DNA of 64,000 nucleotides from an uncultured Clostridia bacterium. Its GTDB lineage: Bacteria; Bacillota; Clostridia; Lachnospirales; Anaerotignaceae. The notes under the pieces were generated by a model. It saw only the letters and a list, made by a program, of their open reading frames with translations. It made no database searches and was not told the origin of the DNA. This document shows, piece after piece, positions 1 to 64,000 of the stretch; within the stretch, counting starts at the first letter, position 1; each line of letters opens with the position of its first letter. The DNA lies in the NCBI GenBank assembly GCA_944378105.1, contig CALWGC010000020.1:62001-126000 (forward strand). The letters are read 5' to 3'. The translations under genes were made by a program, and so were the position numbers.

Positions 1-419
1 ATCAGCAACATACTGATGACCAAATACAAAAGCCGTACCCCGTACACCAACACAAACGTGCTGGCCACCGCCGTCGGTTGGGGTAATAGAGCAGCCGTCA
101 AAGCATTGGTAAAGTCTGTAAAATACCCAAACAGCGTGGTGCATAAAATTTGCAACAACCGGGCCGGCTGGATATCCCTGCCCAAAATCACAAACTGAAT
201 GGCAATATACAGCGAAAAAATAATAATCACCCAAGTGCCCATGGAAAGCGAAGTGAAAATTTCACTGAGCACATAGGGAATGGAATTGACCGGCGACATG
301 CCCAAATCGGCCACCTTGGAAAAAGAAACGCCAAGTGCCATGATAAAAAGGCCCAAACAATAAATGGCCACCCGCTTTCCCCATGTTTTTACATCTTTTC
401 TGATTGCTTTGTTTCCCAT
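1..419 (-). CDS. YczE/YitT-like integral membrane protein (3' end outside window)
   Basis: About 139 residues are visible; the 3' end lies beyond base 1. The protein starts MGNKAIRKDVKTWGKR and has hydrophobic helices at about residues 13-30, 45-70 and 85-135. The segments ADLGMSPVNSIPY and LSMGTWVIIIFSLY are typical of the YczE/YyaS/YitT group (DUF6198-like), whose transport role is not settled. The start overlaps the last 31 bases of the MarR gene upstream, which suggests one transcript with translational coupling. A GGATGGGGACG stretch just before the ATG may serve as the ribosome site. Family call is by motif memory only. Confidence 0.7.
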   Translation of the reverse strand, partial: MGNKAIRKDVKTWGKRVAIYCLGLFIMALGVSFSKVADLGMSPVNSIPYVLSEIFTSLSMGTWVIIIFSLYIAIQFVILGRDIQPARLLQILCTTLFGYFTDFTNALTAALLPQPTAVASTFVLVYGVRLLYLVISMLL

Positions 420-841
420 ACGTCCCCATCCTTTGTTTCCGTTTTTTCACATTTTTCCAGTAATTGATACAGTTGCTGCTTTTCTTGTTCCGTCAATGAC
501 GCCGTCATCTGTGCCTCCGCCGCCGCAAAAATTTCTGTCAGATGTACCGCCAAGGCCTCCCCTTTTTCCGTCAGCGAAACATAGAGCGAGCGCCGGTTGC
601 CCGGCTTTTGGCGCCGTACCACAAGCCCCGCCGCCTCCATCCGGCTTAAAATATTGCCCACCGTCGCCGGCTCAATTTCGCAGTGCATGGCAATGGCCTT
701 TTGCTCGTTTTCTCCGTGCAAAAACAAGTATTCCAATACCTTTGGCTGCCCCGGCGATAAGCCAAGCTTGGCCGTTTGCGTCAAAACCATCCGGTTTAAG
801 CGCAGGTATGTTTTCATCCATAAATGGTGTAACGACTGCAT
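389..841 (-). CDS. MarR-family transcriptional regulator
   Basis: A 150-residue winged-helix regulator. The helix-turn-helix lies at about residues 45-75 (QKAIAMHCEIEPATVGNILS), followed by the wing with the usual basic stretch (RRQKPGNRRSLYVSLTEKG) and a C-terminal dimer helix. An upstream extension of 24 codons exists, but the start at 841 has a good TTTGGAGGCGCAC ribosome site and sits downstream of a consensus promoter and a palindrome, so it is preferred. It overlaps the membrane protein gene that follows, whose expression it probably controls together with its own. The ligand is unknown. Confidence 0.9.
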   Translation of the reverse strand: MQSLHHLWMKTYLRLNRMVLTQTAKLGLSPGQPKVLEYLFLHGENEQKAIAMHCEIEPATVGNILSRMEAAGLVVRRQKPGNRRSLYVSLTEKGEALAVHLTEIFAAAEAQMTASLTEQEKQQLYQLLEKCEKTETKDGDVWETKQSEKM

Positions 842-857
842 GTGCGCCTCCAAAATA

Positions 858-871
858 GTAAGTATTCTTAC
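858..871. promoter_or_regulatory. Palindromic operator candidate for the MarR gene
   Basis: The sequence GTAAGTATTCTTAC has inverted arms GTAAG and CTTAC around four bases. It lies just downstream of the -10 box, at or next to the expected transcription start, and before the ribosome site of the MarR gene. This is the usual place for autorepression by MarR proteins. Binding is inferred. Confidence 0.6.
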
Positions 872-884
872 AATAACAATCCTT

Positions 885-913
885 ATTATATGGTTTTTCT
901 TTCCTTCCGTCAA
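885..913 (-). promoter_or_regulatory. Sigma-A promoter of the MarR gene
   Basis: On the minus strand TTGACG (908-913) and TATAAT (885-890) are separated by exactly 17 bp. The start should fall near 878, just before the palindrome at 858-871. Confidence 0.85.
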
Positions 914-979
914 GGATTTCTCGTCATTTTTCTTTGTCTTTTTTCAAGCAGAACCCTTTCTTTTTTTCAGGGTCTTCTT

Positions 980-1903
980 TCACAGTTCGGCACATGGTAC
1001 GCCTTGTTTTTCCTGAAGCGAGATGCGGATAAATTCCAAAATCATCTTCCATTGGTACGACTGTTTGCGGTAGGCAAAGCGCATGGGATAGGTGGCGCCG
1101 GAACGAAAATGGAACAGGCGCAGCTGTTTCATCTGTTCGGCATTTAAGAGGGTTGGCACAAAGCTGATGGGGCAAAAGCAAATGCCAATCCCTTTGGTGC
1201 AAAGAAAAATCCGGGTGCCGGCATTATCGGTCTGGGCCTTGATGATGGGCTGAAACCCTGATTTTTCAATGAGTTCCCGGCTGATTTGGCCCGACAGTTC
1301 ATCTTTGCTGCCCAACACAAAAGGACAACTGCGAAAAGCCGATAAATCCTCCAAATAAGGCTCGGCCTCTATGCCGCGCTCTGCAAGCAACGTTTCCGGC
1401 ACCAGCATCACCACTTCTTCTTCGTAAAAGTCGCAAATCTCCATGCCGTGGATGGATTCCGGCAAACAGGCAATGGCCAAATCAATGTCTTTGTTGACCA
1501 AACTGCGCTGCAACGACAAATTGTTTCCCTCTATCATACGCACTTCGATGTTGGGATACTGGGCCTGGAAGGCGGCCACCATGGACGGCAGCAAGGCACA
1601 GCTGCGGGCATGGTCCACCCCCACCAACAGCTTCCCTCTTTGGTTGCTGGTCAAATCGTTAAACTCGTTCCACATGGACTGATAATTCTCATAAAAAATG
1701 GATGCATACCGCAAAAACACCTCCCCGGCATAGGTCAATTCCAGGGGATTGCTGCGGATAATCAACTGGCAGGCCAACTCTTTTTCAATGGCCGCAATAT
1801 GGGCGCTTAAGGTTTGCTGGGTGATGTGCAGTTCTTCGGCGGCCTTGGTGATGTTTCGTTTTGCCATCACGGCAATGAAGTATTCCATGCTCAAAAAGTT
1901 CAT
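980..1903 (-). CDS. LysR-family transcriptional regulator
   Basis: A 307-residue protein of normal LysR length. The N-terminal helix-turn-helix (residues 1-60, KRNITKAAEELHITQQTLSAHI) is followed by a periplasmic-binding-like effector domain (about 90-300, beginning GKLLVGVDHARSCALLPSM). An AAGGGGACC ribosome site precedes the ATG. It is divergent from the sulfur amino acid enzyme gene at 2242, the usual arrangement for a LysR protein and its target, so control of that enzyme and perhaps the symporter after it is likely. The effector cannot be read from the sequence. Confidence 0.92.
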   Translation of the reverse strand: MNFLSMEYFIAVMAKRNITKAAEELHITQQTLSAHIAAIEKELACQLIIRSNPLELTYAGEVFLRYASIFYENYQSMWNEFNDLTSNQRGKLLVGVDHARSCALLPSMVAAFQAQYPNIEVRMIEGNNLSLQRSLVNKDIDLAIACLPESIHGMEICDFYEEEVVMLVPETLLAERGIEAEPYLEDLSAFRSCPFVLGSKDELSGQISRELIEKSGFQPIIKAQTDNAGTRIFLCTKGIGICFCPISFVPTLLNAEQMKQLRLFHFRSGATYPMRFAYRKQSYQWKMILEFIRISLQEKQGVPCAEL

Positions 1904-2057
1904 GTCCTGGTCCCCTTTCTCGTTGCGTTTTTCTTCAAACTCTTCTCTCTTATTACTTCATTATTTATGATATTTTTCTATTTCGTTTCCCAAATTTGCC
2001 AATAAATTTTTCTATTGCTTTTCTTCTCCATATTTTATTACACAGCATTTTATCTGT

Positions 2058-2086
2058 ATTATACACTAAAATAAACAGTATTACAA
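2058..2086 (-). promoter_or_regulatory. Promoter candidate of the LysR gene, in a divergent control region
   Basis: Minus strand TTGTAA (2081-2086) and TATAAT (2058-2063) are 17 bp apart. The same box read on the plus strand (TTACAA) is 17 bp from TAACAT and could serve the enzyme gene, so the two promoters would face away from a shared -35. The 338-base gap 1904-2241 is AT-rich and otherwise holds only short imperfect repeats of TTATCTGT/TTATTATCTG that could be LysR sites. Confidence 0.5.
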
Positions 2087-2241
2087 ATGTTATTATCTGT
2101 GCTAACATGGGGTTAGGCCAGTAGAACAGAATGATTTTTCCATTCCTTTCATAAAATGTTCAAAAACAATACAACATTTTTCTCTGGCAAAGGCTGTTTC
2201 CTTATTACCACAATATCATAATCAGTGAGGAGGAATTTGAT

Positions 2242-3399
2242 ATGGAAAGACATGACGGTATGAATTTTGCAACACGCGCAATCAAAGCAGGCGAAGGCGG
2301 CGACCCTACCACCAAGGCCCTGAACACCCCCATTTATGAAACTTCCACCTTTGTGTATGAAAACACCCGCGCCTTTGAACAGGGCATTGAAGATGCCATG
2401 AGTTGGCAGCCAGGCGCTTGCCTTTATAGCCGCTCCACCAACCCAACCACCATCGCCCTGGAAAGAAAAATTGCTTCTTTGGAAGGCGCAGAAGATGCAG
2501 CCATCACCGCCTGCGGCATGGCAGCTGTCAACTTGGCCCTGCTCAGTAACCTCAACGCCGGCGATCATGTCATCGCTTCCGATGATATTTTCTGCTGCAC
2601 CCGTTCTTCCTTGGAAGACATTTTGCCATCCAAAGGCATTGAAGTGGACATCGTCAAAGTAACCGACATCAAAAACATCGAAGAAAAAATCAAACCCAAC
2701 ACCAAAGTGATTTATCTGGAAGTGCTTTCCAACCCACGTTTGGAGCTGGCCGACATTCCATCCATTGCCGACTTGGCACATAAAAATGGCATTACATTGA
2801 TTGTCGATAACACCTTCCTTTCTCCGTATCTGCTTCGTCCATTGGAATGGGGCGCCGATATGGTGGTACATTCCGGCACCAAATATGTGGTAGGCCACGG
2901 CGATGCCCTTTGCGGTCTGGTTTCCGGCACGAAAAAAATGGTAGACCGCGTGCGCTATTACAACGATAACCTGGGCACCCACATCAGCCCCTTTGATTCC
3001 TGGTTGGCCCTGCGCGGGGTACGCACCTTGCCTTTGCGTCTGAAAAAACAATGTGAAAATGCCATGGCTTTGGCCGAATATCTGGAAGCAAAACCAGAGG
3101 TGGAATACGTATATTATCCAGGGTTAAAGAGTCATGCACAGCACGATTTGGCTTCGAAACTGCTCAAAGACGGCTTTGGCGGCATGGTTTCGTTCCATCT
3201 CAAAGGCGGCTATGAAGAAATGTCCACCTTCGTTGACAGCGTACAAATGATGCCCATTGCCACAAGCCTTGGCGACGTCGTTACCTTGATCCATCCAAAA
3301 CATCATGAAGGCGATTTGATCCGTCTCTCCGTTGGTTGCGAAGACATCAACGATTTGATTGCCGATTTGGAACTGGGTTTTGCTGCATTGAAAAAATAA
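2242..3399 (+). CDS. Cys/Met-metabolism PLP enzyme (methionine gamma-lyase / cystathionine gamma-synthase-lyase family)
   Basis: A 385-residue fold-type I PLP enzyme of normal family length. Visible landmarks are the YSRSTNPTT substrate/phosphate loop near residue 60, the CGMAA phosphate-binding turn near 90, the VDNTFLSP cofactor aspartate near 190, and the Schiff-base lysine in VHSGTKYVVGHGD near 215. Family members cleave or form C-S bonds of methionine, cystathionine or homocysteine. A lyase role is favoured because it stands alone with a LysR regulator and an amino acid symporter, but synthase activity cannot be excluded. The ATG follows GTGAGGAGGAATTTGAT; a start seven codons later is possible. 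Confidence 0.9.
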   Translation: MERHDGMNFATRAIKAGEGGDPTTKALNTPIYETSTFVYENTRAFEQGIEDAMSWQPGACLYSRSTNPTTIALERKIASLEGAEDAAITACGMAAVNLALLSNLNAGDHVIASDDIFCCTRSSLEDILPSKGIEVDIVKVTDIKNIEEKIKPNTKVIYLEVLSNPRLELADIPSIADLAHKNGITLIVDNTFLSPYLLRPLEWGADMVVHSGTKYVVGHGDALCGLVSGTKKMVDRVRYYNDNLGTHISPFDSWLALRGVRTLPLRLKKQCENAMALAEYLEAKPEVEYVYYPGLKSHAQHDLASKLLKDGFGGMVSFHLKGGYEEMSTFVDSVQMMPIATSLGDVVTLIHPKHHEGDLIRLSVGCEDINDLIADLELGFAALKK

Positions 3400-3497
3400 G
3401 CTAGACTCTACTGTTTCTACCCAAAACACCCATAACGAAACCGCATCGCGGCTTCTTGGCCAACGCCCTTTCGCGTTTGCCGCCCCAAAGGGACTAT

Positions 3498-3575
3498 AAG
3501 AAAAGCCGTCGCAAAAGCTGCAACTTTTGCGACGGCCCTGTGGGTTTAACATACACTTGCCCGCGTACTCAAACC
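3498..3575 (-). ncRNA. Candidate small RNA with own promoter and terminator
   Basis: A strong promoter (3582-3610) would start a minus-strand transcript near 3575. It first forms a hairpin with GTGGGTTT/AAACCCAC arms (3540-3547 and 3571-3578) and a 23-base loop. It then forms a perfect 13-bp hairpin, GCCGTCGCAAAAG/CTTTTGCGACGGC (3505-3536), followed by TTTTCTT. No ribosome site or convincing coding frame lies inside. The rest of the 3400-3836 gap shows nothing recognisable apart from the ribosome site of the symporter. Similarity to a known RNA was not recognised. Confidence 0.55.
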
Positions 3576-3581
3576 CACACC

Positions 3582-3610
3582 ACTATATAGTATCCCTTCG
3601 CCTTTGTCAA
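3582..3610 (-). promoter_or_regulatory. Sigma-A promoter of the small RNA candidate
   Basis: Minus strand TTGACA (3605-3610) and TATAGT (3582-3587) are 17 bp apart. No coding gene lies downstream on this strand before the terminator hairpin at 3505-3536. Confidence 0.7.
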
Positions 3611-3836
3611 GATGAGAAAACAGAAACTCTTTTTCCTCTTTCAATGGCAAAAGCCGTATGCTTTTGTGGCGCAAAAAAGATAAAAAAGAGCCCTCACCCC
3701 GGTTGACGCCCTCAGAGAAAAAGCTTTTTGTCTCCTGCGCCAAATCCTGCACTTATTGTTCTATGATCTACCCGTTTTCATCATCGATCCGCATCGCTTT
3801 TCAGGAAACAAGATTGTAACAAAAGGAGGGGACTAT

Positions 3837-5300
3837 ATGGAAATGATCATTACTTTCCTACAAAATGCCGTTAACTTTTTATGGGGAACACCATTGATTG
3901 TACTTGTTCTGGGTTCTGGTGCCATTTTCACCATTGGCACCGGCTTTTTCCAGTTTCGCCATTTTAAATTTGTCATGAAAAAAACCTTCGGTTCTTTGCT
4001 CAGCAAAGAAGAACGGGACACCGGTAAAGGCCACGTCAGCCCCTTTACCGCCATCGCCACCGCCGTGGGCGGCGCCGTTGGGGTTGGTAACATTGGCGGT
4101 GTGGCCACGGCCATTGCCGTTGGTGGACCTGGGGCACTGTTTTGGCTTTGGGTGGCCGCCCTGCTTGGGATGGGGTTAAAGTGCGCCGAAGTAACTCTGG
4201 CCGTATACTACCGCAGTGTAGATGAAAAGGGCGAACCTTATGGCGGCCCCACTTACTACATCCAGCGCGGCTTAGGCCGCCGGCTGCCAAAGAAATTTGC
4301 AAAAATTGCAAGCATTTTGGCCGCCGTCTTTGGCGTAGGCTTTGCCTGCAACTTCTTCTCCGGCGTACAAGGTTACACCATTGCCGAAGGCTTCACCTCT
4401 GCTTTTCCGGTAGACATTCTTGTTTTTGGCGTCATTTATAGCATCGTTGTCTGGATCATCGTTTGGGGCGGCGGCAAACGGGTGGTAGAATTTGCCGGAA
4501 AAATCGTTCCCATCATGGTTGTTTTCTTTATTGCAGCTGCCATTGGTATTTTGCTGATGAACATTACAGCCATCCCAGGCGCCATTGCTTTGATCGTAAA
4601 AAGCGCATTTACCGGCACTGCAGCCGTTGGTGGCTTTGCCGGCGCCGCAGCCAAAGTGGCCATCCAAAACGGGATTGCCCGTTCTGTATTCAGTAACGAA
4701 GCCGGCCAGGGCTCTTCCACCATGGTCCATTCCCAAGCCCATGTGGAACATCCCGTGCGTCAAGGCCTTTGGGGTATGTTTGAAGTATTTGTAGACACCA
4801 TGCTCGTTTGTACCGTTATGTCCTTGGCCATCATCGTCAGCGGCCAGTGGTCTTCTGGTTTGGAAGGTGCAACCCTTTCTGTTTCCGCCTTTGCCACCGC
4901 TTACGGTTCCATCGGCGCAAAAATTGTGGCCATCTGTATTTTACTGTTCGGCTTAACCACACAAACCGGCTGGTTTATGTATTATGATGTATTGTTGCGC
5001 CATGCATTAAGTGGAAATACGGCATTGAAAAATAAAATCTTGTTGGTGTTCCGCGCCATTTATCCGCTGCCCAGTTTGCTGACCATTTTTTATACCGTCC
5101 ATTATGGTCTGCCTACCGGTACCGTTTGGGTAATCACCGACTTCTTCTGTGCCGTACCTACCACATTAAACATCATCTGCGTGCTGATTCTCAGCGGTGA
5201 CTATTTCCGTCTGGTCAAAGACTATAAGGCCCGCTATATGGGCATTGGCAAAGTAGACCCCAACTTCAAAGTGTTCTATGAAGAAGACGCCAATGTATAA
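3837..5300 (+). CDS. AGCS-family sodium:alanine/amino acid symporter
   Basis: A 487-residue polytopic transporter with about ten membrane helices. AGCS hallmarks are visible: FFQFRHFK near the start, TAIATAVGGAVGVGNIGGVATAI (the sodium/substrate region), and the segments FTGTAAVGGFAGA and SNEAGQGSS. These proteins import small neutral amino acids with sodium. The start at 3837 is chosen because AAAAGGAGGGGACTAT directly precedes it; 27 upstream in-frame codons lack a ribosome site. It follows the PLP enzyme gene by 437 bases that hold the small RNA candidate, so co-regulation with the enzyme is plausible but unproven. Confidence 0.93.
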   Translation: MEMIITFLQNAVNFLWGTPLIVLVLGSGAIFTIGTGFFQFRHFKFVMKKTFGSLLSKEERDTGKGHVSPFTAIATAVGGAVGVGNIGGVATAIAVGGPGALFWLWVAALLGMGLKCAEVTLAVYYRSVDEKGEPYGGPTYYIQRGLGRRLPKKFAKIASILAAVFGVGFACNFFSGVQGYTIAEGFTSAFPVDILVFGVIYSIVVWIIVWGGGKRVVEFAGKIVPIMVVFFIAAAIGILLMNITAIPGAIALIVKSAFTGTAAVGGFAGAAAKVAIQNGIARSVFSNEAGQGSSTMVHSQAHVEHPVRQGLWGMFEVFVDTMLVCTVMSLAIIVSGQWSSGLEGATLSVSAFATAYGSIGAKIVAICILLFGLTTQTGWFMYYDVLLRHALSGNTALKNKILLVFRAIYPLPSLLTIFYTVHYGLPTGTVWVITDFFCAVPTTLNIICVLILSGDYFRLVKDYKARYMGIGKVDPNFKVFYEEDANV

Positions 5301-5310
5301 ACAACTATTG

Positions 5311-5342
5311 CCAGAGGAAAGCATGCTTTCCTCTGGTTTTTT
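5311..5342 (+). terminator. Intrinsic terminator after the first AGCS gene
   Basis: A perfect hairpin CCAGAGGAAAGC/GCTTTCCTCTGG at 5311-5336 is followed by TTTTTT. It also lies at the end of the convergent kinase gene. Confidence 0.92.
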
Positions 5343-6447
5343 ATGGCAAGAAATCCACACCCACTGCAATGGTAAAGGCTAACGCAATCATCCAAACCCA
5401 TCCCCAAAAGAAAACACCCACCAAGCGAACCCACCGTCGCTTGCTTTTGCTGAAAGGAAATTGTTTCCACACCGTTTGATAATTTCCAAACCACAGGGTC
5501 AGCAAAAATAGAAAGCAAAATAAACTAATCTTGGAATAAATCACCTTGGCCAGCGACCCCGTTTCCAGCTCTGCCACTCCTACCATCAATAGTAACAGTA
5601 AGTACCAAATTGCCGCCCCAATGCGCACCCCGATGTGTTTGCTCCAAAGCCCCGGTATCTTCCACCATTGCTTCTGCTCCATTTGCTCTATTTGCTCTAT
5701 TTGCTCTTTTTGCCCGATGCCGTCTTTTCTTGAGGCAACGGCCAAAAGTGCCTGCTCCAGTTTTTTGGCGCTTGTATATCGTTTGGATGGGTCCATCTGT
5801 AAGCACTTTTGCAAAATCTTTTGATACGGCCCACAATATGCCGCTTCCTTTGGCATACTTCCCGTCAAAAGCCGATGGAATAACACCCCCACCCCATATA
5901 AATCGGCCGCCGGGCCAGAGGAGGAAAACCCATATTGCTCCGGCGCCGCATAGCCATCGGTGCCCAGCAGGACGGTATCTTGTTTTTGCATTGCCTTGGC
6001 CTGCCTTGCTGCATGAAAGTCCAATAAATAGACCTTTTTTTCTTCTGTCACCATCACATTGGACGGCTTGATATCTCGATGGATGATGGGCGGACACAAC
6101 TGGTGCAAGGATTGTAAAATCCGGCATAATTGTAAGATATAGTCCACCGCTTCTTCTTCCGGCAACCGGTTTCGTTCCTGTAACATCTCCTCCAACGATT
6201 GCCCGGAGATATAAGGTTCGATGAGATAGGCCTTTCCCTCTTCCTCGATCCAATCCACAATGGCAGCAATTCCCGCAATCTTGGCCCGTCTCAGTTGGAA
6301 AAACACATCTCGCTCATACAAGTCCATGGTCTTTTTTACAAAAAAATGGCCTGTCTCCACCTGCTGCACCATAAATACCTGGTGCTTTTCATTGACCACC
6401 GCCACGTCTCGATAAAAAGATAATCGCATTTTCGTTTCCAGTTGCAC
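5341..6447 (-). CDS. Membrane-anchored Ser/Thr protein kinase
   Basis: A 368-residue Hanks-type kinase. The N-lobe has the ATP lysine in FVKKT (about 38). The C-lobe has HRDIKPSNV (about 125-133), the metal motif DFHAAR where DFG is usual, and GYAAPEQYG (about 165). A linker with EQI repeats (about 245-257) leads to two or three membrane helices at about 275-365, so the kinase domain faces the cytosol. The start is read as GTG at 6447, 5 bases after GGGGTG; an ATG six codons later lacks a suitable site. It is divergent from a small partner protein, an arrangement common in Clostridia. DFG to DFH is unusual but tolerated in some bacterial kinases. Confidence 0.85.
   Translation of the reverse strand: MQLETKMRLSFYRDVAVVNEKHQVFMVQQVETGHFFVKKTMDLYERDVFFQLRRAKIAGIAAIVDWIEEEGKAYLIEPYISGQSLEEMLQERNRLPEEEAVDYILQLCRILQSLHQLCPPIIHRDIKPSNVMVTEEKKVYLLDFHAARQAKAMQKQDTVLLGTDGYAAPEQYGFSSSGPAADLYGVGVLFHRLLTGSMPKEAAYCGPYQKILQKCLQMDPSKRYTSAKKLEQALLAVASRKDGIGQKEQIEQIEQMEQKQWWKIPGLWSKHIGVRIGAAIWYLLLLLMVGVAELETGSLAKVIYSKISLFCFLFLLTLWFGNYQTVWKQFPFSKSKRRWVRLVGVFFWGWVWMIALAFTIAVGVDFLP
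5673..5708. repeat. 9-bp tandem repeat in the kinase gene linker
   Basis: Units TTTGCTCTA, TTTGCTCTA and TTTGCTCTT run in tandem at 5682-5708, with an imperfect unit before them. On the coding strand they encode Glu-Gln-Ile/Met repeats between the kinase domain and the first membrane helix. Nine-base units change linker length without a frameshift. Confidence 0.8.
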
Positions 6448-6531
6448 ACCTTCACCCCATATTGCTTCTCGGACAAAATTATAGTATATTTTACCATATA
6501 CTCAGTTTATTGTAAATTGGAGGGATGAACC

Positions 6532-7011
6532 ATCGAACAAAACACCTCTGCTCTCCTGCGCCTTTGTGCGCAGAGTACAAAAAAAGACATTGGTTCCTTG
6601 AAAAAGGAAATCTGCCTGCCCCAAAATCGGTTTTCTACCTATCTGGACGGCCTCATCGCCCAAAAGAAACTGAAACGGCAAGATATTTTCCAAAAAGCCG
6701 ACTTGCCCCAAAAATATGGCTATAAATTGCTCAGCGGCGAAACCCATACCAAAAACCGCGATAAACTGTTACGGCTGTTTATCGCCATGGGCCTTACCCT
6801 CAAAGAAACGCAACGGGCCCTGGCCCTTTATCCCATGCCCACGCTCTATCCCAAAAACAGCCGGGATATGGTGCTGATCATCGCCATCAACCAAGGCGTT
6901 TCTTCCGTCGATACCGTCAATGAATGGCTGGAAGAATATGGCGAGCGCCCCCTCTCCGGCACCAAAGACCAGGACCTTTCTGACCAAGAAACGAAACATT
7001 CCCCCAAATAA
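6532..7011 (+). CDS. Small helix-turn-helix-like partner protein of the kinase, probable AUC start
   Basis: A protein of about 159 residues. The segment KLKRQDIFQKADLPQKYGYK resembles the XRE-like proteins that often accompany bacterial Ser/Thr kinases; it is followed by SRDMVLIIAINQGVSSVDTVN and an acidic tail. The reading frame opens after a TGA at 6526. The first codon after it is ATC (6532), placed seven bases after GGAGGG. A TTG at 6598 is the next classical start but lacks a ribosome site and would remove about 22 residues that similar proteins keep. Role: possibly a substrate or regulator of the divergent kinase. Confidence 0.7.
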   Translation: MEQNTSALLRLCAQSTKKDIGSLKKEICLPQNRFSTYLDGLIAQKKLKRQDIFQKADLPQKYGYKLLSGETHTKNRDKLLRLFIAMGLTLKETQRALALYPMPTLYPKNSRDMVLIIAINQGVSSVDTVNEWLEEYGERPLSGTKDQDLSDQETKHSPK

Positions 7012-7085
7012 GGGGAAAAACTTCCTTTTCTTCCCTTTATAATAAAAACCATCGATCACCGACAAAAAGAAAGGGGATACTGGTT

Positions 7086-7997
7086 ATGAAAAAAAAGGGA
7101 ATCTTGCTTGTTGTCATGTTGTTGCTGCTGTTTCTCCTCCTTGGGGCCTGTAGTGGCGAAAGCACAGACCAAAGTGCAACCAATGCCACTGCCGAAGAAA
7201 CGGAGACCGAAGGCGTAGCAGAAGAGACAGCACAAACAGAAGAAACAGAAGAAGAACCGGAAACCATCACCGAAACCGTCTTGTTAGACGAAAGCGGCAT
7301 CAAAATCACCGCCAAAAGTTTGGATCTGGATGGTATCTTTGGTCCGGAACTGACATTAAACATCGAAAATAACTCCGGCCAAAACCTGACCTTCCAATGC
7401 CGTGGCGCATCGGTCAATGGTTATATGGTAGAAACTTCGTTTTCGGCCGATGTGGTAAATGGAAAAAAAGCCAATGACGGCATCGTCTTTTCCGATACCG
7501 ACCTGGACTTAAGCGCCATTGACACCATCGCCACCATGGAATTTTCTTTCCATATTTTTCACACCGACAGTTGGGATACGTATCTGGACTCGGCCCCCGT
7601 CTCCCTGTCCACCTCTGCCGCTGCTTCTTACACCGATTCCTTTGATCCAAGTGGCGATCTTTTGTATGAAGGAAATGGCATTCGAATGGTGTCTCAAGGG
7701 TATTTGGAAGAGGATTCTCTGTTTGGTCCCTCTCTAAAACTTTATGTGGAAAACAACAGCGATCAACCCATTACCATCCAAACAAGGGATACTTCCGTCA
7801 ATGGCTATATGGTGGAAACCATCTTTTCTGCCGATGTTGCGCCAGGAAAACGGATCGTTGATACCGTCACCTTCTCTTCCTCTTCTTTGGAAGAAAACGG
7901 CATCACATCCATTGACACCACAGAGCTTTCTTTCCATATTTTCCAAACCGACACCTGGGACACCATTGTTGATACCGAAGCCATTTCCATCCCATAA
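7086..7997 (+). CDS. Lipoprotein with two tandem beta-rich repeats
   Basis: A 303-residue secreted lipoprotein. Residues 1-22 form a signal peptide ending in the lipobox LLGAC, so the cysteine should be lipidated. An acidic Thr/Glu linker (about 25-60) follows. Two copies of a roughly 110-residue unit begin at about 65 and 190; each holds IFGPEL or LFGPSL, IENNS or VENNS, SVNGYMVET, FSADV and SFHIF. The ATG follows AAAGGGGATACTGGTT. It lies 74 bases after the kinase partner gene and may be co-transcribed, suggesting an envelope-sensing context. Function is unknown. Confidence 0.85.
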   Translation: MKKKGILLVVMLLLLFLLLGACSGESTDQSATNATAEETETEGVAEETAQTEETEEEPETITETVLLDESGIKITAKSLDLDGIFGPELTLNIENNSGQNLTFQCRGASVNGYMVETSFSADVVNGKKANDGIVFSDTDLDLSAIDTIATMEFSFHIFHTDSWDTYLDSAPVSLSTSAAASYTDSFDPSGDLLYEGNGIRMVSQGYLEEDSLFGPSLKLYVENNSDQPITIQTRDTSVNGYMVETIFSADVAPGKRIVDTVTFSSSSLEENGITSIDTTELSFHIFQTDTWDTIVDTEAISIP

Positions 7998-8044
7998 CAA
8001 AAAAGCGCAAAAGGCCTTTGGTACAGCTTCCTAAGAAAACAAAG

Positions 8045-8090
8045 ATGGCTGCAATCCTTACCTACAAAGGATTGCAGCCATTTTATTTTT
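8045..8090 (+). terminator. Intrinsic terminator after the lipoprotein gene
   Basis: Arms ATGGCTGCAATCCTT (8045-8059) and AAGGATTGCAGCCAT (8067-8081) are perfectly complementary and are followed by a T-rich tract. The AATCCTT/AAGGATT core recurs in several terminators of this window. Confidence 0.9.
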
Positions 8091-8137
8091 GCTAAGGTTG
8101 TTTTCTTCTTGGGAAACCACTTTTGCCGTTTTTTGTT

Positions 8138-9628
8138 TTATTCCGACAAAAGCCTTGGTTCCACCCGGCGGGGAAGTACCCGCTCACAGGCGGCCCCCAG
8201 TAAAAACAACGCATGGTCTTGGCCTTTTTGCCCAACCAAATTGAGCCCCACCGGTTTTCCCGTGTCATCCAACCCGGCCGGCAGTGTCAAAATGGGGTTG
8301 CCGGCCCGGGGCGCTATGCCTTGGCCCGCCACGCCGGGAAAAACAATGGCATCCAAATGGTATTTTTGAAAGGCCGCCCCAATGCCACGTCTATCGCATA
8401 CGTCCAAATCTCGTTTTCTTGCTTCCCAAAACGTCTTTTCCAAAAGCGGATGTTTGCAGGAAGCAATTTTTTCCAAATAATCCTGTCCATAAGGAATCGT
8501 TTCTGGGTGGGCCGCATTCCATTTTAACAATGCTTCCAGACTATGGGCCGGTACATCGTCGCCCAAATGACCCAGATAGTCGTTGAGCCGAACCAAAAAC
8601 CCTTGTTCCATCACCGTGCCCGTCACCGGCGCTTCTTGGCTTTCTCCGGCCAAAATGAGTCCCGGTAAAAAGTCTGGGATGTCGTCTAGCACCTCGGCGC
8701 CGCCTTGGCGCAAAAGGCAAAGGGCCTGCTCCATCCGTTCTTTTTCCCCATCCGTCAAGGTATCCCAATATCCTCTCCTGGCCACCGCCAGCCGTTTCCC
8801 GTTCAGGCTTGCCGTATCCAGACCTGCCAAAAAATCGGTTCCTTCTGCCGCCTCGGCCACCCAATGGCCCTCGTCTTGCTCATCCTTTTCCACCAACACA
8901 TTGGCAAGCCTTGCCGCATCGGCCACCGAGCGGGTGAGGGTACCCGGCGTATCTTGGCAGTTAACCACCGGCAATATGCCCCGGCGGCTGATGAGCCCCA
9001 CCGTGGGCTTCCACCCCACCACGGAACAAAAATAGGCAGGTTCAATGATGGAGCCAGAAGTTTCTGTGCCGATGGCCGCCGGCACATACCCGGCACTGAC
9101 GGCCACGGCACAGCCACCGCTGGAGCCGCCCGGTTTCAAACGATCCACCCCATAAGGGTTTTTCATGGCGCCGCCTGCCATCCCGCTATAGCCGCTGGGC
9201 GCTTTGCTGGAGCAAAAGCCATACCATTCCGATAGATGGGCCTTGCCTAATAAGATGGCCCCGGCCTTTCGCAGCCGCTCTACCAAAAAGGCATCTTCTG
9301 TGGCATAATGGTTCTTCATCATCACGGCCCCGCAGGTGGTGTGCATCCTGTCTGCTGTATCGATGCAATCTTTCAGCACCAAGGGAATGCCGTGGAGCGG
9401 CCCAAGGCAAATACCTGCTTTCCTTTGGGCATCCCGCAAACGGGCCAATGCCATGGCGTCGGGGTTTATTTCCTGCATGGCATTGAGCTTTGGGCCCGCC
9501 TGGTCCAAAGAAGCAATTCTTTCTCCATAGGCCCACACCAATTCCTCCGATGTCACTTCTCCGCTTTCTAACATCTGCCAAAGTTCTCCGATGGTCTTTT
9601 CCCAAATGGCTTTGTTCCTCTCTGCCAT
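8138..9628 (-). CDS. Amidase-signature family amidase
   Basis: A 496-residue amidase of the Ser-cisSer-Lys family. The catalytic lysine sits in IPLVLKDCID (about 88), the cis-serine and surrounding loop in KPGGSSGGCAVAVSAG (about 165), and the nucleophile serine in GTETSGSI (about 188). Such enzymes hydrolyse amides; GatA is a relative, but the absence of gatB/gatC here argues for a free amidase. The second of two nearby ATGs is chosen because AAGGAG lies nine bases before it. The gene begins 16 bases after the stop of the AGCS symporter upstream, so the pair probably imports and hydrolyses an amide or amino acid derivative. Confidence 0.88.
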   Translation of the reverse strand: MAERNKAIWEKTIGELWQMLESGEVTSEELVWAYGERIASLDQAGPKLNAMQEINPDAMALARLRDAQRKAGICLGPLHGIPLVLKDCIDTADRMHTTCGAVMMKNHYATEDAFLVERLRKAGAILLGKAHLSEWYGFCSSKAPSGYSGMAGGAMKNPYGVDRLKPGGSSGGCAVAVSAGYVPAAIGTETSGSIIEPAYFCSVVGWKPTVGLISRRGILPVVNCQDTPGTLTRSVADAARLANVLVEKDEQDEGHWVAEAAEGTDFLAGLDTASLNGKRLAVARRGYWDTLTDGEKERMEQALCLLRQGGAEVLDDIPDFLPGLILAGESQEAPVTGTVMEQGFLVRLNDYLGHLGDDVPAHSLEALLKWNAAHPETIPYGQDYLEKIASCKHPLLEKTFWEARKRDLDVCDRRGIGAAFQKYHLDAIVFPGVAGQGIAPRAGNPILTLPAGLDDTGKPVGLNLVGQKGQDHALFLLGAACERVLPRRVEPRLLSE

Positions 9629-9644
9629 TTTTCCCATCTCCTTT

Positions 9645-11150
9645 TTAGGCCTTGGCCTGTTTCTTCTTCCATTCTTCGTTCAATGCCTTCGCTTCTGCAT
9701 TGGGCTCGGTTTCATAGAACAGTTTGAAATTGGTGTCCACTTTGCCAATACCCAAATACCGTGCCCGATAGTCTTTCAACAGTTCCACAAATTTTGGAGA
9801 CAAAATCACCATACCAATGACGTTCCAGAACACCGGCAGAGCAATGATCACATCCACAAAAGCCCAGTATAACGTAAAGTCGCCGCCGGAATACACCATG
9901 GTTACAACGATAAAGATATTGGGCAGTGGGAACAAGATTTTAAAAATCAAGCTGCATGTTTCAATCACTTTCTTGGAGCAACGTTTGAGCATAAACCGCA
10001 GCGCTGCATCGTAATAAGCAAAGGCCGCCGCCGTGGTGGTTAACCCAAACAGCACCAGCATCAAATTCAAGAAATGAACCCCGGCCCCGCCAAAGTCGAT
10101 TCGGAATGCTTCCAAAGCCAACGTCATAGACGTGGAGCCACTGGTCCATGCGCCTGTGCAAAGCACGGACAGAGCCGTAATGGAGCAGATAACAATGGTA
10201 TCGATGAATACTTCAATGATACCCCATAACCCTTGCCGCACTGGGTGCACCGTATCAACGGTGGCATGGATCATAGGAGAAGTACCCATACCGGCTTCAT
10301 TGGAGTTGACTGCACGGGCGATCCCGGCATGCATTGCCGTTTTCACCCCAACGCCTGCAAAACCGCCAACGGCTGCCGTTCCTGTAAAGGCATTGCTAAA
10401 AATAGAGGCAATAACGCCTGGTAAGGAGGTGATGTTCATCAAAATAATGATAATCCCGGCCAATAAGTACAGTACACACATCACAGGCACTGCCTTCGAA
10501 AGCACGTGGGCAATCCGTGGCACGCCTCTCCAAACAATATACATCATAAAAACAGAATAGACCAACACAAACGGAATCATCGGCACATGATAGCTGGCGT
10601 TCAAAGACTCTGCCAAAATGGAGGCCTGAGAACCGGACAGGAACATGGCAAAAAAGCCGATGGAAAAGCCCCAGGCCAATAAATAGCCCACTTTCCACTT
10701 CTTATCCCTGCCAATGCCTTCTTCCAAATAGTAATAAGAGCCGCCCACAAAGCCGCCCTTGCCATCGCTTTTTCGATAGTAAGACCCCAATGTGGCTTCA
10801 CAAAACTTCACCGTCATGGCAAAAAAGGCCCATAACCACATCCAAAAGACAGCCCCCGGGCCGCCCAAGGACACGGCCGCCGCCACGCCAGAGATGTTGG
10901 CCGTACCAACGCAACCGCCAACGGCCACACAAATGGCTTGAAATGGTGTGATTTTTCCTCCTGCATTGCCTGTGGCGCCGCTCCCTTTGCGGATGGTACC
11001 CAATGTATGGTTCCAAATATGCCCAAAATGGCGAAAAACAAAACCACGGCTGACAATCATAAAAATAATACCTGCACCAATCAGCGTCGCCAAGAAAGGA
11101 GTACCCCAAATAAAACTATCTAATGTCGTCATAAATTCTGTTAATGTCAT
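9645..11150 (-). CDS. AGCS-family sodium:alanine/amino acid symporter (second copy)
   Basis: A 501-residue transporter related to the one at 3837-5300. It keeps RGFVFRHFGH, ICVAVGGCVGTANISGVAAAV, FTGTAAVGGFAGVG, SNEAGMGTS and the C-terminal YRARYLGIGKVDTNFK, so the family call is firm. About ten membrane helices are visible. The ATG follows AAAGGGGGCATGCAGT. It heads an operon with the amidase and is preceded by a 327-base leader and control region that contains a six-residue upstream reading frame. The substrate may be the amide or product handled by the amidase. Confidence 0.93.
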   Translation of the reverse strand: MTLTEFMTTLDSFIWGTPFLATLIGAGIIFMIVSRGFVFRHFGHIWNHTLGTIRKGSGATGNAGGKITPFQAICVAVGGCVGTANISGVAAAVSLGGPGAVFWMWLWAFFAMTVKFCEATLGSYYRKSDGKGGFVGGSYYYLEEGIGRDKKWKVGYLLAWGFSIGFFAMFLSGSQASILAESLNASYHVPMIPFVLVYSVFMMYIVWRGVPRIAHVLSKAVPVMCVLYLLAGIIIILMNITSLPGVIASIFSNAFTGTAAVGGFAGVGVKTAMHAGIARAVNSNEAGMGTSPMIHATVDTVHPVRQGLWGIIEVFIDTIVICSITALSVLCTGAWTSGSTSMTLALEAFRIDFGGAGVHFLNLMLVLFGLTTTAAAFAYYDAALRFMLKRCSKKVIETCSLIFKILFPLPNIFIVVTMVYSGGDFTLYWAFVDVIIALPVFWNVIGMVILSPKFVELLKDYRARYLGIGKVDTNFKLFYETEPNAEAKALNEEWKKKQAKA

Positions 11151-11180
11151 ACTGCATGCCCCCTTTGTAAAAAACCACCG

Positions 11181-11201
11181 TCAATCGCTTTTATAACCCA
11201 T
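11181..11201 (-). CDS. Six-residue upstream reading frame (MGYKSD) in the symporter leader
   Basis: ATG at 11201 is preceded by an excellent ribosome site, AAAAGGAGGTGTTTCCG, and the frame closes with TGA after Met-Gly-Tyr-Lys-Ser-Asp. It lies 30 bases before the symporter start, which has a weaker site. The layout suggests a leader peptide that influences symporter translation, or a lost longer gene start. No known leader peptide was recognised. Confidence 0.45.
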   Translation of the reverse strand: MGYKSD

Positions 11202-11239
11202 CGGAAACACCTCCTTTTCGTTTCGTTGCTTCTAATGTT

Positions 11240-11268
11240 AGGGTATGCTTATTTTTCACTATTGTCAA
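11240..11268 (-). promoter_or_regulatory. Promoter of the symporter-amidase operon
   Basis: Minus strand TTGACA (11263-11268) and TACCCT (11240-11245) are 17 bp apart and lie just upstream of the six-residue leader frame. Confidence 0.65.
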
Positions 11269-11275
11269 CATATTT

Positions 11276-11337
11276 TGATAAAATTATCATCGTTTTTTAT
11301 GATAAACGCCATAAGAATTTCTCATTTTATCAAAATG
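11276..11337. promoter_or_regulatory. TGATAA-type palindromes upstream of the symporter promoter
   Basis: The AT-rich stretch holds TGATAAAATTATCA (11276-11289, an almost perfect palindrome), TGATAAA (11300-11306) and CATTTTATCAAAATG (11323-11337, near palindrome). The first abuts the -35 box of the operon promoter. Candidate operator cluster; the regulator is unknown. Confidence 0.4.
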
Positions 11338-11410
11338 ATTCGTTTGATTTACATAATAAATTTCTAGATTTTTACAATTTTTTATCTATAAGAACTCCGC
11401 ATTTTTCCAT

Positions 11411-11436
11411 AAAAAAGTCTGGCCATGGGCCAGACT
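11411..11436 (-). terminator. Terminator of the Y-polymerase/YolD operon
   Basis: Minus strand AGTCTGGCC/GGCCAGACT with a three-base loop, followed by TTTTTTATG. It lies 43 bases past the YolD-like stop. Confidence 0.9.
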
Positions 11437-11478
11437 CCTGAATTTTCTTCTCTCTTTTTTCCTTTTTTGTATCGTGCC

Positions 11479-11940
11479 TTAAACGTTCTCCTTGGTATCT
11501 TGTTCTGTTTTTTCCACTTCTTTTAATACAAACAACTGGGCAAAATCAATCCGAACCCCATTGGTAAAACAAATCCTTTTTTCAAAAAAATCCAATTTGG
11601 CAAAAAAAGCCGTCATCGTTTCATAGTGGCCCCCGGCCTTTTTCTCATCCGGACAAAAATAAGTCACTTCCAGACAGACTTCCCCTGCCTTTTTTTGTGC
11701 CAATCGCTCCAAGGCCTCGTTTAAAAGGTCCTGCCGCTGCTCGTCCAGCTCCCGCTTGGGTTCCGTTTGCCTGGCGGCCTCTTCAATGGCCGTGTCATAT
11801 CCCGTTAATGCTGCAAAGGGTGAAAACTGGGCCGCCCGCTCCAAGCGCGGCATGGGCGGATGGGTGCGGGATACGGGACGGGAAAGAGAGAGGATGTCTT
11901 CATAGGGAAACTGCTTTTTCGTTTTTTCTTCCTTTTCCAT
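11479..11940 (-). CDS. YolD-like protein
   Basis: A 153-residue protein whose segment PYEDILSLSRPVS, then THPPMPRLERAAQFSPFAAL, matches the YolD-like family that accompanies Y-family polymerases in Firmicutes. The C-terminal half has beta-rich VTYFCPDEKKAGGHYET and FTNGVRIDFAQL. The start at 11940 follows AAAGGAGAGTGGAAC; a start nine codons earlier is poorer. It lies 58 bases downstream of the polymerase gene on the same strand and probably acts with it in damage tolerance, though the biochemical role of YolD proteins is not well settled. Confidence 0.85.
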   Translation of the reverse strand: MEKEEKTKKQFPYEDILSLSRPVSRTHPPMPRLERAAQFSPFAALTGYDTAIEEAARQTEPKRELDEQRQDLLNEALERLAQKKAGEVCLEVTYFCPDEKKAGGHYETMTAFFAKLDFFEKRICFTNGVRIDFAQLFVLKEVEKTEQDTKENV

Positions 11941-11998
11941 GTTCCACTCTCCTTTCCAAAACCTCATTTCTTTTTTTCACTTGATCGTTTTTCTTTTC

Positions 11999-13510
11999 CT
12001 ATGCTTTATGCCCGCCAATTTGCCCATTTCGTTCCATGGCTGTGGCGCCTTCTTCCAGGTTTTTGCCCTTCAGCACGGCATTTTTTCCATACTTTTTCTT
12101 GATGGACAGCATGGCCTCTTGCAATTTCTTTTCCTTTTCCCGCTGGGCCTGCTTTTGGGCTTCTGCTTTGGGGTCGGTCAACAAGCTAAGCTGTTGCCCG
12201 CTATCGCTTTGTTGCCCCTCCCGTTCCGGCACCACATGCTCGGCCACCACCGTCAGCCGCCGCACCAAAAGCGCCGGATGCACAATCCGATCAAATAACG
12301 ACTCCATGGCCTCCGTCAAGGCCTGGGAAGAAGCGGTGTGCTGTTGCAGATGGATGGTACCATGGGCGTGCTTTGGCACCGGGCGGCCATAGCCGTCTCT
12401 CGTTACGGGGCCATGGTATTGGCTCTTTCGCTTTGGGTCGGTCAAATTTTCCCGGTCATACCCCACCGTTAAGGTCAATTGCTTGGTGGTAAGCCCCTGT
12501 TCCACCAAATCCAGCGCCAATTGGTCCGTCATTTCCCATACCACTAACTTCGCCTTGTCATAGTCATAGGGTTCCTGTAACACCTGCCCCGCCCCCAAAG
12601 AATTGGACTGGGGCCGGTAGGCTTTGATATCGGCCATGGTGCAAGGCTCCACCCCCCAGGCATGGTCAATCAATAATTCGGCATTGACGCCAAAAAGCCG
12701 AAACAGCAGCTGTTCGTTCCAGGCCTCATGGGCCTGGCCCAAAGAGCAGCGGGCCACATCGCCCATGGTATACATGCCATATTCTGCAAGTTTTTTGGCA
12801 TAGCCCCGCCCCACCCGCCAAAAATCGGTGATGGGCCTGTGGGTCCAAAGGTTGCGCCGATAGCTTTCTTCCGTCAGTATGGCAATCCGTACCCCGTTTT
12901 TGTCTGGCTCGCTGTGTTTGGCTTCGATGTCCATGGCCACTTTGGCCAAGTATAAGTTGGGGCCAATGCCGGCGGTGGCCGTAATGCCCGTTTCTTTCCA
13001 TACATCCAAAATCATGGTCCGCACCAATGCTTCGGCCGTTTTTCCATAGGTGCGTAAATACCCGCTCAGATCCAAAAATACTTCGTCGATGGAATAAACA
13101 TGGATATCCTCCGGCGCCACATAACGCAGGTAAATATGATAAATTTGGGTGCTGATGGCCATATACCGGGCCATCTTGGGCCTGGCCACCAAATAATCCA
13201 CCGCCAGGTGGGGCGCTTGTTCCAGCTCTTTACAATCAAAGGATTTTCCCTGAAACTGCCGCCCCGGCGCCAAAAGCTGCCGCTTGGCATTGATTTTTTC
13301 CACCGCCTGCACCACTTCAAACAGCCTTGGCCGCCCACCAATGCCATAGGCCTTCATGGAAGGAGATACCGCCAGACAGATGGTTTTTTCCGTCCGGCTC
13401 TCATCGGCCACCACCAAATGGGTGGTCATGGGGTCTAACTGCCGGTCCATACATTCCACCGAAGCATAAAACGATTTTAAATCAATGGCGGCATACGTTT
13501 TTTCGCCCAT
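11999..13510 (-). CDS. Y-family DNA polymerase (ImpB/MucB/SamB, UmuC-like)
   Basis: A 503-residue translesion polymerase. The palm has AAIDLKSFYASVE (about 7-19, metal-binding Asp) and YSIDEVFLDLSGY (about 138-150, catalytic Asp-Glu). The thumb contains helix-hairpin-helix region FWRVGRGYAKKLAEYG, and the little finger follows at about 300-430. The Lys/Gln-rich tail beyond 440 is low complexity. The length fits the UvrX/UmuC-type branch more than DinB. The gene heads an operon with the YolD-like protein; SOS control is likely for the family, but no clear LexA box was found by eye. Confidence 0.93.
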   Translation of the reverse strand: MGEKTYAAIDLKSFYASVECMDRQLDPMTTHLVVADESRTEKTICLAVSPSMKAYGIGGRPRLFEVVQAVEKINAKRQLLAPGRQFQGKSFDCKELEQAPHLAVDYLVARPKMARYMAISTQIYHIYLRYVAPEDIHVYSIDEVFLDLSGYLRTYGKTAEALVRTMILDVWKETGITATAGIGPNLYLAKVAMDIEAKHSEPDKNGVRIAILTEESYRRNLWTHRPITDFWRVGRGYAKKLAEYGMYTMGDVARCSLGQAHEAWNEQLLFRLFGVNAELLIDHAWGVEPCTMADIKAYRPQSNSLGAGQVLQEPYDYDKAKLVVWEMTDQLALDLVEQGLTTKQLTLTVGYDRENLTDPKRKSQYHGPVTRDGYGRPVPKHAHGTIHLQQHTASSQALTEAMESLFDRIVHPALLVRRLTVVAEHVVPEREGQQSDSGQQLSLLTDPKAEAQKQAQREKEKKLQEAMLSIKKKYGKNAVLKGKNLEEGATAMERNGQIGGHKA

Positions 13511-13560
13511 CTGTCCTCCTCCTTTCTTTCCTTCTTATTATAAGCCAAGCCAAAAGAAAA

Positions 13561-13601
13561 AACCACTGCCTTTGTTTTCCATCCAAAACAAAGCAGTGGT
13601 T
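13561..13601. terminator. Bidirectional terminator after the catabolic operon
   Basis: AACCACTGC-TTTGTTTT pairs with AAAACAAA-GCAGTGGTT, with one unpaired C in the left arm. T-rich tracts follow on both strands (TTTTTTTT on plus; TTTTTTCTTTT on minus). It closes the minus-strand cluster ending at 13642. Confidence 0.9.
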
Positions 13602-13641
13602 TTTTTTCGCAAAGAAAGAGGGGTGAAATCCTTTGCCGTTG

Positions 13642-14835
13642 TTATTTTACTTCATAAACAAACGTCTTTTTCATGATATCCGGCGCAATTTCTTGGCCGA
13701 TGCCAGGCAGTTCTGGCACTTTCAGATAGCCGTTTTCCGGCAGGTAATCGTACACACAAGTGCTTCTTAAGCCTTCTTTGATGGCGTAAGAATGTTGTTC
13801 GTGGATCAAGAAATTGGGGATGACCGTTTCCACCTGGAGGGCTGCTGCGGTGGAAATCGGGCCGCCACAAACATGGACTTGCACTTTCACATCATAGGTA
13901 TCGGCCATATCGCAAATCTTTTTCGTTTCAGAAATGCCGCCGCAGAGGCATACATCTGGCTGAATCACGCTCAAAGAGCGGTTTTCAAAGAAGGGACGAT
14001 AGCCCAAGCGCGTATAAATGCGCTCGCCAGAAGCAATGGGGATATTGATTTTATCTCGAATTTCCCGCATGGAAACCGGGTTTAATGGATGCACCGGTTC
14101 TTCATAATACATAATGTTTAAATCTTCGATGTAATTGGCCAGCTGAATGGCGGTGCTGGTATCGGTAAAGGAGTGCAGTTCGATGATAATATCCAAATCG
14201 TCGCTGAGGGCCCGCACTGCTTCCAACCGTTTGCGCACCAGTTTCAGCACATTTTGCGGCATTTGGCCCCGCAACCGCCAGTCGTCTTCCTGTTTCGTCC
14301 GCTGCCAGTTGCCGCTGGCCGCTACGCCAACGGGGTCGATCTTCACTGCCGTATACCCTTGGGCCATGGCTTTTTTGGTGGCCTCGGCATATTCTTCTGG
14401 TGCATTCATGTTTTTGTCTTCCAAATCCCAGTCAAATTGCAGCTGGCTGGCATACGCCCGCAGTTTTTCGTTGGTCTTTCCGCCCAGCATCTGGTACACC
14501 GGCACATGATAATACTTCCCTTTGATATCCCAAAGGGCAATATCAATGGCACTCATACCGGCATTGATCACCGTGCCGCCGCCCATGCCCCAAAAGGTGG
14601 TGCGAAACAGTTTTTCTCGGATTGCTTCAATGTTCAACGGGTCCATGCCAATGATCAGTTGACCAAAGTCCCGTATAATGCCAACCCCGGCATAGTGGGC
14701 GTTGCCATAGGCCAGCCCCACTTCGCCAAAGCCACAAATCCCTGCATCGGTATTGATCCGAATACAAATGGGCGCGCAATCTTCATAATTTAGGCATTTT
14801 GCAAAATCAAACACATCAATACTTGTTATCTTCAT
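13642..14835 (-). CDS. Enolase-superfamily enzyme (mandelate racemase/galactonate dehydratase-like)
   Basis: A 397-residue enzyme with the capping domain (1-120) and TIM barrel. Visible residues are the base motif YTAVKIDPVG, metal ligands in IIELHSF, YYEEPV and IASGERI, and a late histidine in VQVHVCGGP. The stretch from IASGERIYTRLGYRP to QPDVCLCGGISE resembles galactonate dehydratase-type members. Enzymes of this group abstract an alpha proton of a carboxylate to racemise or dehydrate it. It is the last gene of the permease-racemase operon, 20 bases after the racemase gene. The substrate cannot be named. Confidence 0.88.
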   Translation of the reverse strand: MKITSIDVFDFAKCLNYEDCAPICIRINTDAGICGFGEVGLAYGNAHYAGVGIIRDFGQLIIGMDPLNIEAIREKLFRTTFWGMGGGTVINAGMSAIDIALWDIKGKYYHVPVYQMLGGKTNEKLRAYASQLQFDWDLEDKNMNAPEEYAEATKKAMAQGYTAVKIDPVGVAASGNWQRTKQEDDWRLRGQMPQNVLKLVRKRLEAVRALSDDLDIIIELHSFTDTSTAIQLANYIEDLNIMYYEEPVHPLNPVSMREIRDKINIPIASGERIYTRLGYRPFFENRSLSVIQPDVCLCGGISETKKICDMADTYDVKVQVHVCGGPISTAAALQVETVIPNFLIHEQHSYAIKEGLRSTCVYDYLPENGYLKVPELPGIGQEIAPDIMKKTFVYEVK

Positions 14836-14855
14836 AGGCCACCTCGCGTCATTCT

Positions 14856-15581
14856 CTACAGATATCCTTGATATCCACGGGGCACAATGGCCTCATGGAC
14901 ATACTTGATTAACCCAATGATGTCAAAGACCGGAAGCCCAGTTGCTTCCTGCACGACTTTGGTAAAAGGAGGCATGTTGGTGCATTCCAACACAATGGCG
15001 CCCACATCGGGGTTTTCTGCCACCATTTTCTTTGCCACCTTCACCATCTCTTCTTCGGCCAAATCCAAATCGATGGAATTGGTATCGTCAAAGAAGGTTT
15101 TGCCAAAGGCCGTATCCTCAATGCCATAAACCACCTTTTTGACATCGGAAATGCCCACACCGGCAAAATGTTTTTCGCCCAAGGCCGAGGCCTTGGCGGT
15201 GATGATGCCCACTTTTTTGTCTGGGGCCAACATGGCGCTGACCAGCTGGACTTGCAACAGACTGGATGCAATGACCGGAATATTCACCGACGCCGCCAAT
15301 TCCTTATGGAAAATGGCCATAAAGCCACAGCTGGTGACAATACACTTGCATCCTTCTGCCTCCAGTTCCCGGGCTGCTTGGCAAAAAGGCTCGATGAGGG
15401 CCGGATTTGCCTGGTTTACCACGGTTTCTGCCGTGGCTTCTTTGATGGTGCGATAAACCACCGGAAACGGAAACGACGTTGCATTACCAATATCGCCGGG
15501 CACCCGTGGGAAATGGGTGCTCAACATCAAAATCCCAATTTTTTGACCATAGTTTGTGGTGTTGCCATAAACAATCGCCAT
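14856..15581 (-). CDS. Asp/Glu/hydantoin racemase-family protein
   Basis: A 241-residue protein with the two-domain racemase fold. The catalytic cysteines appear in CIVTSCGFMAIFH (about 80-90) and ALVLECTNMPP-like VLECTNMPPF (about 198-205). Family members interconvert D and L forms of acidic amino acids or hydantoins by a two-base mechanism. It sits between the permease and the enolase-superfamily gene, with 15- and 20-base gaps, indicating one transcript. Because the next enzyme also works next to a carboxylate, the pathway may handle a racemic hydroxy or amino acid. Confidence 0.87.
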   Translation of the reverse strand: MAIVYGNTTNYGQKIGILMLSTHFPRVPGDIGNATSFPFPVVYRTIKEATAETVVNQANPALIEPFCQAARELEAEGCKCIVTSCGFMAIFHKELAASVNIPVIASSLLQVQLVSAMLAPDKKVGIITAKASALGEKHFAGVGISDVKKVVYGIEDTAFGKTFFDDTNSIDLDLAEEEMVKVAKKMVAENPDVGAIVLECTNMPPFTKVVQEATGLPVFDIIGLIKYVHEAIVPRGYQGYL

Positions 15582-15596
15582 AGACTTGCCTCCTTT

Positions 15597-16976
15597 TTAT
15601 GCAAACGGAATGAACAACAACAAGACACCAAAGAAGAACAGGAATAAGAACCCTGGCAAAGATTTCATCATGGATTTCACATAGTCGCAATCCTTACCAA
15701 TCACGCCGGCCACCAAGGGAGCCACAACGATGGTGCAAAGGTCGGTTGGCGGGAAGGCCTGGCTGCCCATGGCGATATGGCTACCGGCCAAAGCAACACT
15801 TTCTGGTGTCATGCCCGTTGCAACCAGTGCCGGTCCAAAGAAGGAGAGTACCACGTTTTGTACCGTCGACTGGGACCCGGTGATCATACCCATTAAGCCC
15901 ATGGCTGCAGAACCGCCAAGTTTCAGTGCATGGGTATTCAAAGTGGTGGCCCATTGAGCGATGACGTCAATATAACCTGCTGCATAAAAGCCGCCCAGCA
16001 TCAACGCACAGCAAAGATGTACAGCCCCGCAAGGGAGATATTTTTTCCAACCGTTTTTGATGACATTGCCCAAACCATATTCTCTGGTGCTCTTAAAGCA
16101 GCAAGCAAGGATGGTTACCGTCACCAAAGAAAGCACAATCATGTTACCAAGACCGTTGACAAACGGAATCGGTGCCACCAGTTTTTGCAGCCAGCCCCAA
16201 ATGTAATTGATGACGTTGGTATTGACCGTGCTGTTCCAAGGGCCATAGGCCAAAATCATAATCACAACCAGCGTTAACATCGGGATCAGTTTTGTAAATC
16301 CTTGTTTTAAAATGGTACCAGCTTTTTCCTTTGGAATCAAATGCTCTGGCAGAGATTTGATTTTGATCCAGTGGATGGCATAAAACGCAATGATCACAGC
16401 ACAGCAAAATGGCACCGTCAAGAAAGACCATTTCAGCACTTCATCATAGTTGGCGCCGCACAAGGAGGAGGCCAACACAATGCCGTTGGTCATTGGAGGA
16501 CACAGAGAACCAAGCAGCCCCCCTAATACCAGCGAAGCCGATACTTGTTCTGGTTCCATCCCCAAGTCGATCAATGGCGGAATCAAAAGCACGCCCACCA
16601 CGCAAGCAGCCGACAACCCTTCGCCCAACAGAGACCCAAATAAAATCAACGTAATCATACCGGCTACATACAATCCCTTGGGAGAATGTCCAAACGCCGA
16701 ACGGCTTGCATTTAATACGACATCCATCGTCCCCATGGCAATCTGAGTTTCTGCGTAAATACTGCCAAAGACGGCAATCAAAATTACCCATGAGAGACGA
16801 TTTAACCCATCTATGTAAGCCGTCACCCATGCCACAGGACTGACAATTCCGGCCGAAAGCAATGCCACAGCCCCCGAAAGCAATAACGCCCAATGTACCT
16901 TACCACCAATGAGAGGAATTTTCTTAATCACTACGACTGCTATCAATACAATAATCGGAAGAAGAACATTTATCAT
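15597..16976 (-). CDS. Large integral membrane permease (ion-transporter/DctM-GntP-like)
   Basis: A 459-residue protein with about eleven or twelve hydrophobic helices. The short motifs LGGLLGSLCPPMTNGIVLAS and GSQAFPPTDLC, each near a helical hairpin, are typical of the ion-transporter superfamily of carboxylate carriers (DctM, GntP, CitM types). I cannot place it more precisely. The ATG follows GAAAGGAGTTCTGTT. It leads the racemase and enolase-superfamily genes and so is the likely importer of their substrate. The 227-base gap before it is full of repeats. Confidence 0.75.
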   Translation of the reverse strand: MINVLLPIIVLIAVVVIKKIPLIGGKVHWALLLSGAVALLSAGIVSPVAWVTAYIDGLNRLSWVILIAVFGSIYAETQIAMGTMDVVLNASRSAFGHSPKGLYVAGMITLILFGSLLGEGLSAACVVGVLLIPPLIDLGMEPEQVSASLVLGGLLGSLCPPMTNGIVLASSLCGANYDEVLKWSFLTVPFCCAVIIAFYAIHWIKIKSLPEHLIPKEKAGTILKQGFTKLIPMLTLVVIMILAYGPWNSTVNTNVINYIWGWLQKLVAPIPFVNGLGNMIVLSLVTVTILACCFKSTREYGLGNVIKNGWKKYLPCGAVHLCCALMLGGFYAAGYIDVIAQWATTLNTHALKLGGSAAMGLMGMITGSQSTVQNVVLSFFGPALVATGMTPESVALAGSHIAMGSQAFPPTDLCTIVVAPLVAGVIGKDCDYVKSMMKSLPGFLFLFFFGVLLLFIPFA

Positions 16977-17031
16977 AACAGAACTCCTTTCATATCAAAG
17001 AAACCCAATCCAGTCCTACATCAATTCCGTC

Positions 17032-17069
17032 GGAACCGGCCCGGGGCCCTCATCGCCCCGGCCTGTTCC
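17032..17069. repeat. GC-rich inverted repeat upstream of the permease gene
   Basis: GGAACCGGCCCGGGGC pairs with GCCCCGGCCTGTTCC with one or two mismatches. No T tract follows on either strand, so it is not an ordinary terminator. It would form a very stable hairpin in the permease leader. Confidence 0.6.
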
Positions 17070-17106
17070 GCTACCCCCTGATTTTATTGCCGCAGTATTC
17101 TCTCTT

Positions 17107-17130
17107 TTGATCTGTTTCGCCCCAGATCAA
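17107..17130. promoter_or_regulatory. Perfect inverted repeat, operator candidate
   Basis: TTGATCTG and CAGATCAA are exact inverted arms around eight bases. It lies between the GlcG/HbpS-like gene and the permease gene, where a second promoter of the cluster would be expected. Confidence 0.6.
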
Positions 17131-17136
17131 TCCTTC

Positions 17137-17186
17137 ACCAATACACACAAAAAACCAATACACAAATCGATCTACCAATACACAAA
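17137..17186. repeat. Three direct repeats ACCAATACACA
   Basis: Copies begin at 17137, 17154 and 17174, so they are spaced 17 and 20 bases apart, close to two helical turns. They lie just after the stop of the GlcG/HbpS-like gene. Binding sites for an activator or repressor are the simplest reading. Confidence 0.6.
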
Positions 17187-17203
17187 AACCTTTTTCTTGT
17201 TTT

Positions 17204-17620
17204 TTATTTTGCTTCTTTTAAGTAAGCCACTGCCTCATCGGCCAACATCTGGTCTTCTTCCATGGCCCATCCACTGATGCCAATGGCGCCAATCAAATCG
17301 CCATCGTCGGTGAAAATAGGCGTGCCCCCTGGCAGATAGGTCATCTGCATATCGCCCATGGCATGGCTATCAAGACCCAGTTTTTTCATCTGATCCCACC
17401 AATCGGCCGTTCTTTTGCCCATCAAAGCTGCCGTATAGGCTTTTCTTGCCACAATGTTGGCGCTTCTGGCTGCCATGCCGTCCATCATGGTCAAAGAAAT
17501 CACCGTCCGGGATTCATCCACAAAAGCCACCGTCAATGGTCTGCCGGCTTCTGTGGCCCGTTTGATTAAATAGTCTGTCATTTTCTGCCGTTTTGCAAAA
17601 TCCAAATACTCCCGTTTCAT
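17204..17620 (-). CDS. GlcG/HbpS-family protein (DUF336)
   Basis: A 138-residue single-domain protein. KREYLDFAKRQKMTDYLIKRA, then PLTVAFVDESRTVISLTMMDG, GKRTADWW and GGTPIF-DDGDLIGAIGISG follow the family pattern. Members bind heme or are linked to glycolate or diol use, but many have no known role. It lies 15 bases after the iron-sulfur subunit gene and is the last gene of the upstream half of the cluster. It may be an accessory to the oxidase complex. Confidence 0.85.
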   Translation of the reverse strand: MKREYLDFAKRQKMTDYLIKRATEAGRPLTVAFVDESRTVISLTMMDGMAARSANIVARKAYTAALMGKRTADWWDQMKKLGLDSHAMGDMQMTYLPGGTPIFTDDGDLIGAIGISGWAMEEDQMLADEAVAYLKEAK

Positions 17621-17635
17621 CTGCCTGCTCCTTTC

Positions 17636-18442
17636 TCATTCCTTCTCGCAATTATCTGCAATGACGCCCATGGAGATGGGGCGGACTGGCGCCCGATAGG
17701 TGGCCGGCAAAAATTCTGCCAATGGCCGGCCCAGTTTTTCCGACAAGATTCTGGCCACCAATCTTTCACAGCTTTTGCCTTGACATAAGCCCATACCGGC
17801 CCGGGTGCGGCGTTTGATGCCGTCGATGGTGGTGGCCCCTTCGTCGATGGCTTTTTCAATGTCGCCTCTGGTCAGCTCTTCACAGCGGCATACCAGCTGG
17901 CTGGCCCGTTCCTTTTGTTCGGCCAATTCCATCGGTGTCTGTTTGATGACCCGTTTCATGCTGCGCACGTCGTCTTTGAAGGCATTGGGGATGGAAATGG
18001 TCACCACACAAGTATTTTTATACGCCACCGGGTTTCTCACTTTGGTCACGCGGCCTTTGCAAACCACTTCTCCGGCACGGTTGACGGCGTCCACCTCGTC
18101 GCCCACCTGGGGCAGAGGCCAATATTCAAAGGGGAAGGTGACTTCTGCCTCTTGCTCTGATAAATCGTTGACCAGGAAGATGGCTTGTCCTGGGCACATG
18201 GCCACGCAAGTGCCACAACCGGTGCAAAGCGTTTCGTTTAAATGAGGCAAATTGGTGATGGGGTCGCCAATGGTGATGGCCCCAAAAGGACAGGTCCCTT
18301 CGCAAGGGTTGCAAGGGATTTCCTGCACACATTCAATGACGGCCACCGGGCCTTGTTTCATCCTTGCGGCCGAAGGAATCCCAAAACTGTTTTTCAATTC
18401 TTCCTCACTGGCAATCCCAGTGTAACGTACCCCTTCTTTCAT
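17636..18442 (-). CDS. Iron-sulfur subunit of a flavin oxidase complex (2x[4Fe-4S] plus BFD-type [2Fe-2S])
   Basis: A 268-residue protein. Residues 40-95 hold CNPCEGTCPFGAI and CTGCGTCVAMCPGQAI, a two-cluster ferredoxin domain. A middle beta domain follows. The C-terminal part (about 180-230) has VCRCEELTRGDI and MGLCQGKSC, a BFD-like [2Fe-2S] domain found in opine, proline and sarcosine oxidase-type complexes. Its start overlaps the stop of the flavoprotein gene by four bases (ATGA). It would pass electrons within the membrane-free complex formed with the next three gene products. Confidence 0.87.
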   Translation of the reverse strand: MKEGVRYTGIASEEELKNSFGIPSAARMKQGPVAVIECVQEIPCNPCEGTCPFGAITIGDPITNLPHLNETLCTGCGTCVAMCPGQAIFLVNDLSEQEAEVTFPFEYWPLPQVGDEVDAVNRAGEVVCKGRVTKVRNPVAYKNTCVVTISIPNAFKDDVRSMKRVIKQTPMELAEQKERASQLVCRCEELTRGDIEKAIDEGATTIDGIKRRTRAGMGLCQGKSCERLVARILSEKLGRPLAEFLPATYRAPVRPISMGVIADNCEKE

Positions 18443-19563
18443 GGACGACGCCCTCCTTTCTCCTGTAAAAATGCTGCCATACGGGCCATTTGTTCTGTTT
18501 TGGCCGTTTGCCGTTTTTCGCCAAAGGCGCCGGTGCGTAAAGCCGAAAGCCGCACTTGCACTTCGTCTTTGAGCTCTTTTGCCTTTTCTTGATCCAAATA
18601 TCCAAGGGAAGCCGCAGCCGCAATCCCGGCCAGTTTTCCTTCTTCCATGGCCGACGACGCTTCTTCCACGCCGGTGATGTCCCCGGCCACATAAATGCCA
18701 GGCACCGTCGTTTCCATATTGTCGTCATGGAGCGGTACATGGCCGCCCAAAGCCGGAAGGAAAGTAAAGCCGCATCCTGCCATATGGGCCAATTCTGTCA
18801 TGGGGTTTAACCCTACGGCCAAGCAAACGGTATCGGCGGCGATGGCCCGTTCTGTGCCTTCTATCACCCGGAATTTTTCATCCACTTCGGCAATGATGAC
18901 GCCTTCCACTTTGCCGTCACCATAGACTTCCTTGATGGTGTGGGAGGTGAGGATCGGTACCCCGGCCCGGCGGATTTTTCCGGCATGAACGCCGTAACCG
19001 CCAATGGCTGGCGCCGCTTCCACCAGCGCTTCCACGCAGGCCCCGGCCTGCATCAACTGATAAGAAACGATCAGCCCCACATTACCGCTGCCCAGCATCA
19101 CCACATGGCGCCCAGGCAATACCCGGTTGACGTTAATCATGGTCTGGGCAGCCCCAGCACCCATAACACCCGGCAAGGTGCTGCCAGGAAAGTCCATATA
19201 GTTTTCCTTGCCACCGGCGGCCAGTATGATTTTTTTGGCCTGGATGGCATAATGATTGGTCTTTTGCACCACACCGATGGTCATATCACGAAACAGACCG
19301 TAAGCCGTACCGCTTAACATCACTTCTGCATCGCTTTTTTCCAATTCTTCCAATAACCGCGTGCCAATTTCGTATCCCCGCACACCGGCCAAATGTTCCT
19401 TGGAACCGAAAAATTTATGAATTTGTTTGAATAACTGGCCGCCGGGCAAAGCGTTTTCGTCAATCAGCGTCACCTTTGCCCCCAGCTTGCTGGCTTCAAT
19501 GGCGGCACACAATCCGGCTGGGCCGGCGCCAATGATGGCAATTTCCGTAGAAAGTCGTTTCAT
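18439..19563 (-). CDS. FAD/NAD(P)-binding oxidoreductase subunit of the complex
   Basis: A 374-residue flavoprotein. The FAD-binding Rossmann motif is IAIIGAGPAGLCAAIEAS (about 8-25), a second nucleotide motif is VVMLGSGNVGLI (about 155), and TVPGIYVAGDITGVEEAS near 290 is the usual closing FAD motif. This is the alpha-type subunit seen in opine oxidase and proline dehydrogenase complexes. Four-base overlaps with both neighbours show tight translational coupling of the complex. Confidence 0.9.
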   Translation of the reverse strand: MKRLSTEIAIIGAGPAGLCAAIEASKLGAKVTLIDENALPGGQLFKQIHKFFGSKEHLAGVRGYEIGTRLLEELEKSDAEVMLSGTAYGLFRDMTIGVVQKTNHYAIQAKKIILAAGGKENYMDFPGSTLPGVMGAGAAQTMINVNRVLPGRHVVMLGSGNVGLIVSYQLMQAGACVEALVEAAPAIGGYGVHAGKIRRAGVPILTSHTIKEVYGDGKVEGVIIAEVDEKFRVIEGTERAIAADTVCLAVGLNPMTELAHMAGCGFTFLPALGGHVPLHDDNMETTVPGIYVAGDITGVEEASSAMEEGKLAGIAAAASLGYLDQEKAKELKDEVQVRLSALRTGAFGEKRQTAKTEQMARMAAFLQEKGGRRP

Positions 19564-19907
19564 TTGGCGTCACCTCCGTCCACTTTTCTTCTGCCGTATC
19601 CATCCTGTGGTTCCAGCTGCATCCCGTCTTCCACAAACGTCACACAGGTGCGCACGTTTGGTTTGCCGTTAACAATCATCATACAGTCGGTGCAGCGGCC
19701 AATGGCACAAAAGACGCCCCTTGGTTCATGACGGTGCACCGTTTTGCGAAAGGCTTTGATCCCTGCCGCCAACAAAGCCGCGGCAATGGGCTCTCCTTCC
19801 CGGGCCAAAATGGGCTGGCCCTGGTAATAGATGGTCACCATTTTCTTTTCTGGCAAATCCCCTAAAATCGGGTGGTTCATCACCCGCAGATCATCTTCCA
19901 TGTTCAC
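19560..19907 (-). CDS. [2Fe-2S] ferredoxin-like subunit of the complex
   Basis: A 115-residue protein. The beta-grasp region carries GVFCAIGRCTDCMMIVNG and a final RTCVT, giving the Cys-x4-Cys-x2-Cys...Cys ligands of a plant-type [2Fe-2S] cluster. Segment VTIYYQGQPILAREGEPIAAAL is typical of small subunits in hydrogen-cyanide synthase, opine oxidase and sarcosine oxidase-type enzymes. It overlaps both neighbouring genes by four bases. Confidence 0.88.
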   Translation of the reverse strand: MNMEDDLRVMNHPILGDLPEKKMVTIYYQGQPILAREGEPIAAALLAAGIKAFRKTVHRHEPRGVFCAIGRCTDCMMIVNGKPNVRTCVTFVEDGMQLEPQDGYGRRKVDGGDAK

Positions 19908-21151
19908 ACGCCCCTTTCTGCTTCCATATCTTTGGGTAGGTTTTGTGCGATTTCTTCTGCCGTTGCCTTGCCATACGGTTTTACCAGGCGGTCTGGCTGC
20001 AAAGGTTCGTTGGTCACAGAAAGTGGCTCGCCACAGATCAATTCGCTGACCATTTTGCCGATGATAGGATTTAAGGAAAGGCCGCCGCCTTCAAACCCGG
20101 TGGCAAAGACATAGTTTTTCAAATATTTTGTCGTGCCAACGATGGGCAGATGGTCCGGCGTAAAGGGCCGTAACCCGGCAAAGCTGCGGATAAAATGGCC
20201 ATCCCGGAGGGCCGGCATTTCTCGACAGGCTTCTGCAATGAGCCATTCAATGGCTTCGATGGTGTTGCTTTTATCAAAGTCGTCCCATTCGTTGGTGGCC
20301 CCAATCAAAATGGTCCCGGCTTCCGTTTGTTCCAATGCGGCCCCGTGGCCCAGTTTCTTTGTCGTTTCGCTAAAGAGGCTCATCAGTTCCGGCTGTAATT
20401 TGGCGCAGAAGTTGGAAGCGGTCGTGACAGGCCCCTTGATCATCGGTGCACAACCTTCTGTCACCACAATCTGTCCTTTTCTTGGCCGCACCGGCACATA
20501 AAGTCCGGCGGTTTTACCCAAGTAAGCGCTCCAAGAACCGGCGGCATCGATAATCACATCGCCATAAAACGCGCCTTTTGGTGTCTTAACGCCAACGGCG
20601 GTGCCGTTTTCGATGAGCACTTCTTCTGCCCCGGCGTTACAGAGGATGGTTGCGCCCCGCTCCTGTGCCTTTCTGGCATAGGCAAACACCAATTCAAAGG
20701 GGTCAATTTTCCCGCCCGGCGGTGCAAAGCTTGCGGCATAGATCTCTTTGGAAAGATAAGGTTCCCGCTCTCTTAATGCTTCCCCGGTGAGCATATAGAT
20801 GTCGGCGCCGCTTTCTTGCATTTTTTTGGTGGCCGCCGCCACAATTTCATATTCCTTTTCGTTGTCACACAACAAATAGGAGCCACTGCCTTCCGTATAC
20901 CCGCAGTTTTCGCCCAAGTCCTTCAAAATTTCCGGATACATGACCCCGCCGGTAAAACCAAGATTGGTGTGATAGCCCGGCATTTTTGTATTGTGATAAA
21001 TATGTCCGTCTCCGGCGCCACTGCTGCCAGCGGCCAACGTTGCCGTTTTTTCCAGCACCAGCACGCTTTTTTGTTTCTTCGTCAGCCAGTATGCAATGGA
21101 AAGCCCAATCATACCACCGCCAACGATGATGACATCTGCATCCTTTTTCAT
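19904..21151 (-). CDS. D-amino-acid-oxidase-type flavoprotein, catalytic subunit
   Basis: A 415-residue DAO-family protein. It opens with VIIVGGGMIGLSIAYWLTK (FAD fold), has the GRVVIDAAG-like DVIIDAAGSWS region at about 205, and ends with RPFTPDHLPIVG and FATGFEGGGLSLNPIIGKM. Relatives oxidise secondary or primary amines of amino acids (sarcosine, proline, opines). With the three preceding subunits it probably forms a soluble amine dehydrogenase. The natural substrate is unknown. Confidence 0.88.
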   Translation of the reverse strand: MKKDADVIIVGGGMIGLSIAYWLTKKQKSVLVLEKTATLAAGSSGAGDGHIYHNTKMPGYHTNLGFTGGVMYPEILKDLGENCGYTEGSGSYLLCDNEKEYEIVAAATKKMQESGADIYMLTGEALREREPYLSKEIYAASFAPPGGKIDPFELVFAYARKAQERGATILCNAGAEEVLIENGTAVGVKTPKGAFYGDVIIDAAGSWSAYLGKTAGLYVPVRPRKGQIVVTEGCAPMIKGPVTTASNFCAKLQPELMSLFSETTKKLGHGAALEQTEAGTILIGATNEWDDFDKSNTIEAIEWLIAEACREMPALRDGHFIRSFAGLRPFTPDHLPIVGTTKYLKNYVFATGFEGGGLSLNPIIGKMVSELICGEPLSVTNEPLQPDRLVKPYGKATAEEIAQNLPKDMEAERGV

Positions 21152-21207
21152 AGCCTACTCCTTTCTCTCTTTTTGGAACATGTTCTCCAACAAACGGTCA
21201 ATCGCAG

Positions 21208-22200
21208 TTACTGGCGTACGCCGTTGACGATGCGATTGACTTTTTCATATTCGCCTTTGAGATAGTAAATGATGTTTTCCACAGAAATCTTTTGGCACAG
21301 CGCCACCGACTCTGCCGAATAAAACGCTGCATGGGGTGTAATGATCACATTGTCCCTGCCCACGAAGGGGTTTTGGGTCAAATCTGGGTTTTCGTCTTGA
21401 AAGACATCCAGCCCGGCGGCACTGATTTTTCCTGTATCCAAAGCCCAAAGCAGGGCGTCTTCATCCACACTGGCCCCGCGTCCTACGTTTAAGAACATGG
21501 GCGCTTTTTTCAATGCCCCAAAAAAGTCTCGATCAAAGAAGTTTTCCACTTCTGCCGTTTGGATCATGTGGTTTGAGATGATGTCGCACTGTTCCATGAT
21601 GTATTCCGGATCTACCAGTGTCACACCCACATCATCTGCCATTTGTTTTGGTAAATAAGGGTCATAAGCCACCACTTCGATGCCAAAGGCCTGGGCCCGC
21701 AACGCCACAGCCCGGCCAATTTTCCCCAGACCAAAAATACCCAATTTTTGACCCTTTAACACATGAATGGTACCGGCCTTTTTATAAACCCAAGCTTTCT
21801 GCTGATCCACGATATCCACATACTGTTTCAGCTTCCGGTTTAGTGCCAAAAGCAACGCCATGGCGTGGTCTGCCACTTCGTTGGTGCAATATTCTCCCAC
21901 GGCAATGACCGCAATGTTCTTTTTCGTGGCCTCTTTTACATCCACAAAGTTATATCCCGTCGATGTCAGAGAAATCAGTTTCAGCTTCTTTGCATGGTCC
22001 AGCATCTCTTTGTCCAATACAATCAATGCCGTCAGCAGCGCGTCGGCCTCCTCCAACAAAGCCCAAAACTCTTCTTTCTTTGCCGCATCGTAGTTATAAA
22101 CCACCGGTTCCACATCAGCAAAGGCATCCTTTAACAGATTGATTTCATAATCAATATCTCTGTTTTGCGCCTTTGGCAAATCCGCAATCAAAACTTTCAC
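21208..22200 (-). CDS. NAD-dependent D-2-hydroxyacid dehydrogenase
   Basis: A 330-residue enzyme of normal family length. The NAD motif GLGKIGR sits at about 153, the catalytic arginine in NVGRGASVDEDAL (about 235), the acid in DVFQDENP (about 262) and the histidine in ITPHAAFYS (about 290). It would reduce a 2-keto acid to a D-hydroxy acid or the reverse. It is the first gene after the divergent LysR gene and lies 56 bases upstream of the oxidase genes, so it can turn over the keto acid the complex would produce. Confidence 0.92.
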   Translation of the reverse strand: MKVLIADLPKAQNRDIDYEINLLKDAFADVEPVVYNYDAAKKEEFWALLEEADALLTALIVLDKEMLDHAKKLKLISLTSTGYNFVDVKEATKKNIAVIAVGEYCTNEVADHAMALLLALNRKLKQYVDIVDQQKAWVYKKAGTIHVLKGQKLGIFGLGKIGRAVALRAQAFGIEVVAYDPYLPKQMADDVGVTLVDPEYIMEQCDIISNHMIQTAEVENFFDRDFFGALKKAPMFLNVGRGASVDEDALLWALDTGKISAAGLDVFQDENPDLTQNPFVGRDNVIITPHAAFYSAESVALCQKISVENIIYYLKGEYEKVNRIVNGVRQ

Positions 22201-22239
22201 ACACTTTCCTCCCCTCTGATTTCACATTTTTACAGATAA

Positions 22240-22245
22240 AGTATA
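22240..22245 (-). promoter_or_regulatory. -10 box candidate of the catabolic operon
   Basis: Minus strand TATACT about 40 bases upstream of the dehydrogenase start. No good -35 is visible at 17 bp, as expected for a promoter that needs a LysR activator. The 22201-22599 gap is otherwise AT-rich. Confidence 0.35.
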
Positions 22246-22429
22246 ATTTCATATATTTTTCATTGATTTCAGTTAAATTATATCGATTTTTTCAGGTTTC
22301 CACTATTACGAAATAAAAATCTTCATTCATAGGAAATAATTATGGATGAAATCCCCAATCTTTTCTGTCCAATTTATACAATAAAAAGCAGATTCTCTCC
22401 TTGCTTTTTCCAAATAAAGGAAATAAAAA

Positions 22430-22446
22430 AAGAGCCTTTGGCTCTT
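22430..22446 (-). terminator. Short terminator hairpin in the divergent control region
   Basis: Minus strand AAGAGCC/GGCTCTT with a three-base loop, followed by TTTTTTT. It lies upstream of the dehydrogenase operon and would stop transcripts entering from the LysR side. Confidence 0.6.
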
Positions 22447-22492
22447 CCAAATTTTACAATCTCTTTTTTTGCCTTCCTTTTTCTGCCTGCCA

Positions 22493-22522
22493 TTGACAGC
22501 TGTTGAAAAACTATACTATAAT
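22493..22522 (+). promoter_or_regulatory. Promoter of the LysR gene at 22600
   Basis: TTGACA (22493-22498) and TATAAT (22517-22522) are 18 bp apart. Confidence 0.8.
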
Positions 22523-22543
22523 AGTGCTGATCTGATGAAATTT

Positions 22544-22559
22544 ATTAGAAACGTCTAAT
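22544..22559. promoter_or_regulatory. Palindrome ATTAGA-N4-TCTAAT upstream of the LysR gene
   Basis: A 16-base perfect inverted repeat about 22 bases downstream of the -10 box and 41 bases before the LysR start. Candidate autoregulatory site. Confidence 0.5.
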
Positions 22560-22599
22560 TTTTTAGAAGAAAAAGCCCTGAAAGGAGGCAGTTCTTACA

Positions 22600-23556
22600 A
22601 TGACATTACAACAAATTCGCTACATCTTAGAAATTGCTCGCTACGGCAGCATCAGTAAAGCCGCCCAGGAGCTTTATCTGACCCAGCCTTATTTGAGCAC
22701 GACACTGAAAGATTTGGAAAATGAACTGCATATTACCATTTTCGACCGTACCCGTAAAGGCGTTACTTTAACCGAAGAAGGACAGGACTTTTTACAAAAC
22801 GCCAAACCCCTGTTGGACCAGGAGCGGCGTCTATTGGAACTGTATAGCCAAAAACAGCGGGAGCTTCCATTTCATTTCCGCCTGTCCCTCCAACACTATC
22901 CCTTTGCTGTGGAGGCCTTTTACCATTTTTTTCAGCAATGTCATCCCGATGAATTTGAAGTCCACATCCGCGAATGCTGCATGGAGCAAGTGATCTGCGA
23001 CGTATTTGAACAGCAAAGCGAACTGGGGATTTTGTTTGTTTCCAACTCCACAGAGCCTTTCATTCGGAAATATTTAAATTCCAGAAATTTGCAATTTCAT
23101 CAACTGGCCACCCTTTTGCCCTATGCCTTTTTCCGCAAGGACCACCCCATGGCCTCCTACGAAAGCATTTCCTTGGAGGAGATGCAAAAATATCCCTTTG
23201 CCTCCTTCGAATCCCTTAGCAACGTATCCATCGACTTTTCCGAAGAAGCGCTTTTCCCCAACTTTACCGCCCTCAAACGCCGCTTCTATGTCACCGACCG
23301 GGCCACCATGATCAATACCCTCTCCCATACGGATGCCTTTTCCATTGGCAGCGGGATTTTGTCCTTTGGCTTTGCCGGCCCAGAATTGGTCAGTCGCCCC
23401 ATCTGCAACAACACCGAAACCATGCAAATCGGCTGGATTCAAGTGGAAAATACGCTGCTTTCCGACCACAGCGTAAGCTATCTGGAGCATCTGCGCACCG
23501 TCTTAAAAAATAATGCCCGCCCCACCTATGGCGTTCATCCGGTACAAACCTTTTAA
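22600..23556 (+). CDS. LysR-family regulator of the catabolic cluster
   Basis: A 318-residue LysR protein. The helix-turn-helix is residues 1-60 (RYGSISKAAQELYLTQPYLSTTL) and the effector domain starts near 90. The ATG follows GAAAGGAGGCAGTTCTTACA. It is divergent from the D-2-hydroxyacid dehydrogenase gene, which heads nine genes on the minus strand, so it is the most likely pathway regulator. Its effector domain begins atypically (FHFRLSLQHYPFAV), and the ligand is unknown. Confidence 0.9.
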   Translation: MTLQQIRYILEIARYGSISKAAQELYLTQPYLSTTLKDLENELHITIFDRTRKGVTLTEEGQDFLQNAKPLLDQERRLLELYSQKQRELPFHFRLSLQHYPFAVEAFYHFFQQCHPDEFEVHIRECCMEQVICDVFEQQSELGILFVSNSTEPFIRKYLNSRNLQFHQLATLLPYAFFRKDHPMASYESISLEEMQKYPFASFESLSNVSIDFSEEALFPNFTALKRRFYVTDRATMINTLSHTDAFSIGSGILSFGFAGPELVSRPICNNTETMQIGWIQVENTLLSDHSVSYLEHLRTVLKNNARPTYGVHPVQTF

Positions 23557-23577
23557 AAAAAACTTTCGTAAAAATAA

Positions 23578-23616
23578 GATAGCTGAAATCCTTTGTAGAA
23601 AAGGGTTTCAGCTATC
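23578..23616. terminator. Bidirectional terminator between LysR and PPK2 genes
   Basis: GATAGCTGAAATCCTTT pairs with AAGGGTTTCAGCTATC; T-rich tracts follow on both strands (TTTGTTTTCTT and TTATTTTTA). It shares the AATCCTT core with other terminators here. Confidence 0.88.
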
Positions 23617-23662
23617 TTTGTTTTCTTAGGAAGTGGTAAGAAAAGACAGAATGCTTTTTCTT

Positions 23663-25147
23663 TTACAGCCGTTTTTTCAGTTCTTCCACCAAAATGGTCA
23701 TGGCTTGGATGCGTCCAAATTTTTTATCCTGGGATTGTATGATATGCCATGGGGCAAAATCGGTGGAGGTATTATGGAGCATTTCATCCACTGCCTGTTC
23801 GTAAAGCGGCCATTTGGCCCGGTTGCGCCAGTCCTCCTCTGTAATTTTCCATCGTTTTTCCGGCGTGTTTTGCCTCTCTTCAAATCGCGCCAGCTGCTCT
23901 TGTTGGTCAATTTGCAGCCAAAACTTGAGAATCACCGCTCCCCAGTCATACAAATCCTGCTCAAATTCATTGATTTCCCGATAGGCCCGCCGCCAGGCCG
24001 CCTCGCTGCAAAATCCTTCGATGCGTTCCACCATCACCCGGCCATACCAAGTCCGGTCAAAGATGGTGATATGCCCCGTCTTTGGCAGCCGTTTCCAAAA
24101 CCGCCAGAGGTATTGATGGGCCAACTCTTCTTTGGTGGGGGAAGCAATGGGCACCACTTCATAGCCCCTGGGGTCCAGGGCCGCCGTCACTCGTTTGATG
24201 TTGCCGCCTTTGCCGGCGGCGTCCCATCCTTCATAACAAATGATGACAGGCACTTTTTTGCGGTAAATTTTATTATGGAGTTCTTCCAGCTGTGCTTGTA
24301 AGTCTTTGAGCCGTTTTTTGTACGCCTCTGCCTCCATTTTTTGATCCAGCGCCACCTGCGCCAACTTTGGCATGGGGGTCAAATGGAAAATGGGCGGCAT
24401 CCAAATTTCCGTTGTCTGGGGTGGATGGGGCAATTCTTTTTTGGCCAAAGCCTTTTGGATTTCATTGCGCACCACACGCAGCATGGTCAGCCGGGCAGAA
24501 AATTTGTCCTGGCAAGGCAAAATATGCCAAGGCGCATTGGGCGTATCGGTGTAACTGATCATTTCGTCAAAGGCACGGAAATACGTTTCATAATTGCGGT
24601 TGCGCCTCCAATCCTGCTCTGTCACCCGCCACTGGGTATTCTTGTCCGCTTCCAAGGCTTCAAACCGTTCCTTTTGCTCCTTTTGACTGATGTGCAAAAA
24701 GAATTTCAGCACCAAATACCCATCGTCGGTCAGCTGTCGTTCCAACACTTTGATGCTGTGGATGCGGCACAATACTTCTTCTTGACTCAAGTCCTCTTCA
24801 ATGCGGCCCACCGAGACGTCTTGATACCAACTGCGGTCCATCACACAAATTTTTCCATATTCCGGTAACTCCTGCCAATACCGCCATAACCAGGGCCGCC
24901 GTTTTTCCTGGGGCTCGGCCGCCGCATTGGTATACACGCGAAACCCGCGGGGATCAAAATTTTCAATCAGCTTGGCAATCAAATCGCCTTTGCCGGCCGC
25001 CCCCCAACCGTCAAAGAGGATCAACACCGGAAGCTTTGCTTCTTTGATTTTTTGTTGCAAAAGAGAAAGCTCCTGTTGCAAGGGGTCCAGTTCTTTTTTA
25101 TATGCTTCTTTTTCCATTCGTTTTTCGAAACTGATTTTTTCCAGCAT
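23663..25147 (-). CDS. Two-domain PPK2-family kinase (polyphosphate:AMP phosphotransferase type)
   Basis: A 494-residue protein made of two PPK2 domains in tandem. Walker A motifs are LFDGWGAAGKGDLI (about 44-57) and CYEGWDAAGKGGNI (about 305-318); lid/Walker B parts are MDRSWYQDVSVGRIEE (about 103) and FDRTWYGRVMVERIEG (about 365). Fused double-domain PPK2 enzymes are the class that phosphorylates AMP with polyphosphate. The first domain differs more from the consensus (SWYQDVS), a sign that only the second may be catalytic. It is a single-gene unit on the minus strand. The ATG has a weak upstream context (GAAGCG). Confidence 0.9.
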   Translation of the reverse strand: MLEKISFEKRMEKEAYKKELDPLQQELSLLQQKIKEAKLPVLILFDGWGAAGKGDLIAKLIENFDPRGFRVYTNAAAEPQEKRRPWLWRYWQELPEYGKICVMDRSWYQDVSVGRIEEDLSQEEVLCRIHSIKVLERQLTDDGYLVLKFFLHISQKEQKERFEALEADKNTQWRVTEQDWRRNRNYETYFRAFDEMISYTDTPNAPWHILPCQDKFSARLTMLRVVRNEIQKALAKKELPHPPQTTEIWMPPIFHLTPMPKLAQVALDQKMEAEAYKKRLKDLQAQLEELHNKIYRKKVPVIICYEGWDAAGKGGNIKRVTAALDPRGYEVVPIASPTKEELAHQYLWRFWKRLPKTGHITIFDRTWYGRVMVERIEGFCSEAAWRRAYREINEFEQDLYDWGAVILKFWLQIDQQEQLARFEERQNTPEKRWKITEEDWRNRAKWPLYEQAVDEMLHNTSTDFAPWHIIQSQDKKFGRIQAMTILVEELKKRL

Positions 25148-25318
25148 CGCTTCACGCTCCCTTTCTCTTTTGTTTTACTTTTTTATCGTATCATATTCCT
25201 TTTTTAAATTCAAACCAAGAAAAACTTCTTTTACATCCAGCTATTGATATTTTACAAAATGACATTCTTTATGTAATCTGTCTTATACCAAAAACTACAT
25301 AAAAATATAAAACTTATA

Positions 25319-25346
25319 AAAGAGCATTCTATTATGAATGCTCTTT
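25319..25346 (-). terminator. Terminator of the HNH gene
   Basis: AAAGAGCATTC/GAATGCTCTTT with a six-base loop, six bases past the HNH stop; the minus-strand tract after it is TATAAGTTTTATATTTTT. Confidence 0.75.
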
Positions 25347-25351
25347 CTTTC

Positions 25352-26980
25352 TTAACATATCATTTTGTTACTCTTTGACCTATTGCATTTCCAACACAAT
25401 GTCTGAAGATTCTCTTCTACTGTGCAACCGCCTTTTGATACCGGAATGATATGGTCGATTTCAAGCAGAAGATTTGGTTCTGAATAGATGGAATTTCCAC
25501 AACTACAGCAAGTATAATTATCTCTCTTTTTGATAAACTCACGCAGTTTTTTGGTCATCAGTAAGCGTTGTTCTTTTGCAAAAGCACTTGCAGTAAGTTT
25601 GCTTTCCAGTACTTTAATCAATTCTACAATCGTTTCTTCTGTCATTGGTACCGTAAAGGATCTCTGGGCCAGTCCACCACTAGAAGTATATGAAAATTTA
25701 TATTCTACCGTAAGCACACTTTCATCAATGTTTGCAAAACCAAGCCTTGAGTAAAATCCAGCCTCGTCGTTTTCCATAATAAAATCAGGAACATCACCAA
25801 GGTACTGTTGATATTCTGCTTTGTAATTCTCAATAATTTGCTTTGCGTCTCTTAACGTTTCCAGTTCTTCCACAAGACGATAAAGCTTCTGGATTTGCTC
25901 GGGATATGCTTTTTTATTCGGGTAAAAGTTTTTTACGACATACTCTAAAGGATTATTTTCTGCACTTGCAAATACCGTTGAAGAAACCTCTGCTGTAAAA
26001 GGTGTAATTGTTTTTTTATATGGACGAATATAATTATATTCATCTTCATTAATCGTTTCGTTTCGAACCACTCTCGTACCAAAAAGCTGAGAGATAGATT
26101 GTACTTTCTCTGTAATATATTCATTAAATTCTCTCTGCGTACTCATCAATACTTCACAAGTCTCTTTAATCTTTAAAAAATCAGGAGATTCATAATAGTC
26201 AAGTATCCTTTGATTGATCGCAACCAATTGTTCAACTTCTTCCTTAAGATGAGACATAAATCTTCCAATCACATCCCATTCCTCACTATCAACAGTTTTA
26301 ATTTTTTTAATACTGTTAACCGTTCTATCAAATAATTGAGCAATCAAACCATCTAACTGCTCCCGACTTCCTTTCATCACCAAAGAATTTCTGTTCTCAT
26401 TCGCATAATCAATAAGGTTGTTTATGCTTTCATAATATTCATGCTGCTTTTGACTCAAGGCCTCTTTTTGCTGTTCTTTCAGATACTTATTATATTCTCC
26501 TTTTCCCATTAACAAAGACGGATCTTCTTTTAGCCGGTCTATCTCATATTGATTTATAATGATTTGTTTTGTACCCAAATTTTTCCCAGCGGTTGATATG
26601 TAATTAACACAAATTCGATATGCACCCGCATTCTTCAAAACTGTATCCATTTGTTCTTTAAGCCGTCGATATTGTAGATCAGATTTGTATTCATTATCCT
26701 CAAGAAAACTCTTTAAAGTCGTTGCTACATCATTTTTTCTTTTAAGAATATTTTCTGCCACCATAAGTTTTTCTTTGTTTTCCTTAAAAAATTTGATATC
26801 ATCATATTTTTCTAATGCCGAACGACTTTTGACAACCACTCTCTCATCAAAATAAGAAACTACGTCCCAATTTGAAAACCCTAATATTTCCAAGACTTCT
26901 TTTTCTAACTTTTTATATTTATGCTCTAATATAAATTTAACTACAAAGAATACTACTATGATTGCTATAATCCAAAACAT
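25352..26980 (-). CDS. Membrane-anchored coiled-coil protein with C-terminal HNH nuclease domain
   Basis: A 542-residue protein. Residues 2-18 (FWIIAIIVVFFVVKFIL) form one membrane helix. About 20-330 is charged and helical, likely coiled coil. An unrecognised beta-containing region spans about 330-470. The end holds an HNH fold: KRDNYTCCSCG (about 490), IDHIIPVSKGG (about 513) and LCWKCNRSKSN (about 530), giving two CxxC pairs and the DH catalytic motif. By eye it is much richer in AT than its neighbours and uses different codons, which points to horizontal transfer. It may be a stand-alone phage-defence or DNA-processing factor; no partner gene is visible. The ATG follows GGAAAGGAAGGTAACTGGAAA. 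Confidence 0.8.
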   Translation of the reverse strand: MFWIIAIIVVFFVVKFILEHKYKKLEKEVLEILGFSNWDVVSYFDERVVVKSRSALEKYDDIKFFKENKEKLMVAENILKRKNDVATTLKSFLEDNEYKSDLQYRRLKEQMDTVLKNAGAYRICVNYISTAGKNLGTKQIIINQYEIDRLKEDPSLLMGKGEYNKYLKEQQKEALSQKQHEYYESINNLIDYANENRNSLVMKGSREQLDGLIAQLFDRTVNSIKKIKTVDSEEWDVIGRFMSHLKEEVEQLVAINQRILDYYESPDFLKIKETCEVLMSTQREFNEYITEKVQSISQLFGTRVVRNETINEDEYNYIRPYKKTITPFTAEVSSTVFASAENNPLEYVVKNFYPNKKAYPEQIQKLYRLVEELETLRDAKQIIENYKAEYQQYLGDVPDFIMENDEAGFYSRLGFANIDESVLTVEYKFSYTSSGGLAQRSFTVPMTEETIVELIKVLESKLTASAFAKEQRLLMTKKLREFIKKRDNYTCCSCGNSIYSEPNLLLEIDHIIPVSKGGCTVEENLQTLCWKCNRSKSNKMIC

Positions 26981-27229
26981 TTTCCAGTTACCTTCCTTTC
27001 CAATTTACCATAATATACTTTTTCAAAAGTACTATATAAATCATCATAGAAACTTTATCATTACTAATTTAAGTTTTAAATTCTAGGTTTTCTCCTTTTA
27101 TTCTCTCTTTCTATTTTCTGTTCACCTCCATCCTCTTTTTCATAAACTCCATTCTTCTCCCCTGAACCACTTTGTTTAAACATCAATAAATGTAACAAAA
27201 ATGAAAAAATCCAATTATTTTACATGTAT

Positions 27230-27258
27230 ATTATACAACCAAATATTACAAAATTCAA
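27230..27258 (-). promoter_or_regulatory. Promoter of the HNH gene
   Basis: Minus strand TTGAAT (27253-27258) and TATAAT (27230-27235) are 17 bp apart. This leaves a leader of about 240 bases. The leader contains a 13-codon frame (27111-27152, Met-Glu-Phe-Met-Lys...) four bases after GGGGAG, of uncertain meaning. Nothing else was recognised in 26981-27385. Confidence 0.6.
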
Positions 27259-27385
27259 CCTTTCTCAACCCAACTTAAAGAAACAGCTTTTCTAAAATTC
27301 TAGACAGCTCCTCCTATCTATAAATAAATTTTTGGGGGGTCCTTTATCAAATCATATTTTTGAACTCAAACGAAGAAAAACAAAA

Positions 27386-27427
27386 ACAGGACTGCAAGCA
27401 AGACCAAACCAGTCCCCGCAGCCCTGT
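27386..27427 (-). terminator. Terminator of the collagen-like gene
   Basis: ACAGGACTGC and GCAGCCCTGT form the arms with one mismatch around a 22-base loop; minus strand TTTTTGTTTTTC follows. Confidence 0.75.
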
Positions 27428-27502
27428 TGTTTCATCGGATTCCTACCAAAAGTCCTTCTTTTTCCTTCTTGTTCCTTCCAAAAGCCCCATTGAAAACCAC
27501 CC

Positions 27503-28602
<1,100 letters not shown>

Positions 28603-28729
28603 CTAGACCTCCCCCATCCGCTTTCTTCTATTCTATGTTGCAAGTTGCCATCGGTGCCCCCTTTGCCCCAAATGGTCCAAGCCGTGTCAAAAAACGCTTT
28701 CTTTTTGCCAACCATCGGCAAAATAAAAA

Positions 28730-28765
28730 AATCGGGGAGAAGGCAAAAATACCTTCTCCCCGATT
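28730..28765. terminator. Bidirectional terminator between tRNA-Ser and the collagen-like gene
   Basis: AATCGGGGAGAAGG/CCTTCTCCCCGATT, flanked by A-rich and T-rich runs on both sides. On the minus strand it ends the MarR/tRNA-Ser transcript. Confidence 0.92.
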
Positions 28766-28821
28766 TTTTCCATCGCTCCTTCCCGGCCAAGCCAGGTTCC
28801 AACCGTGCAATGGAGTAAAGA

Positions 28822-28907
28822 CGGAAGCGGTGGGATTCGAACCCACGTGCCCCGGAGGGCAAACTGATTTCGAGTCAGCCCCGTTATGACCACTTCGATA
28901 CGCTTCC
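28822..28907 (-). tRNA. tRNA-Ser (CGA)
   Basis: Acceptor arms GGAAGCG and CGCTTCC pair fully. The anticodon loop is CTCGAAA, giving anticodon CGA for UCG. A long variable arm (GCCCTCCGGGGC) is typical of serine tRNA. The T arm is GTGGGTTCGAATCCCAC. CCA is not encoded. Confidence 0.95.
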
Positions 28908-28912
28908 TTATG

Positions 28913-29347
28913 TTATGACTCGCTCACAGAAAAATCCAGATTGGCAATCCGGCGCAAATCGTCTTTCAACCGCGCCACTTCCTCCTCCGAAAAACTGCGC
29001 AATACCTGCTCATTGACTTCGTCAATGATGCGGGAAATGGGCTCTTCCAAGGCCTTGCCTTTTTCGGTGATCATCACCTGCACTTCCCGGCGATCTTCTT
29101 TATTGATCACCCGGTCAATGAGGTCTTTTTTTTGCATCCGATCCAGCACGCCGGAAATGGTGGAAGTTTCCAGACTCAGCACTTCGGCAATCTGTTTGGG
29201 CGTGGCATGGCTCTTTCCCCACAGGCAGGCCAAAACTCCGTACTGAGACGGCGTAATGTCATAGGCTGCAAGCTTCGTACTCATCAACTGAAATACGTTG
29301 TGCTGTGCCGTGGTTAATAAAAAATTGATGCACTCTTTCAGTTCCAT
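28913..29347 (-). CDS. MarR-family transcriptional regulator
   Basis: A 144-residue winged-helix protein. The recognition region is ATPKQIAEVLSLETSTISGVLDRMQKKDLI (about 48-78 in parts), then the wing RVINKEDRREVQVMITEKG. The C-terminal helix closes the dimer. It has its own consensus promoter and stands five bases before tRNA-Ser on the same strand, so the two may share a transcript. No obvious target gene is adjacent. Confidence 0.9.
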   Translation of the reverse strand: MELKECINFLLTTAQHNVFQLMSTKLAAYDITPSQYGVLACLWGKSHATPKQIAEVLSLETSTISGVLDRMQKKDLIDRVINKEDRREVQVMITEKGKALEEPISRIIDEVNEQVLRSFSEEEVARLKDDLRRIANLDFSVSES

Positions 29348-29378
29348 GCTCCACCCTCATTTCTTTAGTCACCATATC

Positions 29379-29407
29379 ATTATATAACACACTTTTCTTT
29401 CTGTCAA
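29379..29407 (-). promoter_or_regulatory. Sigma-A promoter of the second MarR gene
   Basis: Minus strand TTGACA (29402-29407) and TATAAT (29379-29384) are 17 bp apart. Confidence 0.88.
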
Positions 29408-29430
29408 ACAGTTTCTGATTGCTCCTTTTC

Positions 29431-29461
29431 AGGGCAGCAGTTCTTTTTTTGCTGCTGCCCT
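29431..29461 (-). terminator. Hairpin after the stalk-domain gene, no U tract
   Basis: AGGGCAGCAG pairs with CTGCTGCCCT across 11 bases, seven bases past the stop at 29468. Neither strand has a T run after the stem; the loop itself holds seven T. Confidence 0.45.
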
Positions 29462-29467
29462 GCGGCA

Positions 29468-30631
29468 TTACCGAAAATGAAGCTGTGGCAGCACCCAATT
29501 GGTCACCATCGTCGTCACATCCCCATGGGGTCCGGCAAAGGGGGAAAGCTTCAAATCCACAGCGTTTTCCCCGTTCCAGGCCACGGTGATGGTTTTCTCC
29601 CGGTTATCCCGCTGGTCTTCCAGCACCACATAGCCGCCTTCTTTGGCAAACACCACCACAAACGGCCCGCCGTTTTCTTCCCGCAACACACAAACGGTGT
29701 AGGCTTCATTTTCTATCTGACTTTCCAGCTGATCGGTTTTGGTAAAAAAGGCATAGGCCTCGGCATAGCTTTTTTGCGGCGTGCGCACCTTTTGCATCTG
29801 CGCGACCACCGGTTCTGTTTCTACAATAGAAAGATAGGTTAACGCACTGCGCCAAGGCGTTGCCGGCAGAGTCACCGTCTGCCCAACGGCTTCTTTCCCC
29901 TCCCCGGTGGAAACCCAAAGGGGCTGGATGGTCCCTTGTTTCTCTTTGGGGTAGGATGCAGAAAAGGCATAGGACTGGGTTCCTTCTCCTTGGCTTGGCT
30001 GTGGATTGCTGCCATCGGAAGGCAAAAGCGCCATCCGGTAGCGCAGATCATTGGGCCAAAAATAAAGGGTGTCGTCCAAAAATGTATAGTCCAACCGGGT
30101 GGCCTCCGGCCCTTGCAAGACTGCCGTCTGGGAAAGGAAGCTGTCAAAGGAAAGTTCTCTCTTTTCCCCATCCCAGTTGGTCTTTGCCAAATAGTTGGAA
30201 TAGCCATAGGCCTCGTTTTTGCTTCCGGCCACTTCCCCCAGCTCCTCCAAACAAACGGCCACCTGCCCCTGCAACAAGTACTTGGTCACCGGCACGCCGT
30301 TAAAGGAAACGGGATCGTCTGCCACTTCCACCGGCCCCAGCGGAAGCTTCGCCTCTTGTTCCACGTCCTGGCTTGGCCCATAGCCGGTGGAGGCAATCTC
30401 CAAGATGCCCTCCCCTTTTACAGAAATCCAACAAGAAAAACCATAGTCCAGCAAATCCTCTGCCAGCACCAACGTCTTTCCTCCCATGTTGTATCCGGCA
30501 ATGGGTACCCCGTTGACCTTTGTTTGGATGTCCGTTTCATAAGTCCGCCCCACCACTTGGTTGGCCCAAACGGGAAAGGACAAAAGCAAACAAAACCCCA
30601 GGCACCATCCGCCAAGCCATCTTCCTTTCAT
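29468..30631 (-). CDS. Secreted protein with copper-amine-oxidase-type stalk domain
   Basis: A 387-residue protein with a signal peptide (KGRWLGGWCLGFCLLLSFPV, cleavage near VWA-NQ). Residues about 35-70 (VNGVPIAGYNMGGKTLVLAE then DLLDYGF) match the short stalk-like repeat of copper amine oxidase N-terminal domains, common in Clostridia exported proteins. The rest has no recognised fold. A start 39 codons upstream exists, but the one at 30631 has AAAGGGGTG and gives the signal peptide. It lies 17 bases after the YihY gene and is likely co-transcribed. Confidence 0.78.
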   Translation of the reverse strand: MKGRWLGGWCLGFCLLLSFPVWANQVVGRTYETDIQTKVNGVPIAGYNMGGKTLVLAEDLLDYGFSCWISVKGEGILEIASTGYGPSQDVEQEAKLPLGPVEVADDPVSFNGVPVTKYLLQGQVAVCLEELGEVAGSKNEAYGYSNYLAKTNWDGEKRELSFDSFLSQTAVLQGPEATRLDYTFLDDTLYFWPNDLRYRMALLPSDGSNPQPSQGEGTQSYAFSASYPKEKQGTIQPLWVSTGEGKEAVGQTVTLPATPWRSALTYLSIVETEPVVAQMQKVRTPQKSYAEAYAFFTKTDQLESQIENEAYTVCVLREENGGPFVVVFAKEGGYVVLEDQRDNREKTITVAWNGENAVDLKLSPFAGPHGDVTTMVTNWVLPQLHFR

Positions 30632-30648
30632 ACCATGCCACCCCTTTC

Positions 30649-31494
30649 TCATTCCTGCTTTGCCCTCTTTTGAAAATAGCCCATGCCCCTTAACACACTG
30701 TTGAGCTCTGCTCCCAAAATCAAAATCACCGCCACCGCATACAGCCAAATCAGCATGATAATCATGGCCCCCAGCGATCCAAACACCACCGAGTAATAGG
30801 CCACATGTTCCACATAATAACTAAACCCAATGGAAAAAGCCAGCCAAAGCACCATCGTAAATAGCGCTCCCGGCAGCACTTCCCGCAACCGTACCTTGCA
30901 GTTGGGCGCCATCACATACAAAAACAGCACCACCAAAAACGTCAACACCGCCAAAATCAAAAACCGCAGCGGCGCCCATAAATCAATGAACCCTTGGGTA
31001 ATGGGAATATATCGCGCCACCAGCGTCAAAATCTTCCTGCCCATCACCGTCAGCACCAGTGTCCCAAATAACAGTGCCACCAAAAACAAACTGAACACAA
31101 AAACTAAGATGACTTTCGAAATCACCGACCGGTCTCTCTCCACCCGGTAGGCAAAATTGATGGCACGGATCACCCGGCTCATGGCACGGTAAGGAAAATA
31201 AAAGGTAAAAAATAAGCTGACCATCAGCAAATTGGTACTGGTGCCACTGGTGGCATAGGCCACATAGGCTGCAATCATGTCAATCATTTCTTCTGGCAAA
31301 ATGCCATGAAGGCTTTCATACAGCATCTCTTGGGAAATATTGGCAAACCCCAGCAAACTGCTGCCAAACACCATCAGCGGAAACAGCGAAAAAATCAAGT
31401 AATAGGAGAGGGCCGCCGCTTCGTTACCCACATTGTCCCCAAAATATCGCCGAGCAACCCGAATCACCAATTCTGCTCCTCGTCTATGCCCCAT
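30649..31494 (-). CDS. YihY/BrkB-family membrane protein
   Basis: A 281-residue protein with six hydrophobic helices. NEAAALSYYLIFSLFPLMVF (about 24-43) is the family signature; PNCKVRLREVLPGALF and GSLGAMIIMLIWLYAVAVI follow. Members were once called ribonuclease BN in error; their true role is unknown, possibly export. An AGAACAAAG stretch precedes the ATG. First of a two-gene unit. Confidence 0.9.
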   Translation of the reverse strand: MGHRRGAELVIRVARRYFGDNVGNEAAALSYYLIFSLFPLMVFGSSLLGFANISQEMLYESLHGILPEEMIDMIAAYVAYATSGTSTNLLMVSLFFTFYFPYRAMSRVIRAINFAYRVERDRSVISKVILVFVFSLFLVALLFGTLVLTVMGRKILTLVARYIPITQGFIDLWAPLRFLILAVLTFLVVLFLYVMAPNCKVRLREVLPGALFTMVLWLAFSIGFSYYVEHVAYYSVVFGSLGAMIIMLIWLYAVAVILILGAELNSVLRGMGYFQKRAKQE

Positions 31495-31572
31495 CTTTGT
31501 TCTCCTTTCCGCAGTTCTTCTTTCTTTATTATACCAAAGATGGGCACAGGATTCACGGGTTTCTTGTCAAAA

Positions 31573-31611
31573 AAAAAGCCGTGGACTTGAAAACACAAGT
31601 CCCGGCTTTTT
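31573..31611. terminator. Terminator of the metQNI operon (bidirectional)
   Basis: GCCG-GGACTTG pairs with CAAGTCC-CGGC, one bulged T; A and T runs flank both ends. It lies seven bases past the metI stop. Confidence 0.88.
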
Positions 31612-31617
31612 AGAGCA

Positions 31618-32283
31618 TTATCGTTTGGTGGCTTTCTTTGCCAAAAAATCGCCAAAGTTTTGTGCCACTTGCACCACAACGACCAAAATCAACACAGTGA
31701 TGATCATGACGCCTGTTTCATAGCGGTAATAGCCATACTGGATGGCCAAGTTCCCAATACCGCCGCCACCCACCAGACCGGCCATGGCGCTAAAGCCAAT
31801 GAGGTTGACAAAGGTGACCGTAAAGGCCCGCAAAAGCCCTGGAAAGGCTTCCACGAACACCACTTTTCTTAAAATCAACGGCAACGAAGCGCCGGTGGAA
31901 AGGGCCGCTTCAATAACACCCGTATCCACTTCCCGAAAGGCGCCGTCCACCAGTCTGGCCAAAAAGGCAATGGCCGCGATGCTTAAGGGAATGGCCGCTG
32001 CCTTTGGCCCAATGTTGGTGCCAACCAAGGCCTGCATCAGCGGAATGCAAAGTACCATCAAAATCACAAAGGGGATAGAGCGGATGACATTGACTACCAC
32101 TTCTGCCACGGTGTTGACCACTTTTTGTTTCACAAACATCTGGTTGGATGTGATATAAAGCAACAGCCCCAAAAGCGTGCCTAAAATCAAAGCAGAAATC
32201 ATGGAAATGGCCATCATTTGGATGGTTTCTATCACGGCCTTTCCAAGCTCCCGCTGTAAAATTTCGAATGTTTCTGCCAGCAT
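31618..32283 (-). CDS. metI: Methionine ABC transporter permease
   Basis: A 221-residue permease with five membrane helices. The binding-protein-dependent loop appears as EAALSTGASLPLILRKVVFVEA (about 130-150 in parts), and VVVNVIRSIPFVILMV is a MetI-type segment. It moves methionine across the membrane, powered by MetN. It is third in metQ-metN-metI order, 13 bases after metN. Confidence 0.93.
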   Translation of the reverse strand: MLAETFEILQRELGKAVIETIQMMAISMISALILGTLLGLLLYITSNQMFVKQKVVNTVAEVVVNVIRSIPFVILMVLCIPLMQALVGTNIGPKAAAIPLSIAAIAFLARLVDGAFREVDTGVIEAALSTGASLPLILRKVVFVEAFPGLLRAFTVTFVNLIGFSAMAGLVGGGGIGNLAIQYGYYRYETGVMIITVLILVVVVQVAQNFGDFLAKKATKR

Positions 32284-32296
32284 GTGGGTTCCTCCT

Positions 32297-33310
32297 TTAT
32301 TTCAACTTTTCCAACCGGTAAACATGGTCGGTAATGTACTGCACCGCTTCTTTGCGGATATCGTCTTTCCCTTTGACTTTGATGACAAGAATACCCAAGG
32401 CCTGACGGTGGATATAGTCGATCTTCCCATGAAGGATACTCACATCCACGTCAAACCGTTTGGCCACTTCGTTGATGACCGGGTCATAGGCCTTTTCGCC
32501 TACATAATAAATTTTATACAGTTCTTCGTCGGCCTGGATGGCATCGGCCACAAAATCCGGCACGTCCAGTTCAAAGTTGCGGTTGACCAGCATTTTGGTG
32601 ACAGGGTGTTGCGGGTTGGCAAAAATGGAATAGGTATCGTTGACTTCCACAATTTCGCCTTTGTTCATGACGGCAATCCGGTCAAAGAGTTTTTTGGCCG
32701 CATCCAAGTCATGGGTGATAAAGACGATGGTGATGTTGGATGTTTCTTTGATTTTGCGCAACACGGAAAGCACTTCTTCGGTGCTTTCCAAATCCAGTGC
32801 GGATGTGGCTTCGTCACAAAGGAGAATGTCCGGCGTATTGGCCAAGGCCCTGGCGATGGCCACCCGCTGTTTTTGGCCGCCGCTGAGGCTTTGGGGATAG
32901 ACGTCAATCTTATCCGAAAGCCCCACCATCTGCAACAGCTCTTCCACCCGGGCCCGTTGTTTTTCTTTGGGATATCCCCCGGCCGTTAAGGCGAAGGCCA
33001 CATTTTCGCAAACGGTTGCGCCGCTGATCAAATGGAAATGCTGAAAAATCATGCCAATGTTTTTGCGTACCTGCCGCAATTGGCTGCCTTTGGCTTTTGT
33101 GATGTCCACACCGTCAATGAGCACTTGGCCGCTGGTGGGCTGCTGTAACAGATTCATCACCCGCACCAGTGTGCTTTTCCCAGCACCGCTGGGGCCAACA
33201 ATCCCAAAAATTTCGCCTTTTTCAATTTCCAAATTCACATTTTTTACGGCATGAAATCCGTCTTTTCCCTTTGCGCCAAAGGAAACGGAAATATCTTTAC
33301 AAACGATCAT
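32297..33310 (-). CDS. metN: Methionine ABC transporter ATP-binding protein
   Basis: A 337-residue ATPase. Walker A is GPSGAGKSTL (about 37), the signature LSGGQKQRVAIARAL (about 140) and Walker B ILLCDEATSALD (about 160). Residues about 260-337 form the C-terminal NIL domain that in MetN senses methionine to shut the transporter. It lies 25 bases after metQ. Confidence 0.94.
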   Translation of the reverse strand: MIVCKDISVSFGAKGKDGFHAVKNVNLEIEKGEIFGIVGPSGAGKSTLVRVMNLLQQPTSGQVLIDGVDITKAKGSQLRQVRKNIGMIFQHFHLISGATVCENVAFALTAGGYPKEKQRARVEELLQMVGLSDKIDVYPQSLSGGQKQRVAIARALANTPDILLCDEATSALDLESTEEVLSVLRKIKETSNITIVFITHDLDAAKKLFDRIAVMNKGEIVEVNDTYSIFANPQHPVTKMLVNRNFELDVPDFVADAIQADEELYKIYYVGEKAYDPVINEVAKRFDVDVSILHGKIDYIHRQALGILVIKVKGKDDIRKEAVQYITDHVYRLEKLK

Positions 33311-33335
33311 GTTCCTTCACCTCAACTAAATTTTC

Positions 33336-34250
33336 TTATTCGTCGGCGCCGTATTTTTCTACCCACCACTCTGGCTTGTCAAAACCAGCATAGAGGCTGC
33401 CATCTGCCATAATCACATCATAAAATGCCTGGCTTTCTACAATTTCTTTCAGCTCTGCGCCCAAAGTATCCACATCTTCGGTCCGAACGGCAATGACATT
33501 TTTAAAATCTTCGCCCAATTTTTCTACACCCAGTGCATCGGCAAAATCCAATTCTGCGGCGATGGCATAGTTGCCTGGGATGACGCCGATGGCAACGCTA
33601 TCGAGGCTTCTGGAAATCTGGGCTGCATCCATGGTCACAAATTCCAAGTTTTTCGGGTTATCTGCAATGTCGGCTACACTTGCTTTTGTTTCGTCAATTT
33701 CACCATTTAAGGTAATGACGCCAAGGTCGCGCAGGAAACGAAGGGAACGAGCCAGGTTTACGGCATCGATGGGGATGGCCACGGTATCGCCATCTTGCAG
33801 TTCATCCAAAGAAGTAATGGAGTTAGAGAAGACGCCAGCGCCTGCCGTTGGCACGTTGATGACAGCAGAAATATCCAGGTTGTTGTCGGCGGCAAACTGG
33901 GTTAAGTAGGCGGTGTGCTGCATCAAGTTGGCATCGATGTCGCCGCTGGCCAATGCTTGGTCTGGCTGTACATAATCAGTAAATTCAATGATTTCTACGG
34001 TATAGCCTTTTTCTTCCAAACTTGGGGTAATGGCATCGGTGAACATATCGCCATAAGGGCCGGCGCAAACGCCAACTTTCAATTCTTTTGCTTCGGTGGT
34101 TTCGGCGGTGCTTTCTTCCGTTGTTTCTGTACTTTCGGTGGTTTGGGTGCTTTCGGTGCTTTCTGCACTATCGCTGCCAGAAGCACAACCACTCAAGGCC
34201 AATAAGGCCGCTGCCGTCAATGCAATTACTTTGCTCCAATGTTTTTTCAT
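33336..34250 (-). CDS. metQ: Methionine-binding lipoprotein
   Basis: A 304-residue NlpA/MetQ-family lipoprotein. The signal peptide ends in LALSGCASG, a lipobox. A Ser/Thr/Glu-rich linker (about 25-52) precedes the binding domain: KVGVCAGPYGDMF, VEIIEFTDYVQPDQALASG, IDANLMQHTAYL and VPTAGAGVFSN. It captures methionine outside the cell. The ATG follows AAGGAGAGATCGGATT. It is the first gene after the unusual leader at 34251-34661. Confidence 0.94.
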   Translation of the reverse strand: MKKHWSKVIALTAAALLALSGCASGSDSAESTESTQTTESTETTEESTAETTEAKELKVGVCAGPYGDMFTDAITPSLEEKGYTVEIIEFTDYVQPDQALASGDIDANLMQHTAYLTQFAADNNLDISAVINVPTAGAGVFSNSITSLDELQDGDTVAIPIDAVNLARSLRFLRDLGVITLNGEIDETKASVADIADNPKNLEFVTMDAAQISRSLDSVAIGVIPGNYAIAAELDFADALGVEKLGEDFKNVIAVRTEDVDTLGAELKEIVESQAFYDVIMADGSLYAGFDKPEWWVEKYGADE

Positions 34251-34387
34251 AATCCGATCTCTCCTTTATCCCATTTGTTTTTTGTTTTTTTGTTTTTTGT
34301 TTTTTCTTTTTTTTGATTTCATTCTGTTTTTCTGATTTGTTTTTTGCTCTGTCTTTTGCGTTATGGCCGCTTTGGGCAACAAAAAAA

Positions 34388-34416
34388 CAGCTACACTCAT
34401 CTGCTGTGTGTACCTG
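34388..34416 (-). terminator. Leader terminator upstream of metQ
   Basis: Minus strand CAGGTACAC and GTGTAGCTG pair with one G-G mismatch around an 11-base loop, followed by TTTTTTT. It stands 138 bases before metQ and inside its long leader, the position of an attenuator. Confidence 0.7.
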
Positions 34417-34534
34417 TTTCTACTCAAAGAAAACGTGTCGTTTCCGTTTCAAACCCACAGGTCACACAAATTGCGATGCACACCAAAAACAAACCATAGA
34501 ACTGCGACATCCTACCGCTTTTTACGGTGACAAA

Positions 34535-34586
34535 GATAAGTGAACCTGCTTGCTTTTTTCCATGTTGCCAAGTGGTTTATCTTATC
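34535..34586 (-). promoter_or_regulatory. Stem overlapping the leader-peptide stop codon
   Basis: Minus strand GATAAG (34586-34581) and AACC pair with GGTT and CTTATC (34540-34535). The left arm overlaps the last sense codons of the 18-residue leader peptide and its flanking bases, so a ribosome there would open the stem. Further hairpins (ACCG/CGGT near 34514-34530) follow. Confidence 0.5.
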
Positions 34587-34633
34587 CCTGCCACCTTGCA
34601 CATGGTCATGTTGTTTGAAATCGTAACGAACAT
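34577..34633 (-). CDS. 18-residue leader peptide upstream of metQNI
   Basis: MFVTISNNMTMCKVAGIR, preceded by AGAAAGGAGAGAAAGCGTT and placed about 28 bases after the predicted transcription start. The Met-Thr-Met-Cys stretch places two methionine codons and one cysteine codon just before the stop. This fits a peptide whose translation rate reports charged Met (or Cys) tRNA. No known leader peptide was recognised; it could also be an unrelated small protein. Confidence 0.6.
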   Translation of the reverse strand: MFVTISNNMTMCKVAGIR

Positions 34634-34667
34634 AACGCTTTCTCTCCTTTCTGTGTTGTTGTCGTTT

Positions 34668-34696
34668 ATGATACTGCCATTTTTTTCGATTGTCAA
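34668..34696 (-). promoter_or_regulatory. Sigma-A promoter of the metQNI leader
   Basis: Minus strand TTGACA (34691-34696) and TATCAT (34668-34673) are 17 bp apart. The resulting leader to metQ is about 410 bases. Confidence 0.78.
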
Positions 34697-34739
34697 CACT
34701 TTTTTTGAATTTTTTTCATTTTCCCCGGTGCCGATTTCT

Positions 34740-34795
34740 CGCCAGAACGAGACAAAGCCTTGATTTTTCTGGCTTTGTCCCGCCGTTCTTTGGCG
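34740..34795. repeat. Long inverted repeat between leuB and metQNI
   Basis: CGCCAGAACGAGACAAAGCC pairs with GGCTTTGTC...CGTTCTTTGGCG across an 11-base loop. The inner nine pairs are perfect and the outer ones imperfect. It probably ends the leu transcript, although the minus strand lacks a T run; the plus strand has ACTTTTTTT downstream. Confidence 0.6.
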
Positions 34796-34861
34796 TAAAC
34801 TTTTTTTGCTCCCCCTGTCAAACAAAGTGGAACGATGGGCGTCTTTTCCAAAAAAAGTGTA

Positions 34862-35941
34862 TTATTTCACCATTTTTTCTCTGATTTTTTCACCCATTTC
34901 TTTGGTGCCCAAAGCCGTTTCTCCTTCGGAGGCAATGTCTGCCGTGCGGAAGCCGGCATTTAATACATTGGTCACGGCCTGTTCAATGCAGCTTGCTTCT
35001 GCTTCCAGTCCAAAGGTATAGCGTAACATCATGGCCATAGACAAAATGGTGGCAATGGGGTTTGCTTTATTTTGTCCGGCAATATCCGGTGCAGAGCCAT
35101 GGATCGGTTCATACATCCCAAAGGCCCCTTCGCCCAAGCTTGCCGAAGGCAGCATGCCGATGGAGCCGGTGATTTGGCTGGCTTCGTCGGCAAAAATATC
35201 CCCAAACATATTGCTGGTCACAATGACAACAACCTGTTTTGGATTGCGCACCAACTGCATGGCGGCGTTATACACATACATGTGTTCCACCGTTACTTCT
35301 GGATAATCTGCAGCCAGTTCGGTGATGATTTTTCTCCACAGACGGCTGGATTCCAGCACATTGGCCTTATCGACGCTGACCAGATGTTTTTTTCTAGCCA
35401 TGGCCGCTTCATAGGCCGTTTTGCCAATGCGGCGAATTTCCGTTTCACTATAGCTTTCGGTGTCGTAAGCTTCGGTGCCATATTTTCCTTCCCGATAGCC
35501 CCGGTCGCCAAAATAAATACCGCCCGTTAATTCTCTCACAATCAAAATATCCAAGCTATCGCCAATGATTTCTGCCTTAATGGGAGAAGCGGCGCTCAAG
35601 GCCTGATGGATGATGGCCGGACGCAGATTGGAAAACAGACCCAACTGGTCCCGTAACCCCAATAAGGCCCGTTCCGGACGCTGATTCCCTGGCACATTGT
35701 CCCATTTTGGGCCGCCCACGGCACCTAAAATCACTGCATCTGCCCCTTTGCAGGCAGCAATGGTTTCTTCCGGCAGGCACTGGCCGGTGGCGTCAATGGC
35801 GGCGCCGCCTGCCAAACATTCGGTAAATGCAAAGGTATGACCAAACATGGTACCGATTTTTTCCAAAACCTTCATGGCCTCTGTCACAATCTCGGGGCCA
35901 ATGCCGTCGCCTTTGATGACGGCCAAGTTGTAATTACCCAT
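34862..35941 (-). CDS. leuB: 3-isopropylmalate dehydrogenase with altered active-site residues
   Basis: A 359-residue enzyme that oxidises and decarboxylates 3-isopropylmalate for leucine synthesis. Family marks include [33 protein letters not shown] and [13 protein letters not shown]. Unusually, the metal-binding aspartate of the usual VDNAAM segment is tyrosine here (VYNAAM), and the usual QFDVIV reads QVVVIV. These are point changes in an intact frame, so activity is doubtful. The start at 35941 follows AAGGAGGGGCGCAGT. Fourth gene of leuACDB. Confidence 0.92.
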
Positions 35942-35954
35942 ACTGCGCCCCTCC

Positions 35955-36452
35955 TTATTGTTTGGCAATTTTCTGTTTCGTGTATTCCACCAGGCCACCC
36001 TGGTTCACCAATTCCTGCATGAAAGGCGGAAATGGCTGGGCCTGGTACTGTTTGCCAGTGGTTTTGTCGGTGATGGTGCCAGTGGCAAAGTCGATGGCCA
36101 CTTCGTCGCCTGGCTGAATTTCTTTGGCTGCCTGTTCACATTCCAAAATGGGCATACCAATGTTGATGGCATTGCGGTAGAAAATGCGGGCAAAGTTTTC
36201 TGCAATGACGCAGCTGATGCCGGCACATTTGATGCACAGTGGTGCGTGCTCTCTGGAGGAGCCACAGCCAAAGTTTTTGCCTGCCACAATGATGTCGCCT
36301 TTTTTGATTTTGTTGACAAAATCCTCGTCAATATCAATCATGCAATATTTTGCCAGCTCGTCGCCGCTGGACACGTTCAGATACCGGGCTGGGATGATGA
36401 CGTCGGTATCGATATTATCGCCAAATTTGAATACGCTTCCTTCTGCTTTCAT
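35955..36452 (-). CDS. leuD: 3-isopropylmalate dehydratase small subunit
   Basis: A 165-residue swivel-domain subunit. [17 protein letters not shown] (about 9-25) and [18 protein letters not shown] (about 58-75) are the classical motifs. With LeuC it isomerises 2- to 3-isopropylmalate. Its start abuts the leuC stop directly, and leuB begins 13 bases later. Confidence 0.95.
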
Positions 36453-37733
36453 TTACTGTTCGCCTCCTGCCATTTTTTCTGGGTCTACGATATAGCCAGC
36501 CAAAGCCGATGCAGCCGCCACGGCCGGGCTTGCCAGGTACACTTCACTGGTCACATGGCCCATGCGGCCCACAAAGTTCCGGTTGGTGGTGGAAATGGCT
36601 TTTTCGCCTGCGGCCAAAATACCCATATGGCCGCCTAAGCAAGGACCGCAAGTAGGGGTGGAGAAGATGGCGCCGGCTTTGATGATGTCTTCCACATAGC
36701 CCAGACGAACGCTATCCAGATAAATCTGCTGGGTACCAGGAATCACAATGGTACGCACATGAGGGTTCACTTTTTTCCCCCGCAGGATGTCTGCCGTCAC
36801 TTTCATGTCTTCCAAACGGCCGTTGGTGCAAGAACCAATGACAGCCTGATCGATCACCACATGGTCTTTTTCTGCTTCGTCAATGGTTTTGGTATTTTCT
36901 GGCAGGTGTGGATAGGACACCGTTGGGCGCAGGGTGCTCAAGTCAATGGTGATGGTTTCATCATATTCGGCATCTTCGTCTGCTTCAAAGATGCGGATTT
37001 CTTTTTTGGTGTGGGCCTTGGCATAGGCGATGGTGATGTCATCCACAGGGAAAATGCCGTTTTTGGCCCCGGCTTCGATGGCCATGTTTGCCATGGCCAG
37101 ACGGCTATCCATGGTCAGGTATTGGATACCGTCGCCGGTAAATTCCATGGAACGATACCGGGCGCCGTCTACGCCGATTTTGCCGATGATATGTAAAATG
37201 ATGTCTTTACCGGTCACCCATTTGGCCGGTTTTCCCGTCAGTACAAAACGGATGGCCGAAGGCACTTTAAACCAGGTTTCGCCGGTGGCCATACCGATGG
37301 CCATGTCGGTGGAGCCGACGCCGGTGGAAAAAGCCCCCAGGGCCCCATAGGTACAGGTGTGGCTGTCGGCGCCGATGATGACTTCGCCGGGGGCCACAAT
37401 GCCCTGTTCCGGCAACAGGGCATGTTCAATGCCCATGGTGCCTACATCATAAAAATGCTTGATTTGTTTTTCCCAAGCAAAAGTACGGGATTTTTTACAT
37501 TGTTCTGCTGCTTTGATGTCTTTATTGGGGGTAAAGTGGTCCAAAACGATAACCACTTTGTCTTTATCAAAAACTTCTTTTGCCCCTGTTTTATAAAATT
37601 CAGGGATGGCCACGGCGGTGGTGATGTCGTTGCCCAACACCACATCCAGTTTGGCCTGAATCAACTGTCCTGCTTCCACATGATCTAACCCGGCGTGTGC
37701 CGCCAGAATCTTTTGTGTCATTGTCATTCCCAT
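36453..37733 (-). CDS. leuC: 3-isopropylmalate dehydratase large subunit
   Basis: A 426-residue aconitase-family enzyme. Cluster ligands are visible in VIGSCTNGR and [25 protein letters not shown] is the active-site loop. It carries the [4Fe-4S] cluster that dehydrates isopropylmalate. The ATG lies ten bases after AAGGAGG; a second ATG two codons later is possible. 15 bases follow leuA. Confidence 0.95.
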
Positions 37734-37748
37734 GAGTTTCGTACCTCC

Positions 37749-39404
37749 TTAGTCGATGATTTTGTTGACGGCGCTGACTACAGCCCGCAGGGAAGATTTG
37801 ATGATGTTGCTGCTGGTGCCTGCCCCAAAGCCCACCTGGCCTTTTTTGTTGGCAATTTGCACATAACTGATGGCGCGGGCTTTGGTGCCGTATTCCATGG
37901 AGTGTTCTCGGTAGTCTACGATGTCCAGTTTTACTTCAAAGAATGTTTCGATGGCATGGGTGAAGGCATCGATGATACCATTGCCTTTGCCTTTGATGGT
38001 CTGTGGTTTGCCATAACAGGTGATCTGTGCTTCCACTTCCACCACATCGCCCGTATTGCTGATTTCTCGATAACTTTCGATGGAAACCGGGGTGCGGACA
38101 TCCACATAGTTTTTGAAGAAAATATCGCGAATCACGCTAGGCGATACGTCCTGATGTTTGTGGTCGGAATAGCCGGTGATGACATAGCTGAAGTCTTGCT
38201 GGAAAGCTTTTGGCAAGAACAGGCCATAATTTTGTTCCAATACGAAGGCGACGCCGCCTTTGCCGCTTTGGCTGTTGATGCGGACAATGGGGTCGTAGGT
38301 ACGGCCCACATCTTTGGGGTCGATGGGCAGATAGGGTACTTCCCAACGGTCCGGATGTTCTTTCATGCGGTCCATTCCTTTGCGGATGGCATCCTGATGG
38401 GAGCCGGAGAAGGCAGTGTAAACCAAAGCGCCGGCATAAGGATGTCTTGGATGCACATTCATGCGGGTATTGTTTTCATAAATTCTCACGGCATCGTCAA
38501 TCTGGCTAAAGTCCAGTTTTGGATCCATGCCCTGGGAGAAGATATTTAATGCCACGGTCATAATATCGGTATTACCGGTCCGTTCGCCGTTACCAAATAA
38601 GGTCCCTTCCACTCTCTGGGCCCCGGCCATGATGGCCAATTCCGTTGCGGCCACAGCCGTGCCCCGGTCGTTATGGGCATGCAGGGACAGGATGATGTTT
38701 TCTCTATTGTTCAGTCGTTCGCTGCAATATTCAATCTGGTCGGCATACACATTGGCCGTTGCCATTTCCACGGTGGATGGCAAATTGATGATCAATTTTT
38801 TCTCTGGGGTAGGCTGAATCACATCGATGACGGCGTTACAGATTTCCACGGCGTAATCCATTTCCGTTCCCGTATAGCTTTCGGGAGAATATTCAAAGAA
38901 AAATTCCGTTTCCGGGATTTTTGCTGCTTCTTCCAACAACAACTTAGCGCCGGAAACGGCCAATTCCGTAGTCTGTTCCATGGTGTTACCAAACACCACA
39001 TCCCGCTGCAAAGTGGAGGTGGAGTTATACAGATGAACGATGGCTTTTTTGGCCCCTTTCAGTGCCTGGAAGGTTTTTTTGATGATGTGTGGACGGCTTT
39101 GGGTCAACACCTGCACCACCACGTCGTCGGGAATCAAGTTTTGTTCAATCAACGTTCTGGCAAATTCATATTCCGTATCGCTGGCGGCGGGGAAACCGAT
39201 TTCAATTTCTTTGAACCCAATCTTCACCAAGAACTGGAAAAATTCCAATTTTTCTTCCAAACTCATGGGGATTTCCAAACTTTGGTTACCGTCTCTTAAG
39301 TCTACACTGCACCAGATGGGTGCTTCGGTGATGACATTGTTGGGCCATTTTCTGTTTGGCATATTCATTGGTGGGTATGGTCTGTATTTGGTATAGTTCA
39401 TCAT
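37749..39404 (-). CDS. leuA: 2-isopropylmalate synthase
   Basis: A 551-residue synthase of the long LeuA2-like type. The DRE-TIM barrel has WCSVDLRDGNQSL (about 29), LSLHAHNDRGTA (about 250, metal histidines) and GNGERTGNTDIM. The C-terminal domain (about 430-551) is the leucine feedback region. It condenses 2-ketoisovalerate with acetyl-CoA. Two adjacent ATGs (39404, 39401) follow AAAGGAGAGAAGCGAC; upstream in-frame ATGs lie within the T-box leader and are rejected. First gene of leuACDB. Confidence 0.94.
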   Translation of the reverse strand: MMNYTKYRPYPPMNMPNRKWPNNVITEAPIWCSVDLRDGNQSLEIPMSLEEKLEFFQFLVKIGFKEIEIGFPAASDTEYEFARTLIEQNLIPDDVVVQVLTQSRPHIIKKTFQALKGAKKAIVHLYNSTSTLQRDVVFGNTMEQTTELAVSGAKLLLEEAAKIPETEFFFEYSPESYTGTEMDYAVEICNAVIDVIQPTPEKKLIINLPSTVEMATANVYADQIEYCSERLNNRENIILSLHAHNDRGTAVAATELAIMAGAQRVEGTLFGNGERTGNTDIMTVALNIFSQGMDPKLDFSQIDDAVRIYENNTRMNVHPRHPYAGALVYTAFSGSHQDAIRKGMDRMKEHPDRWEVPYLPIDPKDVGRTYDPIVRINSQSGKGGVAFVLEQNYGLFLPKAFQQDFSYVITGYSDHKHQDVSPSVIRDIFFKNYVDVRTPVSIESYREISNTGDVVEVEAQITCYGKPQTIKGKGNGIIDAFTHAIETFFEVKLDIVDYREHSMEYGTKARAISYVQIANKKGQVGFGAGTSSNIIKSSLRAVVSAVNKIID

Positions 39405-39482
39405 GTCGCTTCTCTCCTTTTTTTGTTTTCCCATAGATTCTTTTTGCGCCGTTTTTTCGATCAAAGTGTGTGAAAACAAAAA

Positions 39483-39539
39483 ACCCTTCGTCTTTCAAAA
39501 CGGCAGTGACAGTTGCTGCTGCTTTGAGAGACGAAGGGT
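39483..39539 (-). terminator. T-box terminator
   Basis: ACCCTTCGTCTCTC pairs with GAAAGACGAAGGGT (one mismatch or wobble) across a long loop and is followed by TTTTTTG on the minus strand. Confidence 0.9.
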
Positions 39540-39802
39540 AACATTCCTCCGCGGTACCACTCTACATTTGCTCCCCAAGGGGAACACACTCTTTCACGGA
39601 AACGGGCAAACTGCCGATCTCCTGCCATCTGATAACGGTTGGCCTCCGGTTTTACCTAGCGTTTGATCCCAAACGGTTCAGCAAACCACTCCAAGGCGAG
39701 TTCCAATCCCCATCCCTACCATCTCGCACCAACCGATGGCTCTCTGAAAGCGTCCGGACATTGTACTATTCCTCTTCATCGTGTTCTTTTCCTGATTGGA
39801 TT
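39484..39802 (-). promoter_or_regulatory. T-box leader (leucine) of leuACDB
   Basis: The minus strand shows the T-box core GAGTGGTACCGCGG (about 39549-39562), an upstream Stem I region with specifier context GGAACTCGCC (CTC, Leu) near 39691-39700, and the terminator at 39483-39539 that competes with the antiterminator. Uncharged tRNA-Leu would prevent termination and turn on leucine synthesis. Downstream genes agree with the specifier. Confidence 0.93.
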
Positions 39803-39808
39803 GCACTC

Positions 39809-39837
39809 AATTTATCATATTTTCCCGGCTTTGTCAA
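39809..39837 (-). promoter_or_regulatory. Promoter of the leu operon
   Basis: Minus strand TTGACA (39832-39837) and TAAATT (39809-39814) are 17 bp apart; start near 39802 at the beginning of the T-box. Confidence 0.75.
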
Positions 39838-39859
39838 CGGGATTTCTTAAAATTTTGTG

Positions 39860-41197
39860 TTATTTTTCTATCAAAGCTTGCTCCATTTGCACAGGAGGCA
39901 ATTCTTTGCGCACTTCTTCTGCTTTTCTTGTCCGGCTAGGTGATGGCTCGGCATAGGTGTTTTCTTTCAAGAAATGATGGAACACCGGGTAACAAACCAC
40001 CGATACCACGCCGCCGCAAAAACCGTTGTTATAAAGGTTGGCCCCAGAATACCCCAGGCCGCTTTGCAAAATGGCCGAAGAATGGACCACCCCAGCCAAA
40101 ATACCGGCCACAATGCCATAAGTCCCACTGATGGGCGCCAATGTGGTGCCCAGGAAAATGGCCATCTGCACCCCATGGTGATTGGGTGTAAATTCTGTAC
40201 TAAAGGAAGAGCCCAGGTAAATCCCCAGCATAATGGGAACAATGTTTCTGGCGTGCTTGCCGTTGGCGCTAAAGCCGGCCACGGTGAAAATCCCGCCCAG
40301 CGTAGGCCCGTTCAAATCCCCTTTGGTGATGAGCACATAGCTGGTGCAAATGGCAATGTTGACGCCCATGTTGATGAGCACGGCCCCCATGCCGTCCAGC
40401 TGCGTAAAATCATCCTTGGCCACACCAGGGCGCCGCAGCAAATTGCGGTAATTCGTCCAGGCATATTTCGGGTCCGCCTTATACCCACTGGTGATGCAAA
40501 TTAAGGATGTTACATACAAGAACACAGCAAATTTGGTATTATTCCCCGTGGACCAAGTGCTGGTATTGGAAAAATCAAATCCATACCCCGCCATCACCGG
40601 CACCATAATCAACGCCAAAAGCCCCACGGCAAACCCACCGTTATAGAGGCTCAACCCCCGCAAAATCCCGTTGGTATGGGCCGCCAAAAGCGGCACAATA
40701 AAACCAATGACAATCCCTGCCAAAAGAGCATAGGTCATGGAAATGGGTGTCACCCCATGATGGAGATAGGCCACGCCGATAATCGGCCCCAAAGAAGTGG
40801 CTAAAAGCCCACTGATCAAGTTTTTGCTGAATTTTTCTTTGTTGACAACACTTAACAGCCAAGTACCCAACAAGATAAACCACATGGTATAAATATTTTT
40901 CCCGAAAAAGGAAAACCCACTCATCAATCCCAGCGTAAAAATGCTTCGCCCATGCATAGGCAAATGGTTCATCTGCATCAAAAAGGCCGTTGCCCCCGTC
41001 ACCAGCGCCACGTTAAAAAAGGCGCCGGCAATGCCCGCAACCGCCACATAATCCGTAATCAATACGGCATTGTTATAAAAAATCGCCTTCATTCCCGATG
41101 GGATTTCTCGGTAATCTCCCATCAAGATCCCTGCCACAAAAATGCCCACAGCCACTGCATAAACATAACGATAATTTCTTCTTGACGCGCGGTCCAA
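39860..41197 (-). CDS. DUF1576 membrane protein
   Basis: A 445-residue protein with about twelve hydrophobic helices, including NNAVLITDYVAVAGIAGAFF, MHGRSIFTLGLMSGFSFFGK and TPNHHGVQMAIFLGTTLAPI. This matches my memory of DUF1576, a Firmicutes transporter-like family of unknown substrate. The start is read as TTG at 41197, seven bases after AAAAGAGG and 40 bases after the predicted transcription start. An upstream in-frame extension would run into the promoter. It is divergent from the malate/lactate dehydrogenase gene, which hints at carboxylate transport. Confidence 0.8.
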   Translation of the reverse strand: MDRASRRNYRYVYAVAVGIFVAGILMGDYREIPSGMKAIFYNNAVLITDYVAVAGIAGAFFNVALVTGATAFLMQMNHLPMHGRSIFTLGLMSGFSFFGKNIYTMWFILLGTWLLSVVNKEKFSKNLISGLLATSLGPIIGVAYLHHGVTPISMTYALLAGIVIGFIVPLLAAHTNGILRGLSLYNGGFAVGLLALIMVPVMAGYGFDFSNTSTWSTGNNTKFAVFLYVTSLICITSGYKADPKYAWTNYRNLLRRPGVAKDDFTQLDGMGAVLINMGVNIAICTSYVLITKGDLNGPTLGGIFTVAGFSANGKHARNIVPIMLGIYLGSSFSTEFTPNHHGVQMAIFLGTTLAPISGTYGIVAGILAGVVHSSAILQSGLGYSGANLYNNGFCGGVVSVVCYPVFHHFLKENTYAEPSPSRTRKAEEVRKELPPVQMEQALIEK

Positions 41198-41227
41198 TTT
41201 TTTTGCCTCTTTTCCCCAAAAAACTTT

Positions 41228-41256
41228 TTTACAACCTTTTTTTATTGTAGTATAAT
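41228..41256 (+). promoter_or_regulatory. Promoter of the malate/lactate dehydrogenase gene
   Basis: TTTACA (41228-41233) and TATAAT (41251-41256) are 17 bp apart. It overlaps the opposite promoter at 41244-41272, so the two genes compete for polymerase. Confidence 0.75.
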
Positions 41257-41272
41257 ATGAAATACCAGTCAA
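41244..41272 (-). promoter_or_regulatory. Promoter of the DUF1576 gene
   Basis: Minus strand TTGACT (41267-41272) and TACAAT (41244-41249) are 17 bp apart. Start near 41237. Confidence 0.65.
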
Positions 41273-41335
41273 CAACTGACATAGAAAAACAAAAAATAAG
41301 GAAACATCAACAAAAAGCAGTCAGGAGGAATGCCA

Positions 41336-42433
41336 ATGGCTTATGTAAAAATCCCATATACGAAAATGAAAGACTTTAGTCATGCCGTCTTTTCCAAATT
41401 CGGCTTTACCGAAGAAGAAAGCGCTATCATCACCGACGTCCTATTAACCAGTGACCTTTATGGCATTGAAAGCCATGGGGTACAGCGGATGGTGCTGTAT
41501 TATAAAACCATCAAAAACGGCCGCATCCACATGGATAGCCATTGGGAAATTGTCCACGAAACGCCTTTGAGCGCCGTCATCGATAACCACTTTGGCGTGG
41601 GCCAGTTGGTGGGCCATTTTGCCATGACAAAAGCCATCGAAAAAGCCAAAGAACACGGCATCGGCATGATTTCTGTCCGCAATTCCAACCACTATGGCAT
41701 TGCCGGTTATTATGCCAAAATGGCTTGTGACGAAGGCCTCATCGGTATTTCCACCACCAACAGCGAAGCCATCATGGTTCCCACCTATGGACGTCTTGCC
41801 ATGCTTGGCTCAAACCCCATCGCCATTGCCATGCCGGCCGAGCCTTACGACTTTTTCTTCGACGCCTCCACCACCGTGGTAACCCGCGGCAAAGTGGAAG
41901 TATACAATAAAAAAGGCGAACCTTTGCCCGAAGGCTGGACCTTAAACGCCCAAGGCCTGCCTTCCACCGATGCCCCAGACATTTTGAAAAACATCAACGA
42001 AAAACGGGGCGGCGGCATCCTGCCCCTGGGCGGCGCCACCGAACAGTACGGCGGTCACAAAGGCTATGGCTATGGCATGGTGGCAGAAATTTTCGCCTCC
42101 ATTTTGTCCCAAGGCTTAACCAGTAATCATACCCATATCGGCGCAACCGGCGGCACTTGCCATAGTTTCATTGCCATCAATCCCAACCTCTTTGGGGACC
42201 CGGAAGCCATCAAGGCCCATTTTTCCACCTTCCTGGAAGAACTGCGCCAAAGCCCCAAGGCCGAAGGCCAAACCCGCATCTATACCCACGGCGAAAAGGA
42301 AGTGGAAGCCTCTCAACGGATTCTTGCAGAAGGCATCCCCGTCAACGAAAATACGCTGCGGGAAATGAAAGAAATCTGTGCCGACTTGGGTGTCGATATG
42401 GCACATTTTCTGGGCGAATTTGATATTCTGTAA
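41336..42433 (+). CDS. Malate/L-lactate dehydrogenase-family oxidoreductase
   Basis: A 365-residue NAD(P)-dependent dehydrogenase of the LDH2/MDH2 type. ESHGVQRMVLYYK (about 44), NSNHYGIAGYYAKMA (about 118), the segment MLGSNPIAIAMP and GGHKGYGYGMVAEI (about 240) are characteristic. Members act on malate, lactate, ureidoglycolate or related hydroxy acids. The second of two ATGs is chosen, seven bases after AGGAGG. Divergent from the DUF1576 gene, with overlapping promoters; a shared carboxylate is a reasonable guess. Confidence 0.9.
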   Translation: MAYVKIPYTKMKDFSHAVFSKFGFTEEESAIITDVLLTSDLYGIESHGVQRMVLYYKTIKNGRIHMDSHWEIVHETPLSAVIDNHFGVGQLVGHFAMTKAIEKAKEHGIGMISVRNSNHYGIAGYYAKMACDEGLIGISTTNSEAIMVPTYGRLAMLGSNPIAIAMPAEPYDFFFDASTTVVTRGKVEVYNKKGEPLPEGWTLNAQGLPSTDAPDILKNINEKRGGGILPLGGATEQYGGHKGYGYGMVAEIFASILSQGLTSNHTHIGATGGTCHSFIAINPNLFGDPEAIKAHFSTFLEELRQSPKAEGQTRIYTHGEKEVEASQRILAEGIPVNENTLREMKEICADLGVDMAHFLGEFDIL

Positions 42434-42452
42434 AGAATGCAACGAAATCACA

Positions 42453-42481
42453 TTGCCTTTTCCCCAAAAATAAGCTATGAT
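42453..42481 (+). promoter_or_regulatory. Promoter of the zinc-ribbon operon
   Basis: TTGCCT (42453-42458) and TATGAT (42476-42481) are 17 bp apart. A small hairpin ATTGGTT/AACCAAT (42494-42510) sits between it and the ribosome site AAGGAGGG and could mask or stabilise it. Confidence 0.6.
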
Positions 42482-42524
42482 AAAGGTGAATGCATTGGTT
42501 CAAAACCAATAAGGAGGGATTTAT

Positions 42525-42821
42525 ATGGCATATTGTAAAAACTGTGGGGCTCAGATTGACAACAACGCACCCAGCTGCCCATTTTGCGGCACAGCACAAA
42601 ATGCACCTGCTACCAATGGAACCGACAACGGCGGCATTGGTTGGGGACTTTTGGGTTGCTGTATCCCCATTGTTGGGTTAGTGCTCTTTTTGGTATGGAA
42701 AGACACCAAACCAAAAACGGCAAAAGCAGCCGGTATTGGCGCTTTGGTAGCGGTGATTCTTGGCGTTATCTATTATATTTTAATGTTTATCATCGGCATC
42801 GGTTATGCCTCTATGATTTAA
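42525..42821 (+). CDS. Small zinc-ribbon membrane protein
   Basis: A 98-residue protein. MAYCKNCGAQIDNNAPSCPF-CG is an N-terminal zinc ribbon with two CxxC knuckles. Two membrane helices follow: IGWGLLGCCIPIVGLVLFLV (about 39-58) and ALVAVILGVIYYILMFIIGI, separated by WKDTKPKTAKAAG. Such proteins are common and poorly understood in Firmicutes. The ATG follows AAGGAGGGATTTAT. First of three clustered small genes. Confidence 0.85.
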   Translation: MAYCKNCGAQIDNNAPSCPFCGTAQNAPATNGTDNGGIGWGLLGCCIPIVGLVLFLVWKDTKPKTAKAAGIGALVAVILGVIYYILMFIIGIGYASMI

Positions 42822-42825
42822 CAAC

Positions 42826-43182
42826 ATGAAATCATTTCTTTGGAAATGGCTGCCCATTTGCTTTGGCTGCCATCAAAAAGAAAGCCGTACCATCCATATC
42901 CATAACAAGCCTTTGCCCTTATGCGCCCGCTGTACGGGAGAATTGATCGGTATTATTTTTTGTATCCTTACCTATTGGTGGGCGCATCTTTCTGTGGGGC
43001 CCTGCTTTTTCCTTTTGCTGCCCTTGGTGGCGGATGGTACCATACAACAATGGACCTCTTATGAAAGCACCAACATCCGTCGCCTTTGGACGGGATTTTT
43101 GTTTGGCTATGGTCTTTGTGCACTCTTTTTCCATTCCAGCCAGTTTATGTTTGCTCTTGGCGTGTCCATGGGAAAAGGGTGA
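42826..43182 (+). CDS. DUF2085 small membrane protein
   Basis: A 118-residue protein. CFGCHQKESRTIHIHNKPLP and LCARCTGE (about 12-40) form the DUF2085 cysteine/histidine signature, followed by membrane segments IIFCILTYWWAHL and CFFLLLPLVADGTIQQW. Function unknown; the Cys pairs may bind a metal. It starts four bases after the zinc-ribbon stop, so translation is probably coupled. Confidence 0.85.
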   Translation: MKSFLWKWLPICFGCHQKESRTIHIHNKPLPLCARCTGELIGIIFCILTYWWAHLSVGPCFFLLLPLVADGTIQQWTSYESTNIRRLWTGFLFGYGLCALFFHSSQFMFALGVSMGKG

Positions 43183-43185
43183 GCC

Positions 43186-43512
43186 ATGATTGGGGGAGGG
43201 ATTCCTGTGGCCGGTGGTCTTTTTTATGGTGGAAAGCGAAACAAAAGGGCTGGTGTTTATCCCGATAACAAAAAACAGCAGCCCTTTGACCAAGAGCGGG
43301 CCGATTTTGGCGGAAAACACTGGTGGCTTTTGGGCTTTCTTTTGCCGCCCATTGGGTTTTTGCTTTTTGCCTTTTTGCGCTGCAGCCGTCCAAAAACAGC
43401 CAAAGACTTGCTCCATGGTGCATGCTTTGGTCTTCTTTTCTATGCGTTTTGTTATGGCTGCTTTTTTCTGTCCCATCTCAAAACCAGTACAGGATACCGA
43501 TATTGGCAATAA
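43186..43512 (+). CDS. Small membrane protein related to the zinc-ribbon protein
   Basis: A 108-residue protein. After a basic N-terminus, WWLLGFLLPPIGFLLFAFLR, then CSRPKTAKDLLHGACFGLLF mirrors the two-helix half of the zinc-ribbon protein (GWGLLGCCIPIVGLVLF, KPKTAK), so the two are likely paralogues, here without the ribbon. It begins three bases after the DUF2085 stop. A longer overlapping frame at 43190 is judged a shadow. Function unknown. Confidence 0.65.
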   Translation: MIGGGIPVAGGLFYGGKRNKRAGVYPDNKKQQPFDQERADFGGKHWWLLGFLLPPIGFLLFAFLRCSRPKTAKDLLHGACFGLLFYAFCYGCFFLSHLKTSTGYRYWQ

Positions 43513-43515
43513 AAA

Positions 43516-43548
43516 ACACGAAGGATTTGGAATCCTTCGTGTTTTTTT
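43516..43548 (+). terminator. Terminator of the zinc-ribbon operon
   Basis: ACACGAAGGATT/AATCCTTCGTGT with a three-base loop, then TTTTTT. Confidence 0.93.
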
Positions 43549-43597
43549 GGTTATCCTTCTTCTTAACAAAAGAGAAAAAATTTTTTCGGCAGGCCCA

Positions 43598-43626
43598 TTG
43601 ACGAGCTTTGGAAAACCTGCTATACT
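43598..43626 (+). promoter_or_regulatory. Promoter of the antiporter leader
   Basis: TTGACG (43598-43603) and TATACT (43621-43626) are 17 bp apart; start near 43633 at the riboswitch 5' end. Confidence 0.85.
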
Positions 43627-43633
43627 TTCCTCG

Positions 43634-43763
43634 ATAAAGGGGAGTAGCCGGCGCTTTTTGGCGTTGATTGATTGCGACAATCTCGATGGCCGTTGGCCAT
43701 CCGCATCTTTCAGAAATTGGCAAGACTTTTATTGTGGCAAGGGGCACAATGGAAGTCTTTTTC
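43634..43763 (+). promoter_or_regulatory. yybP-ykoY (manganese) riboswitch with terminator
   Basis: The leader begins ATAAAGGGGAGTAGCC, the conserved opening of the yybP-ykoY aptamer. It then has paired segments and ends in a terminator (AAGACTT-ATTGTG with CACAAT-AAGTCTT, 43722-43759, then TTTTTC). Known members sense Mn2+ and control cation transporters. The gene after it is a cation exchanger, in agreement. Not every aptamer nucleotide was verified. Confidence 0.82.
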
Positions 43764-43801
43764 TTTTGCCCTAAAGACAACAAAAGAAAGGGGTTTTCTC
43801 A

Positions 43802-44755
43802 TTGTTATTGACCATCATTTTCTTGGCACTTGGCTTTTTGCTGCTGATCAAAGGGGCCGACTGGTTTGTAGGCGGCGCTTCAGACTTGGCAAAAATATTG
43901 CGGGTGCCCACCATTATCATCGGTTTAACCATCGTCTCCATCGGTACCAGCTTACCGGAAGCCTGTGTCAGCATTACGGCCTCTTTAAAGGGCATAGACG
44001 ATATTGCCACCGGTAATGTCATCGGGTCCAACATTTTTAACTTGTTGGTGGTGGCCGGCCTCAGTGCTGTCATCAAACCCATCTCCATCGACCGCGACAC
44101 CATCCGCCGCGACTTTCCGTTTTCCATCGTTTGCGCTGTCATTTTGACCTTCTTTATGGCCACTTTATTCTTTGGGAAAACTTCGCCATCCATCGGCCGC
44201 GTAGACGGTTTGATTATGCTGGTGATTCTCATTGGGTATATGATTGTTTTGATTCGGGACGCCTTAAGCTATCGCCAAACGGTTGGTGGAGAAGAAACGG
44301 CTGCCGTCATTTCTTTACCCGTTAGCCTTGGTCTCATCGTACTGGGGGTTGTCTGCATCATCCTGGGCGGTAACTTGGTTGTGGATGCCGCCACAGAAAT
44401 CGCCCGCACCTTTGGTCTGAGCGAAAACTTGATTGGTTTAACCATCGTGGCCTGCGGCACTTCTTTGCCAGAACTGGTGACCAGTATGGTGGCCGCCAAA
44501 AAAGGCGACAGCGATATTGCCATGGGAAACGTTGTCGGCTCCAACATTTTCAACATCTTGTTTATCCTGGGTGCCTCCTCTGTCATTTCGCCTTTGAAAG
44601 TGGGCGAGACGGCTTTGGTGGATATGAGCGTTTTGATTGTGGTCAGCCTCATCACCTGGGCGTTCATTGCCAAGAAAAAGAAAGTCACCCGTCCCTTCGG
44701 CGGTCTGATGTTTCTCACCTATGTTGCTTATCTGATTTATATCATCGGGCGTTAA
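43802..44755 (+). CDS. Calcium/sodium antiporter (CaCA family, YrbG-like)
   Basis: A 317-residue exchanger with two inverted halves. The alpha repeats GLTIVSIGTSLPEACVSI (about 40-57) and GLTIVACGTSLPELVTSM (about 215-232), each followed by GNVIGSNIFN or GNVVGSNIFN, are diagnostic. It likely exports Ca2+ or Mn2+ in exchange for Na+. The start is TTG at 43802, eight bases after AAAGGGG. The Mn2+ riboswitch upstream suggests manganese is the relevant ion here. Confidence 0.93.
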   Translation: MLLTIIFLALGFLLLIKGADWFVGGASDLAKILRVPTIIIGLTIVSIGTSLPEACVSITASLKGIDDIATGNVIGSNIFNLLVVAGLSAVIKPISIDRDTIRRDFPFSIVCAVILTFFMATLFFGKTSPSIGRVDGLIMLVILIGYMIVLIRDALSYRQTVGGEETAAVISLPVSLGLIVLGVVCIILGGNLVVDAATEIARTFGLSENLIGLTIVACGTSLPELVTSMVAAKKGDSDIAMGNVVGSNIFNILFILGASSVISPLKVGETALVDMSVLIVVSLITWAFIAKKKKVTRPFGGLMFLTYVAYLIYIIGR

Positions 44756-44758
44756 TCA

Positions 44759-44796
44759 AAAAGACCTGTTTTTCCATAGCGGAAAACTGGTCTTTT
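44759..44796. terminator. Terminator between the antiporter and DUF3793 genes
   Basis: AAAAGACC-GTTTTTCC pairs with GGAAAA-C-GGTCTTTT. It serves both convergent genes, although the T runs are short and lie within the stem. Confidence 0.75.
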
Positions 44797-44797
44797 G

Positions 44798-45346
44798 TTA
44801 TATTCGTTCGCCAACCGTCAGCTTTTCCATGGTAAAGCCGGCATCAAAAAGCCGCAGGTATACATGGGTGCATTTTTCAAACCGGGCAAACTGCCTTTTG
44901 GCCTCCTGCTCATCGCCATAGACCTTCCAGTACCCGCTGCATTTGCAGTTTTGACCTTTCTGTTCCATAAACCCTTTCACATCAGAAGGCGGATAGCCCA
45001 AAAACAGGCCAATCTCATGGGGGAATCCCTCGTTTTGCTGTAACTTTTGCGCCAAACGTCGCATACAACATGGCATGGATCCGCAGTACCCACAGCCATG
45101 AAGCAGGCATTTGGCCTCTTTTCGCTTCATATCCGCCTCCAGGCGCCCTGGCCGGTACACATAGACCAAGGCCCGGCTTTCTTTGCGACAAAGCACCGTC
45201 ACCCGTACTCCTTTGGGATTGAGCACCGCATTCCACCGGCACACATCCTGCTGCAGCCCGGCCTCATTGGGACAAGGAAAGAGGCTGGCCGTCTTTAATC
45301 CTGCCAATGTTGGCGCACACTGGCGAATGACAATCAAATCTGACAT
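44798..45346 (-). CDS. DUF3793-family protein
   Basis: A 182-residue soluble protein. The central CLLHGCGYCGSMPCCMRRLA and later GLFLGYPPSDVKGFMEQKG with NCKCSGYWKVYGD are the family landmarks as I recall them. Several cysteines suggest metal or cluster binding, but no function is known. It starts 14 bases after the DUF2325 gene stop and shares its DtxR-box promoter, so a role in metal (probably iron or manganese) homeostasis is inferred. Confidence 0.82.
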   Translation of the reverse strand: MSDLIVIRQCAPTLAGLKTASLFPCPNEAGLQQDVCRWNAVLNPKGVRVTVLCRKESRALVYVYRPGRLEADMKRKEAKCLLHGCGYCGSMPCCMRRLAQKLQQNEGFPHEIGLFLGYPPSDVKGFMEQKGQNCKCSGYWKVYGDEQEAKRQFARFEKCTHVYLRLFDAGFTMEKLTVGERI

Positions 45347-45360
45347 GCCACTTCCCCCTT

Positions 45361-45648
45361 TTATCCCTGGGCCACGTGGGTATCTAAAATTTGTTTTAAC
45401 GCCGAAAGGGAGCTGGAATGGGCACGGGCCACCACCGTATCGCTGTTTTTAACTCCACCCAGCGCGCAGCGAACCATTTTATGAGACACTGTGCCGGTAA
45501 ACAGTACCAATAAGTCCGGCGTACCAATTTTGTCGCTCATCGTTCCCGACATCTGGGTAAAGACCTTGGCCCGGCAATGATATTTTTTACAGAGATTTTT
45601 ATACTGGCAAACCATGCAGTCGTTGCCACCAACAATGACAATACTCAT
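45361..45648 (-). CDS. DUF2325-family protein
   Basis: A 95-residue protein: SIVIVGGNDCMVCQYKNLCK, then DLLVLFTGTVSHKMV and ARAHSSSLSALKQIL. This is the DUF2325 pattern, a small Rossmann-like fold with conserved His/Ser near the end. Function unknown. The ATG follows AAGGAGGTATCAA. It is the first gene of a unit whose promoter is overlapped by TTAG-N6-CTAA boxes facing a DtxR-type regulator. Confidence 0.82.
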   Translation of the reverse strand: MSIVIVGGNDCMVCQYKNLCKKYHCRAKVFTQMSGTMSDKIGTPDLLVLFTGTVSHKMVRCALGGVKNSDTVVARAHSSSLSALKQILDTHVAQG

Positions 45649-45667
45649 TTGATACCTCCTTTTCTGA

Positions 45668-45767
45668 AGTTAGTTTAAGCTAACTATAAGAGAAATAAGA
45701 AGGCGCCCTGCGGCACCAATTAGTTTTTACTAACCCTTCTTATTTCATAATATTAGCACGCACTAAT
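45668..45767. promoter_or_regulatory. Three TTAG-N6-CTAA boxes (DtxR-family operator candidates)
   Basis: Sites are AGTTAG-TTTAAG-CTAACT (45668-45685), TTAG-TTTTTA-CTAA (45720-45733) and ATTAG-CACGCA-CTAAT (45752-45767). All share TTAG-N6-CTAA. The third lies across the -10 and the spacer of the minus-strand promoter; the other two lie between that promoter and the DUF2325 start. They match the kind of palindrome bound by DtxR-family proteins. Confidence 0.75.
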
Positions 45768-45778
45768 CCACTTGTCAA
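45750..45778 (-). promoter_or_regulatory. Promoter of DUF2325-DUF3793
   Basis: Minus strand TTGACA (45773-45778) and TAATAT (45750-45755) are 17 bp apart and the third TTAG box occupies the space between them, so a bound repressor would block polymerase. Confidence 0.75.
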
Positions 45779-45808
45779 CCAAAATCAGAATTTTTTTCGC
45801 TCCGAAAT

Positions 45809-45837
45809 TTGCTTTTTTGGTTTTTGTCTGGTATACT
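45809..45837 (+). promoter_or_regulatory. Promoter of the DtxR-type regulator
   Basis: TTGCTT (45809-45814) and TATACT (45832-45837) are 17 bp apart. Confidence 0.6.
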
Positions 45838-45880
45838 ATTAAGGGCGAGTAATCCAGAAAGAAAGGAAGGAGGTGTTCCC

Positions 45881-46258
45881 GTGCAAATCAAAGAATCTGC
45901 TGAAATGTATTTGGAAACCATTTATACGTTGGGGTTACGAGGTGGTGGTGTTCGAGCAGTGGATGTGGCTGCACAGTTGGAATACAGCAAACCAAGTGTC
46001 AGCGTTGCCATGAAAAACTTGCGTACCAATGGATATGTTGACATCACATCCGAAGGCTTTTTAACACTGACCGCAAAGGGGAAACAGATTGCAGAAACGA
46101 TCTATGAGCGCCATATGGTATTATCCGCCTTCCTAACTGCATTGGGCGTAGATGAAAAAACTGCAACCGAAGATGCTTGTCGAATGGAGCACGTCATTAG
46201 CCCAGCCAGCTTTGACGCTTTAAAAGCCCATTACGAAGCAAACTTCAAACAAGAATAA
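45881..46258 (+). CDS. DtxR/MntR-family metal-dependent regulator
   Basis: A 125-residue protein. ESAEMYLETIYTL (about 5-17) and the helix-turn-helix VRAVDVAAQLEYSKPSVSVAM (about 24-44), then FLTLTAKGKQIAETIYERH and LTALGVDEKTATEDACRMEH, follow the DtxR/MntR plan with the metal-binding Glu/His positions. There is no SH3-like domain, as in MntR. GTG start, after AAGGAGGTGTTCCC. Divergent from DUF2325-DUF3793 with three matching boxes between, so it is the likely repressor. The metal is not certain. Confidence 0.9.
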   Translation: MQIKESAEMYLETIYTLGLRGGGVRAVDVAAQLEYSKPSVSVAMKNLRTNGYVDITSEGFLTLTAKGKQIAETIYERHMVLSAFLTALGVDEKTATEDACRMEHVISPASFDALKAHYEANFKQE

Positions 46259-46274
46259 TCCAAAAAGCCAAACA

Positions 46275-46314
46275 AAAAAGCGCCTTATTTTTTCTCTTTT
46301 TGGCGCTTTTTTTG
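46275..46314 (+). terminator. Terminator of the DtxR-type gene
   Basis: AAAAAGCGCC/GGCGCTTTTT followed by further T. Confidence 0.88.
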
Positions 46315-46360
46315 TTTTCCAAAAACAAAGAAATAAAATTCAAAGATTTCCTTTCTTTTG

Positions 46361-46400
46361 AAAAAAACGCACGAACGTTTTTACCGTCCGTGCGTTTTTT
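46361..46400 (-). terminator. Terminator of the flavodiiron protein gene
   Basis: AAAAAACGCACG-ACG pairs with CGT-CGTGCGTTTTTT; minus-strand T run follows. It lies 36 bases past the stop at 46436 and can act on both strands. Confidence 0.85.
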
Positions 46401-46435
46401 CTCGTTTTTTTCTTCAAGAAAAGTGAAGGAAAGGA

Positions 46436-47602
46436 TTAGCACAATGCTTTTACCTTTTCGGTCAAATCCAACAACTGTTCTTCCGATGGAATATACTGGA
46501 TTCTCTGTGCTTCCAGACAAATGTCAAATCCGCAAGCTTCCAATTCTGCTTCCACCTGTTTGATGCTTTGTCCGCCCCAGCCATAGGAACCGAACGCAAA
46601 GGCTTTTCTGTTCTTTGGAGAAAGACCTTTCATGTAGCAGCAGAAGGAAGCCACCGTTGGCAGCATGTTGTTATTGAGGGTAGGCGAACCAACGGCAATA
46701 TATTTGGATGTCAACAAATCCGGCATAATATCGGAATTGTGATTTTCTTTCAGATCAAACAGCTTGACAGAAATCCCTTTTTGGGTAAAGCCTTCCACAA
46801 TGGCTTTGGCCATTTTTTCGGTGGAGTGCCACATGCTGTCATAGACCACAATGGCGCCGCCTTCTGGCTCATTGTTGCTCCAGGTACGGTAAGCGTCCAA
46901 AATGGTTGGGATATGTTTTTCGCTCCACAATACACCATGGCTTGGGTAAATGGCTTCCAAATCCAAGCCGGATACGATTTCCACAGCGCCCTGGGCCTGT
47001 TTGCCATAGCACATGATGATGTTGGCATAATATTTTTTGGCTTCTGCCAAAATCACAGGCAGGTGTGCATCGTCGGCCACCCGTTCGCTGGAAGCATAAT
47101 GCTGGCCAAAGGCATCATTGGAGAAAAGAATTTTTTCTTCTGGGCAATAGGTTACCATATTGTCTGGCCAGTGGAGCATTGGTGTACCTACAAATTGCAA
47201 GGTGCGTTTGCCAATGGAGATGCTTTCGCCGGTTTTTACGGCCTGATAGCCCAAGTCTCCATAATGTGCCGTCAAGCCTTTCAGGCCGTTTGGCGCACTG
47301 GTCAAAATCACGGCATTGGGGCAGGCAGCTTTTAACATAGGCAAAGAGCCGGAGTGGTCCATTTCCACGTGATTGCTTACAATATAATCAATCTTGGCAG
47401 GATCGATGATGCTTTTAATCCGCGCCAGTTGTTCTTCTACAAACGGTGCTTTTACCCCGTCGATCAGCGTGATTTTTTCATCTAAAATCAAATAAGAATT
47501 GTACGTTGCGCCTCTGTTTGTGGTATATCCATGGAAGTTTCTCAAATTCCAATCCACAGCGCCAACCCAATAAATATCCTCTCGTAATTTCATTGCTTGC
47601 AT
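46436..47602 (-). CDS. FprA-type flavodiiron protein
   Basis: A 388-residue enzyme. The beta-lactamase-like diiron half has NHVEMDHSGSLP (about 77-88, metal ligands), HWPDNMVTY and the later H of YPSHGVLW. The C-terminal flavodoxin half starts at about 250: VVYDSMWHSTEKMA (FMN loop). It reduces O2 or NO and protects anaerobes. Normal length; the ATG follows AAAGGAGGAACAAAAGC. Single-gene unit. Confidence 0.94.
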   Translation of the reverse strand: MQAMKLREDIYWVGAVDWNLRNFHGYTTNRGATYNSYLILDEKITLIDGVKAPFVEEQLARIKSIIDPAKIDYIVSNHVEMDHSGSLPMLKAACPNAVILTSAPNGLKGLTAHYGDLGYQAVKTGESISIGKRTLQFVGTPMLHWPDNMVTYCPEEKILFSNDAFGQHYASSERVADDAHLPVILAEAKKYYANIIMCYGKQAQGAVEIVSGLDLEAIYPSHGVLWSEKHIPTILDAYRTWSNNEPEGGAIVVYDSMWHSTEKMAKAIVEGFTQKGISVKLFDLKENHNSDIMPDLLTSKYIAVGSPTLNNNMLPTVASFCCYMKGLSPKNRKAFAFGSYGWGGQSIKQVEAELEACGFDICLEAQRIQYIPSEEQLLDLTEKVKALC

Positions 47603-47827
47603 GCTTTTGTTCCTCCTTTAAAACCAAATCGATGTTTTGTTCTCTCCTTTGTTGTCTCAGATTCTCTCCGTCTTCCATCTTACCAATGGCAGCAAAAAAA
47701 TTCAACCTTTTTTGCCGATGGGTGACCGAAAATTTTTTGTTCCTTTACGAAAAAATTACATTTTGGTCACACAAATCACATCTTTGCTGCATATAATAAC
47801 GTTATCAACCAGAAAGGAGGGAAAACC

Positions 47828-47893
47828 ATGAACAACAACGATTTGTTATTAGAATTAGAATTGATCGAAGAATGCCTGCTCCTGTTAGACTAA
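47828..47893 (+). CDS. 21-residue acidic leucine-rich micro-protein
   Basis: ATG at 47828 follows the strong site AGAAAGGAGGGAAAACC. The peptide starts MNNNDLLLELELIEECLLLL and has a single Asp after that, so it is mostly Leu and Glu and likely helical. TATAAT lies at 47792-47797 and a terminator at 47931-47963, so it appears to be a self-contained gene. It is divergent from the flavodiiron gene. Not recognised. Confidence 0.55.
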   Translation: MNNNDLLLELELIEECLLLLD

Positions 47894-47930
47894 ACGGTCT
47901 TTGGCATATTCCTTTTCAAAAGAAGAAGGC

Positions 47931-47970
47931 AGCAGCCCCACATTGGTCCGGGCGTGAGCTGCTTTTTTGT
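47931..47970 (+). terminator. Terminator of the micro-protein gene
   Basis: AGCAGC/GCTGCT around 21 bases that can pair further (CCCAC with GTG..G), followed by TTTTTT. Confidence 0.7.
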
Positions 47971-47980
47971 TTTCTTTTTT

Positions 47981-49525
47981 TCACATCAACGGCGCTAAAA
48001 TGCGCATCACCTTTCCACACATGCGAACCCTGAGCGGAAACTCCTTATATTCTTTCATGGTGATCCGGCGGCACAATGCCAATGTTTTTTGGAAGTCTGC
48101 CTCCACATCGGCCACCGCCGCCACTTCTTCCATATACGCCGCACACTCAAAATGATGGTAGAGGCTGCGAAAATCCAAATTGATGGTCCCAACCACCGCC
48201 CGCACATCGTCGCTGACAAAACTTTTGGCATGGATAAAGCCCGGGGTATATTCATAAATTTCCACGCCGTTTGCAATCAAAACGGGATAGAAACTTTTGG
48301 CAATGGTGTTGGGTAAAAACTTATCGGGAATCCCCGGTAAAATCAACTTCACATCCACGCCGCTTTTGGCCGCCACCAAAAGTCCCTGGAGCAAATGATC
48401 ATCGGTCACCAAATAGGGCGTTGTGATATGGACATAGTTTGTGGCCTGGTTTAAGATGTGCAAATACACCTCTTCCCCCTGTAAATCCCAGTCCAAGGGG
48501 CTATCCCCATAGCCGATGACATAGCCTTTTGCTTCCACCGGCTGACTGTTTAAATACGGCGTAAAGTCTTCCAATTTCGTTTCTGTTACATTCCACATCT
48601 GTAAAAACATCTGGGTGAAATTTTGTACGGCTTCTCCCCGCAACAAAACTGCCGTATCTTTCCAGTGGCCATGGACGGAGATGGCATTGATATATTCGTC
48701 GGCCAAATTGATGCCGCCGGTAAAGGCCATTTGGCCATCGATGACGGCAATTTTGCGGTGATCTCGATTATTCTGGTGCGTCGAAAGCAGCGGGATCACC
48801 GGGCTAAAGACTTTGGCCTGAATTCCCTTTTTCCTTAATTGCTGCTCATAATGGGTCGGTAAGGTCATCAACGTGCCAATGCCGTCAAACATCACCCGCA
48901 CTTCTACCCCTTCGGCCACCTTTTGTTCCAGCACCGATAAAATTTCCTTCCACCAGATGCCTTCCCCAATGATAAAGTATTCCAGAAAAATAAATTTCTT
49001 TGCACTTTTCAATGCATCCAACAAGGCCACCCGTTTTTCTTCCCCCGAAGAAAAATAGGTCACCGCCGTATTGGTATATAACGGCGCTGCGGCCGTCGAA
49101 TAGAGATATTGACTGAGGCGATAGAGGCCAGGATTCTTCTGTTCCAACTGGTCCAACAGCGCCTCTTTTTGTTTTACATTGGCTTTTGTATTGGTGAAAA
49201 TCAGGCTCATCCGCTGCCGCATGGCCCGGATGCCAAAATTGGCTTGCACAAAAAAGTAAAGCCCAATACCCAAAGCCGGCGCCAAAATGATCGGCACAAT
49301 CCAAGCCAATTTCACCGTGGTGGTGCTGGTGTCCTTGTTGAAAATGCCAATCACCACCGCCGCCTCAACCAAACCCATCAACCAAACCATCATATGCAGC
49401 CGCTCTGCCAAAGCCAGCCAGCTTAAAAACAATAACCCCAGCTGGATCAACAGCAACGCCACAACAATGCCGGTTCGGCCAAACACCATCCGAAAAAACA
49501 CCCGTTTTTGTTTTTTCCCTTCCAT
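47981..49525 (-). CDS. cls: Cardiolipin synthase (PLD family)
   Basis: A 514-residue enzyme. Two N-terminal membrane helices (about 14-37 and 45-62) and a third near 72-90 precede two phospholipase D domains. The HKD motifs are RDHRKIAVIDG (about 255) and FIHAKSFVSDD (about 425), each followed by the usual GG or GTIN region. It joins two phosphatidylglycerols to cardiolipin at the membrane. The ATG follows AAAAGGAGGGGCCAA. Confidence 0.93.
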   Translation of the reverse strand: MEGKKQKRVFFRMVFGRTGIVVALLLIQLGLLFLSWLALAERLHMMVWLMGLVEAAVVIGIFNKDTSTTTVKLAWIVPIILAPALGIGLYFFVQANFGIRAMRQRMSLIFTNTKANVKQKEALLDQLEQKNPGLYRLSQYLYSTAAAPLYTNTAVTYFSSGEEKRVALLDALKSAKKFIFLEYFIIGEGIWWKEILSVLEQKVAEGVEVRVMFDGIGTLMTLPTHYEQQLRKKGIQAKVFSPVIPLLSTHQNNRDHRKIAVIDGQMAFTGGINLADEYINAISVHGHWKDTAVLLRGEAVQNFTQMFLQMWNVTETKLEDFTPYLNSQPVEAKGYVIGYGDSPLDWDLQGEEVYLHILNQATNYVHITTPYLVTDDHLLQGLLVAAKSGVDVKLILPGIPDKFLPNTIAKSFYPVLIANGVEIYEYTPGFIHAKSFVSDDVRAVVGTINLDFRSLYHHFECAAYMEEVAAVADVEADFQKTLALCRRITMKEYKEFPLRVRMCGKVMRILAPLM

Positions 49526-49542
49526 TTGGCCCCTCCTTTTGG

Positions 49543-50484
49543 TCAGTTCTTCTTTTGAAACTGTCTCTTCCGTTCCTTTTGCTTGGCCTCTTTTTCTTGG
49601 AGACGGGCTTTGGCCGCCTCTTCCCGCGCCTTGATTTCTTCCGGCCCTTCCAGCGTCAGCCGCCCCAGCTTGCCGCCCCGGTATTCATCCAATAACACCT
49701 TGGCACAGCGCAGCGTATCGGCCTGGCTGCCCTTTGTTTTCATGCCGCGCGCCAGGGCAATTTTTTCCAAGACTTGATCGGCCCGTTCTCCTTCTTCCCA
49801 TGTCACTTTGTATCGCTGGGTCAGTAAAGCAGGATAACGCCGCATCAAAAAGGCCACAAATTCCGTTGCCAATGTCTCCACGTCTAAAATTTCATCGTTG
49901 ATGGCGCCGGTGAAGGCCAACAACAGCCCCGCCGTTTCGTCTTCAAACTTGGGCCATAAAATACCCGGTGTATCCAATAACTCAAAGTCTTTTTTCACTT
50001 TAATCCACTGTTTGCCCCGCGTCACCCCCGGTTTATCCCCGGTTTTGGCCGTACTTTTCCCCACATATTTGTTGATAAACGTGGATTTTCCCACATTGGG
50101 GATACCGCAAATCATGGCCCGGATGGGCACAAAGAGCCGTCCCCGCTCCCGCTGCCGTTTGATCTTTTCTTCCATCAAGGTCTTCGCCGTATCGGTCACC
50201 GCCTTCATGCCCTTTCCGGCCAAAGCGTCGGTCAAGATCACGGCAAAACCCTGGCTTTCATAGTAACTGGCCCAAAGCTTGGTGCCCTCCTCATCGGCCA
50301 AGTCGCTTTTATTGAGGAGCAAAATCCGGTATTTGTTTTTTGCCAAGGCATCAATATCCGGGTTTTTGCTGCTGTATGGCACACGGGCATCCAATAATTC
50401 AATGACCACATCCACCAGGGCCAAGTTTTCTTCCATCATCCGTCTGGTTTTTGTCATATGCCCCGGATACCATTGTATATTCAT
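49543..50484 (-). CDS. ylqF: Ribosome biogenesis GTPase YlqF/RbgA
   Basis: A 313-residue circularly permuted GTPase. The order is G4 (LLLNKSDL, about 55), G1 (GIPNVGKSTFINK, about 127), G3 (LDTPGILWP, about 178), as expected for YlqF. It acts in late 50S assembly. A basic Lys/Glu-rich tail (290-313) may bind rRNA. It lies between lepB and cls, all on one strand, and 21 bases after lepB; rplS-lepB-ylqF is the classical order. Confidence 0.95.
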   Translation of the reverse strand: MNIQWYPGHMTKTRRMMEENLALVDVVIELLDARVPYSSKNPDIDALAKNKYRILLLNKSDLADEEGTKLWASYYESQGFAVILTDALAGKGMKAVTDTAKTLMEEKIKRQRERGRLFVPIRAMICGIPNVGKSTFINKYVGKSTAKTGDKPGVTRGKQWIKVKKDFELLDTPGILWPKFEDETAGLLLAFTGAINDEILDVETLATEFVAFLMRRYPALLTQRYKVTWEEGERADQVLEKIALARGMKTKGSQADTLRCAKVLLDEYRGGKLGRLTLEGPEEIKAREEAAKARLQEKEAKQKERKRQFQKKN

Positions 50485-50505
50485 GTTTGTTCTCCTTTCT
50501 GTCCC

Positions 50506-51066
50506 TTAGGGAATCAGCCCAAAGTCCGAAAAGGGCCACAGCCGAAGTACCACCTTCCCCATCATGTCTCCTTTTTCAATGACGCCGATGGATAAAAAGC
50601 GGCTGTCGTTACTTTGATCCCGATTGTCGCCCATAACAAAATAGCACCCCTCCGGCACGGTATAGGGATAGGTTTGATCGCCTTTTTGGTTCATGGGCCC
50701 ATTTAAATACGATTCTTCCAACAACGCACCGTTGATGGTCACACCATAGGACAGGTCCTCCAGCTGCACCATGTCGATCACATCACCGGGTTCCCCAATG
50801 ACACGCTTGATGATGTTTTCTTCTCCGGTGGAGCGGGTATAGCTGCAAACCACCACGTCCCCTTGCTTGGGGTCACCCAGGCGATAACTGATTTTGCTTA
50901 CCCCCACCAAATCCTGGTGATGGAAATTGGGCTCCATGCTGGTGCCTTTGACTTGCACGGTGCCAAACAAAAAGCTGCGGACCAAAAATGCCGCCACCAA
51001 TACAATCGCCAGCGCCTTCAGCCACTCCAACAGCTCTTTTCTCCGTTTTTCTTCTCTTGTACTCAC
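50506..51066 (-). CDS. lepB: Signal peptidase I
   Basis: A 186-residue protease with one N-terminal membrane helix (LLEWLKALAIVLVAAFLVRS, about 12-31). The nucleophile serine is in VKGTSMEPNF (about 43) and the catalytic lysine in NIIKRVIGEPGD (about 85); GDNRDQSNDSR is box E. It cleaves Sec signal peptides outside the membrane. GTG at 51066 is chosen since an upstream extension would run through the rplS terminator; AAAGGGA lies before it. Confidence 0.93.
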   Translation of the reverse strand: MSTREEKRRKELLEWLKALAIVLVAAFLVRSFLFGTVQVKGTSMEPNFHHQDLVGVSKISYRLGDPKQGDVVVCSYTRSTGEENIIKRVIGEPGDVIDMVQLEDLSYGVTINGALLEESYLNGPMNQKGDQTYPYTVPEGCYFVMGDNRDQSNDSRFLSIGVIEKGDMMGKVVLRLWPFSDFGLIP

Positions 51067-51105
51067 GTTTTGGCTCGTCCCTTTCTTTCTTCCAAAAACA
51101 CAAAA

Positions 51106-51138
51106 GCCTGACGATACTCGCTTGCGAGTTCGCCAGGC
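51106..51138 (-). terminator. Terminator of rplS
   Basis: Minus strand GCCTGGCGAACTCGC pairs with CGAGTATCGTCAGGC (one mismatch), followed by TTTTGTGTTTTT. Confidence 0.85.
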
Positions 51139-51151
51139 CAATTTGCGTCCA

Positions 51152-51499
51152 TTATCTCAGCACTTCTTTTACCTTTGCGGCTTTACCAACTCTATCTCTC
51201 AGATAGAACAGTTTCGCACGTCTTACGACACCTCTGCGAACCACTTCGATGCGGTCAATTCTTGGAGAGTGCAGAGGCCAGGTTCTTTCTACGCCAACGC
51301 CGGAAGCAATTCTTCTTACGGTGAAGGTTTCACGCACGCCACCATTTTGTCTTTTGATGACAATGCCTTCGAACATCTGCAGTCTTTCTCTGGTCCCTTC
51401 CACTACTTTTGCATATACCCGTACGGTATCGCCTACGTTAAATGGAGTGACTTCGCTTTTCATCTGTGCGCTTTCAATGTTTTTGATAATGTCGTTCAT
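51152..51499 (-). CDS. rplS: 50S ribosomal protein L19
   Basis: A 115-residue protein of normal length. [40 protein letters not shown] and the end [17 protein letters not shown] are L19 hallmarks. It lies at the 30S-50S interface. The ATG follows TTTTAGGAGGAAAAAACC. Confidence 0.97.
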
Positions 51500-51577
51500 G
51501 GTTTTTTCCTCCTAAAACACTCAAAACGTTCTTGCTACATCCTGACAGTAACAGCGGACCGTTCCCATTACATACCA
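51500..51577 (-). promoter_or_regulatory. rplS leader, possible L19 autoregulatory structure
   Basis: The leader of about 78 bases before rplS contains short complementary stretches (ACGGTCC.., TGTTACTG/TCAGGA). Firmicutes rplS genes often carry an L19 leader motif, but I could not confirm its consensus here. Confidence 0.3.
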
Positions 51578-51581
51578 ATCG

Positions 51582-51610
51582 AGTATAGCATAATTGGCCT
51601 TCGATTGCAA
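51582..51610 (-). promoter_or_regulatory. Promoter of rplS
   Basis: Minus strand TTGCAA (51605-51610) and TATACT (51582-51587) are 17 bp apart. Confidence 0.75.
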
Positions 51611-51619
51611 GTCTTTCTT

Positions 51620-52132
51620 TTAATATTTTATCACGCTGGAAACGGGAATTTTCCCCAACTGGGCACGGCCATTTAAGCCTTCCAGCTCAATCATAAACAC
51701 GGCCTTTTGCACCGTTGCACCCATGTCTTCCAGCAGCTCACAAATGGCCTTTGCCGTGCCGCCGGTGGCCAACAGGTCGTCCACCAGCACCACCTTATCT
51801 CCCGGACGGATAGCATCGGCATGGATTTCGATGGTCGCCGTACCATATTCCAAATCATAGGTTTTGCTCACCGTTTCTGCCGGCAGTTTCCCTTTCTTTC
51901 TGGCCGGGATAAACCCTTTTTTCATATACACGGCCAAGGGCACGCCAAAAATAAAGCCCCGGCTTTCTGGCCCCACCACATAGTCAAAGTCCACATCCTT
52001 GAGGGTTTCTTCCAAGGCGCTCATGGCCTCCTGCAACGCCTCTTTGTCTTTCAACAATGTGGTGATGTCGCGAAAAATAATGCCTTCTTGTGGAAAATCG
52101 GGAATATTTCTAATGGTATCTTTCAAATTCAT
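51620..52132 (-). CDS. apt: Adenine phosphoribosyltransferase
   Basis: A 170-residue salvage enzyme. FRDITTLLKD (about 21), VVGPESRGFIFGVPLA (about 55) and the PRPP loop VVLVDDLLATGGTAKA (about 115-130) are diagnostic. It makes AMP from adenine and PRPP. Its start overlaps the recJ stop by four bases; recJ-apt is a conserved Firmicutes pair. Confidence 0.96.
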   Translation of the reverse strand: MNLKDTIRNIPDFPQEGIIFRDITTLLKDKEALQEAMSALEETLKDVDFDYVVGPESRGFIFGVPLAVYMKKGFIPARKKGKLPAETVSKTYDLEYGTATIEIHADAIRPGDKVVLVDDLLATGGTAKAICELLEDMGATVQKAVFMIELEGLNGRAQLGKIPVSSVIKY

Positions 52133-53937
52133 CCTTCGTTACCTCCCCCATAGACTCGTAGGTCTTTGATATTTAATTGGGCCGTGGTGCGCCCTTGAAA
52201 TTCATTTTTTTCGATGCTATAAACAAGATCCAAATAGACGCCTTCTCGGCCCGCAAACACTTTTTCTGCCATATCCGGCCCAAAGTGCGTCTCTAACTGT
52301 TCCAAAAACGAGGCATAGCCTTGAAAATCCACGCCGTCGCGGCAAACACCCGTCTGCGTATCCCGCAGCACAAAGCGGAGCATGTCTTTCTTTTTGCCCA
52401 TCCGGTACACCCGCTCGGCATAGAGATGGCGGCTGCCAAATAACGGCGCCGGGTTTTCTTTTCCAAAAGGCGAAAGACGCTGTAACTCTTCGGCCGTTTC
52501 CACCGTCACCTGATCCAGTGTGGCCACCGCTTCCAAACGCAATAACGGCGTCAACTGTTCTTCTGTCAGTGTGCAAGCTTCGTTCAGTTTTTGCCTTAAG
52601 ACAGGGATGTGCGCTTTCGGTAACGAAAGCCCTGCCGCCATGGTATGGCCGCCAAAGCGGGTAAACAAACTTTGTACCCGGCACAATTCCAAAAATAAGT
52701 CATATCCTTCAATGCTGCGCCCGGAGCCTTTGGCCCCGCCGCCTTCGGCCGCCGTCAGCACCAGGGTGGGCCGGTAATACGCTTCTTTCAGCCGTCCGGC
52801 CACAATCCCCGCCACACTTTCATGGACCGTTTCATCATAAAGCACCAACACCCGGTCCTTCTCATAGCCTTCTTCTTCCACCCGTTTAGAAAGGCGCAAG
52901 AAGGCTTCGGCCGTCATTTCTTTTCGTTCTTCATTGAGGGCGGCCAAGTGGGCGGCCAGCTCTTTGGCCTCGGCCCAATCGTCGGTGGTCAAAAGCCGAA
53001 TGGCTTCTGCGGCCGTTTCCAGCCTTCCTGTGGCGTTGATGCAAGGCCCAATGACAAAGCCCAGGGCATATTCATTGATTTTTTTCCCCTGTAAGCCCGT
53101 TTCTTCCAACAACGCCTGTAACCCCAAATTGGCAGTATGGGGGAGATGGGCCAAACCCTCTTTGACCAAAATCCGGTTATCTCCGGTCAAATCCACAATG
53201 TCGCAGACGGTGGCAATGGCGGCCAAAATCAATAACTCTTGTTCCAGCGTGCGCCGAAAGGCTTCCCCGCGACCAAAGGCTTCATACAGGGCCTGGACAA
53301 ACCGAAAGGCAAGCCCTCCGGCACACATGGCCTTAAACAGGAACGGACAGTCCGGCCGTTTGTGGTCGATGACGGCTTCGGCCTTTGGCAGCACCACTTC
53401 CATGGTGCCGTCTTCTTTGGCGCGCTGCACCGGCTCATGGTGGTCCAAAATCACCAGTTGCATGCCCAGCTCATAGGCCAAGTCGGCTTCTTCCAAGGCC
53501 GCAATGCCGTTGTCACAGGTAATGATCAGCTCCACCCCGTCTTTGGATAGCTGTTCCACCGCCGCCTTCTGTAATCCATACCCATCCTTTTGCCGGTGGG
53601 GTACATGAAAGGAAACCTGATCGGTAAACTGACGCAAGGAACGGTATAAGATGGTGGTGCTGGTCACGCCGTCCACGTCATAGTCGCCATAGATGGCAAT
53701 GCGCTTGCCTTGTTTGAGGGCCATGAAAACGGTTTCCACCCCTTGGGGCAAGTCTTTTAACAAACGGGCATCGGAAAGCTGGCTCAAATCTCCATTTAAA
53801 AACGTTTCCGCTTCCCTTTGGCTACGAATGCCGCGGTGCAGCAATGTGGCTGCCGTCAAAGTGGAAATACCCATATCAGAGGCCACCTGCGCCACGTCCA
53901 CTTTGCTGCGCCGAATCATCCATTTCTTTTGTGCCAT
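52129..53937 (-). CDS. recJ: Single-stranded-DNA exonuclease RecJ
   Basis: A 602-residue DHH-family 5'-3' exonuclease. IAIYGDYDVDGVTST (about 78), the ITCDNGIAALEEA region and VILDHHEP (about 160) hold the metal ligands; the DHHA1 domain has RFGGHTMAAGLSLP (about 425). It is used in recombination and mismatch repair. It lies 14 bases after secF and overlaps apt. Confidence 0.95.
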   Translation of the reverse strand: MAQKKWMIRRSKVDVAQVASDMGISTLTAATLLHRGIRSQREAETFLNGDLSQLSDARLLKDLPQGVETVFMALKQGKRIAIYGDYDVDGVTSTTILYRSLRQFTDQVSFHVPHRQKDGYGLQKAAVEQLSKDGVELIITCDNGIAALEEADLAYELGMQLVILDHHEPVQRAKEDGTMEVVLPKAEAVIDHKRPDCPFLFKAMCAGGLAFRFVQALYEAFGRGEAFRRTLEQELLILAAIATVCDIVDLTGDNRILVKEGLAHLPHTANLGLQALLEETGLQGKKINEYALGFVIGPCINATGRLETAAEAIRLLTTDDWAEAKELAAHLAALNEERKEMTAEAFLRLSKRVEEEGYEKDRVLVLYDETVHESVAGIVAGRLKEAYYRPTLVLTAAEGGGAKGSGRSIEGYDLFLELCRVQSLFTRFGGHTMAAGLSLPKAHIPVLRQKLNEACTLTEEQLTPLLRLEAVATLDQVTVETAEELQRLSPFGKENPAPLFGSRHLYAERVYRMGKKKDMLRFVLRDTQTGVCRDGVDFQGYASFLEQLETHFGPDMAEKVFAGREGVYLDLVYSIEKNEFQGRTTAQLNIKDLRVYGGGNEG

Positions 53938-53951
53938 GGGCCTACCTCTCC

Positions 53952-54932
53952 TTACCGAAAGTCCCGATGTTTCTTTTTGGCATAAGGATCTTCATAATAT
54001 GCGCCTTCCTCTGCCTCATGGGGATATTCATAGGTATTTTCTTTCAAATGTTGCAACAAAAAGTACCAAACCGACGAAGATAAGAACACCGACGAGTACA
54101 CCCCGCTGATAATCCCCACCATAATCGGTAACGCAAATTCCCGCACTGACTGCACACCAAAGACATACAACGCTCCGATGGTGAAAAAGGTGGTCAAAGA
54201 AGTATAGACAGAGCGGCGCATGGTTTGAGAGACACTGATGTCAATCCGCTCTTCCACCTCCAAATCGGGCAACAGCGTTTTGTTCTCCCGAATCCGGTCG
54301 AAAATCACAATGGTGGCATTGATGGAATAACCCACCACCGTTAACACCGCCGCAATAAACGCCGTATCCACCGGAATCCACAGCAGCGCATAAAAAGTCA
54401 GCATAATCAGCACGTCATGCACCAAGGCCAAAACGGCGCTTAACCCCATCCGAAAATCGTTGAACCGAATGGAGATATAGACCAGCATCACAAGACAGGC
54501 CGTGGCCACCGCCACAAAAGAGGTTTTTTGCATCTCGCTGCTGATGGTGGCGCTGGTGTCGGCCATAGAGAGGATTTGGTCTTCGGTCAAACCAAAGACC
54601 TCTTGGAACACTTGTAACAACTGGGTTCTCGTTTCGCTATCCACCGATTGGATTTTGATGGAAACTTCGTTGGTGCCCAATACCTTTTGAATCTGGGGAT
54701 CTTTTTGCCCCGTCACTTCTGTAATGACCGCCGCCACCTTGTCGTTTTCAAAGGGCGCGCCCATATCCAAGGTGATGGCCGTGCCGCCGGTAAATTCAAT
54801 ATCAAAGTTTAAAAATCCGTCGCCGCGCACACCATGATAAATCATGGCACAAAGACCAATGACAATCAGCAACAGGGACAGGCCAAAATATTTCTTTTTG
54901 TTCTTTACAATGTGTAATTGCCCTCTACTCAT
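53952..54932 (-). CDS. secF: Protein-export membrane protein SecF
   Basis: A 326-residue protein with six helices. FDIEFTGGTAITLDMG (about 38) and, later, ALVHDVLIMLTFYAL and VGYSINATIVIFDRIRENK are SecF motifs. With SecD it pulls exported proteins across using the proton or sodium gradient. Start overlaps the secD stop by four bases. The tail after residue 300 is charged (EEGAYYEDPYAKKKHRDF). Confidence 0.96.
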   Translation of the reverse strand: MSRGQLHIVKNKKKYFGLSLLLIVIGLCAMIYHGVRGDGFLNFDIEFTGGTAITLDMGAPFENDKVAAVITEVTGQKDPQIQKVLGTNEVSIKIQSVDSETRTQLLQVFQEVFGLTEDQILSMADTSATISSEMQKTSFVAVATACLVMLVYISIRFNDFRMGLSAVLALVHDVLIMLTFYALLWIPVDTAFIAAVLTVVGYSINATIVIFDRIRENKTLLPDLEVEERIDISVSQTMRRSVYTSLTTFFTIGALYVFGVQSVREFALPIMVGIISGVYSSVFLSSSVWYFLLQHLKENTYEYPHEAEEGAYYEDPYAKKKHRDFR

Positions 54933-56194
54933 TGTTTTGTCCCCCCTTCGGCCATGGCCTCTTTTTTCACTGCAAAAAATCCGGGACGGTCCACACCCAA
55001 GTCCACAAATCCTTTCAAAATAAACCGGGTGACAAATACAGCCGTAAACATCGATAATACAATCCCAATCATCAACGTCTGGGCAAAGCCGCGGACACTA
55101 CCGGTGCCCATAAAATATAACACCAGTGCCGCAATCAATGTGGTGATGTTGCCATCCAAAATGGCCGGAAGCGCCCGGGAGAACCCTTTTTGTCCCGCCA
55201 AACGCACCGATTGCCCGGCGATGATTTCTTCTTTGATCCGCTCAAAAATCACCACATTGGCATCCACCGCCATGCCGACCGATAAAATGATACCGGCCAC
55301 ACCGGCCAACGTCAGCGTCACCCCAAAGAGGCTTAGCACCATCACTTCCAGCGTCATATAAAACACCAACGCCCAGTCAGCGGCAAACCCTGCCCCGCGG
55401 TAAGCCAAGCACATAAACACCAGCACCAGCGCAACGCCAATGACGGCGGCTTTTAAACTGGTTTCCAGGGAGTTTTCCCCCAATCTGGCCCCCACGTTTT
55501 TCATATCCACCACCGAAAGGGCAAAGGGCAGCGATCCTTCTCGGATACGCACCGCCAGTTCTTCTGCTTCTTCCGGCGTGAAGTTTCCGGTGATGGAGGC
55601 ATTGCCGTCGGTGATGGCGGCCTGCACCACAGGGGCGCTGACCGCTTCGTCATCCATGACAATATAAATGGGTTTTCCCACATTGGCTGCTGTGGCCTGG
55701 GCAAATTTTTCCCGGCCCTCCGCCGTAAAGCGCAGCGCCACATAAGGTTCCGATACCCCGTTTTGACTGACTTGGCCCACTTGCTTTTGGGCATCTTCCA
55801 CATCGGCACCAGTCAAAAGCACCGTGCCGTCTTCTGCCACAAAGGATAGCTGAGCCGTAGCCCCCAGTTCCTCCACGGCCGTTTCCACGTCTTCAATGCC
55901 TGGAATTTCCACCCGGATGCGGTTATCGCCTTCTTTGGACGCTTCCCCTTCGCTCCAGCCTTTGCGGTCCAGACGGCGTTGGATGAGGGAAACGGCGTTA
56001 TCCATTTCCTCTGGCGTCACATCTTCCTTTTCGGCCTGATAAACGATATAGGCGCCGCCACTTAAGTCCAAACCAAGCTTGATGTTGGCTACACTCAAAT
56101 AGCGCGCTTCTCCCACGCCAAACACGGCAATTCCCACCGCGATCACTGCCAGCACAGCCATCAACAACAGCCGCGCCACTCCCTTTTGTTTCAT
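54929..56194 (-). CDS. secD: Protein-export membrane protein SecD
   Basis: A 421-residue protein. LGLDLSGGAYIVYQAE (about 38), the periplasmic P1 region, and the membrane half LTLAGVAGIILSVGMAVDAN and VVIFERIKEE are SecD hallmarks. It works with SecF in Sec-dependent export. It begins four bases after the scfB stop, linking export with the SCIFF locus. Confidence 0.96.
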   Translation of the reverse strand: MKQKGVARLLLMAVLAVIAVGIAVFGVGEARYLSVANIKLGLDLSGGAYIVYQAEKEDVTPEEMDNAVSLIQRRLDRKGWSEGEASKEGDNRIRVEIPGIEDVETAVEELGATAQLSFVAEDGTVLLTGADVEDAQKQVGQVSQNGVSEPYVALRFTAEGREKFAQATAANVGKPIYIVMDDEAVSAPVVQAAITDGNASITGNFTPEEAEELAVRIREGSLPFALSVVDMKNVGARLGENSLETSLKAAVIGVALVLVFMCLAYRGAGFAADWALVFYMTLEVMVLSLFGVTLTLAGVAGIILSVGMAVDANVVIFERIKEEIIAGQSVRLAGQKGFSRALPAILDGNITTLIAALVLYFMGTGSVRGFAQTLMIGIVLSMFTAVFVTRFILKGFVDLGVDRPGFFAVKKEAMAEGGTKQ

Positions 56195-56198
56195 GATA

Positions 56199-57563
56199 TC
56201 ACGCCTCCTCCAACGCTTTGGCTTTGATCATGATGGCACATTCCACTCTCTTTCTTTGCATTTCGCACCCCACTTCATAGGGTTTTAAGATATCGCCTTC
56301 CAACTGATAGGCATTGGCGGCGCAGCCGCCGCTGCAATAAAACCGGGCCCAACATTCTTTGCAGCTTTCTTTGGCATAGACATTGCAGGAAGCAAATTTT
56401 TCCCGCAAGTCCCAATTTTCAATGCCGTCAAAGACGGTTCCCATCCGAAACTCTGGCAAGCCCACAAATTGATGACAGGGGTACAGCTCCCCTTCTGGTG
56501 TCACAGAAAGGTATTCCGTGCCGCTGCCACAGCCAGTCAGACGTTTGGCCACGCAAGGCCCGCCGGAAAGGTCGATATTGAAATGGAAGAAATTGAAATC
56601 GTCCTTGCCGCCTTTTTTGTGCCGTTCGTAAAGTTCTGCGGCCAATGCTTCATATTCGGCAAAAATTCTTGGCAAATCTTCTTTTTGAATGGCATAAGGG
56701 TCAGTATCTTGGCCCACCACAGGTTCCACAGAAATTTGTTTAAAGCCCAAATCGGCCATGTGCAGCACATCTTGCATAAAGTCCAGATTGTTTCTGGTAA
56801 AGGTGCCGCGGATATAGTAATTGGTCTGATTGCGGCTTTCGGCCAATTTTTGGAATTTTGGCACAATCACGTCATAGCTACCCTGGCCACCGGCACGAGG
56901 ACGCATCTTGTCGTTGATTTCTTTTCTTCCATCCAAAGAAATCACCACGTTATGCATGTTTTCGTTGATGTATTGCTGGATTTCGTCGTTGAGCAAAATA
57001 CCGTTGGTGGTGATGGTGAAACGGAAGTTTTTGTTGTGTTCTGCTTCAATGGAGCGGGCATAGGAAACAATTTCTTTCACCACGTCAAAATTCATCAGCG
57101 GTTCCCCGCCAAAGAAGTCCACTTCCAAATTCCGTCTGGAGCCGGAATTGGCAATCAAAAAGTCGATGGCCGCCTTGCCCACCTCGGCGCTCATCAGGCT
57201 TCTATGGCCATGATATTCGCCTTCTTCGGCAAAGCAGTAGACACATTTCAAGTTGCAATCGTGGGCAATGTGTAAACAGAGGGCCTTGACCACCGGATTG
57301 CGGGCCGCAATTTGGCCCAACACCGGCTGATATTCGTCTTTGGTATACATCATTTCTGCTTTGCGCAGCTCGTCCAGCTCGTCCATGGCTTCATCCAGAC
57401 TTTTTTTGTCATAGGATGCACCAAAGGCTTCATAAACGGCCTGCCGGTCGCCTGCCTCATAGGCTTCCACAATGTCATACAGTACGCCATCTACCACGTG
57501 AACGGCACCACTGAAAATATCCATGACCACTTTCACGCCATTCATGTCAAATTTATGTATCAT
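56199..57563 (-). CDS. scfB: SCIFF maturase, radical SAM SPASM enzyme
   Basis: A 454-residue radical SAM enzyme. CNLKCVYCFAEEGEYHG (about 108-124) holds the CxxxCxxC cluster. DFFGGEPLMNFD follows. The SPASM/auxiliary cluster cysteines are in LTGCGSGTEYLSVTPEGELYP and ESCKECWARFYCSGGCAAN and VGCEMQR. Such enzymes form thioether bonds at non-alpha carbons (ranthipeptides) in the Cys-rich precursor encoded upstream. The N-terminal RRE-like domain (1-90) would bind the leader. The ATG follows TTTGGGAGGTAGTTTTTTCTT. Confidence 0.94.
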   Translation of the reverse strand: MIHKFDMNGVKVVMDIFSGAVHVVDGVLYDIVEAYEAGDRQAVYEAFGASYDKKSLDEAMDELDELRKAEMMYTKDEYQPVLGQIAARNPVVKALCLHIAHDCNLKCVYCFAEEGEYHGHRSLMSAEVGKAAIDFLIANSGSRRNLEVDFFGGEPLMNFDVVKEIVSYARSIEAEHNKNFRFTITTNGILLNDEIQQYINENMHNVVISLDGRKEINDKMRPRAGGQGSYDVIVPKFQKLAESRNQTNYYIRGTFTRNNLDFMQDVLHMADLGFKQISVEPVVGQDTDPYAIQKEDLPRIFAEYEALAAELYERHKKGGKDDFNFFHFNIDLSGGPCVAKRLTGCGSGTEYLSVTPEGELYPCHQFVGLPEFRMGTVFDGIENWDLREKFASCNVYAKESCKECWARFYCSGGCAANAYQLEGDILKPYEVGCEMQRKRVECAIMIKAKALEEA

Positions 57564-57595
57564 AAGAAAAAACTACCTCCCAAATCATGAAAAAA

Positions 57596-57622
57596 GCCCC
57601 GATTTTCTTGAAAAACCGAGGC
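57596..57622 (-). terminator. Second terminator between scfA and scfB
   Basis: Minus strand GCCTCGGTTTT pairs over all 11 positions with AAAATCGGGGC (two G-U pairs), five-base loop, then TTTTTTC. It is only 33 bases before the scfB start. Confidence 0.82.
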
Positions 57623-57647
57623 CGTTTGCTGCCGTTTAAAAAAAATA

Positions 57648-57671
57648 GGCGCAGAAAGTTGTTTCTGCACC
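57648..57671 (-). terminator. First terminator between scfA and scfB
   Basis: Minus strand GGTGCAGAAA/TTTCTGCGCC, four-base loop, then TATTTTTTTT. Its left arm can alternatively pair with GCAC just after the scfA stop. Confidence 0.85.
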
Positions 57672-57737
57672 TCATCTTCGCTCTACTCCGGCTTTCCAGA
57701 GCCTGAAGGTCTTTGGACCCTTCGTCTGTTGGAGTGC
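57672..57737 (-). promoter_or_regulatory. Folded intercistronic element before the scf terminators
   Basis: The minus strand runs from the scfA stop: ACTCC (57735-57731) can pair with GGAGT near 57686-57690. Inside are GAAGG-GTC/GAC-CTTC and CTCTGG/CCGGAG hairpins. This cloverleaf-like fold directly precedes the first terminator. No known riboswitch class was recognised. Confidence 0.5.
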
Positions 57738-57878
57738 TTATCTGTTTTCACAAGACTGGTTTGCCACGGTGCAGCTTGTTTTGCAAGCAGACTGGCAAGA
57801 AGTCTGGCATTCGCCGCAACCGCCTTTTGCCATGGTGTGTTTGAGCATTGCAGTTTTCAATGTTTTCACGTGTTTCAT
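57738..57878 (-). CDS. scfA: SCIFF ranthipeptide precursor
   Basis: A 46-residue peptide. It begins MKHVKTLKTAMLKHTMAKGG and its remaining 26 residues hold six cysteines (positions 21, 24, 28, 32, 36, 43) in the six-Cys-in-forty-five pattern. The maturase gene follows. The precursor is the substrate for thioether cross-links; in some Clostridia SCIFF products affect community behaviour, but no function is assured here. The ATG follows AAAGGAGGGTATACGC; TATAAT lies at 57919-57924 upstream. Confidence 0.95.
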   Translation of the reverse strand: MKHVKTLKTAMLKHTMAKGGCGECQTSCQSACKTSCTVANQSCENR

Positions 57879-57948
57879 GCGTATACCCTCCTTTATGTAT
57901 CAATTGCATTCTGCGTTTATTATAGCAGAAAAACCCTCGTTTGAAAAG

Positions 57949-58365
57949 TCATTTTTTTGTATTGATACCCAAAATTCCCCCCAGGCCGCCGCCACCGATG
58001 GCACACAAAAGCCCAGGCAGCCGTCCCAGCGTAAAAAGCGGGGCATTGCCGCACAAAAATAACAGCGCCACCACCACGCAAAAATAGATCAGTGCCGTCC
58101 CAATGCCCCACCAAAGGCCGCCTTTTTGCTGCTCTTTGGCTGCCGTAAATCCGGCCAAAAAGGAGGCCACCGCCGTCACCACCAGCGAAATCCAGCCCAC
58201 AGCCCCCTCCGACAAATTGGTCTGTACCAAAAGCACTGCCGTCACCACATAGCACACCACCGTCACAAGCAGTGCCACCAAAACACCCTTGGCCACCCCC
58301 ATCCAAATGCCCTGCGTACCGGCTTCTTGTTTTTTGTCTTTTTTTCTCCCCACCGATTTTTCCAT
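57949..58365 (-). CDS. TIGR04086-family membrane protein
   Basis: A 138-residue protein with four hydrophobic helices: VLVALLVTVVCYVVTAVLLV, VGWISLVVTAVASFLAGFTA, GGLWWGIGTALIYFCVVVAL and a Gly-rich end (GGGGLGGILG). This is the Clostridia TIGR04086 family, often near the SCIFF locus. Function unknown. The second of two ATGs is chosen, seven bases after GGAGG. It precedes scfA on the same strand with its own spacing. Confidence 0.85.
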   Translation of the reverse strand: MEKSVGRKKDKKQEAGTQGIWMGVAKGVLVALLVTVVCYVVTAVLLVQTNLSEGAVGWISLVVTAVASFLAGFTAAKEQQKGGLWWGIGTALIYFCVVVALLFLCGNAPLFTLGRLPGLLCAIGGGGLGGILGINTKK

Positions 58366-58438
58366 ACACATTCCTCCAAAATGAAGTTGATTCTCTCAAC
58401 GGTTTATGCTTAAATAATATGCGAAGGGGTGACGACCT

Positions 58439-59320
58439 ATGAACAAAGAAGCGCATATCGATTTACATACCCACTCCACCTGTTCCGACGGCACCTGGAC
58501 GCCCACCCAGTTGGTGGAAGAAGCAGAGCGGCTGGGGCTGCGGGCCCTGGCCCTCACCGACCACGATACCGTAAGCGGCATTCCGGAGGCACTTTTGGCC
58601 AAAGAAGGAAAACAGGTGGAAGTCATTGGCGGCATAGAGCTGGCCGCCTATTATCACTTTCCCTGGGCGGCCGGGGAAAAAGTGGAAATTCACATTGTCG
58701 GTCTTTGGGTGGACCATACCAACAAAGCCTTGCTTGCGGCCACCAAAGACTTTGGGCTTCGCCGCCAAAGGCGAAACCAGCAAATGACCGCCCTGCTAAC
58801 CAGTCTAGGCTTTCCCATGACCTATGAGGAACTGTTGGAAGAAGCGGGAACCGATAACTGCACCCGGGCTCATTATGCCCGCCTGATGGTCAAAAAAGGC
58901 TATGTGGCCGACAAAAAAGAAGCCTTTGCCACCTATATCGGCCACGGCAAGCCGGGCTTTGTGCCCCGCGACTTGCCAGATCCTGCCACCTGCATTGACC
59001 TCATCCATCAAAGCGGCGGTGTGGCCGTTTTGGCCCACAGCACCCTCTATGGCCTAAACTATGGGCAAATCACCCAGATGGCAGAGGAATTAAAAGCCCT
59101 GGGCCTGGACGCCATGGAAGTACGCTATTCCACCTATCGAGCCGAGCAGGAGCGGGAGATCACAAAAATTGCCCAATCCTTGGGCCTGGCCTTTTCCGGC
59201 GGCAGCGATTTTCACGGAGACAACAAGCCGGATATTTCCCTCGGCATTGGCCGGGGCCATTTGGCCGTACCCGAATCTTTTTTGGAGCCCTTGCGCAGCA
59301 GACGGCCGCAAAAGGGATAA
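58439..59320 (+). CDS. PHP-domain phosphoesterase
   Basis: A 293-residue metal-dependent phosphatase. DLHTHSTCSDGTW (about 8-20), TDHDTVSGIPEA, VAVLAHSTLYGL and the late SGGSDFHGDNK (about 258) supply the PHP histidines and aspartates. Relatives hydrolyse 3',5'-nucleoside bisphosphate (YciV/TrpH) or histidinol phosphate. Given the length, nucleoside bisphosphate phosphatase or 5'-3' exoribonuclease activity is most likely. The ATG follows GAAGGGGTGACGACCT. Confidence 0.88.
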   Translation: MNKEAHIDLHTHSTCSDGTWTPTQLVEEAERLGLRALALTDHDTVSGIPEALLAKEGKQVEVIGGIELAAYYHFPWAAGEKVEIHIVGLWVDHTNKALLAATKDFGLRRQRRNQQMTALLTSLGFPMTYEELLEEAGTDNCTRAHYARLMVKKGYVADKKEAFATYIGHGKPGFVPRDLPDPATCIDLIHQSGGVAVLAHSTLYGLNYGQITQMAEELKALGLDAMEVRYSTYRAEQEREITKIAQSLGLAFSGGSDFHGDNKPDISLGIGRGHLAVPESFLEPLRSRRPQKG

Positions 59321-59363
59321 AAAACAAAAAAGCGTTTCGGCGCAGCTGGAAGGAAAAACAAAA

Positions 59364-59411
59364 ATAGCTGGAATCCTGAAAAACAAAGGATTCCAGCTAT
59401 TTCCTTTTTTT
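59364..59411 (+). terminator. Terminator of the PHP gene
   Basis: ATAGCTGGAATCC/GGATTCCAGCTAT, then TTCCTTTTTTT. Same AATCC/GGATT core as other terminators here. Confidence 0.88.
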
Positions 59412-59457
59412 TAAACTTTCTTGTCTTTTTAGAAACCGCTCTTCCAAGGCTGTTTTT

Positions 59458-59982
59458 TTAGCTTTCTAAAAACCGTCTGATCTTGGCTTTATCCAAGGCA
59501 TAGCCCAGCACGGCAAAGATGATAAATCCGCCCACGGCCTGCACGCCATTGGATGGCACCGATGTGAGGGAAACGGCAAAACTTCCTTCCAATACCGTCC
59601 CTGCCAGCAAATACCCCACAATCATCCATAACAGCCCAACCACCGACGCCGCCACATTGCGTAGCGATACAAAGGCGTGTTCCGTACCGTCATACTTGGC
59701 CAATTTCCCAATCAGCGCACCCATCAGTGCCTTAATCACCAACGTAAACGGTGCCCAATGGGCATATCCGCCCAACACATCGGCCAAAGCCGACCCCAGG
59801 CCCCCGGCCACCAAACCATATTCCCAGCCAAACAATACGCCGGAAAGCAAAATCATACTATCTCCCAAATGAATATATCCGTTTGTCGCCGGCACCGGCA
59901 CCCGAATGGCAATGGTGCAAAGGGCCACCAGCGCTGTCAGCATCCCTTTCAAACAAAGTTCTTTCGTTTTTTTATCTCTCAT
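59458..59982 (-). CDS. ECF transporter S component
   Basis: A 174-residue membrane protein with five or six helices. TNGYIHLGDSMILLSGVLFG (about 33-52), GGLGSALADVLGGYAHWAPF and IKALMGALIGKLA match the ECF S-component family with the GYIHLGD signature (vitamin or precursor uptake). The ligand is not clear. The start at 59982 follows AAAGAGGGCGAAAAAA; a long upstream extension contains the tRNA terminator and is rejected. TATACT lies at about 60019-60024. The ATPase and T partners are elsewhere. Confidence 0.86.
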   Translation of the reverse strand: MRDKKTKELCLKGMLTALVALCTIAIRVPVPATNGYIHLGDSMILLSGVLFGWEYGLVAGGLGSALADVLGGYAHWAPFTLVIKALMGALIGKLAKYDGTEHAFVSLRNVAASVVGLLWMIVGYLLAGTVLEGSFAVSLTSVPSNGVQAVGGFIIFAVLGYALDKAKIRRFLES

Positions 59983-60104
59983 TTTTTTCGCCCTCTTTCC
60001 TGTTTTGTTGCAGTCAGTATACCGCAAGCAAGCCGCTATTTCCATAAGGTTTGGAAAGAAAAGCATAATTGTATGGATACAATTTTCCAGGCGCCGTACA
60101 AAAA

Positions 60105-60130
60105 AAAGCCTCTTGGTTCCAAAAGGCCTT
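60105..60130 (-). terminator. Second terminator downstream of the tRNA cluster
   Basis: Minus strand AAGGCCTTTTGG pairs over 12 positions with CCAAGAGGCTTT (two G-U), two-base loop, then TTTTTT. Confidence 0.85.
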
Positions 60131-60213
60131 TCGATCTCCTGTTGGGCTAAACAATCTGCTAACCCTCTGCCTAGCCATACAGTTGTACCGCCCATTCTTT
60201 TTTTACAACGAAA

Positions 60214-60239
60214 AAAGGATGCCGAAATCGACATCCTTT
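60214..60239 (-). terminator. First terminator of the tRNA cluster
   Basis: AAAGGATG/CATCCTTT, loop of ten bases that can pair further, then TTTTTT on the minus strand. Confidence 0.82.
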
Positions 60240-60244
60240 CAAAG

Positions 60245-60317
60245 TGGGAGTTATAGGGCTCGAACCTATGACATCTTGCTTGTAAGGCAAGCGCTCTCCC
60301 AGCTGAGCTAAACTCCC
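60245..60317 (-). tRNA. tRNA-Val (TAC)
   Basis: Acceptor GGGAGTT/AACTCCC is fully paired, the anticodon loop CTTACAA gives TAC, and the T arm is ATAGGTTCGAGCCCTAT. Discriminator A; CCA not encoded. Confidence 0.96.
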
Positions 60318-60356
60318 AAGTTTTTTTGGCTCGTCCTTCACAGAAGAAACAGGCAT

Positions 60357-60428
60357 TGACCCGTAAGGGAATCGAACCCTTGTTTCAGCCGTGAGAGGGC
60401 CGCGTCTTGACCGCTTGACCAACGGGCC
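60357..60428 (-). tRNA. tRNA-Glu (CTC)
   Basis: Acceptor GGCCCGT/ACGGGTC (one G-U), anticodon loop CTCTCAC giving CTC, T arm AAGGGTTCGATTCCCTT. CCA not encoded. Confidence 0.95.
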
Positions 60429-60441
60429 AAAAAAGAAAAAA

Positions 60442-60515
60442 TAGCGGAAGGGGGATTTGAACCCTCGACACCGCGGGTATGAACCGCGTGCTCTAGCCAA
60501 CTGAGCTATTCCGCC
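60442..60515 (-). tRNA. tRNA-Met (CAT), elongator type
   Basis: Acceptor GGCGGAA/TTCCGCT with a G-U first pair, anticodon loop TTCATAC giving CAT, T arm GAGGGTTCAAATCCCCC. The paired first position argues against an initiator tRNA; a modified Ile (CAU) tRNA cannot be excluded by sequence alone. Confidence 0.9.
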
Positions 60516-60681
60516 ATAACCAGTTACTTGACCTATTATAATCACCCTTTCCTCAAAAGTCAAGGGCTTTTTGAAAAATTTTTTAAAAAATTTGATTTTC
60601 TTGGAAAGAAAGACAAAATCACACAATGGACCCCTTGGTTTCTTTGCCATCAAAAAAGCCAGGGCCCTTGGCCCCGGCCTT

Positions 60682-60978
60682 TTACTCCTGATTTTTAAAC
60701 ACCACTTCGTCCGGTTTTACCAATCCCAGCTGTTCTCTGGCTACTTTTTCGATGTAGCTATCGCTGGTATAGTATTCCTGCTGTTTTTCCAGCTCAATAC
60801 TTCTGGCTTGTTCTTCGGCCAACTGTTCTTGCAGTGTGGCTTCTTCCGCCTTTAAGTCTTTGAGCACCCGGCTTTGGTTCCAAACATGAAACCCCACCGC
60901 CGGAATGAACACCAGCATAAACAAAACCACCACCCAGGACGATCTGGAACGTTGTCTTTTGTTTTCTTCTTTTTGCAT
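60682..60978 (-). CDS. divIC: Septum formation protein DivIC/FtsB-like
   Basis: A 98-residue single-pass protein. Helix WVVVLFMLVFIPAVGFHVW (about 14-32) is followed by a coiled coil (LKDLKAEEATLQEQLAEEQA) and the family end YIEKVAREQLGLVKPDEVV. It helps assemble the division complex outside the membrane. Start at 60978 follows AAAGGTGAGGCCG; a longer frame would overlap yabQ. Gene order yabP-yabQ-divIC is the conserved Firmicutes one. Confidence 0.9.
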   Translation of the reverse strand: MQKEENKRQRSRSSWVVVLFMLVFIPAVGFHVWNQSRVLKDLKAEEATLQEQLAEEQARSIELEKQQEYYTSDSYIEKVAREQLGLVKPDEVVFKNQE

Positions 60979-60983
60979 CGGCC

Positions 60984-61481
60984 TCACCTTTTCTCTTCTG
61001 CCGTCCGTCTTTTCTTTTTTATTTTGGCACAAACAGAGGAAAAATGCAACGGTTTTGGCCAAAGATTTGAAAACAAACCGATCCAAAATTTTCCAAAGCT
61101 TTTCACAAGAAGCCAGAGAAGTCGAAACGGCATGCAAATTGCCGTCCAAAAAAATCGTACCACTTGCCGGATGGCCTGGGTCAGCCGACAGGCTATGGCA
61201 AAAAACGTGGGACTAATCAACATGGCATAAAGCCCCATGCCAAGCAATACCCCCACCAATAAGTATCCGCGCACTTCTCCTGCTGTCATCTGCTGCAATA
61301 GCCAAACCACAACCCCCACCGCAGCCAGCCAGTAAATCCCGTCCTCCAACGCCGTCAGCCGCTTTTTCTGCCGCACCAATAGATGGACCGTCCGCAAAAT
61401 ATCGTACCCCAAAGCCAGCGCAAACCCCGTCAGCACCGCCGTCATAAACCATCCCGCCTGCACCTTGGCCGACAAAATCAT
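60984..61481 (-). CDS. yabQ: Spore cortex biosynthesis protein YabQ
   Basis: A 165-residue membrane protein. AGWFMTAVLTGFALALGYDI, then LRTVHLLVRQ and LEDGIYWLAAVGVVVWLLQQ are YabQ-like; helices occupy the first 110 residues and the tail is basic. It is made in the mother cell under sigma-E and is needed for cortex in B. subtilis. It lies five bases before divIC. Confidence 0.9.
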   Translation of the reverse strand: MILSAKVQAGWFMTAVLTGFALALGYDILRTVHLLVRQKKRLTALEDGIYWLAAVGVVVWLLQQMTAGEVRGYLLVGVLLGMGLYAMLISPTFFAIACRLTQAIRQVVRFFWTAICMPFRLLWLLVKSFGKFWIGLFSNLWPKPLHFSSVCAKIKKKRRTAEEKR

Positions 61482-61499
61482 TGCCTTTGCCCCCTTTCT

Positions 61500-61766
61500 T
61501 TAGCGAAAGATGCGGCCAAGCAAATTTCCCTTGCCGCCTCCTGCACCTTCGTCATAGCTGAGGCTTCCAATTTCGCCGCCCACCACCAGCCGTCCTTCCT
61601 CCACATCCAGCTGCTCCACATGCATCTCCTCCCCCTGCACCGTCAAAGACCCCTGGCTGGTCTCCAACAGTAAACACGTTTCATCAAAGGAGATCACTTC
61701 CTCCACGCCTTCTAGCAAAAGCCGCTGCCGCCCTTCCAATAGCAGCCGGTGCTGTTTTTCTGCCAT
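61500..61766 (-). CDS. yabP: Sporulation protein YabP
   Basis: An 88-residue beta-rich protein: HRLLLEGRQRLLLEGVEEVI, then FDETCLLLETSQGSLTVQGE and MHVEQLDVEEGRLVVGGEI, the usual YabP/YqfC pattern. Needed for sporulation with YabQ in B. subtilis. The start at 61766 follows AAAGGATGTGACACAT; an upstream frame of 49 codons lacks a ribosome site. Confidence 0.88.
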   Translation of the reverse strand: MAEKQHRLLLEGRQRLLLEGVEEVISFDETCLLLETSQGSLTVQGEEMHVEQLDVEEGRLVVGGEIGSLSYDEGAGGGKGNLLGRIFR

Positions 61767-61919
61767 ATGTGTCACATCCTTTCTTCTCCTTGGCAGTATA
61801 TGCCGCCAAGGAAAAAAACAGGACAAAAAGAACGGGAAAAAAAGACGGCCGCCGCCTTGTTCCTTTTTTTCAACAAAAAAAACGCCCTTTGGCATCACTT
61901 GCTCCAAAAACAAAAAGAA

Positions 61920-61948
61920 CAGGATTCCTCAAAAACAAAGGATTCCTG
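61920..61948. terminator. Hairpin between rqcP and yabP
   Basis: Two AGGATTCCT copies, each nearly self-complementary, pair with one central mismatch. T-rich tracts follow on both strands (CTCTTTTTTG on plus; TTCTTTTTG on minus). On the minus strand it would separate the hup-rqcP from yabP-yabQ-divIC transcripts. Confidence 0.65.
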
Positions 61949-62001
61949 CTCTTTTTTGTTGAAAGGTCGTTATCTTTTCTAAAACCGTTTTTTACGCCCG
62001 G

Positions 62002-62244
62002 TTACGACAGACTTTCGTACATGCCGGCCGCTTCTTCCTTGCGTGGATTTTCGTTTAAAGAGAGCACCCGCACTTTGGTGGTGTTGCTGCCAAAACGGAT
62101 CTCAATTTCGTCGCCCACCTTCACATCCACACCGGCCTTGGCCACTTTTCCGTTGACGCTAACCCGTCCGGCGTCACAAGCCTCGTTGGCCACGGTGCGG
62201 CGTTTGATGAGCCTGGATACTTTCAAATATTTGTCTAACCGCAT
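62002..62244 (-). CDS. rqcP: RNA-binding S4-domain protein RqcP
   Basis: An 80-residue S4-domain protein: [20 protein letters not shown], then [20 protein letters not shown] and [10 protein letters not shown]. RqcP (YabO) helps the ribosome quality-control factor RqcH add alanine tails. It lies between hup and yabP as in other Firmicutes. The ATG follows AGGAGGAATT. Confidence 0.94.
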
Positions 62245-62260
62245 AATTCCTCCAAAAAAA

Positions 62261-62283
62261 GCCCATGCGCTTGACGCATGGGC
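62261..62283 (-). terminator. Terminator of hup
   Basis: Minus strand GCCCATGCG/CGCATGGGC, five-base loop, then TTTTTTTGG. It sits ten bases after the hup stop and before rqcP, so it would lower rqcP expression from the hup promoter. Confidence 0.9.
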
Positions 62284-62293
62284 GGAATCTTTT

Positions 62294-62569
62294 TTATTCG
62301 TTTACCGCATCTTTCAAAGCTTTGCCGGCTTTGAATTTTGGTGCTTTGGAAGCAGCGATGGTCATATCTTCGCCGGTCTGTGGGTTTCTGCCCACTCTGG
62401 CTGCTCTTTCGGCTACTTCAAAGGTGCCAAAGCCAACCAGCTGGATTTTGCCGCCTTTTTTCAGCTCTTCCGTTACCACTTCTTCAAATGCCTTCAGGGC
62501 TTTTTCAGCGTCTCTTTTGCTGATATCAGCTTTTTCTACCATAGCCGCAAGTAATTCTGCTTTATTCAT
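62294..62569 (-). CDS. hup: DNA-binding protein HU
   Basis: A 91-residue protein with [20 protein letters not shown] at the start and the arm region [40 protein letters not shown], all as in HU. It bends and compacts DNA. The ATG follows TAAGGAGGAACAAGA. It has a strong promoter and a leader of about 205 bases. Confidence 0.97.
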
Positions 62570-62774
62570 TCTTGTTCCTCCTTAAAGAAAAGATAATAAA
62601 TCCTGTGGTTCAACCGCCTGCACCACCCATTCTCCCCGGTGCGTTTGCCCAAACCGTCCGACACTTTCCAAGAGAACGTCGTCTTTTGTCGCCCCTGTTT
62701 ACCAGCGCCGCCTCTGCAGGGCGCAAAAAATGGGACCGATTGATACACAAAAGGCAGTCTTTCCAACATACCTA
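62570..62774 (-). promoter_or_regulatory. Long hup leader with an overlapping frame
   Basis: A 67-codon frame (62566-62769) starts about five bases from the predicted transcription start, has no ribosome site, and its TGA overlaps the hup ATG. Its composition is not clearly protein-like. The leader may be regulatory; nothing else was recognised. Confidence 0.3.
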
Positions 62775-62780
62775 ATTTTA

Positions 62781-62809
62781 TTTATAAACTGTTCCGGCCT
62801 ATTTGTCAA
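62781..62809 (-). promoter_or_regulatory. Promoter of hup
   Basis: Minus strand TTGACA (62804-62809) and TATAAA (62781-62786) are 17 bp apart. Confidence 0.88.
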
Positions 62810-62860
62810 GCAATTCTGTGGAAATTACCCGAAAAAACGCCGTTTACTCCACTTTCCCAT

Positions 62861-62900
62861 AAAAAAAGGGCATTTTGCATCTCTGCCGCGCCCTTTTTTT
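62861..62900. terminator. Terminator after csoR (bidirectional)
   Basis: AAAAAAAGGGC and GCCCTTTTTTT form the arms around an 18-base loop; it lies 17 bases past the CsoR stop. Confidence 0.82.
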
Positions 62901-62917
62901 ATGGAAACCGAAGCTTC

Positions 62918-63187
62918 CTATCTGGTCAATTTATCCAACATATCCACAAATTCCTGGATTTTTTTATCCTCGTCTCCTTCGGTGAAAGCCGCCTTGACAC
63001 AGCCTTTCATGTGTGCTTTGAGCACTTCTTTATTGGCTTTGCGCAAGATGGCATCGGCCGCCATCAGCTGATTGGAAATGTCCATGCAATAGCGGTCTTC
63101 CTCCACCATCTTCAAAATCCCATCCAGCTGTCCACGGGCCGTTTTCAATAACCGCTCTATGGTTTCTCTGTCTGCCTGCATTGCCAC
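62918..63187 (-). CDS. csoR: CsoR-family copper-sensing repressor
   Basis: An 89-residue four-helix protein. TARGQLDGILKMVEEDRYCMD gives the first Cys (about 34); LKAHMKGCV holds His and Cys (about 59 and 63), the Cys-His-Cys copper site. It releases DNA when Cu(I) binds. It lies seven bases after the copper ATPase, so it is the last gene of the copper operon. Confidence 0.92.
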   Translation of the reverse strand: MAMQADRETIERLLKTARGQLDGILKMVEEDRYCMDISNQLMAADAILRKANKEVLKAHMKGCVKAAFTEGDEDKKIQEFVDMLDKLTR

Positions 63188-63194
63188 TCCTCCG

Positions 63195-63401
63195 TCATTG
63201 AATGCCTGTCACTTCATAGCCGGCCTCTTCCACGGCGGCCTTCAGCGTTTCGTCCAAAACGTCTTTGGTCAGTTCCACCACGGCGTTTTTGTCTTCCAAG
63301 CTCACCGTCGCCGTGACGCCTTCGATGGCGTTTAATGCCTTTGTGACATGGCCGGTGCAATGGGCACACATCATGCCTTCAATGGAAATGGTTTTTTTCA
63401 T
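63195..63401 (-). CDS. Possible separate CopZ-like copper chaperone from an internal start
   Basis: Within the ATPase frame ATG at 63401 is preceded by GAGGAGGAATTGACC, an excellent ribosome site. It would give a 68-residue protein starting [15 protein letters not shown], which equals a complete CopZ. Either the fused domain, the free chaperone, or both may be made. This is inferred from the ribosome site only. Confidence 0.55.
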
Positions 63402-64000
63402 GGTCAATTCCTCCTCTTCTTTTTTGGGTACTAATTGGTTTGGTTCTACAGGAATGGGTGCTTCCTCCAGTGTTTCCTTAGGCGCTTTCAGCATAGCGCT
63501 TTCTGGAAGCACTGGACTTGCCGCCTTTTGAAACGACGGTTTGAAAAACCGCAGCCGCAAGGCGTTACTTACCACAAAGACCGAGCTGCAGCTCATGGCC
63601 GCCGCCCCGATCATAGGGTTTAGTTTTAGGCCCCAAAGGGGATACAAAAGCCCCGCCGCCACAGGAATCCCAATGACGTTATAGAAAAAGGCCCAAAACA
63701 GATTTTCTTTGATATTGCGAATGGTGGCCCGGCTTAATTCAATGGCTTCGGCCACAGAAAAGAGACTGTTTTTCATCAACACAATATCGGCGCTTTCCAC
63801 CGCCACATCGGCCCCGGCGCCAATGGCAATGCCCACATCGGCCCGGGCCAAGGCCGGTGCATCGTTGATGCCGTCGCCCACCATGGCCACTTTCTTGCCT
63901 TCTCCTTGAATCCGGCGCACTTCCTTTTCTTTGTCCGCCGGCAATACCTGGGCCACCACCCGGTCTACGCCCACCTGGCGAGCCACGGCCTTGGCCGTCC
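63195..64000 (-). CDS. copA: Copper-translocating P1B-type ATPase with C-terminal CopZ-like domain (5' end outside window)
   Basis: About 268 residues are visible. The P-domain end is [20 protein letters not shown] and [11 protein letters not shown]; two membrane helices follow with [17 protein letters not shown] and [16 protein letters not shown] (the MxxSS motif typical of copper pumps). A linker leads to a heavy-metal domain with [11 protein letters not shown]. That domain is at the C-terminus, whereas it is normally N-terminal or a separate CopZ. The 5' part is beyond base 64000. Confidence 0.93.

What the first reader, a model, noticed from the sequence alone, without database searches (positions are those of the whole stretch)
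34388..34696. metQNI leader that looks like ribosome-mediated attenuation, not S-box or T-box
The leader of a methionine importer has a promoter, an 18-residue peptide with Met-Thr-Met-Cys just before its stop, a stem overlapping that stop, and a terminator with seven T before metQ. Firmicutes usually regulate such genes by SAM riboswitches or T-boxes; neither core motif was found. A Met- or Cys-codon-sensing leader peptide would be a new arrangement for this operon.
Basis: partly seen in the sequence, partly recalled or inferred. Interest (0 to 1): 0.65.

Follow-up and report, generated by a model that had tools for sequence, protein, structure and literature searches.

The report
Methionine-codon attenuator before metQNI
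A gut Clostridium appears to switch its methionine importer on when ribosomes stall at methionine codons of a tiny leader peptide, a job that most of its relatives do with a tRNA-sensing T-box, so the signal seems to be kept while the sensor is swapped.

Summary
Rfam finds no known riboswitch or T-box; the genus keeps its one SAM-I riboswitch at metK. The leader recurs in only two congeners. In the more distant one the uORF stays in frame and its last ten residues are identical, while P1, antiterminator and terminator have turned over and still pair. With a ribosome footprint placed in silico, the antiterminator forms when the A site holds either Met codon (0.94-0.99 in all three species) and is mostly lost once the ribosome passes Cys; 0/200 and 2/200 shuffles do as well. 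Most related metNIQ operons carry T-boxes (AUG specifier in three read), but two other genera have unrelated leaders with Met-rich peptides (MMMMC..MMMCM; MHMCMRM) that switch at their Met codons. Best reading: ribosome-mediated, Met-codon attenuation, replacing a Met T-box. Not wholly new: a Met leader peptide was proposed at Streptomyces metNIQ. Unexplained: 73 of 74 core nucleotides are identical where 4-fold sites are only 38% identical, so a second constraint (arrest peptide or aptamer) is possible. No step is shown experimentally.

The parts
34668..34696 (-). Sigma-A type promoter TTGACA-17-TATCAT
   Evidence: same layout in G001 and G002
34644..34650 (-). Shine-Dalgarno AAAGGAG of the leader peptide
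   Evidence: also before the G002 uORF
34577..34633 (-). Leader peptide uORF MFVTISNNMTMCKVAGIR* (G002: MCFGLYSQAMTMCKVAGIR*)
34598..34609 (-). Control codons Met-Thr-Met-Cys (ATG ACC ATG TGC)
   Evidence: predicted switch point lies here in three species
34581..34595 (-). P2 5' strand GGUGGCAGGGAUAAG, inside the uORF
   Evidence: disrupting it in silico switches the device off
34526..34540 (-). P2 3' strand CUUAUCUUUGUCACC
34542..34548 (-). CAGGUUC, second protector that pairs with the ACCUG segment when P2 is opened
34491..34520 (-). P3 hairpin AAGCGGUAGGAU/GUUCUAUGGUUU
34457..34467 (-). Antiterminator 5' strand GUGUGACCUGU, shared with P1 3' strand
34426..34454 (-). P1 3' strand pairing with the 5' half of the uORF and its SD
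34381..34417 (-). Intrinsic terminator ACAGGUACAC...GUGUAGCUGUUUUUUU
   Evidence: G002 has ACAGGUACAU...AUGUAUCUGU
33336..34250 (-). metQ, MetQ/NlpA lipoprotein
32297..33310 (-). metN, ATPase
   Evidence: TIGR02314 E 1e-100, below its cut-off
31618..32283 (-). metI, permease

Best explanation
A ribosome-mediated transcription attenuator that senses charged tRNA-Met by stalling at the two Met codons of an 18-19 codon leader peptide. Segments: 1 = SD and 5' half of the uORF; 2 = 3' half of the uORF; 3 = CAGGUUC..CUUAUCUUUGUCACC; 6 = (G)ACCUGU; 7 = terminator. Ribosome stalled at Met (low Met-tRNA): segment 1 is covered so P1 (1:6) cannot form, P2 (2:3) stays and hides CAGGUUC, so segment 6 pairs with the terminator 5' arm and metQNI is read. 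Ribosome that reaches KVAGIR-stop: P2 is opened, CAGGUUC (or P1) captures segment 6, the terminator forms, operon off. No translation: P1 captures segment 6 (G001, G002), operon off. Shown: sequence, conservation, mutually exclusive pairings, thermodynamic preference. Inferred: that the uORF is translated, that Met-tRNA (rather than Cys or a ligand) is the signal, and that it works in the cell.
For: Footprint scan: antiterminator 0.94-0.99 with the A site on Met9/Met11 (0.78-1.0 over three footprints), mostly 0.1 or less from Lys on, 0-0.05 at stop with the standard footprint, in G000, G001 and G002. Shuffling all upstream sequence reproduces this in 0/200 (G000) and 2/200 (G002). Opening P2 in silico abolishes the on state. 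uORF frame, SD and MTMCKVAGIR kept while the N-terminal half diverged. P1: eight pairs with changes on both sides. Family context: T-boxes upstream of 21 of 31 metNIQ loci, AUG specifier in the three read; genus g3 has leader peptides MMMMC..MMMCM, genus g17 MHMCMRMLR..C..CC, each with its own antiterminator that is predicted lost just past the Met codons. SAM-I in this genus: one copy per genome, at metK where checked.
Against: Only two Met codons and one Cys. Blocks A and B are almost invariant (73/74 nt), G-U pairs included, which an ordinary attenuator does not need. In G000 the fold without a ribosome already favours the antiterminator (0.97; G001 0.27, G002 0.0), and with only the middle shuffled, 5/150 (G000), 22/150 (G001) and 49/150 (G002) shuffles reach the observed contrast, so much of the G002 contrast comes from P1. 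In the full-length G002 fold the terminator wins in every state, so timing (kinetics) must matter. Three genomes only, two of them nearly identical.
Confidence: 0.65

Rival explanations
1. A new aptamer-type riboswitch (SAM, methionine or a related ligand): the P1/P2/P3 junction with the invariant core binds the ligand, stabilises P1 and so the terminator; the uORF is incidental or secondary.
For: Three-way junction closed by a covarying P1 whose 3' strand is shared with an antiterminator is classic riboswitch layout; 73/74 identical core nucleotides at saturated neutral divergence.
Against: Found once per genome and only in this genus (392 order genomes; 331 class genomes), always before metQ; Met-codon leaders, unrelated in structure, serve the same operon in relatives; uORF frame and SD kept.
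Confidence: 0.15
2. Nascent-peptide arrest: the conserved MTMCKVAGIR* stalls at or near the stop when methionine or SAM is high, holds P2 open and forces termination (TnaC/SpeFL-like logic with inverted outcome).
For: Residues 9-18 and nearly all their codons are invariant while the N-terminal half diverged; the predicted off state is that of a ribosome at KVAGIR-stop.
Against: The peptide is only 18-19 residues; codon-level (synonymous) invariance points to RNA pairing rather than peptide alone; relatives' leaders have Met runs, typical of codon sensing, not conserved arrest motifs.
Confidence: 0.12
3. Cysteine (Cys-tRNA) rather than methionine is the signal.
For: A Cys codon follows Met-Thr-Met; g17 and Streptomyces leaders also mix Met and Cys codons.
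Against: With the A site on Cys the antiterminator forms in G000 and G001 (0.97-0.98) but not in G002 (0.04); the T-boxes read at related operons have AUG specifiers; the g3 peptides are dominated by Met.
Confidence: 0.06
4. Ordinary 5' UTR with a terminator and no regulatory uORF.
For: No expression data exist here.
Against: Conservation, covariation and shuffle controls.
Confidence: 0.02

Closest known systems
Classical leader-peptide attenuators (trp, his, leu, thr, phe; Rfam Trp_leader, His_leader and others)
   Same: Short uORF with codons of the pathway amino acid, mutually exclusive antiterminator and terminator, ribosome position decides
   Different: Met codons and a transporter operon; antiterminator strand lies about 115 nt beyond the uORF and is guarded by two protectors (P1 and CAGGUUC); core is sequence-invariant
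metL leader peptide upstream of metNIQ in Streptomyces lividans (PMC8079986)
   Same: Met/Cys-containing leader peptide (..RCMCRRMCAF*) proposed at the same operon
   Different: Actinobacteria, leaderless transcript, no clear intrinsic terminator reported; no sequence relation seen here
His leader peptides in Bacilli (PMC2965389) and the Leu-rich attenuator peptide of Staphylococcus aureus ilv-leu (PMC5794164)
   Same: Leader-peptide attenuation in Firmicutes
   Different: Other amino acids and genes
T-box riboswitch of metNIQ with AUG specifier in other Anaerotignaceae
   Same: Same operon; senses uncharged tRNA-Met; terminator control
   Different: tRNA binds the leader RNA directly; no translated uORF; no sequence similarity
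SAM-I riboswitch (S-box)
   Same: Sulfur-amino-acid genes of Firmicutes; P1/antiterminator logic
   Different: No match here; the genus keeps it at metK

Membership tests
Ribosome-mediated leader-peptide attenuator | Short uORF with SD just downstream of the promoter | tested here: met
   kept in two congeners (16-18)
Ribosome-mediated leader-peptide attenuator | Control codons for the amino acid handled by the operon | tested here: met
   Met9 and Met11 (plus Cys12) before metQNI; few, but invariant
Ribosome-mediated leader-peptide attenuator | Mutually exclusive antiterminator and intrinsic terminator, kept by compensating changes | tested here: met
   GUGUGACCUGU x ACAGGUACACAC (G000) vs CAUGGCCUGU x ACAGGUACAUG (G002); terminator arms change in step
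Ribosome-mediated leader-peptide attenuator | Stall at control codons favours antiterminator, ribosome beyond them favours terminator | tested here: met
   thermodynamic footprint scan only
Ribosome-mediated leader-peptide attenuator | uORF is translated and expression follows aminoacyl-tRNA level | not testable with these tools
   needs profiling or reporter fusions
SAM-I riboswitch (RF00162) | Covariance-model match over the leader | tested here: not met
   the genome's only copy is at metK
T-box (RF00230) | Covariance-model match; UGGNACCGCG antiterminator | tested here: not met
   (finds the leuA T-box at 39524-39788 but none here)
New aptamer riboswitch | Conserved core recurring beyond one genus or one gene | tested here: not met
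   only three congeners, one locus each
New aptamer riboswitch | Ligand binding | not testable with these tools
   needs in-line probing or ITC
Nascent-peptide arrest leader | Conserved peptide sequence independent of RNA pairing | tested here: inconclusive
   peptide C-terminus conserved, but the same nucleotides form P2

The most novel reading that the evidence does not exclude
The 74-nt invariant core is a second sensor within the attenuator (a small-molecule aptamer or a Met/SAM-dependent arrest peptide), so that one leader reads both Met-tRNA charging by codon stalling and a free metabolite: a hybrid of leader-peptide attenuator and riboswitch limited to one genus.
Probability: 0.18. Interest if true: 0.82.

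Novelty: new variant of a known kind. Interest (0 to 1): 0.57.

Why it matters
Methionine is the classic case in which Firmicutes are said to rely on riboswitches, T-boxes or repressors. Here one bacterial family shows the same operon under T-boxes in most genera and under at least three structurally unrelated Met-codon leader peptides in others, with the predicted switch at the Met codons each time. That makes a concrete, testable case of sensor replacement with the signal (tRNA-Met charging) kept, and suggests that leader-peptide attenuation is under-counted in Clostridia because such short, fast-evolving leaders are not in Rfam.

Tried and rejected
Rfam at gathering and permissive thresholds: nothing. 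A covariance model of the core over 392 order and 331 class genomes: only the three congeners; weak hits at E 0.008-0.09 (G225, G104, G339, G056, G309) are what chance gives over that many genomes and were not pursued. Leader DNA in plasmids: none. DNA matches elsewhere lie mostly in the A-rich tract before metQ. An idea that GATAAG/CTTATC is a permuted S-box P1 was dropped: no other S-box core motif is present. Pattern [15 protein letters not shown] in 392 genomes: only the g3 hits lie in leaders before metN, the rest are chance. The G178 hit to the g17 peptide (E 0.009; sequence looked at) is chance-level. The simple control in which only the middle is shuffled was weak for G001 and G002, so a stricter control was run.

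Full report
What is there.

Not a known riboswitch. Rfam at gathering threshold finds the leuA T-box and four tRNAs in the window but nothing in this leader; at E <= 10 only chance hits appear. The three genomes of the genus have one SAM-I riboswitch each; the window's own lies just upstream of metK. They have 14-15 T-box matches each, none at metQ.

Conservation. The leader recurs at the same place in G001 (93% identical) and in Ca. N. galli (G002). G002 has a uORF in frame with its own SD: MCFGLYSQAMTMCKVAGIR*. Between G000 and G002 metQ is 79% identical in protein and only 38% at four-fold sites, yet block A (uORF 3' part) is 33/34 and block B (P2 3' strand, P3 5' strand) 40/40 identical, while the uORF 5' part, P1 3' strand and terminator have turned over. 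P1 keeps pairing through eight two-sided changes. Terminator and antiterminator change together: ACAGGUACAC/GUGUAGCUGU and GUGUGACCUGU in G000; ACAGGUACAU/AUGUAUCUGU and CAUGGCCUGU in G002.

Mechanism test. I blocked a 28-nt ribosome footprint at each uORF codon and computed how often the antiterminator strand (G[A/G]CCUGU) pairs with the terminator 5' arm in a transcript that ends just after that arm. With the A site on either Met codon the value is 0.94-0.99 in all three species (0.78-1.0 with larger and smaller footprints). From Lys13 on it falls, mostly to 0.1 or less, and at the stop it is 0.05 or less with the standard footprint; a few codons (Ala, Gly) in G000 and G001 give higher or intermediate values with one footprint. 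The mechanism in silico is: P2 hides CAGGUUC; opening P2 by the ribosome frees CAGGUUC, which captures the antiterminator strand (G000, G001), or P1 does so (G002). Shuffling everything upstream of that strand gives the on/off pattern in 0 of 200 (G000) and 2 of 200 (G002) cases; shuffling only the middle is a weaker control (5, 22 and 49 of 150). Changing the P2 5' strand in silico turns the device off. Without any ribosome, P1 keeps G002 off and G001 mostly off, but G000 folds into the antiterminator, an open discrepancy; and in full-length folds of G002 the terminator wins in all states, so the decision must be kinetic.

Relatives. I fetched 31 upstream regions of metNIQ operons in the family. 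Rfam finds T-boxes in 21; in the three that I read residue by residue the specifier is AUG. Two members of genus g3 instead have Met-run leader peptides: G004 MNTLYFNNTMMMMCSRSMMMSMVSFDACYVPTDCTSAF, and G029 two in tandem, MNNNRVNNSMMMMCSRGMMMCMVNFCVCCDSRL and MNYSVLNNSMMMMCRRDMMMCMAYLSACYAERVLD, each followed by a terminator. In all three the segment after the Met codons pairs with the terminator arm and loop (GUGUGUUGUG x CAUAACACAC; GCGUGUUAUGC x GCAUAACAUGC; GUGUUAUGU x GCAUGACAC), and the footprint scan loses this pairing within a few codons of the last Met; in the second G029 leader and in G004 it also dips at some earlier codons. In genus g17 the metQ-first loci carry MRTDFTRLENMHMCMRMLRTKDHCVSRCCMQKV and variants, with synonymous Arg and Leu changes and moved Cys codons, and an antiterminator that is lost just past MCMRM. 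Candidates occur further off: G449 (another class family; same layout as g17..CSMRCRMFRM*) and G144 (another family of the order..NMTMAMSLMCC..). Elsewhere in the class several metN loci have SAM-I riboswitches or T-boxes. So Met- or Met/Cys-codon leaders at this transporter recur with unrelated structures.

Known work. Leader-peptide attenuation in Firmicutes is on record for His in Bacilli (PMC2965389) and Leu in S. aureus (PMC5794164, found, title and abstract only). A Met leader peptide at metNIQ was proposed in Streptomyces lividans, MSTTSDRTPATEATTTPGARCMCRRMCAF*, without a clear terminator (PMC8079986). Cys leader peptides are predicted in Actinobacteria (PMC1262725). I found no report for Clostridia in the library searched, which lacks most subscription journals.

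Verdict. Most likely a Met-codon, ribosome-mediated attenuator that does the job a Met T-box does in most relatives (0.65). Shown: anatomy, conservation, mutually exclusive pairings, the predicted switch point. Inferred: translation, signal identity, function in the cell, direction of the evolutionary replacement. What does not fit is the near-invariance of the core, G-U pairs included, which leaves room for an aptamer (0.15) or an arrest peptide (0.12), possibly on top of codon sensing.

Noticed in passing
window 39524-39788 (-): T-box leader (120 bits) upstream of the leuA-leuCDB genes.
   Followed up: no
L148 (G029:C121), reverse strand, about 1580-1930: Two tandem Met-run leader-peptide attenuators, each with its own terminator, before metN: a possible double-gated attenuator.
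   Followed up: partly
L035, L036, L037 (genus g17) and L174 (G449): metQ-first operons with a conserved operator-like stretch (ATAACCTATTATACCTATAGGATATTAGAC), a LysR-type gene upstream in g17, and a Met/Cys-rich leader peptide with terminator: apparently two layers of control.
   Followed up: partly
L195 (G144), about 230 nt before metN: Met/Cys-rich leader peptide MNRMMHAACCISQRAGNMTMAMSLMCCAHLYFLYSHPGK* in another family of the order, followed by a weak terminator.
   Followed up: partly
window 34270-34330: A-rich tract (AAAAAACAAAAAACAAAAAAACAAAAAAC) between terminator and metQ start, longer than in G001 by about 22 nt; it caused most spurious DNA hits.
   Followed up: no
L149 (G018, genus g3): A T-box with AUG specifier at metN in the same genus in which G004 and G029 have leader peptides; orthology of the operons not settled.
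   Followed up: partly
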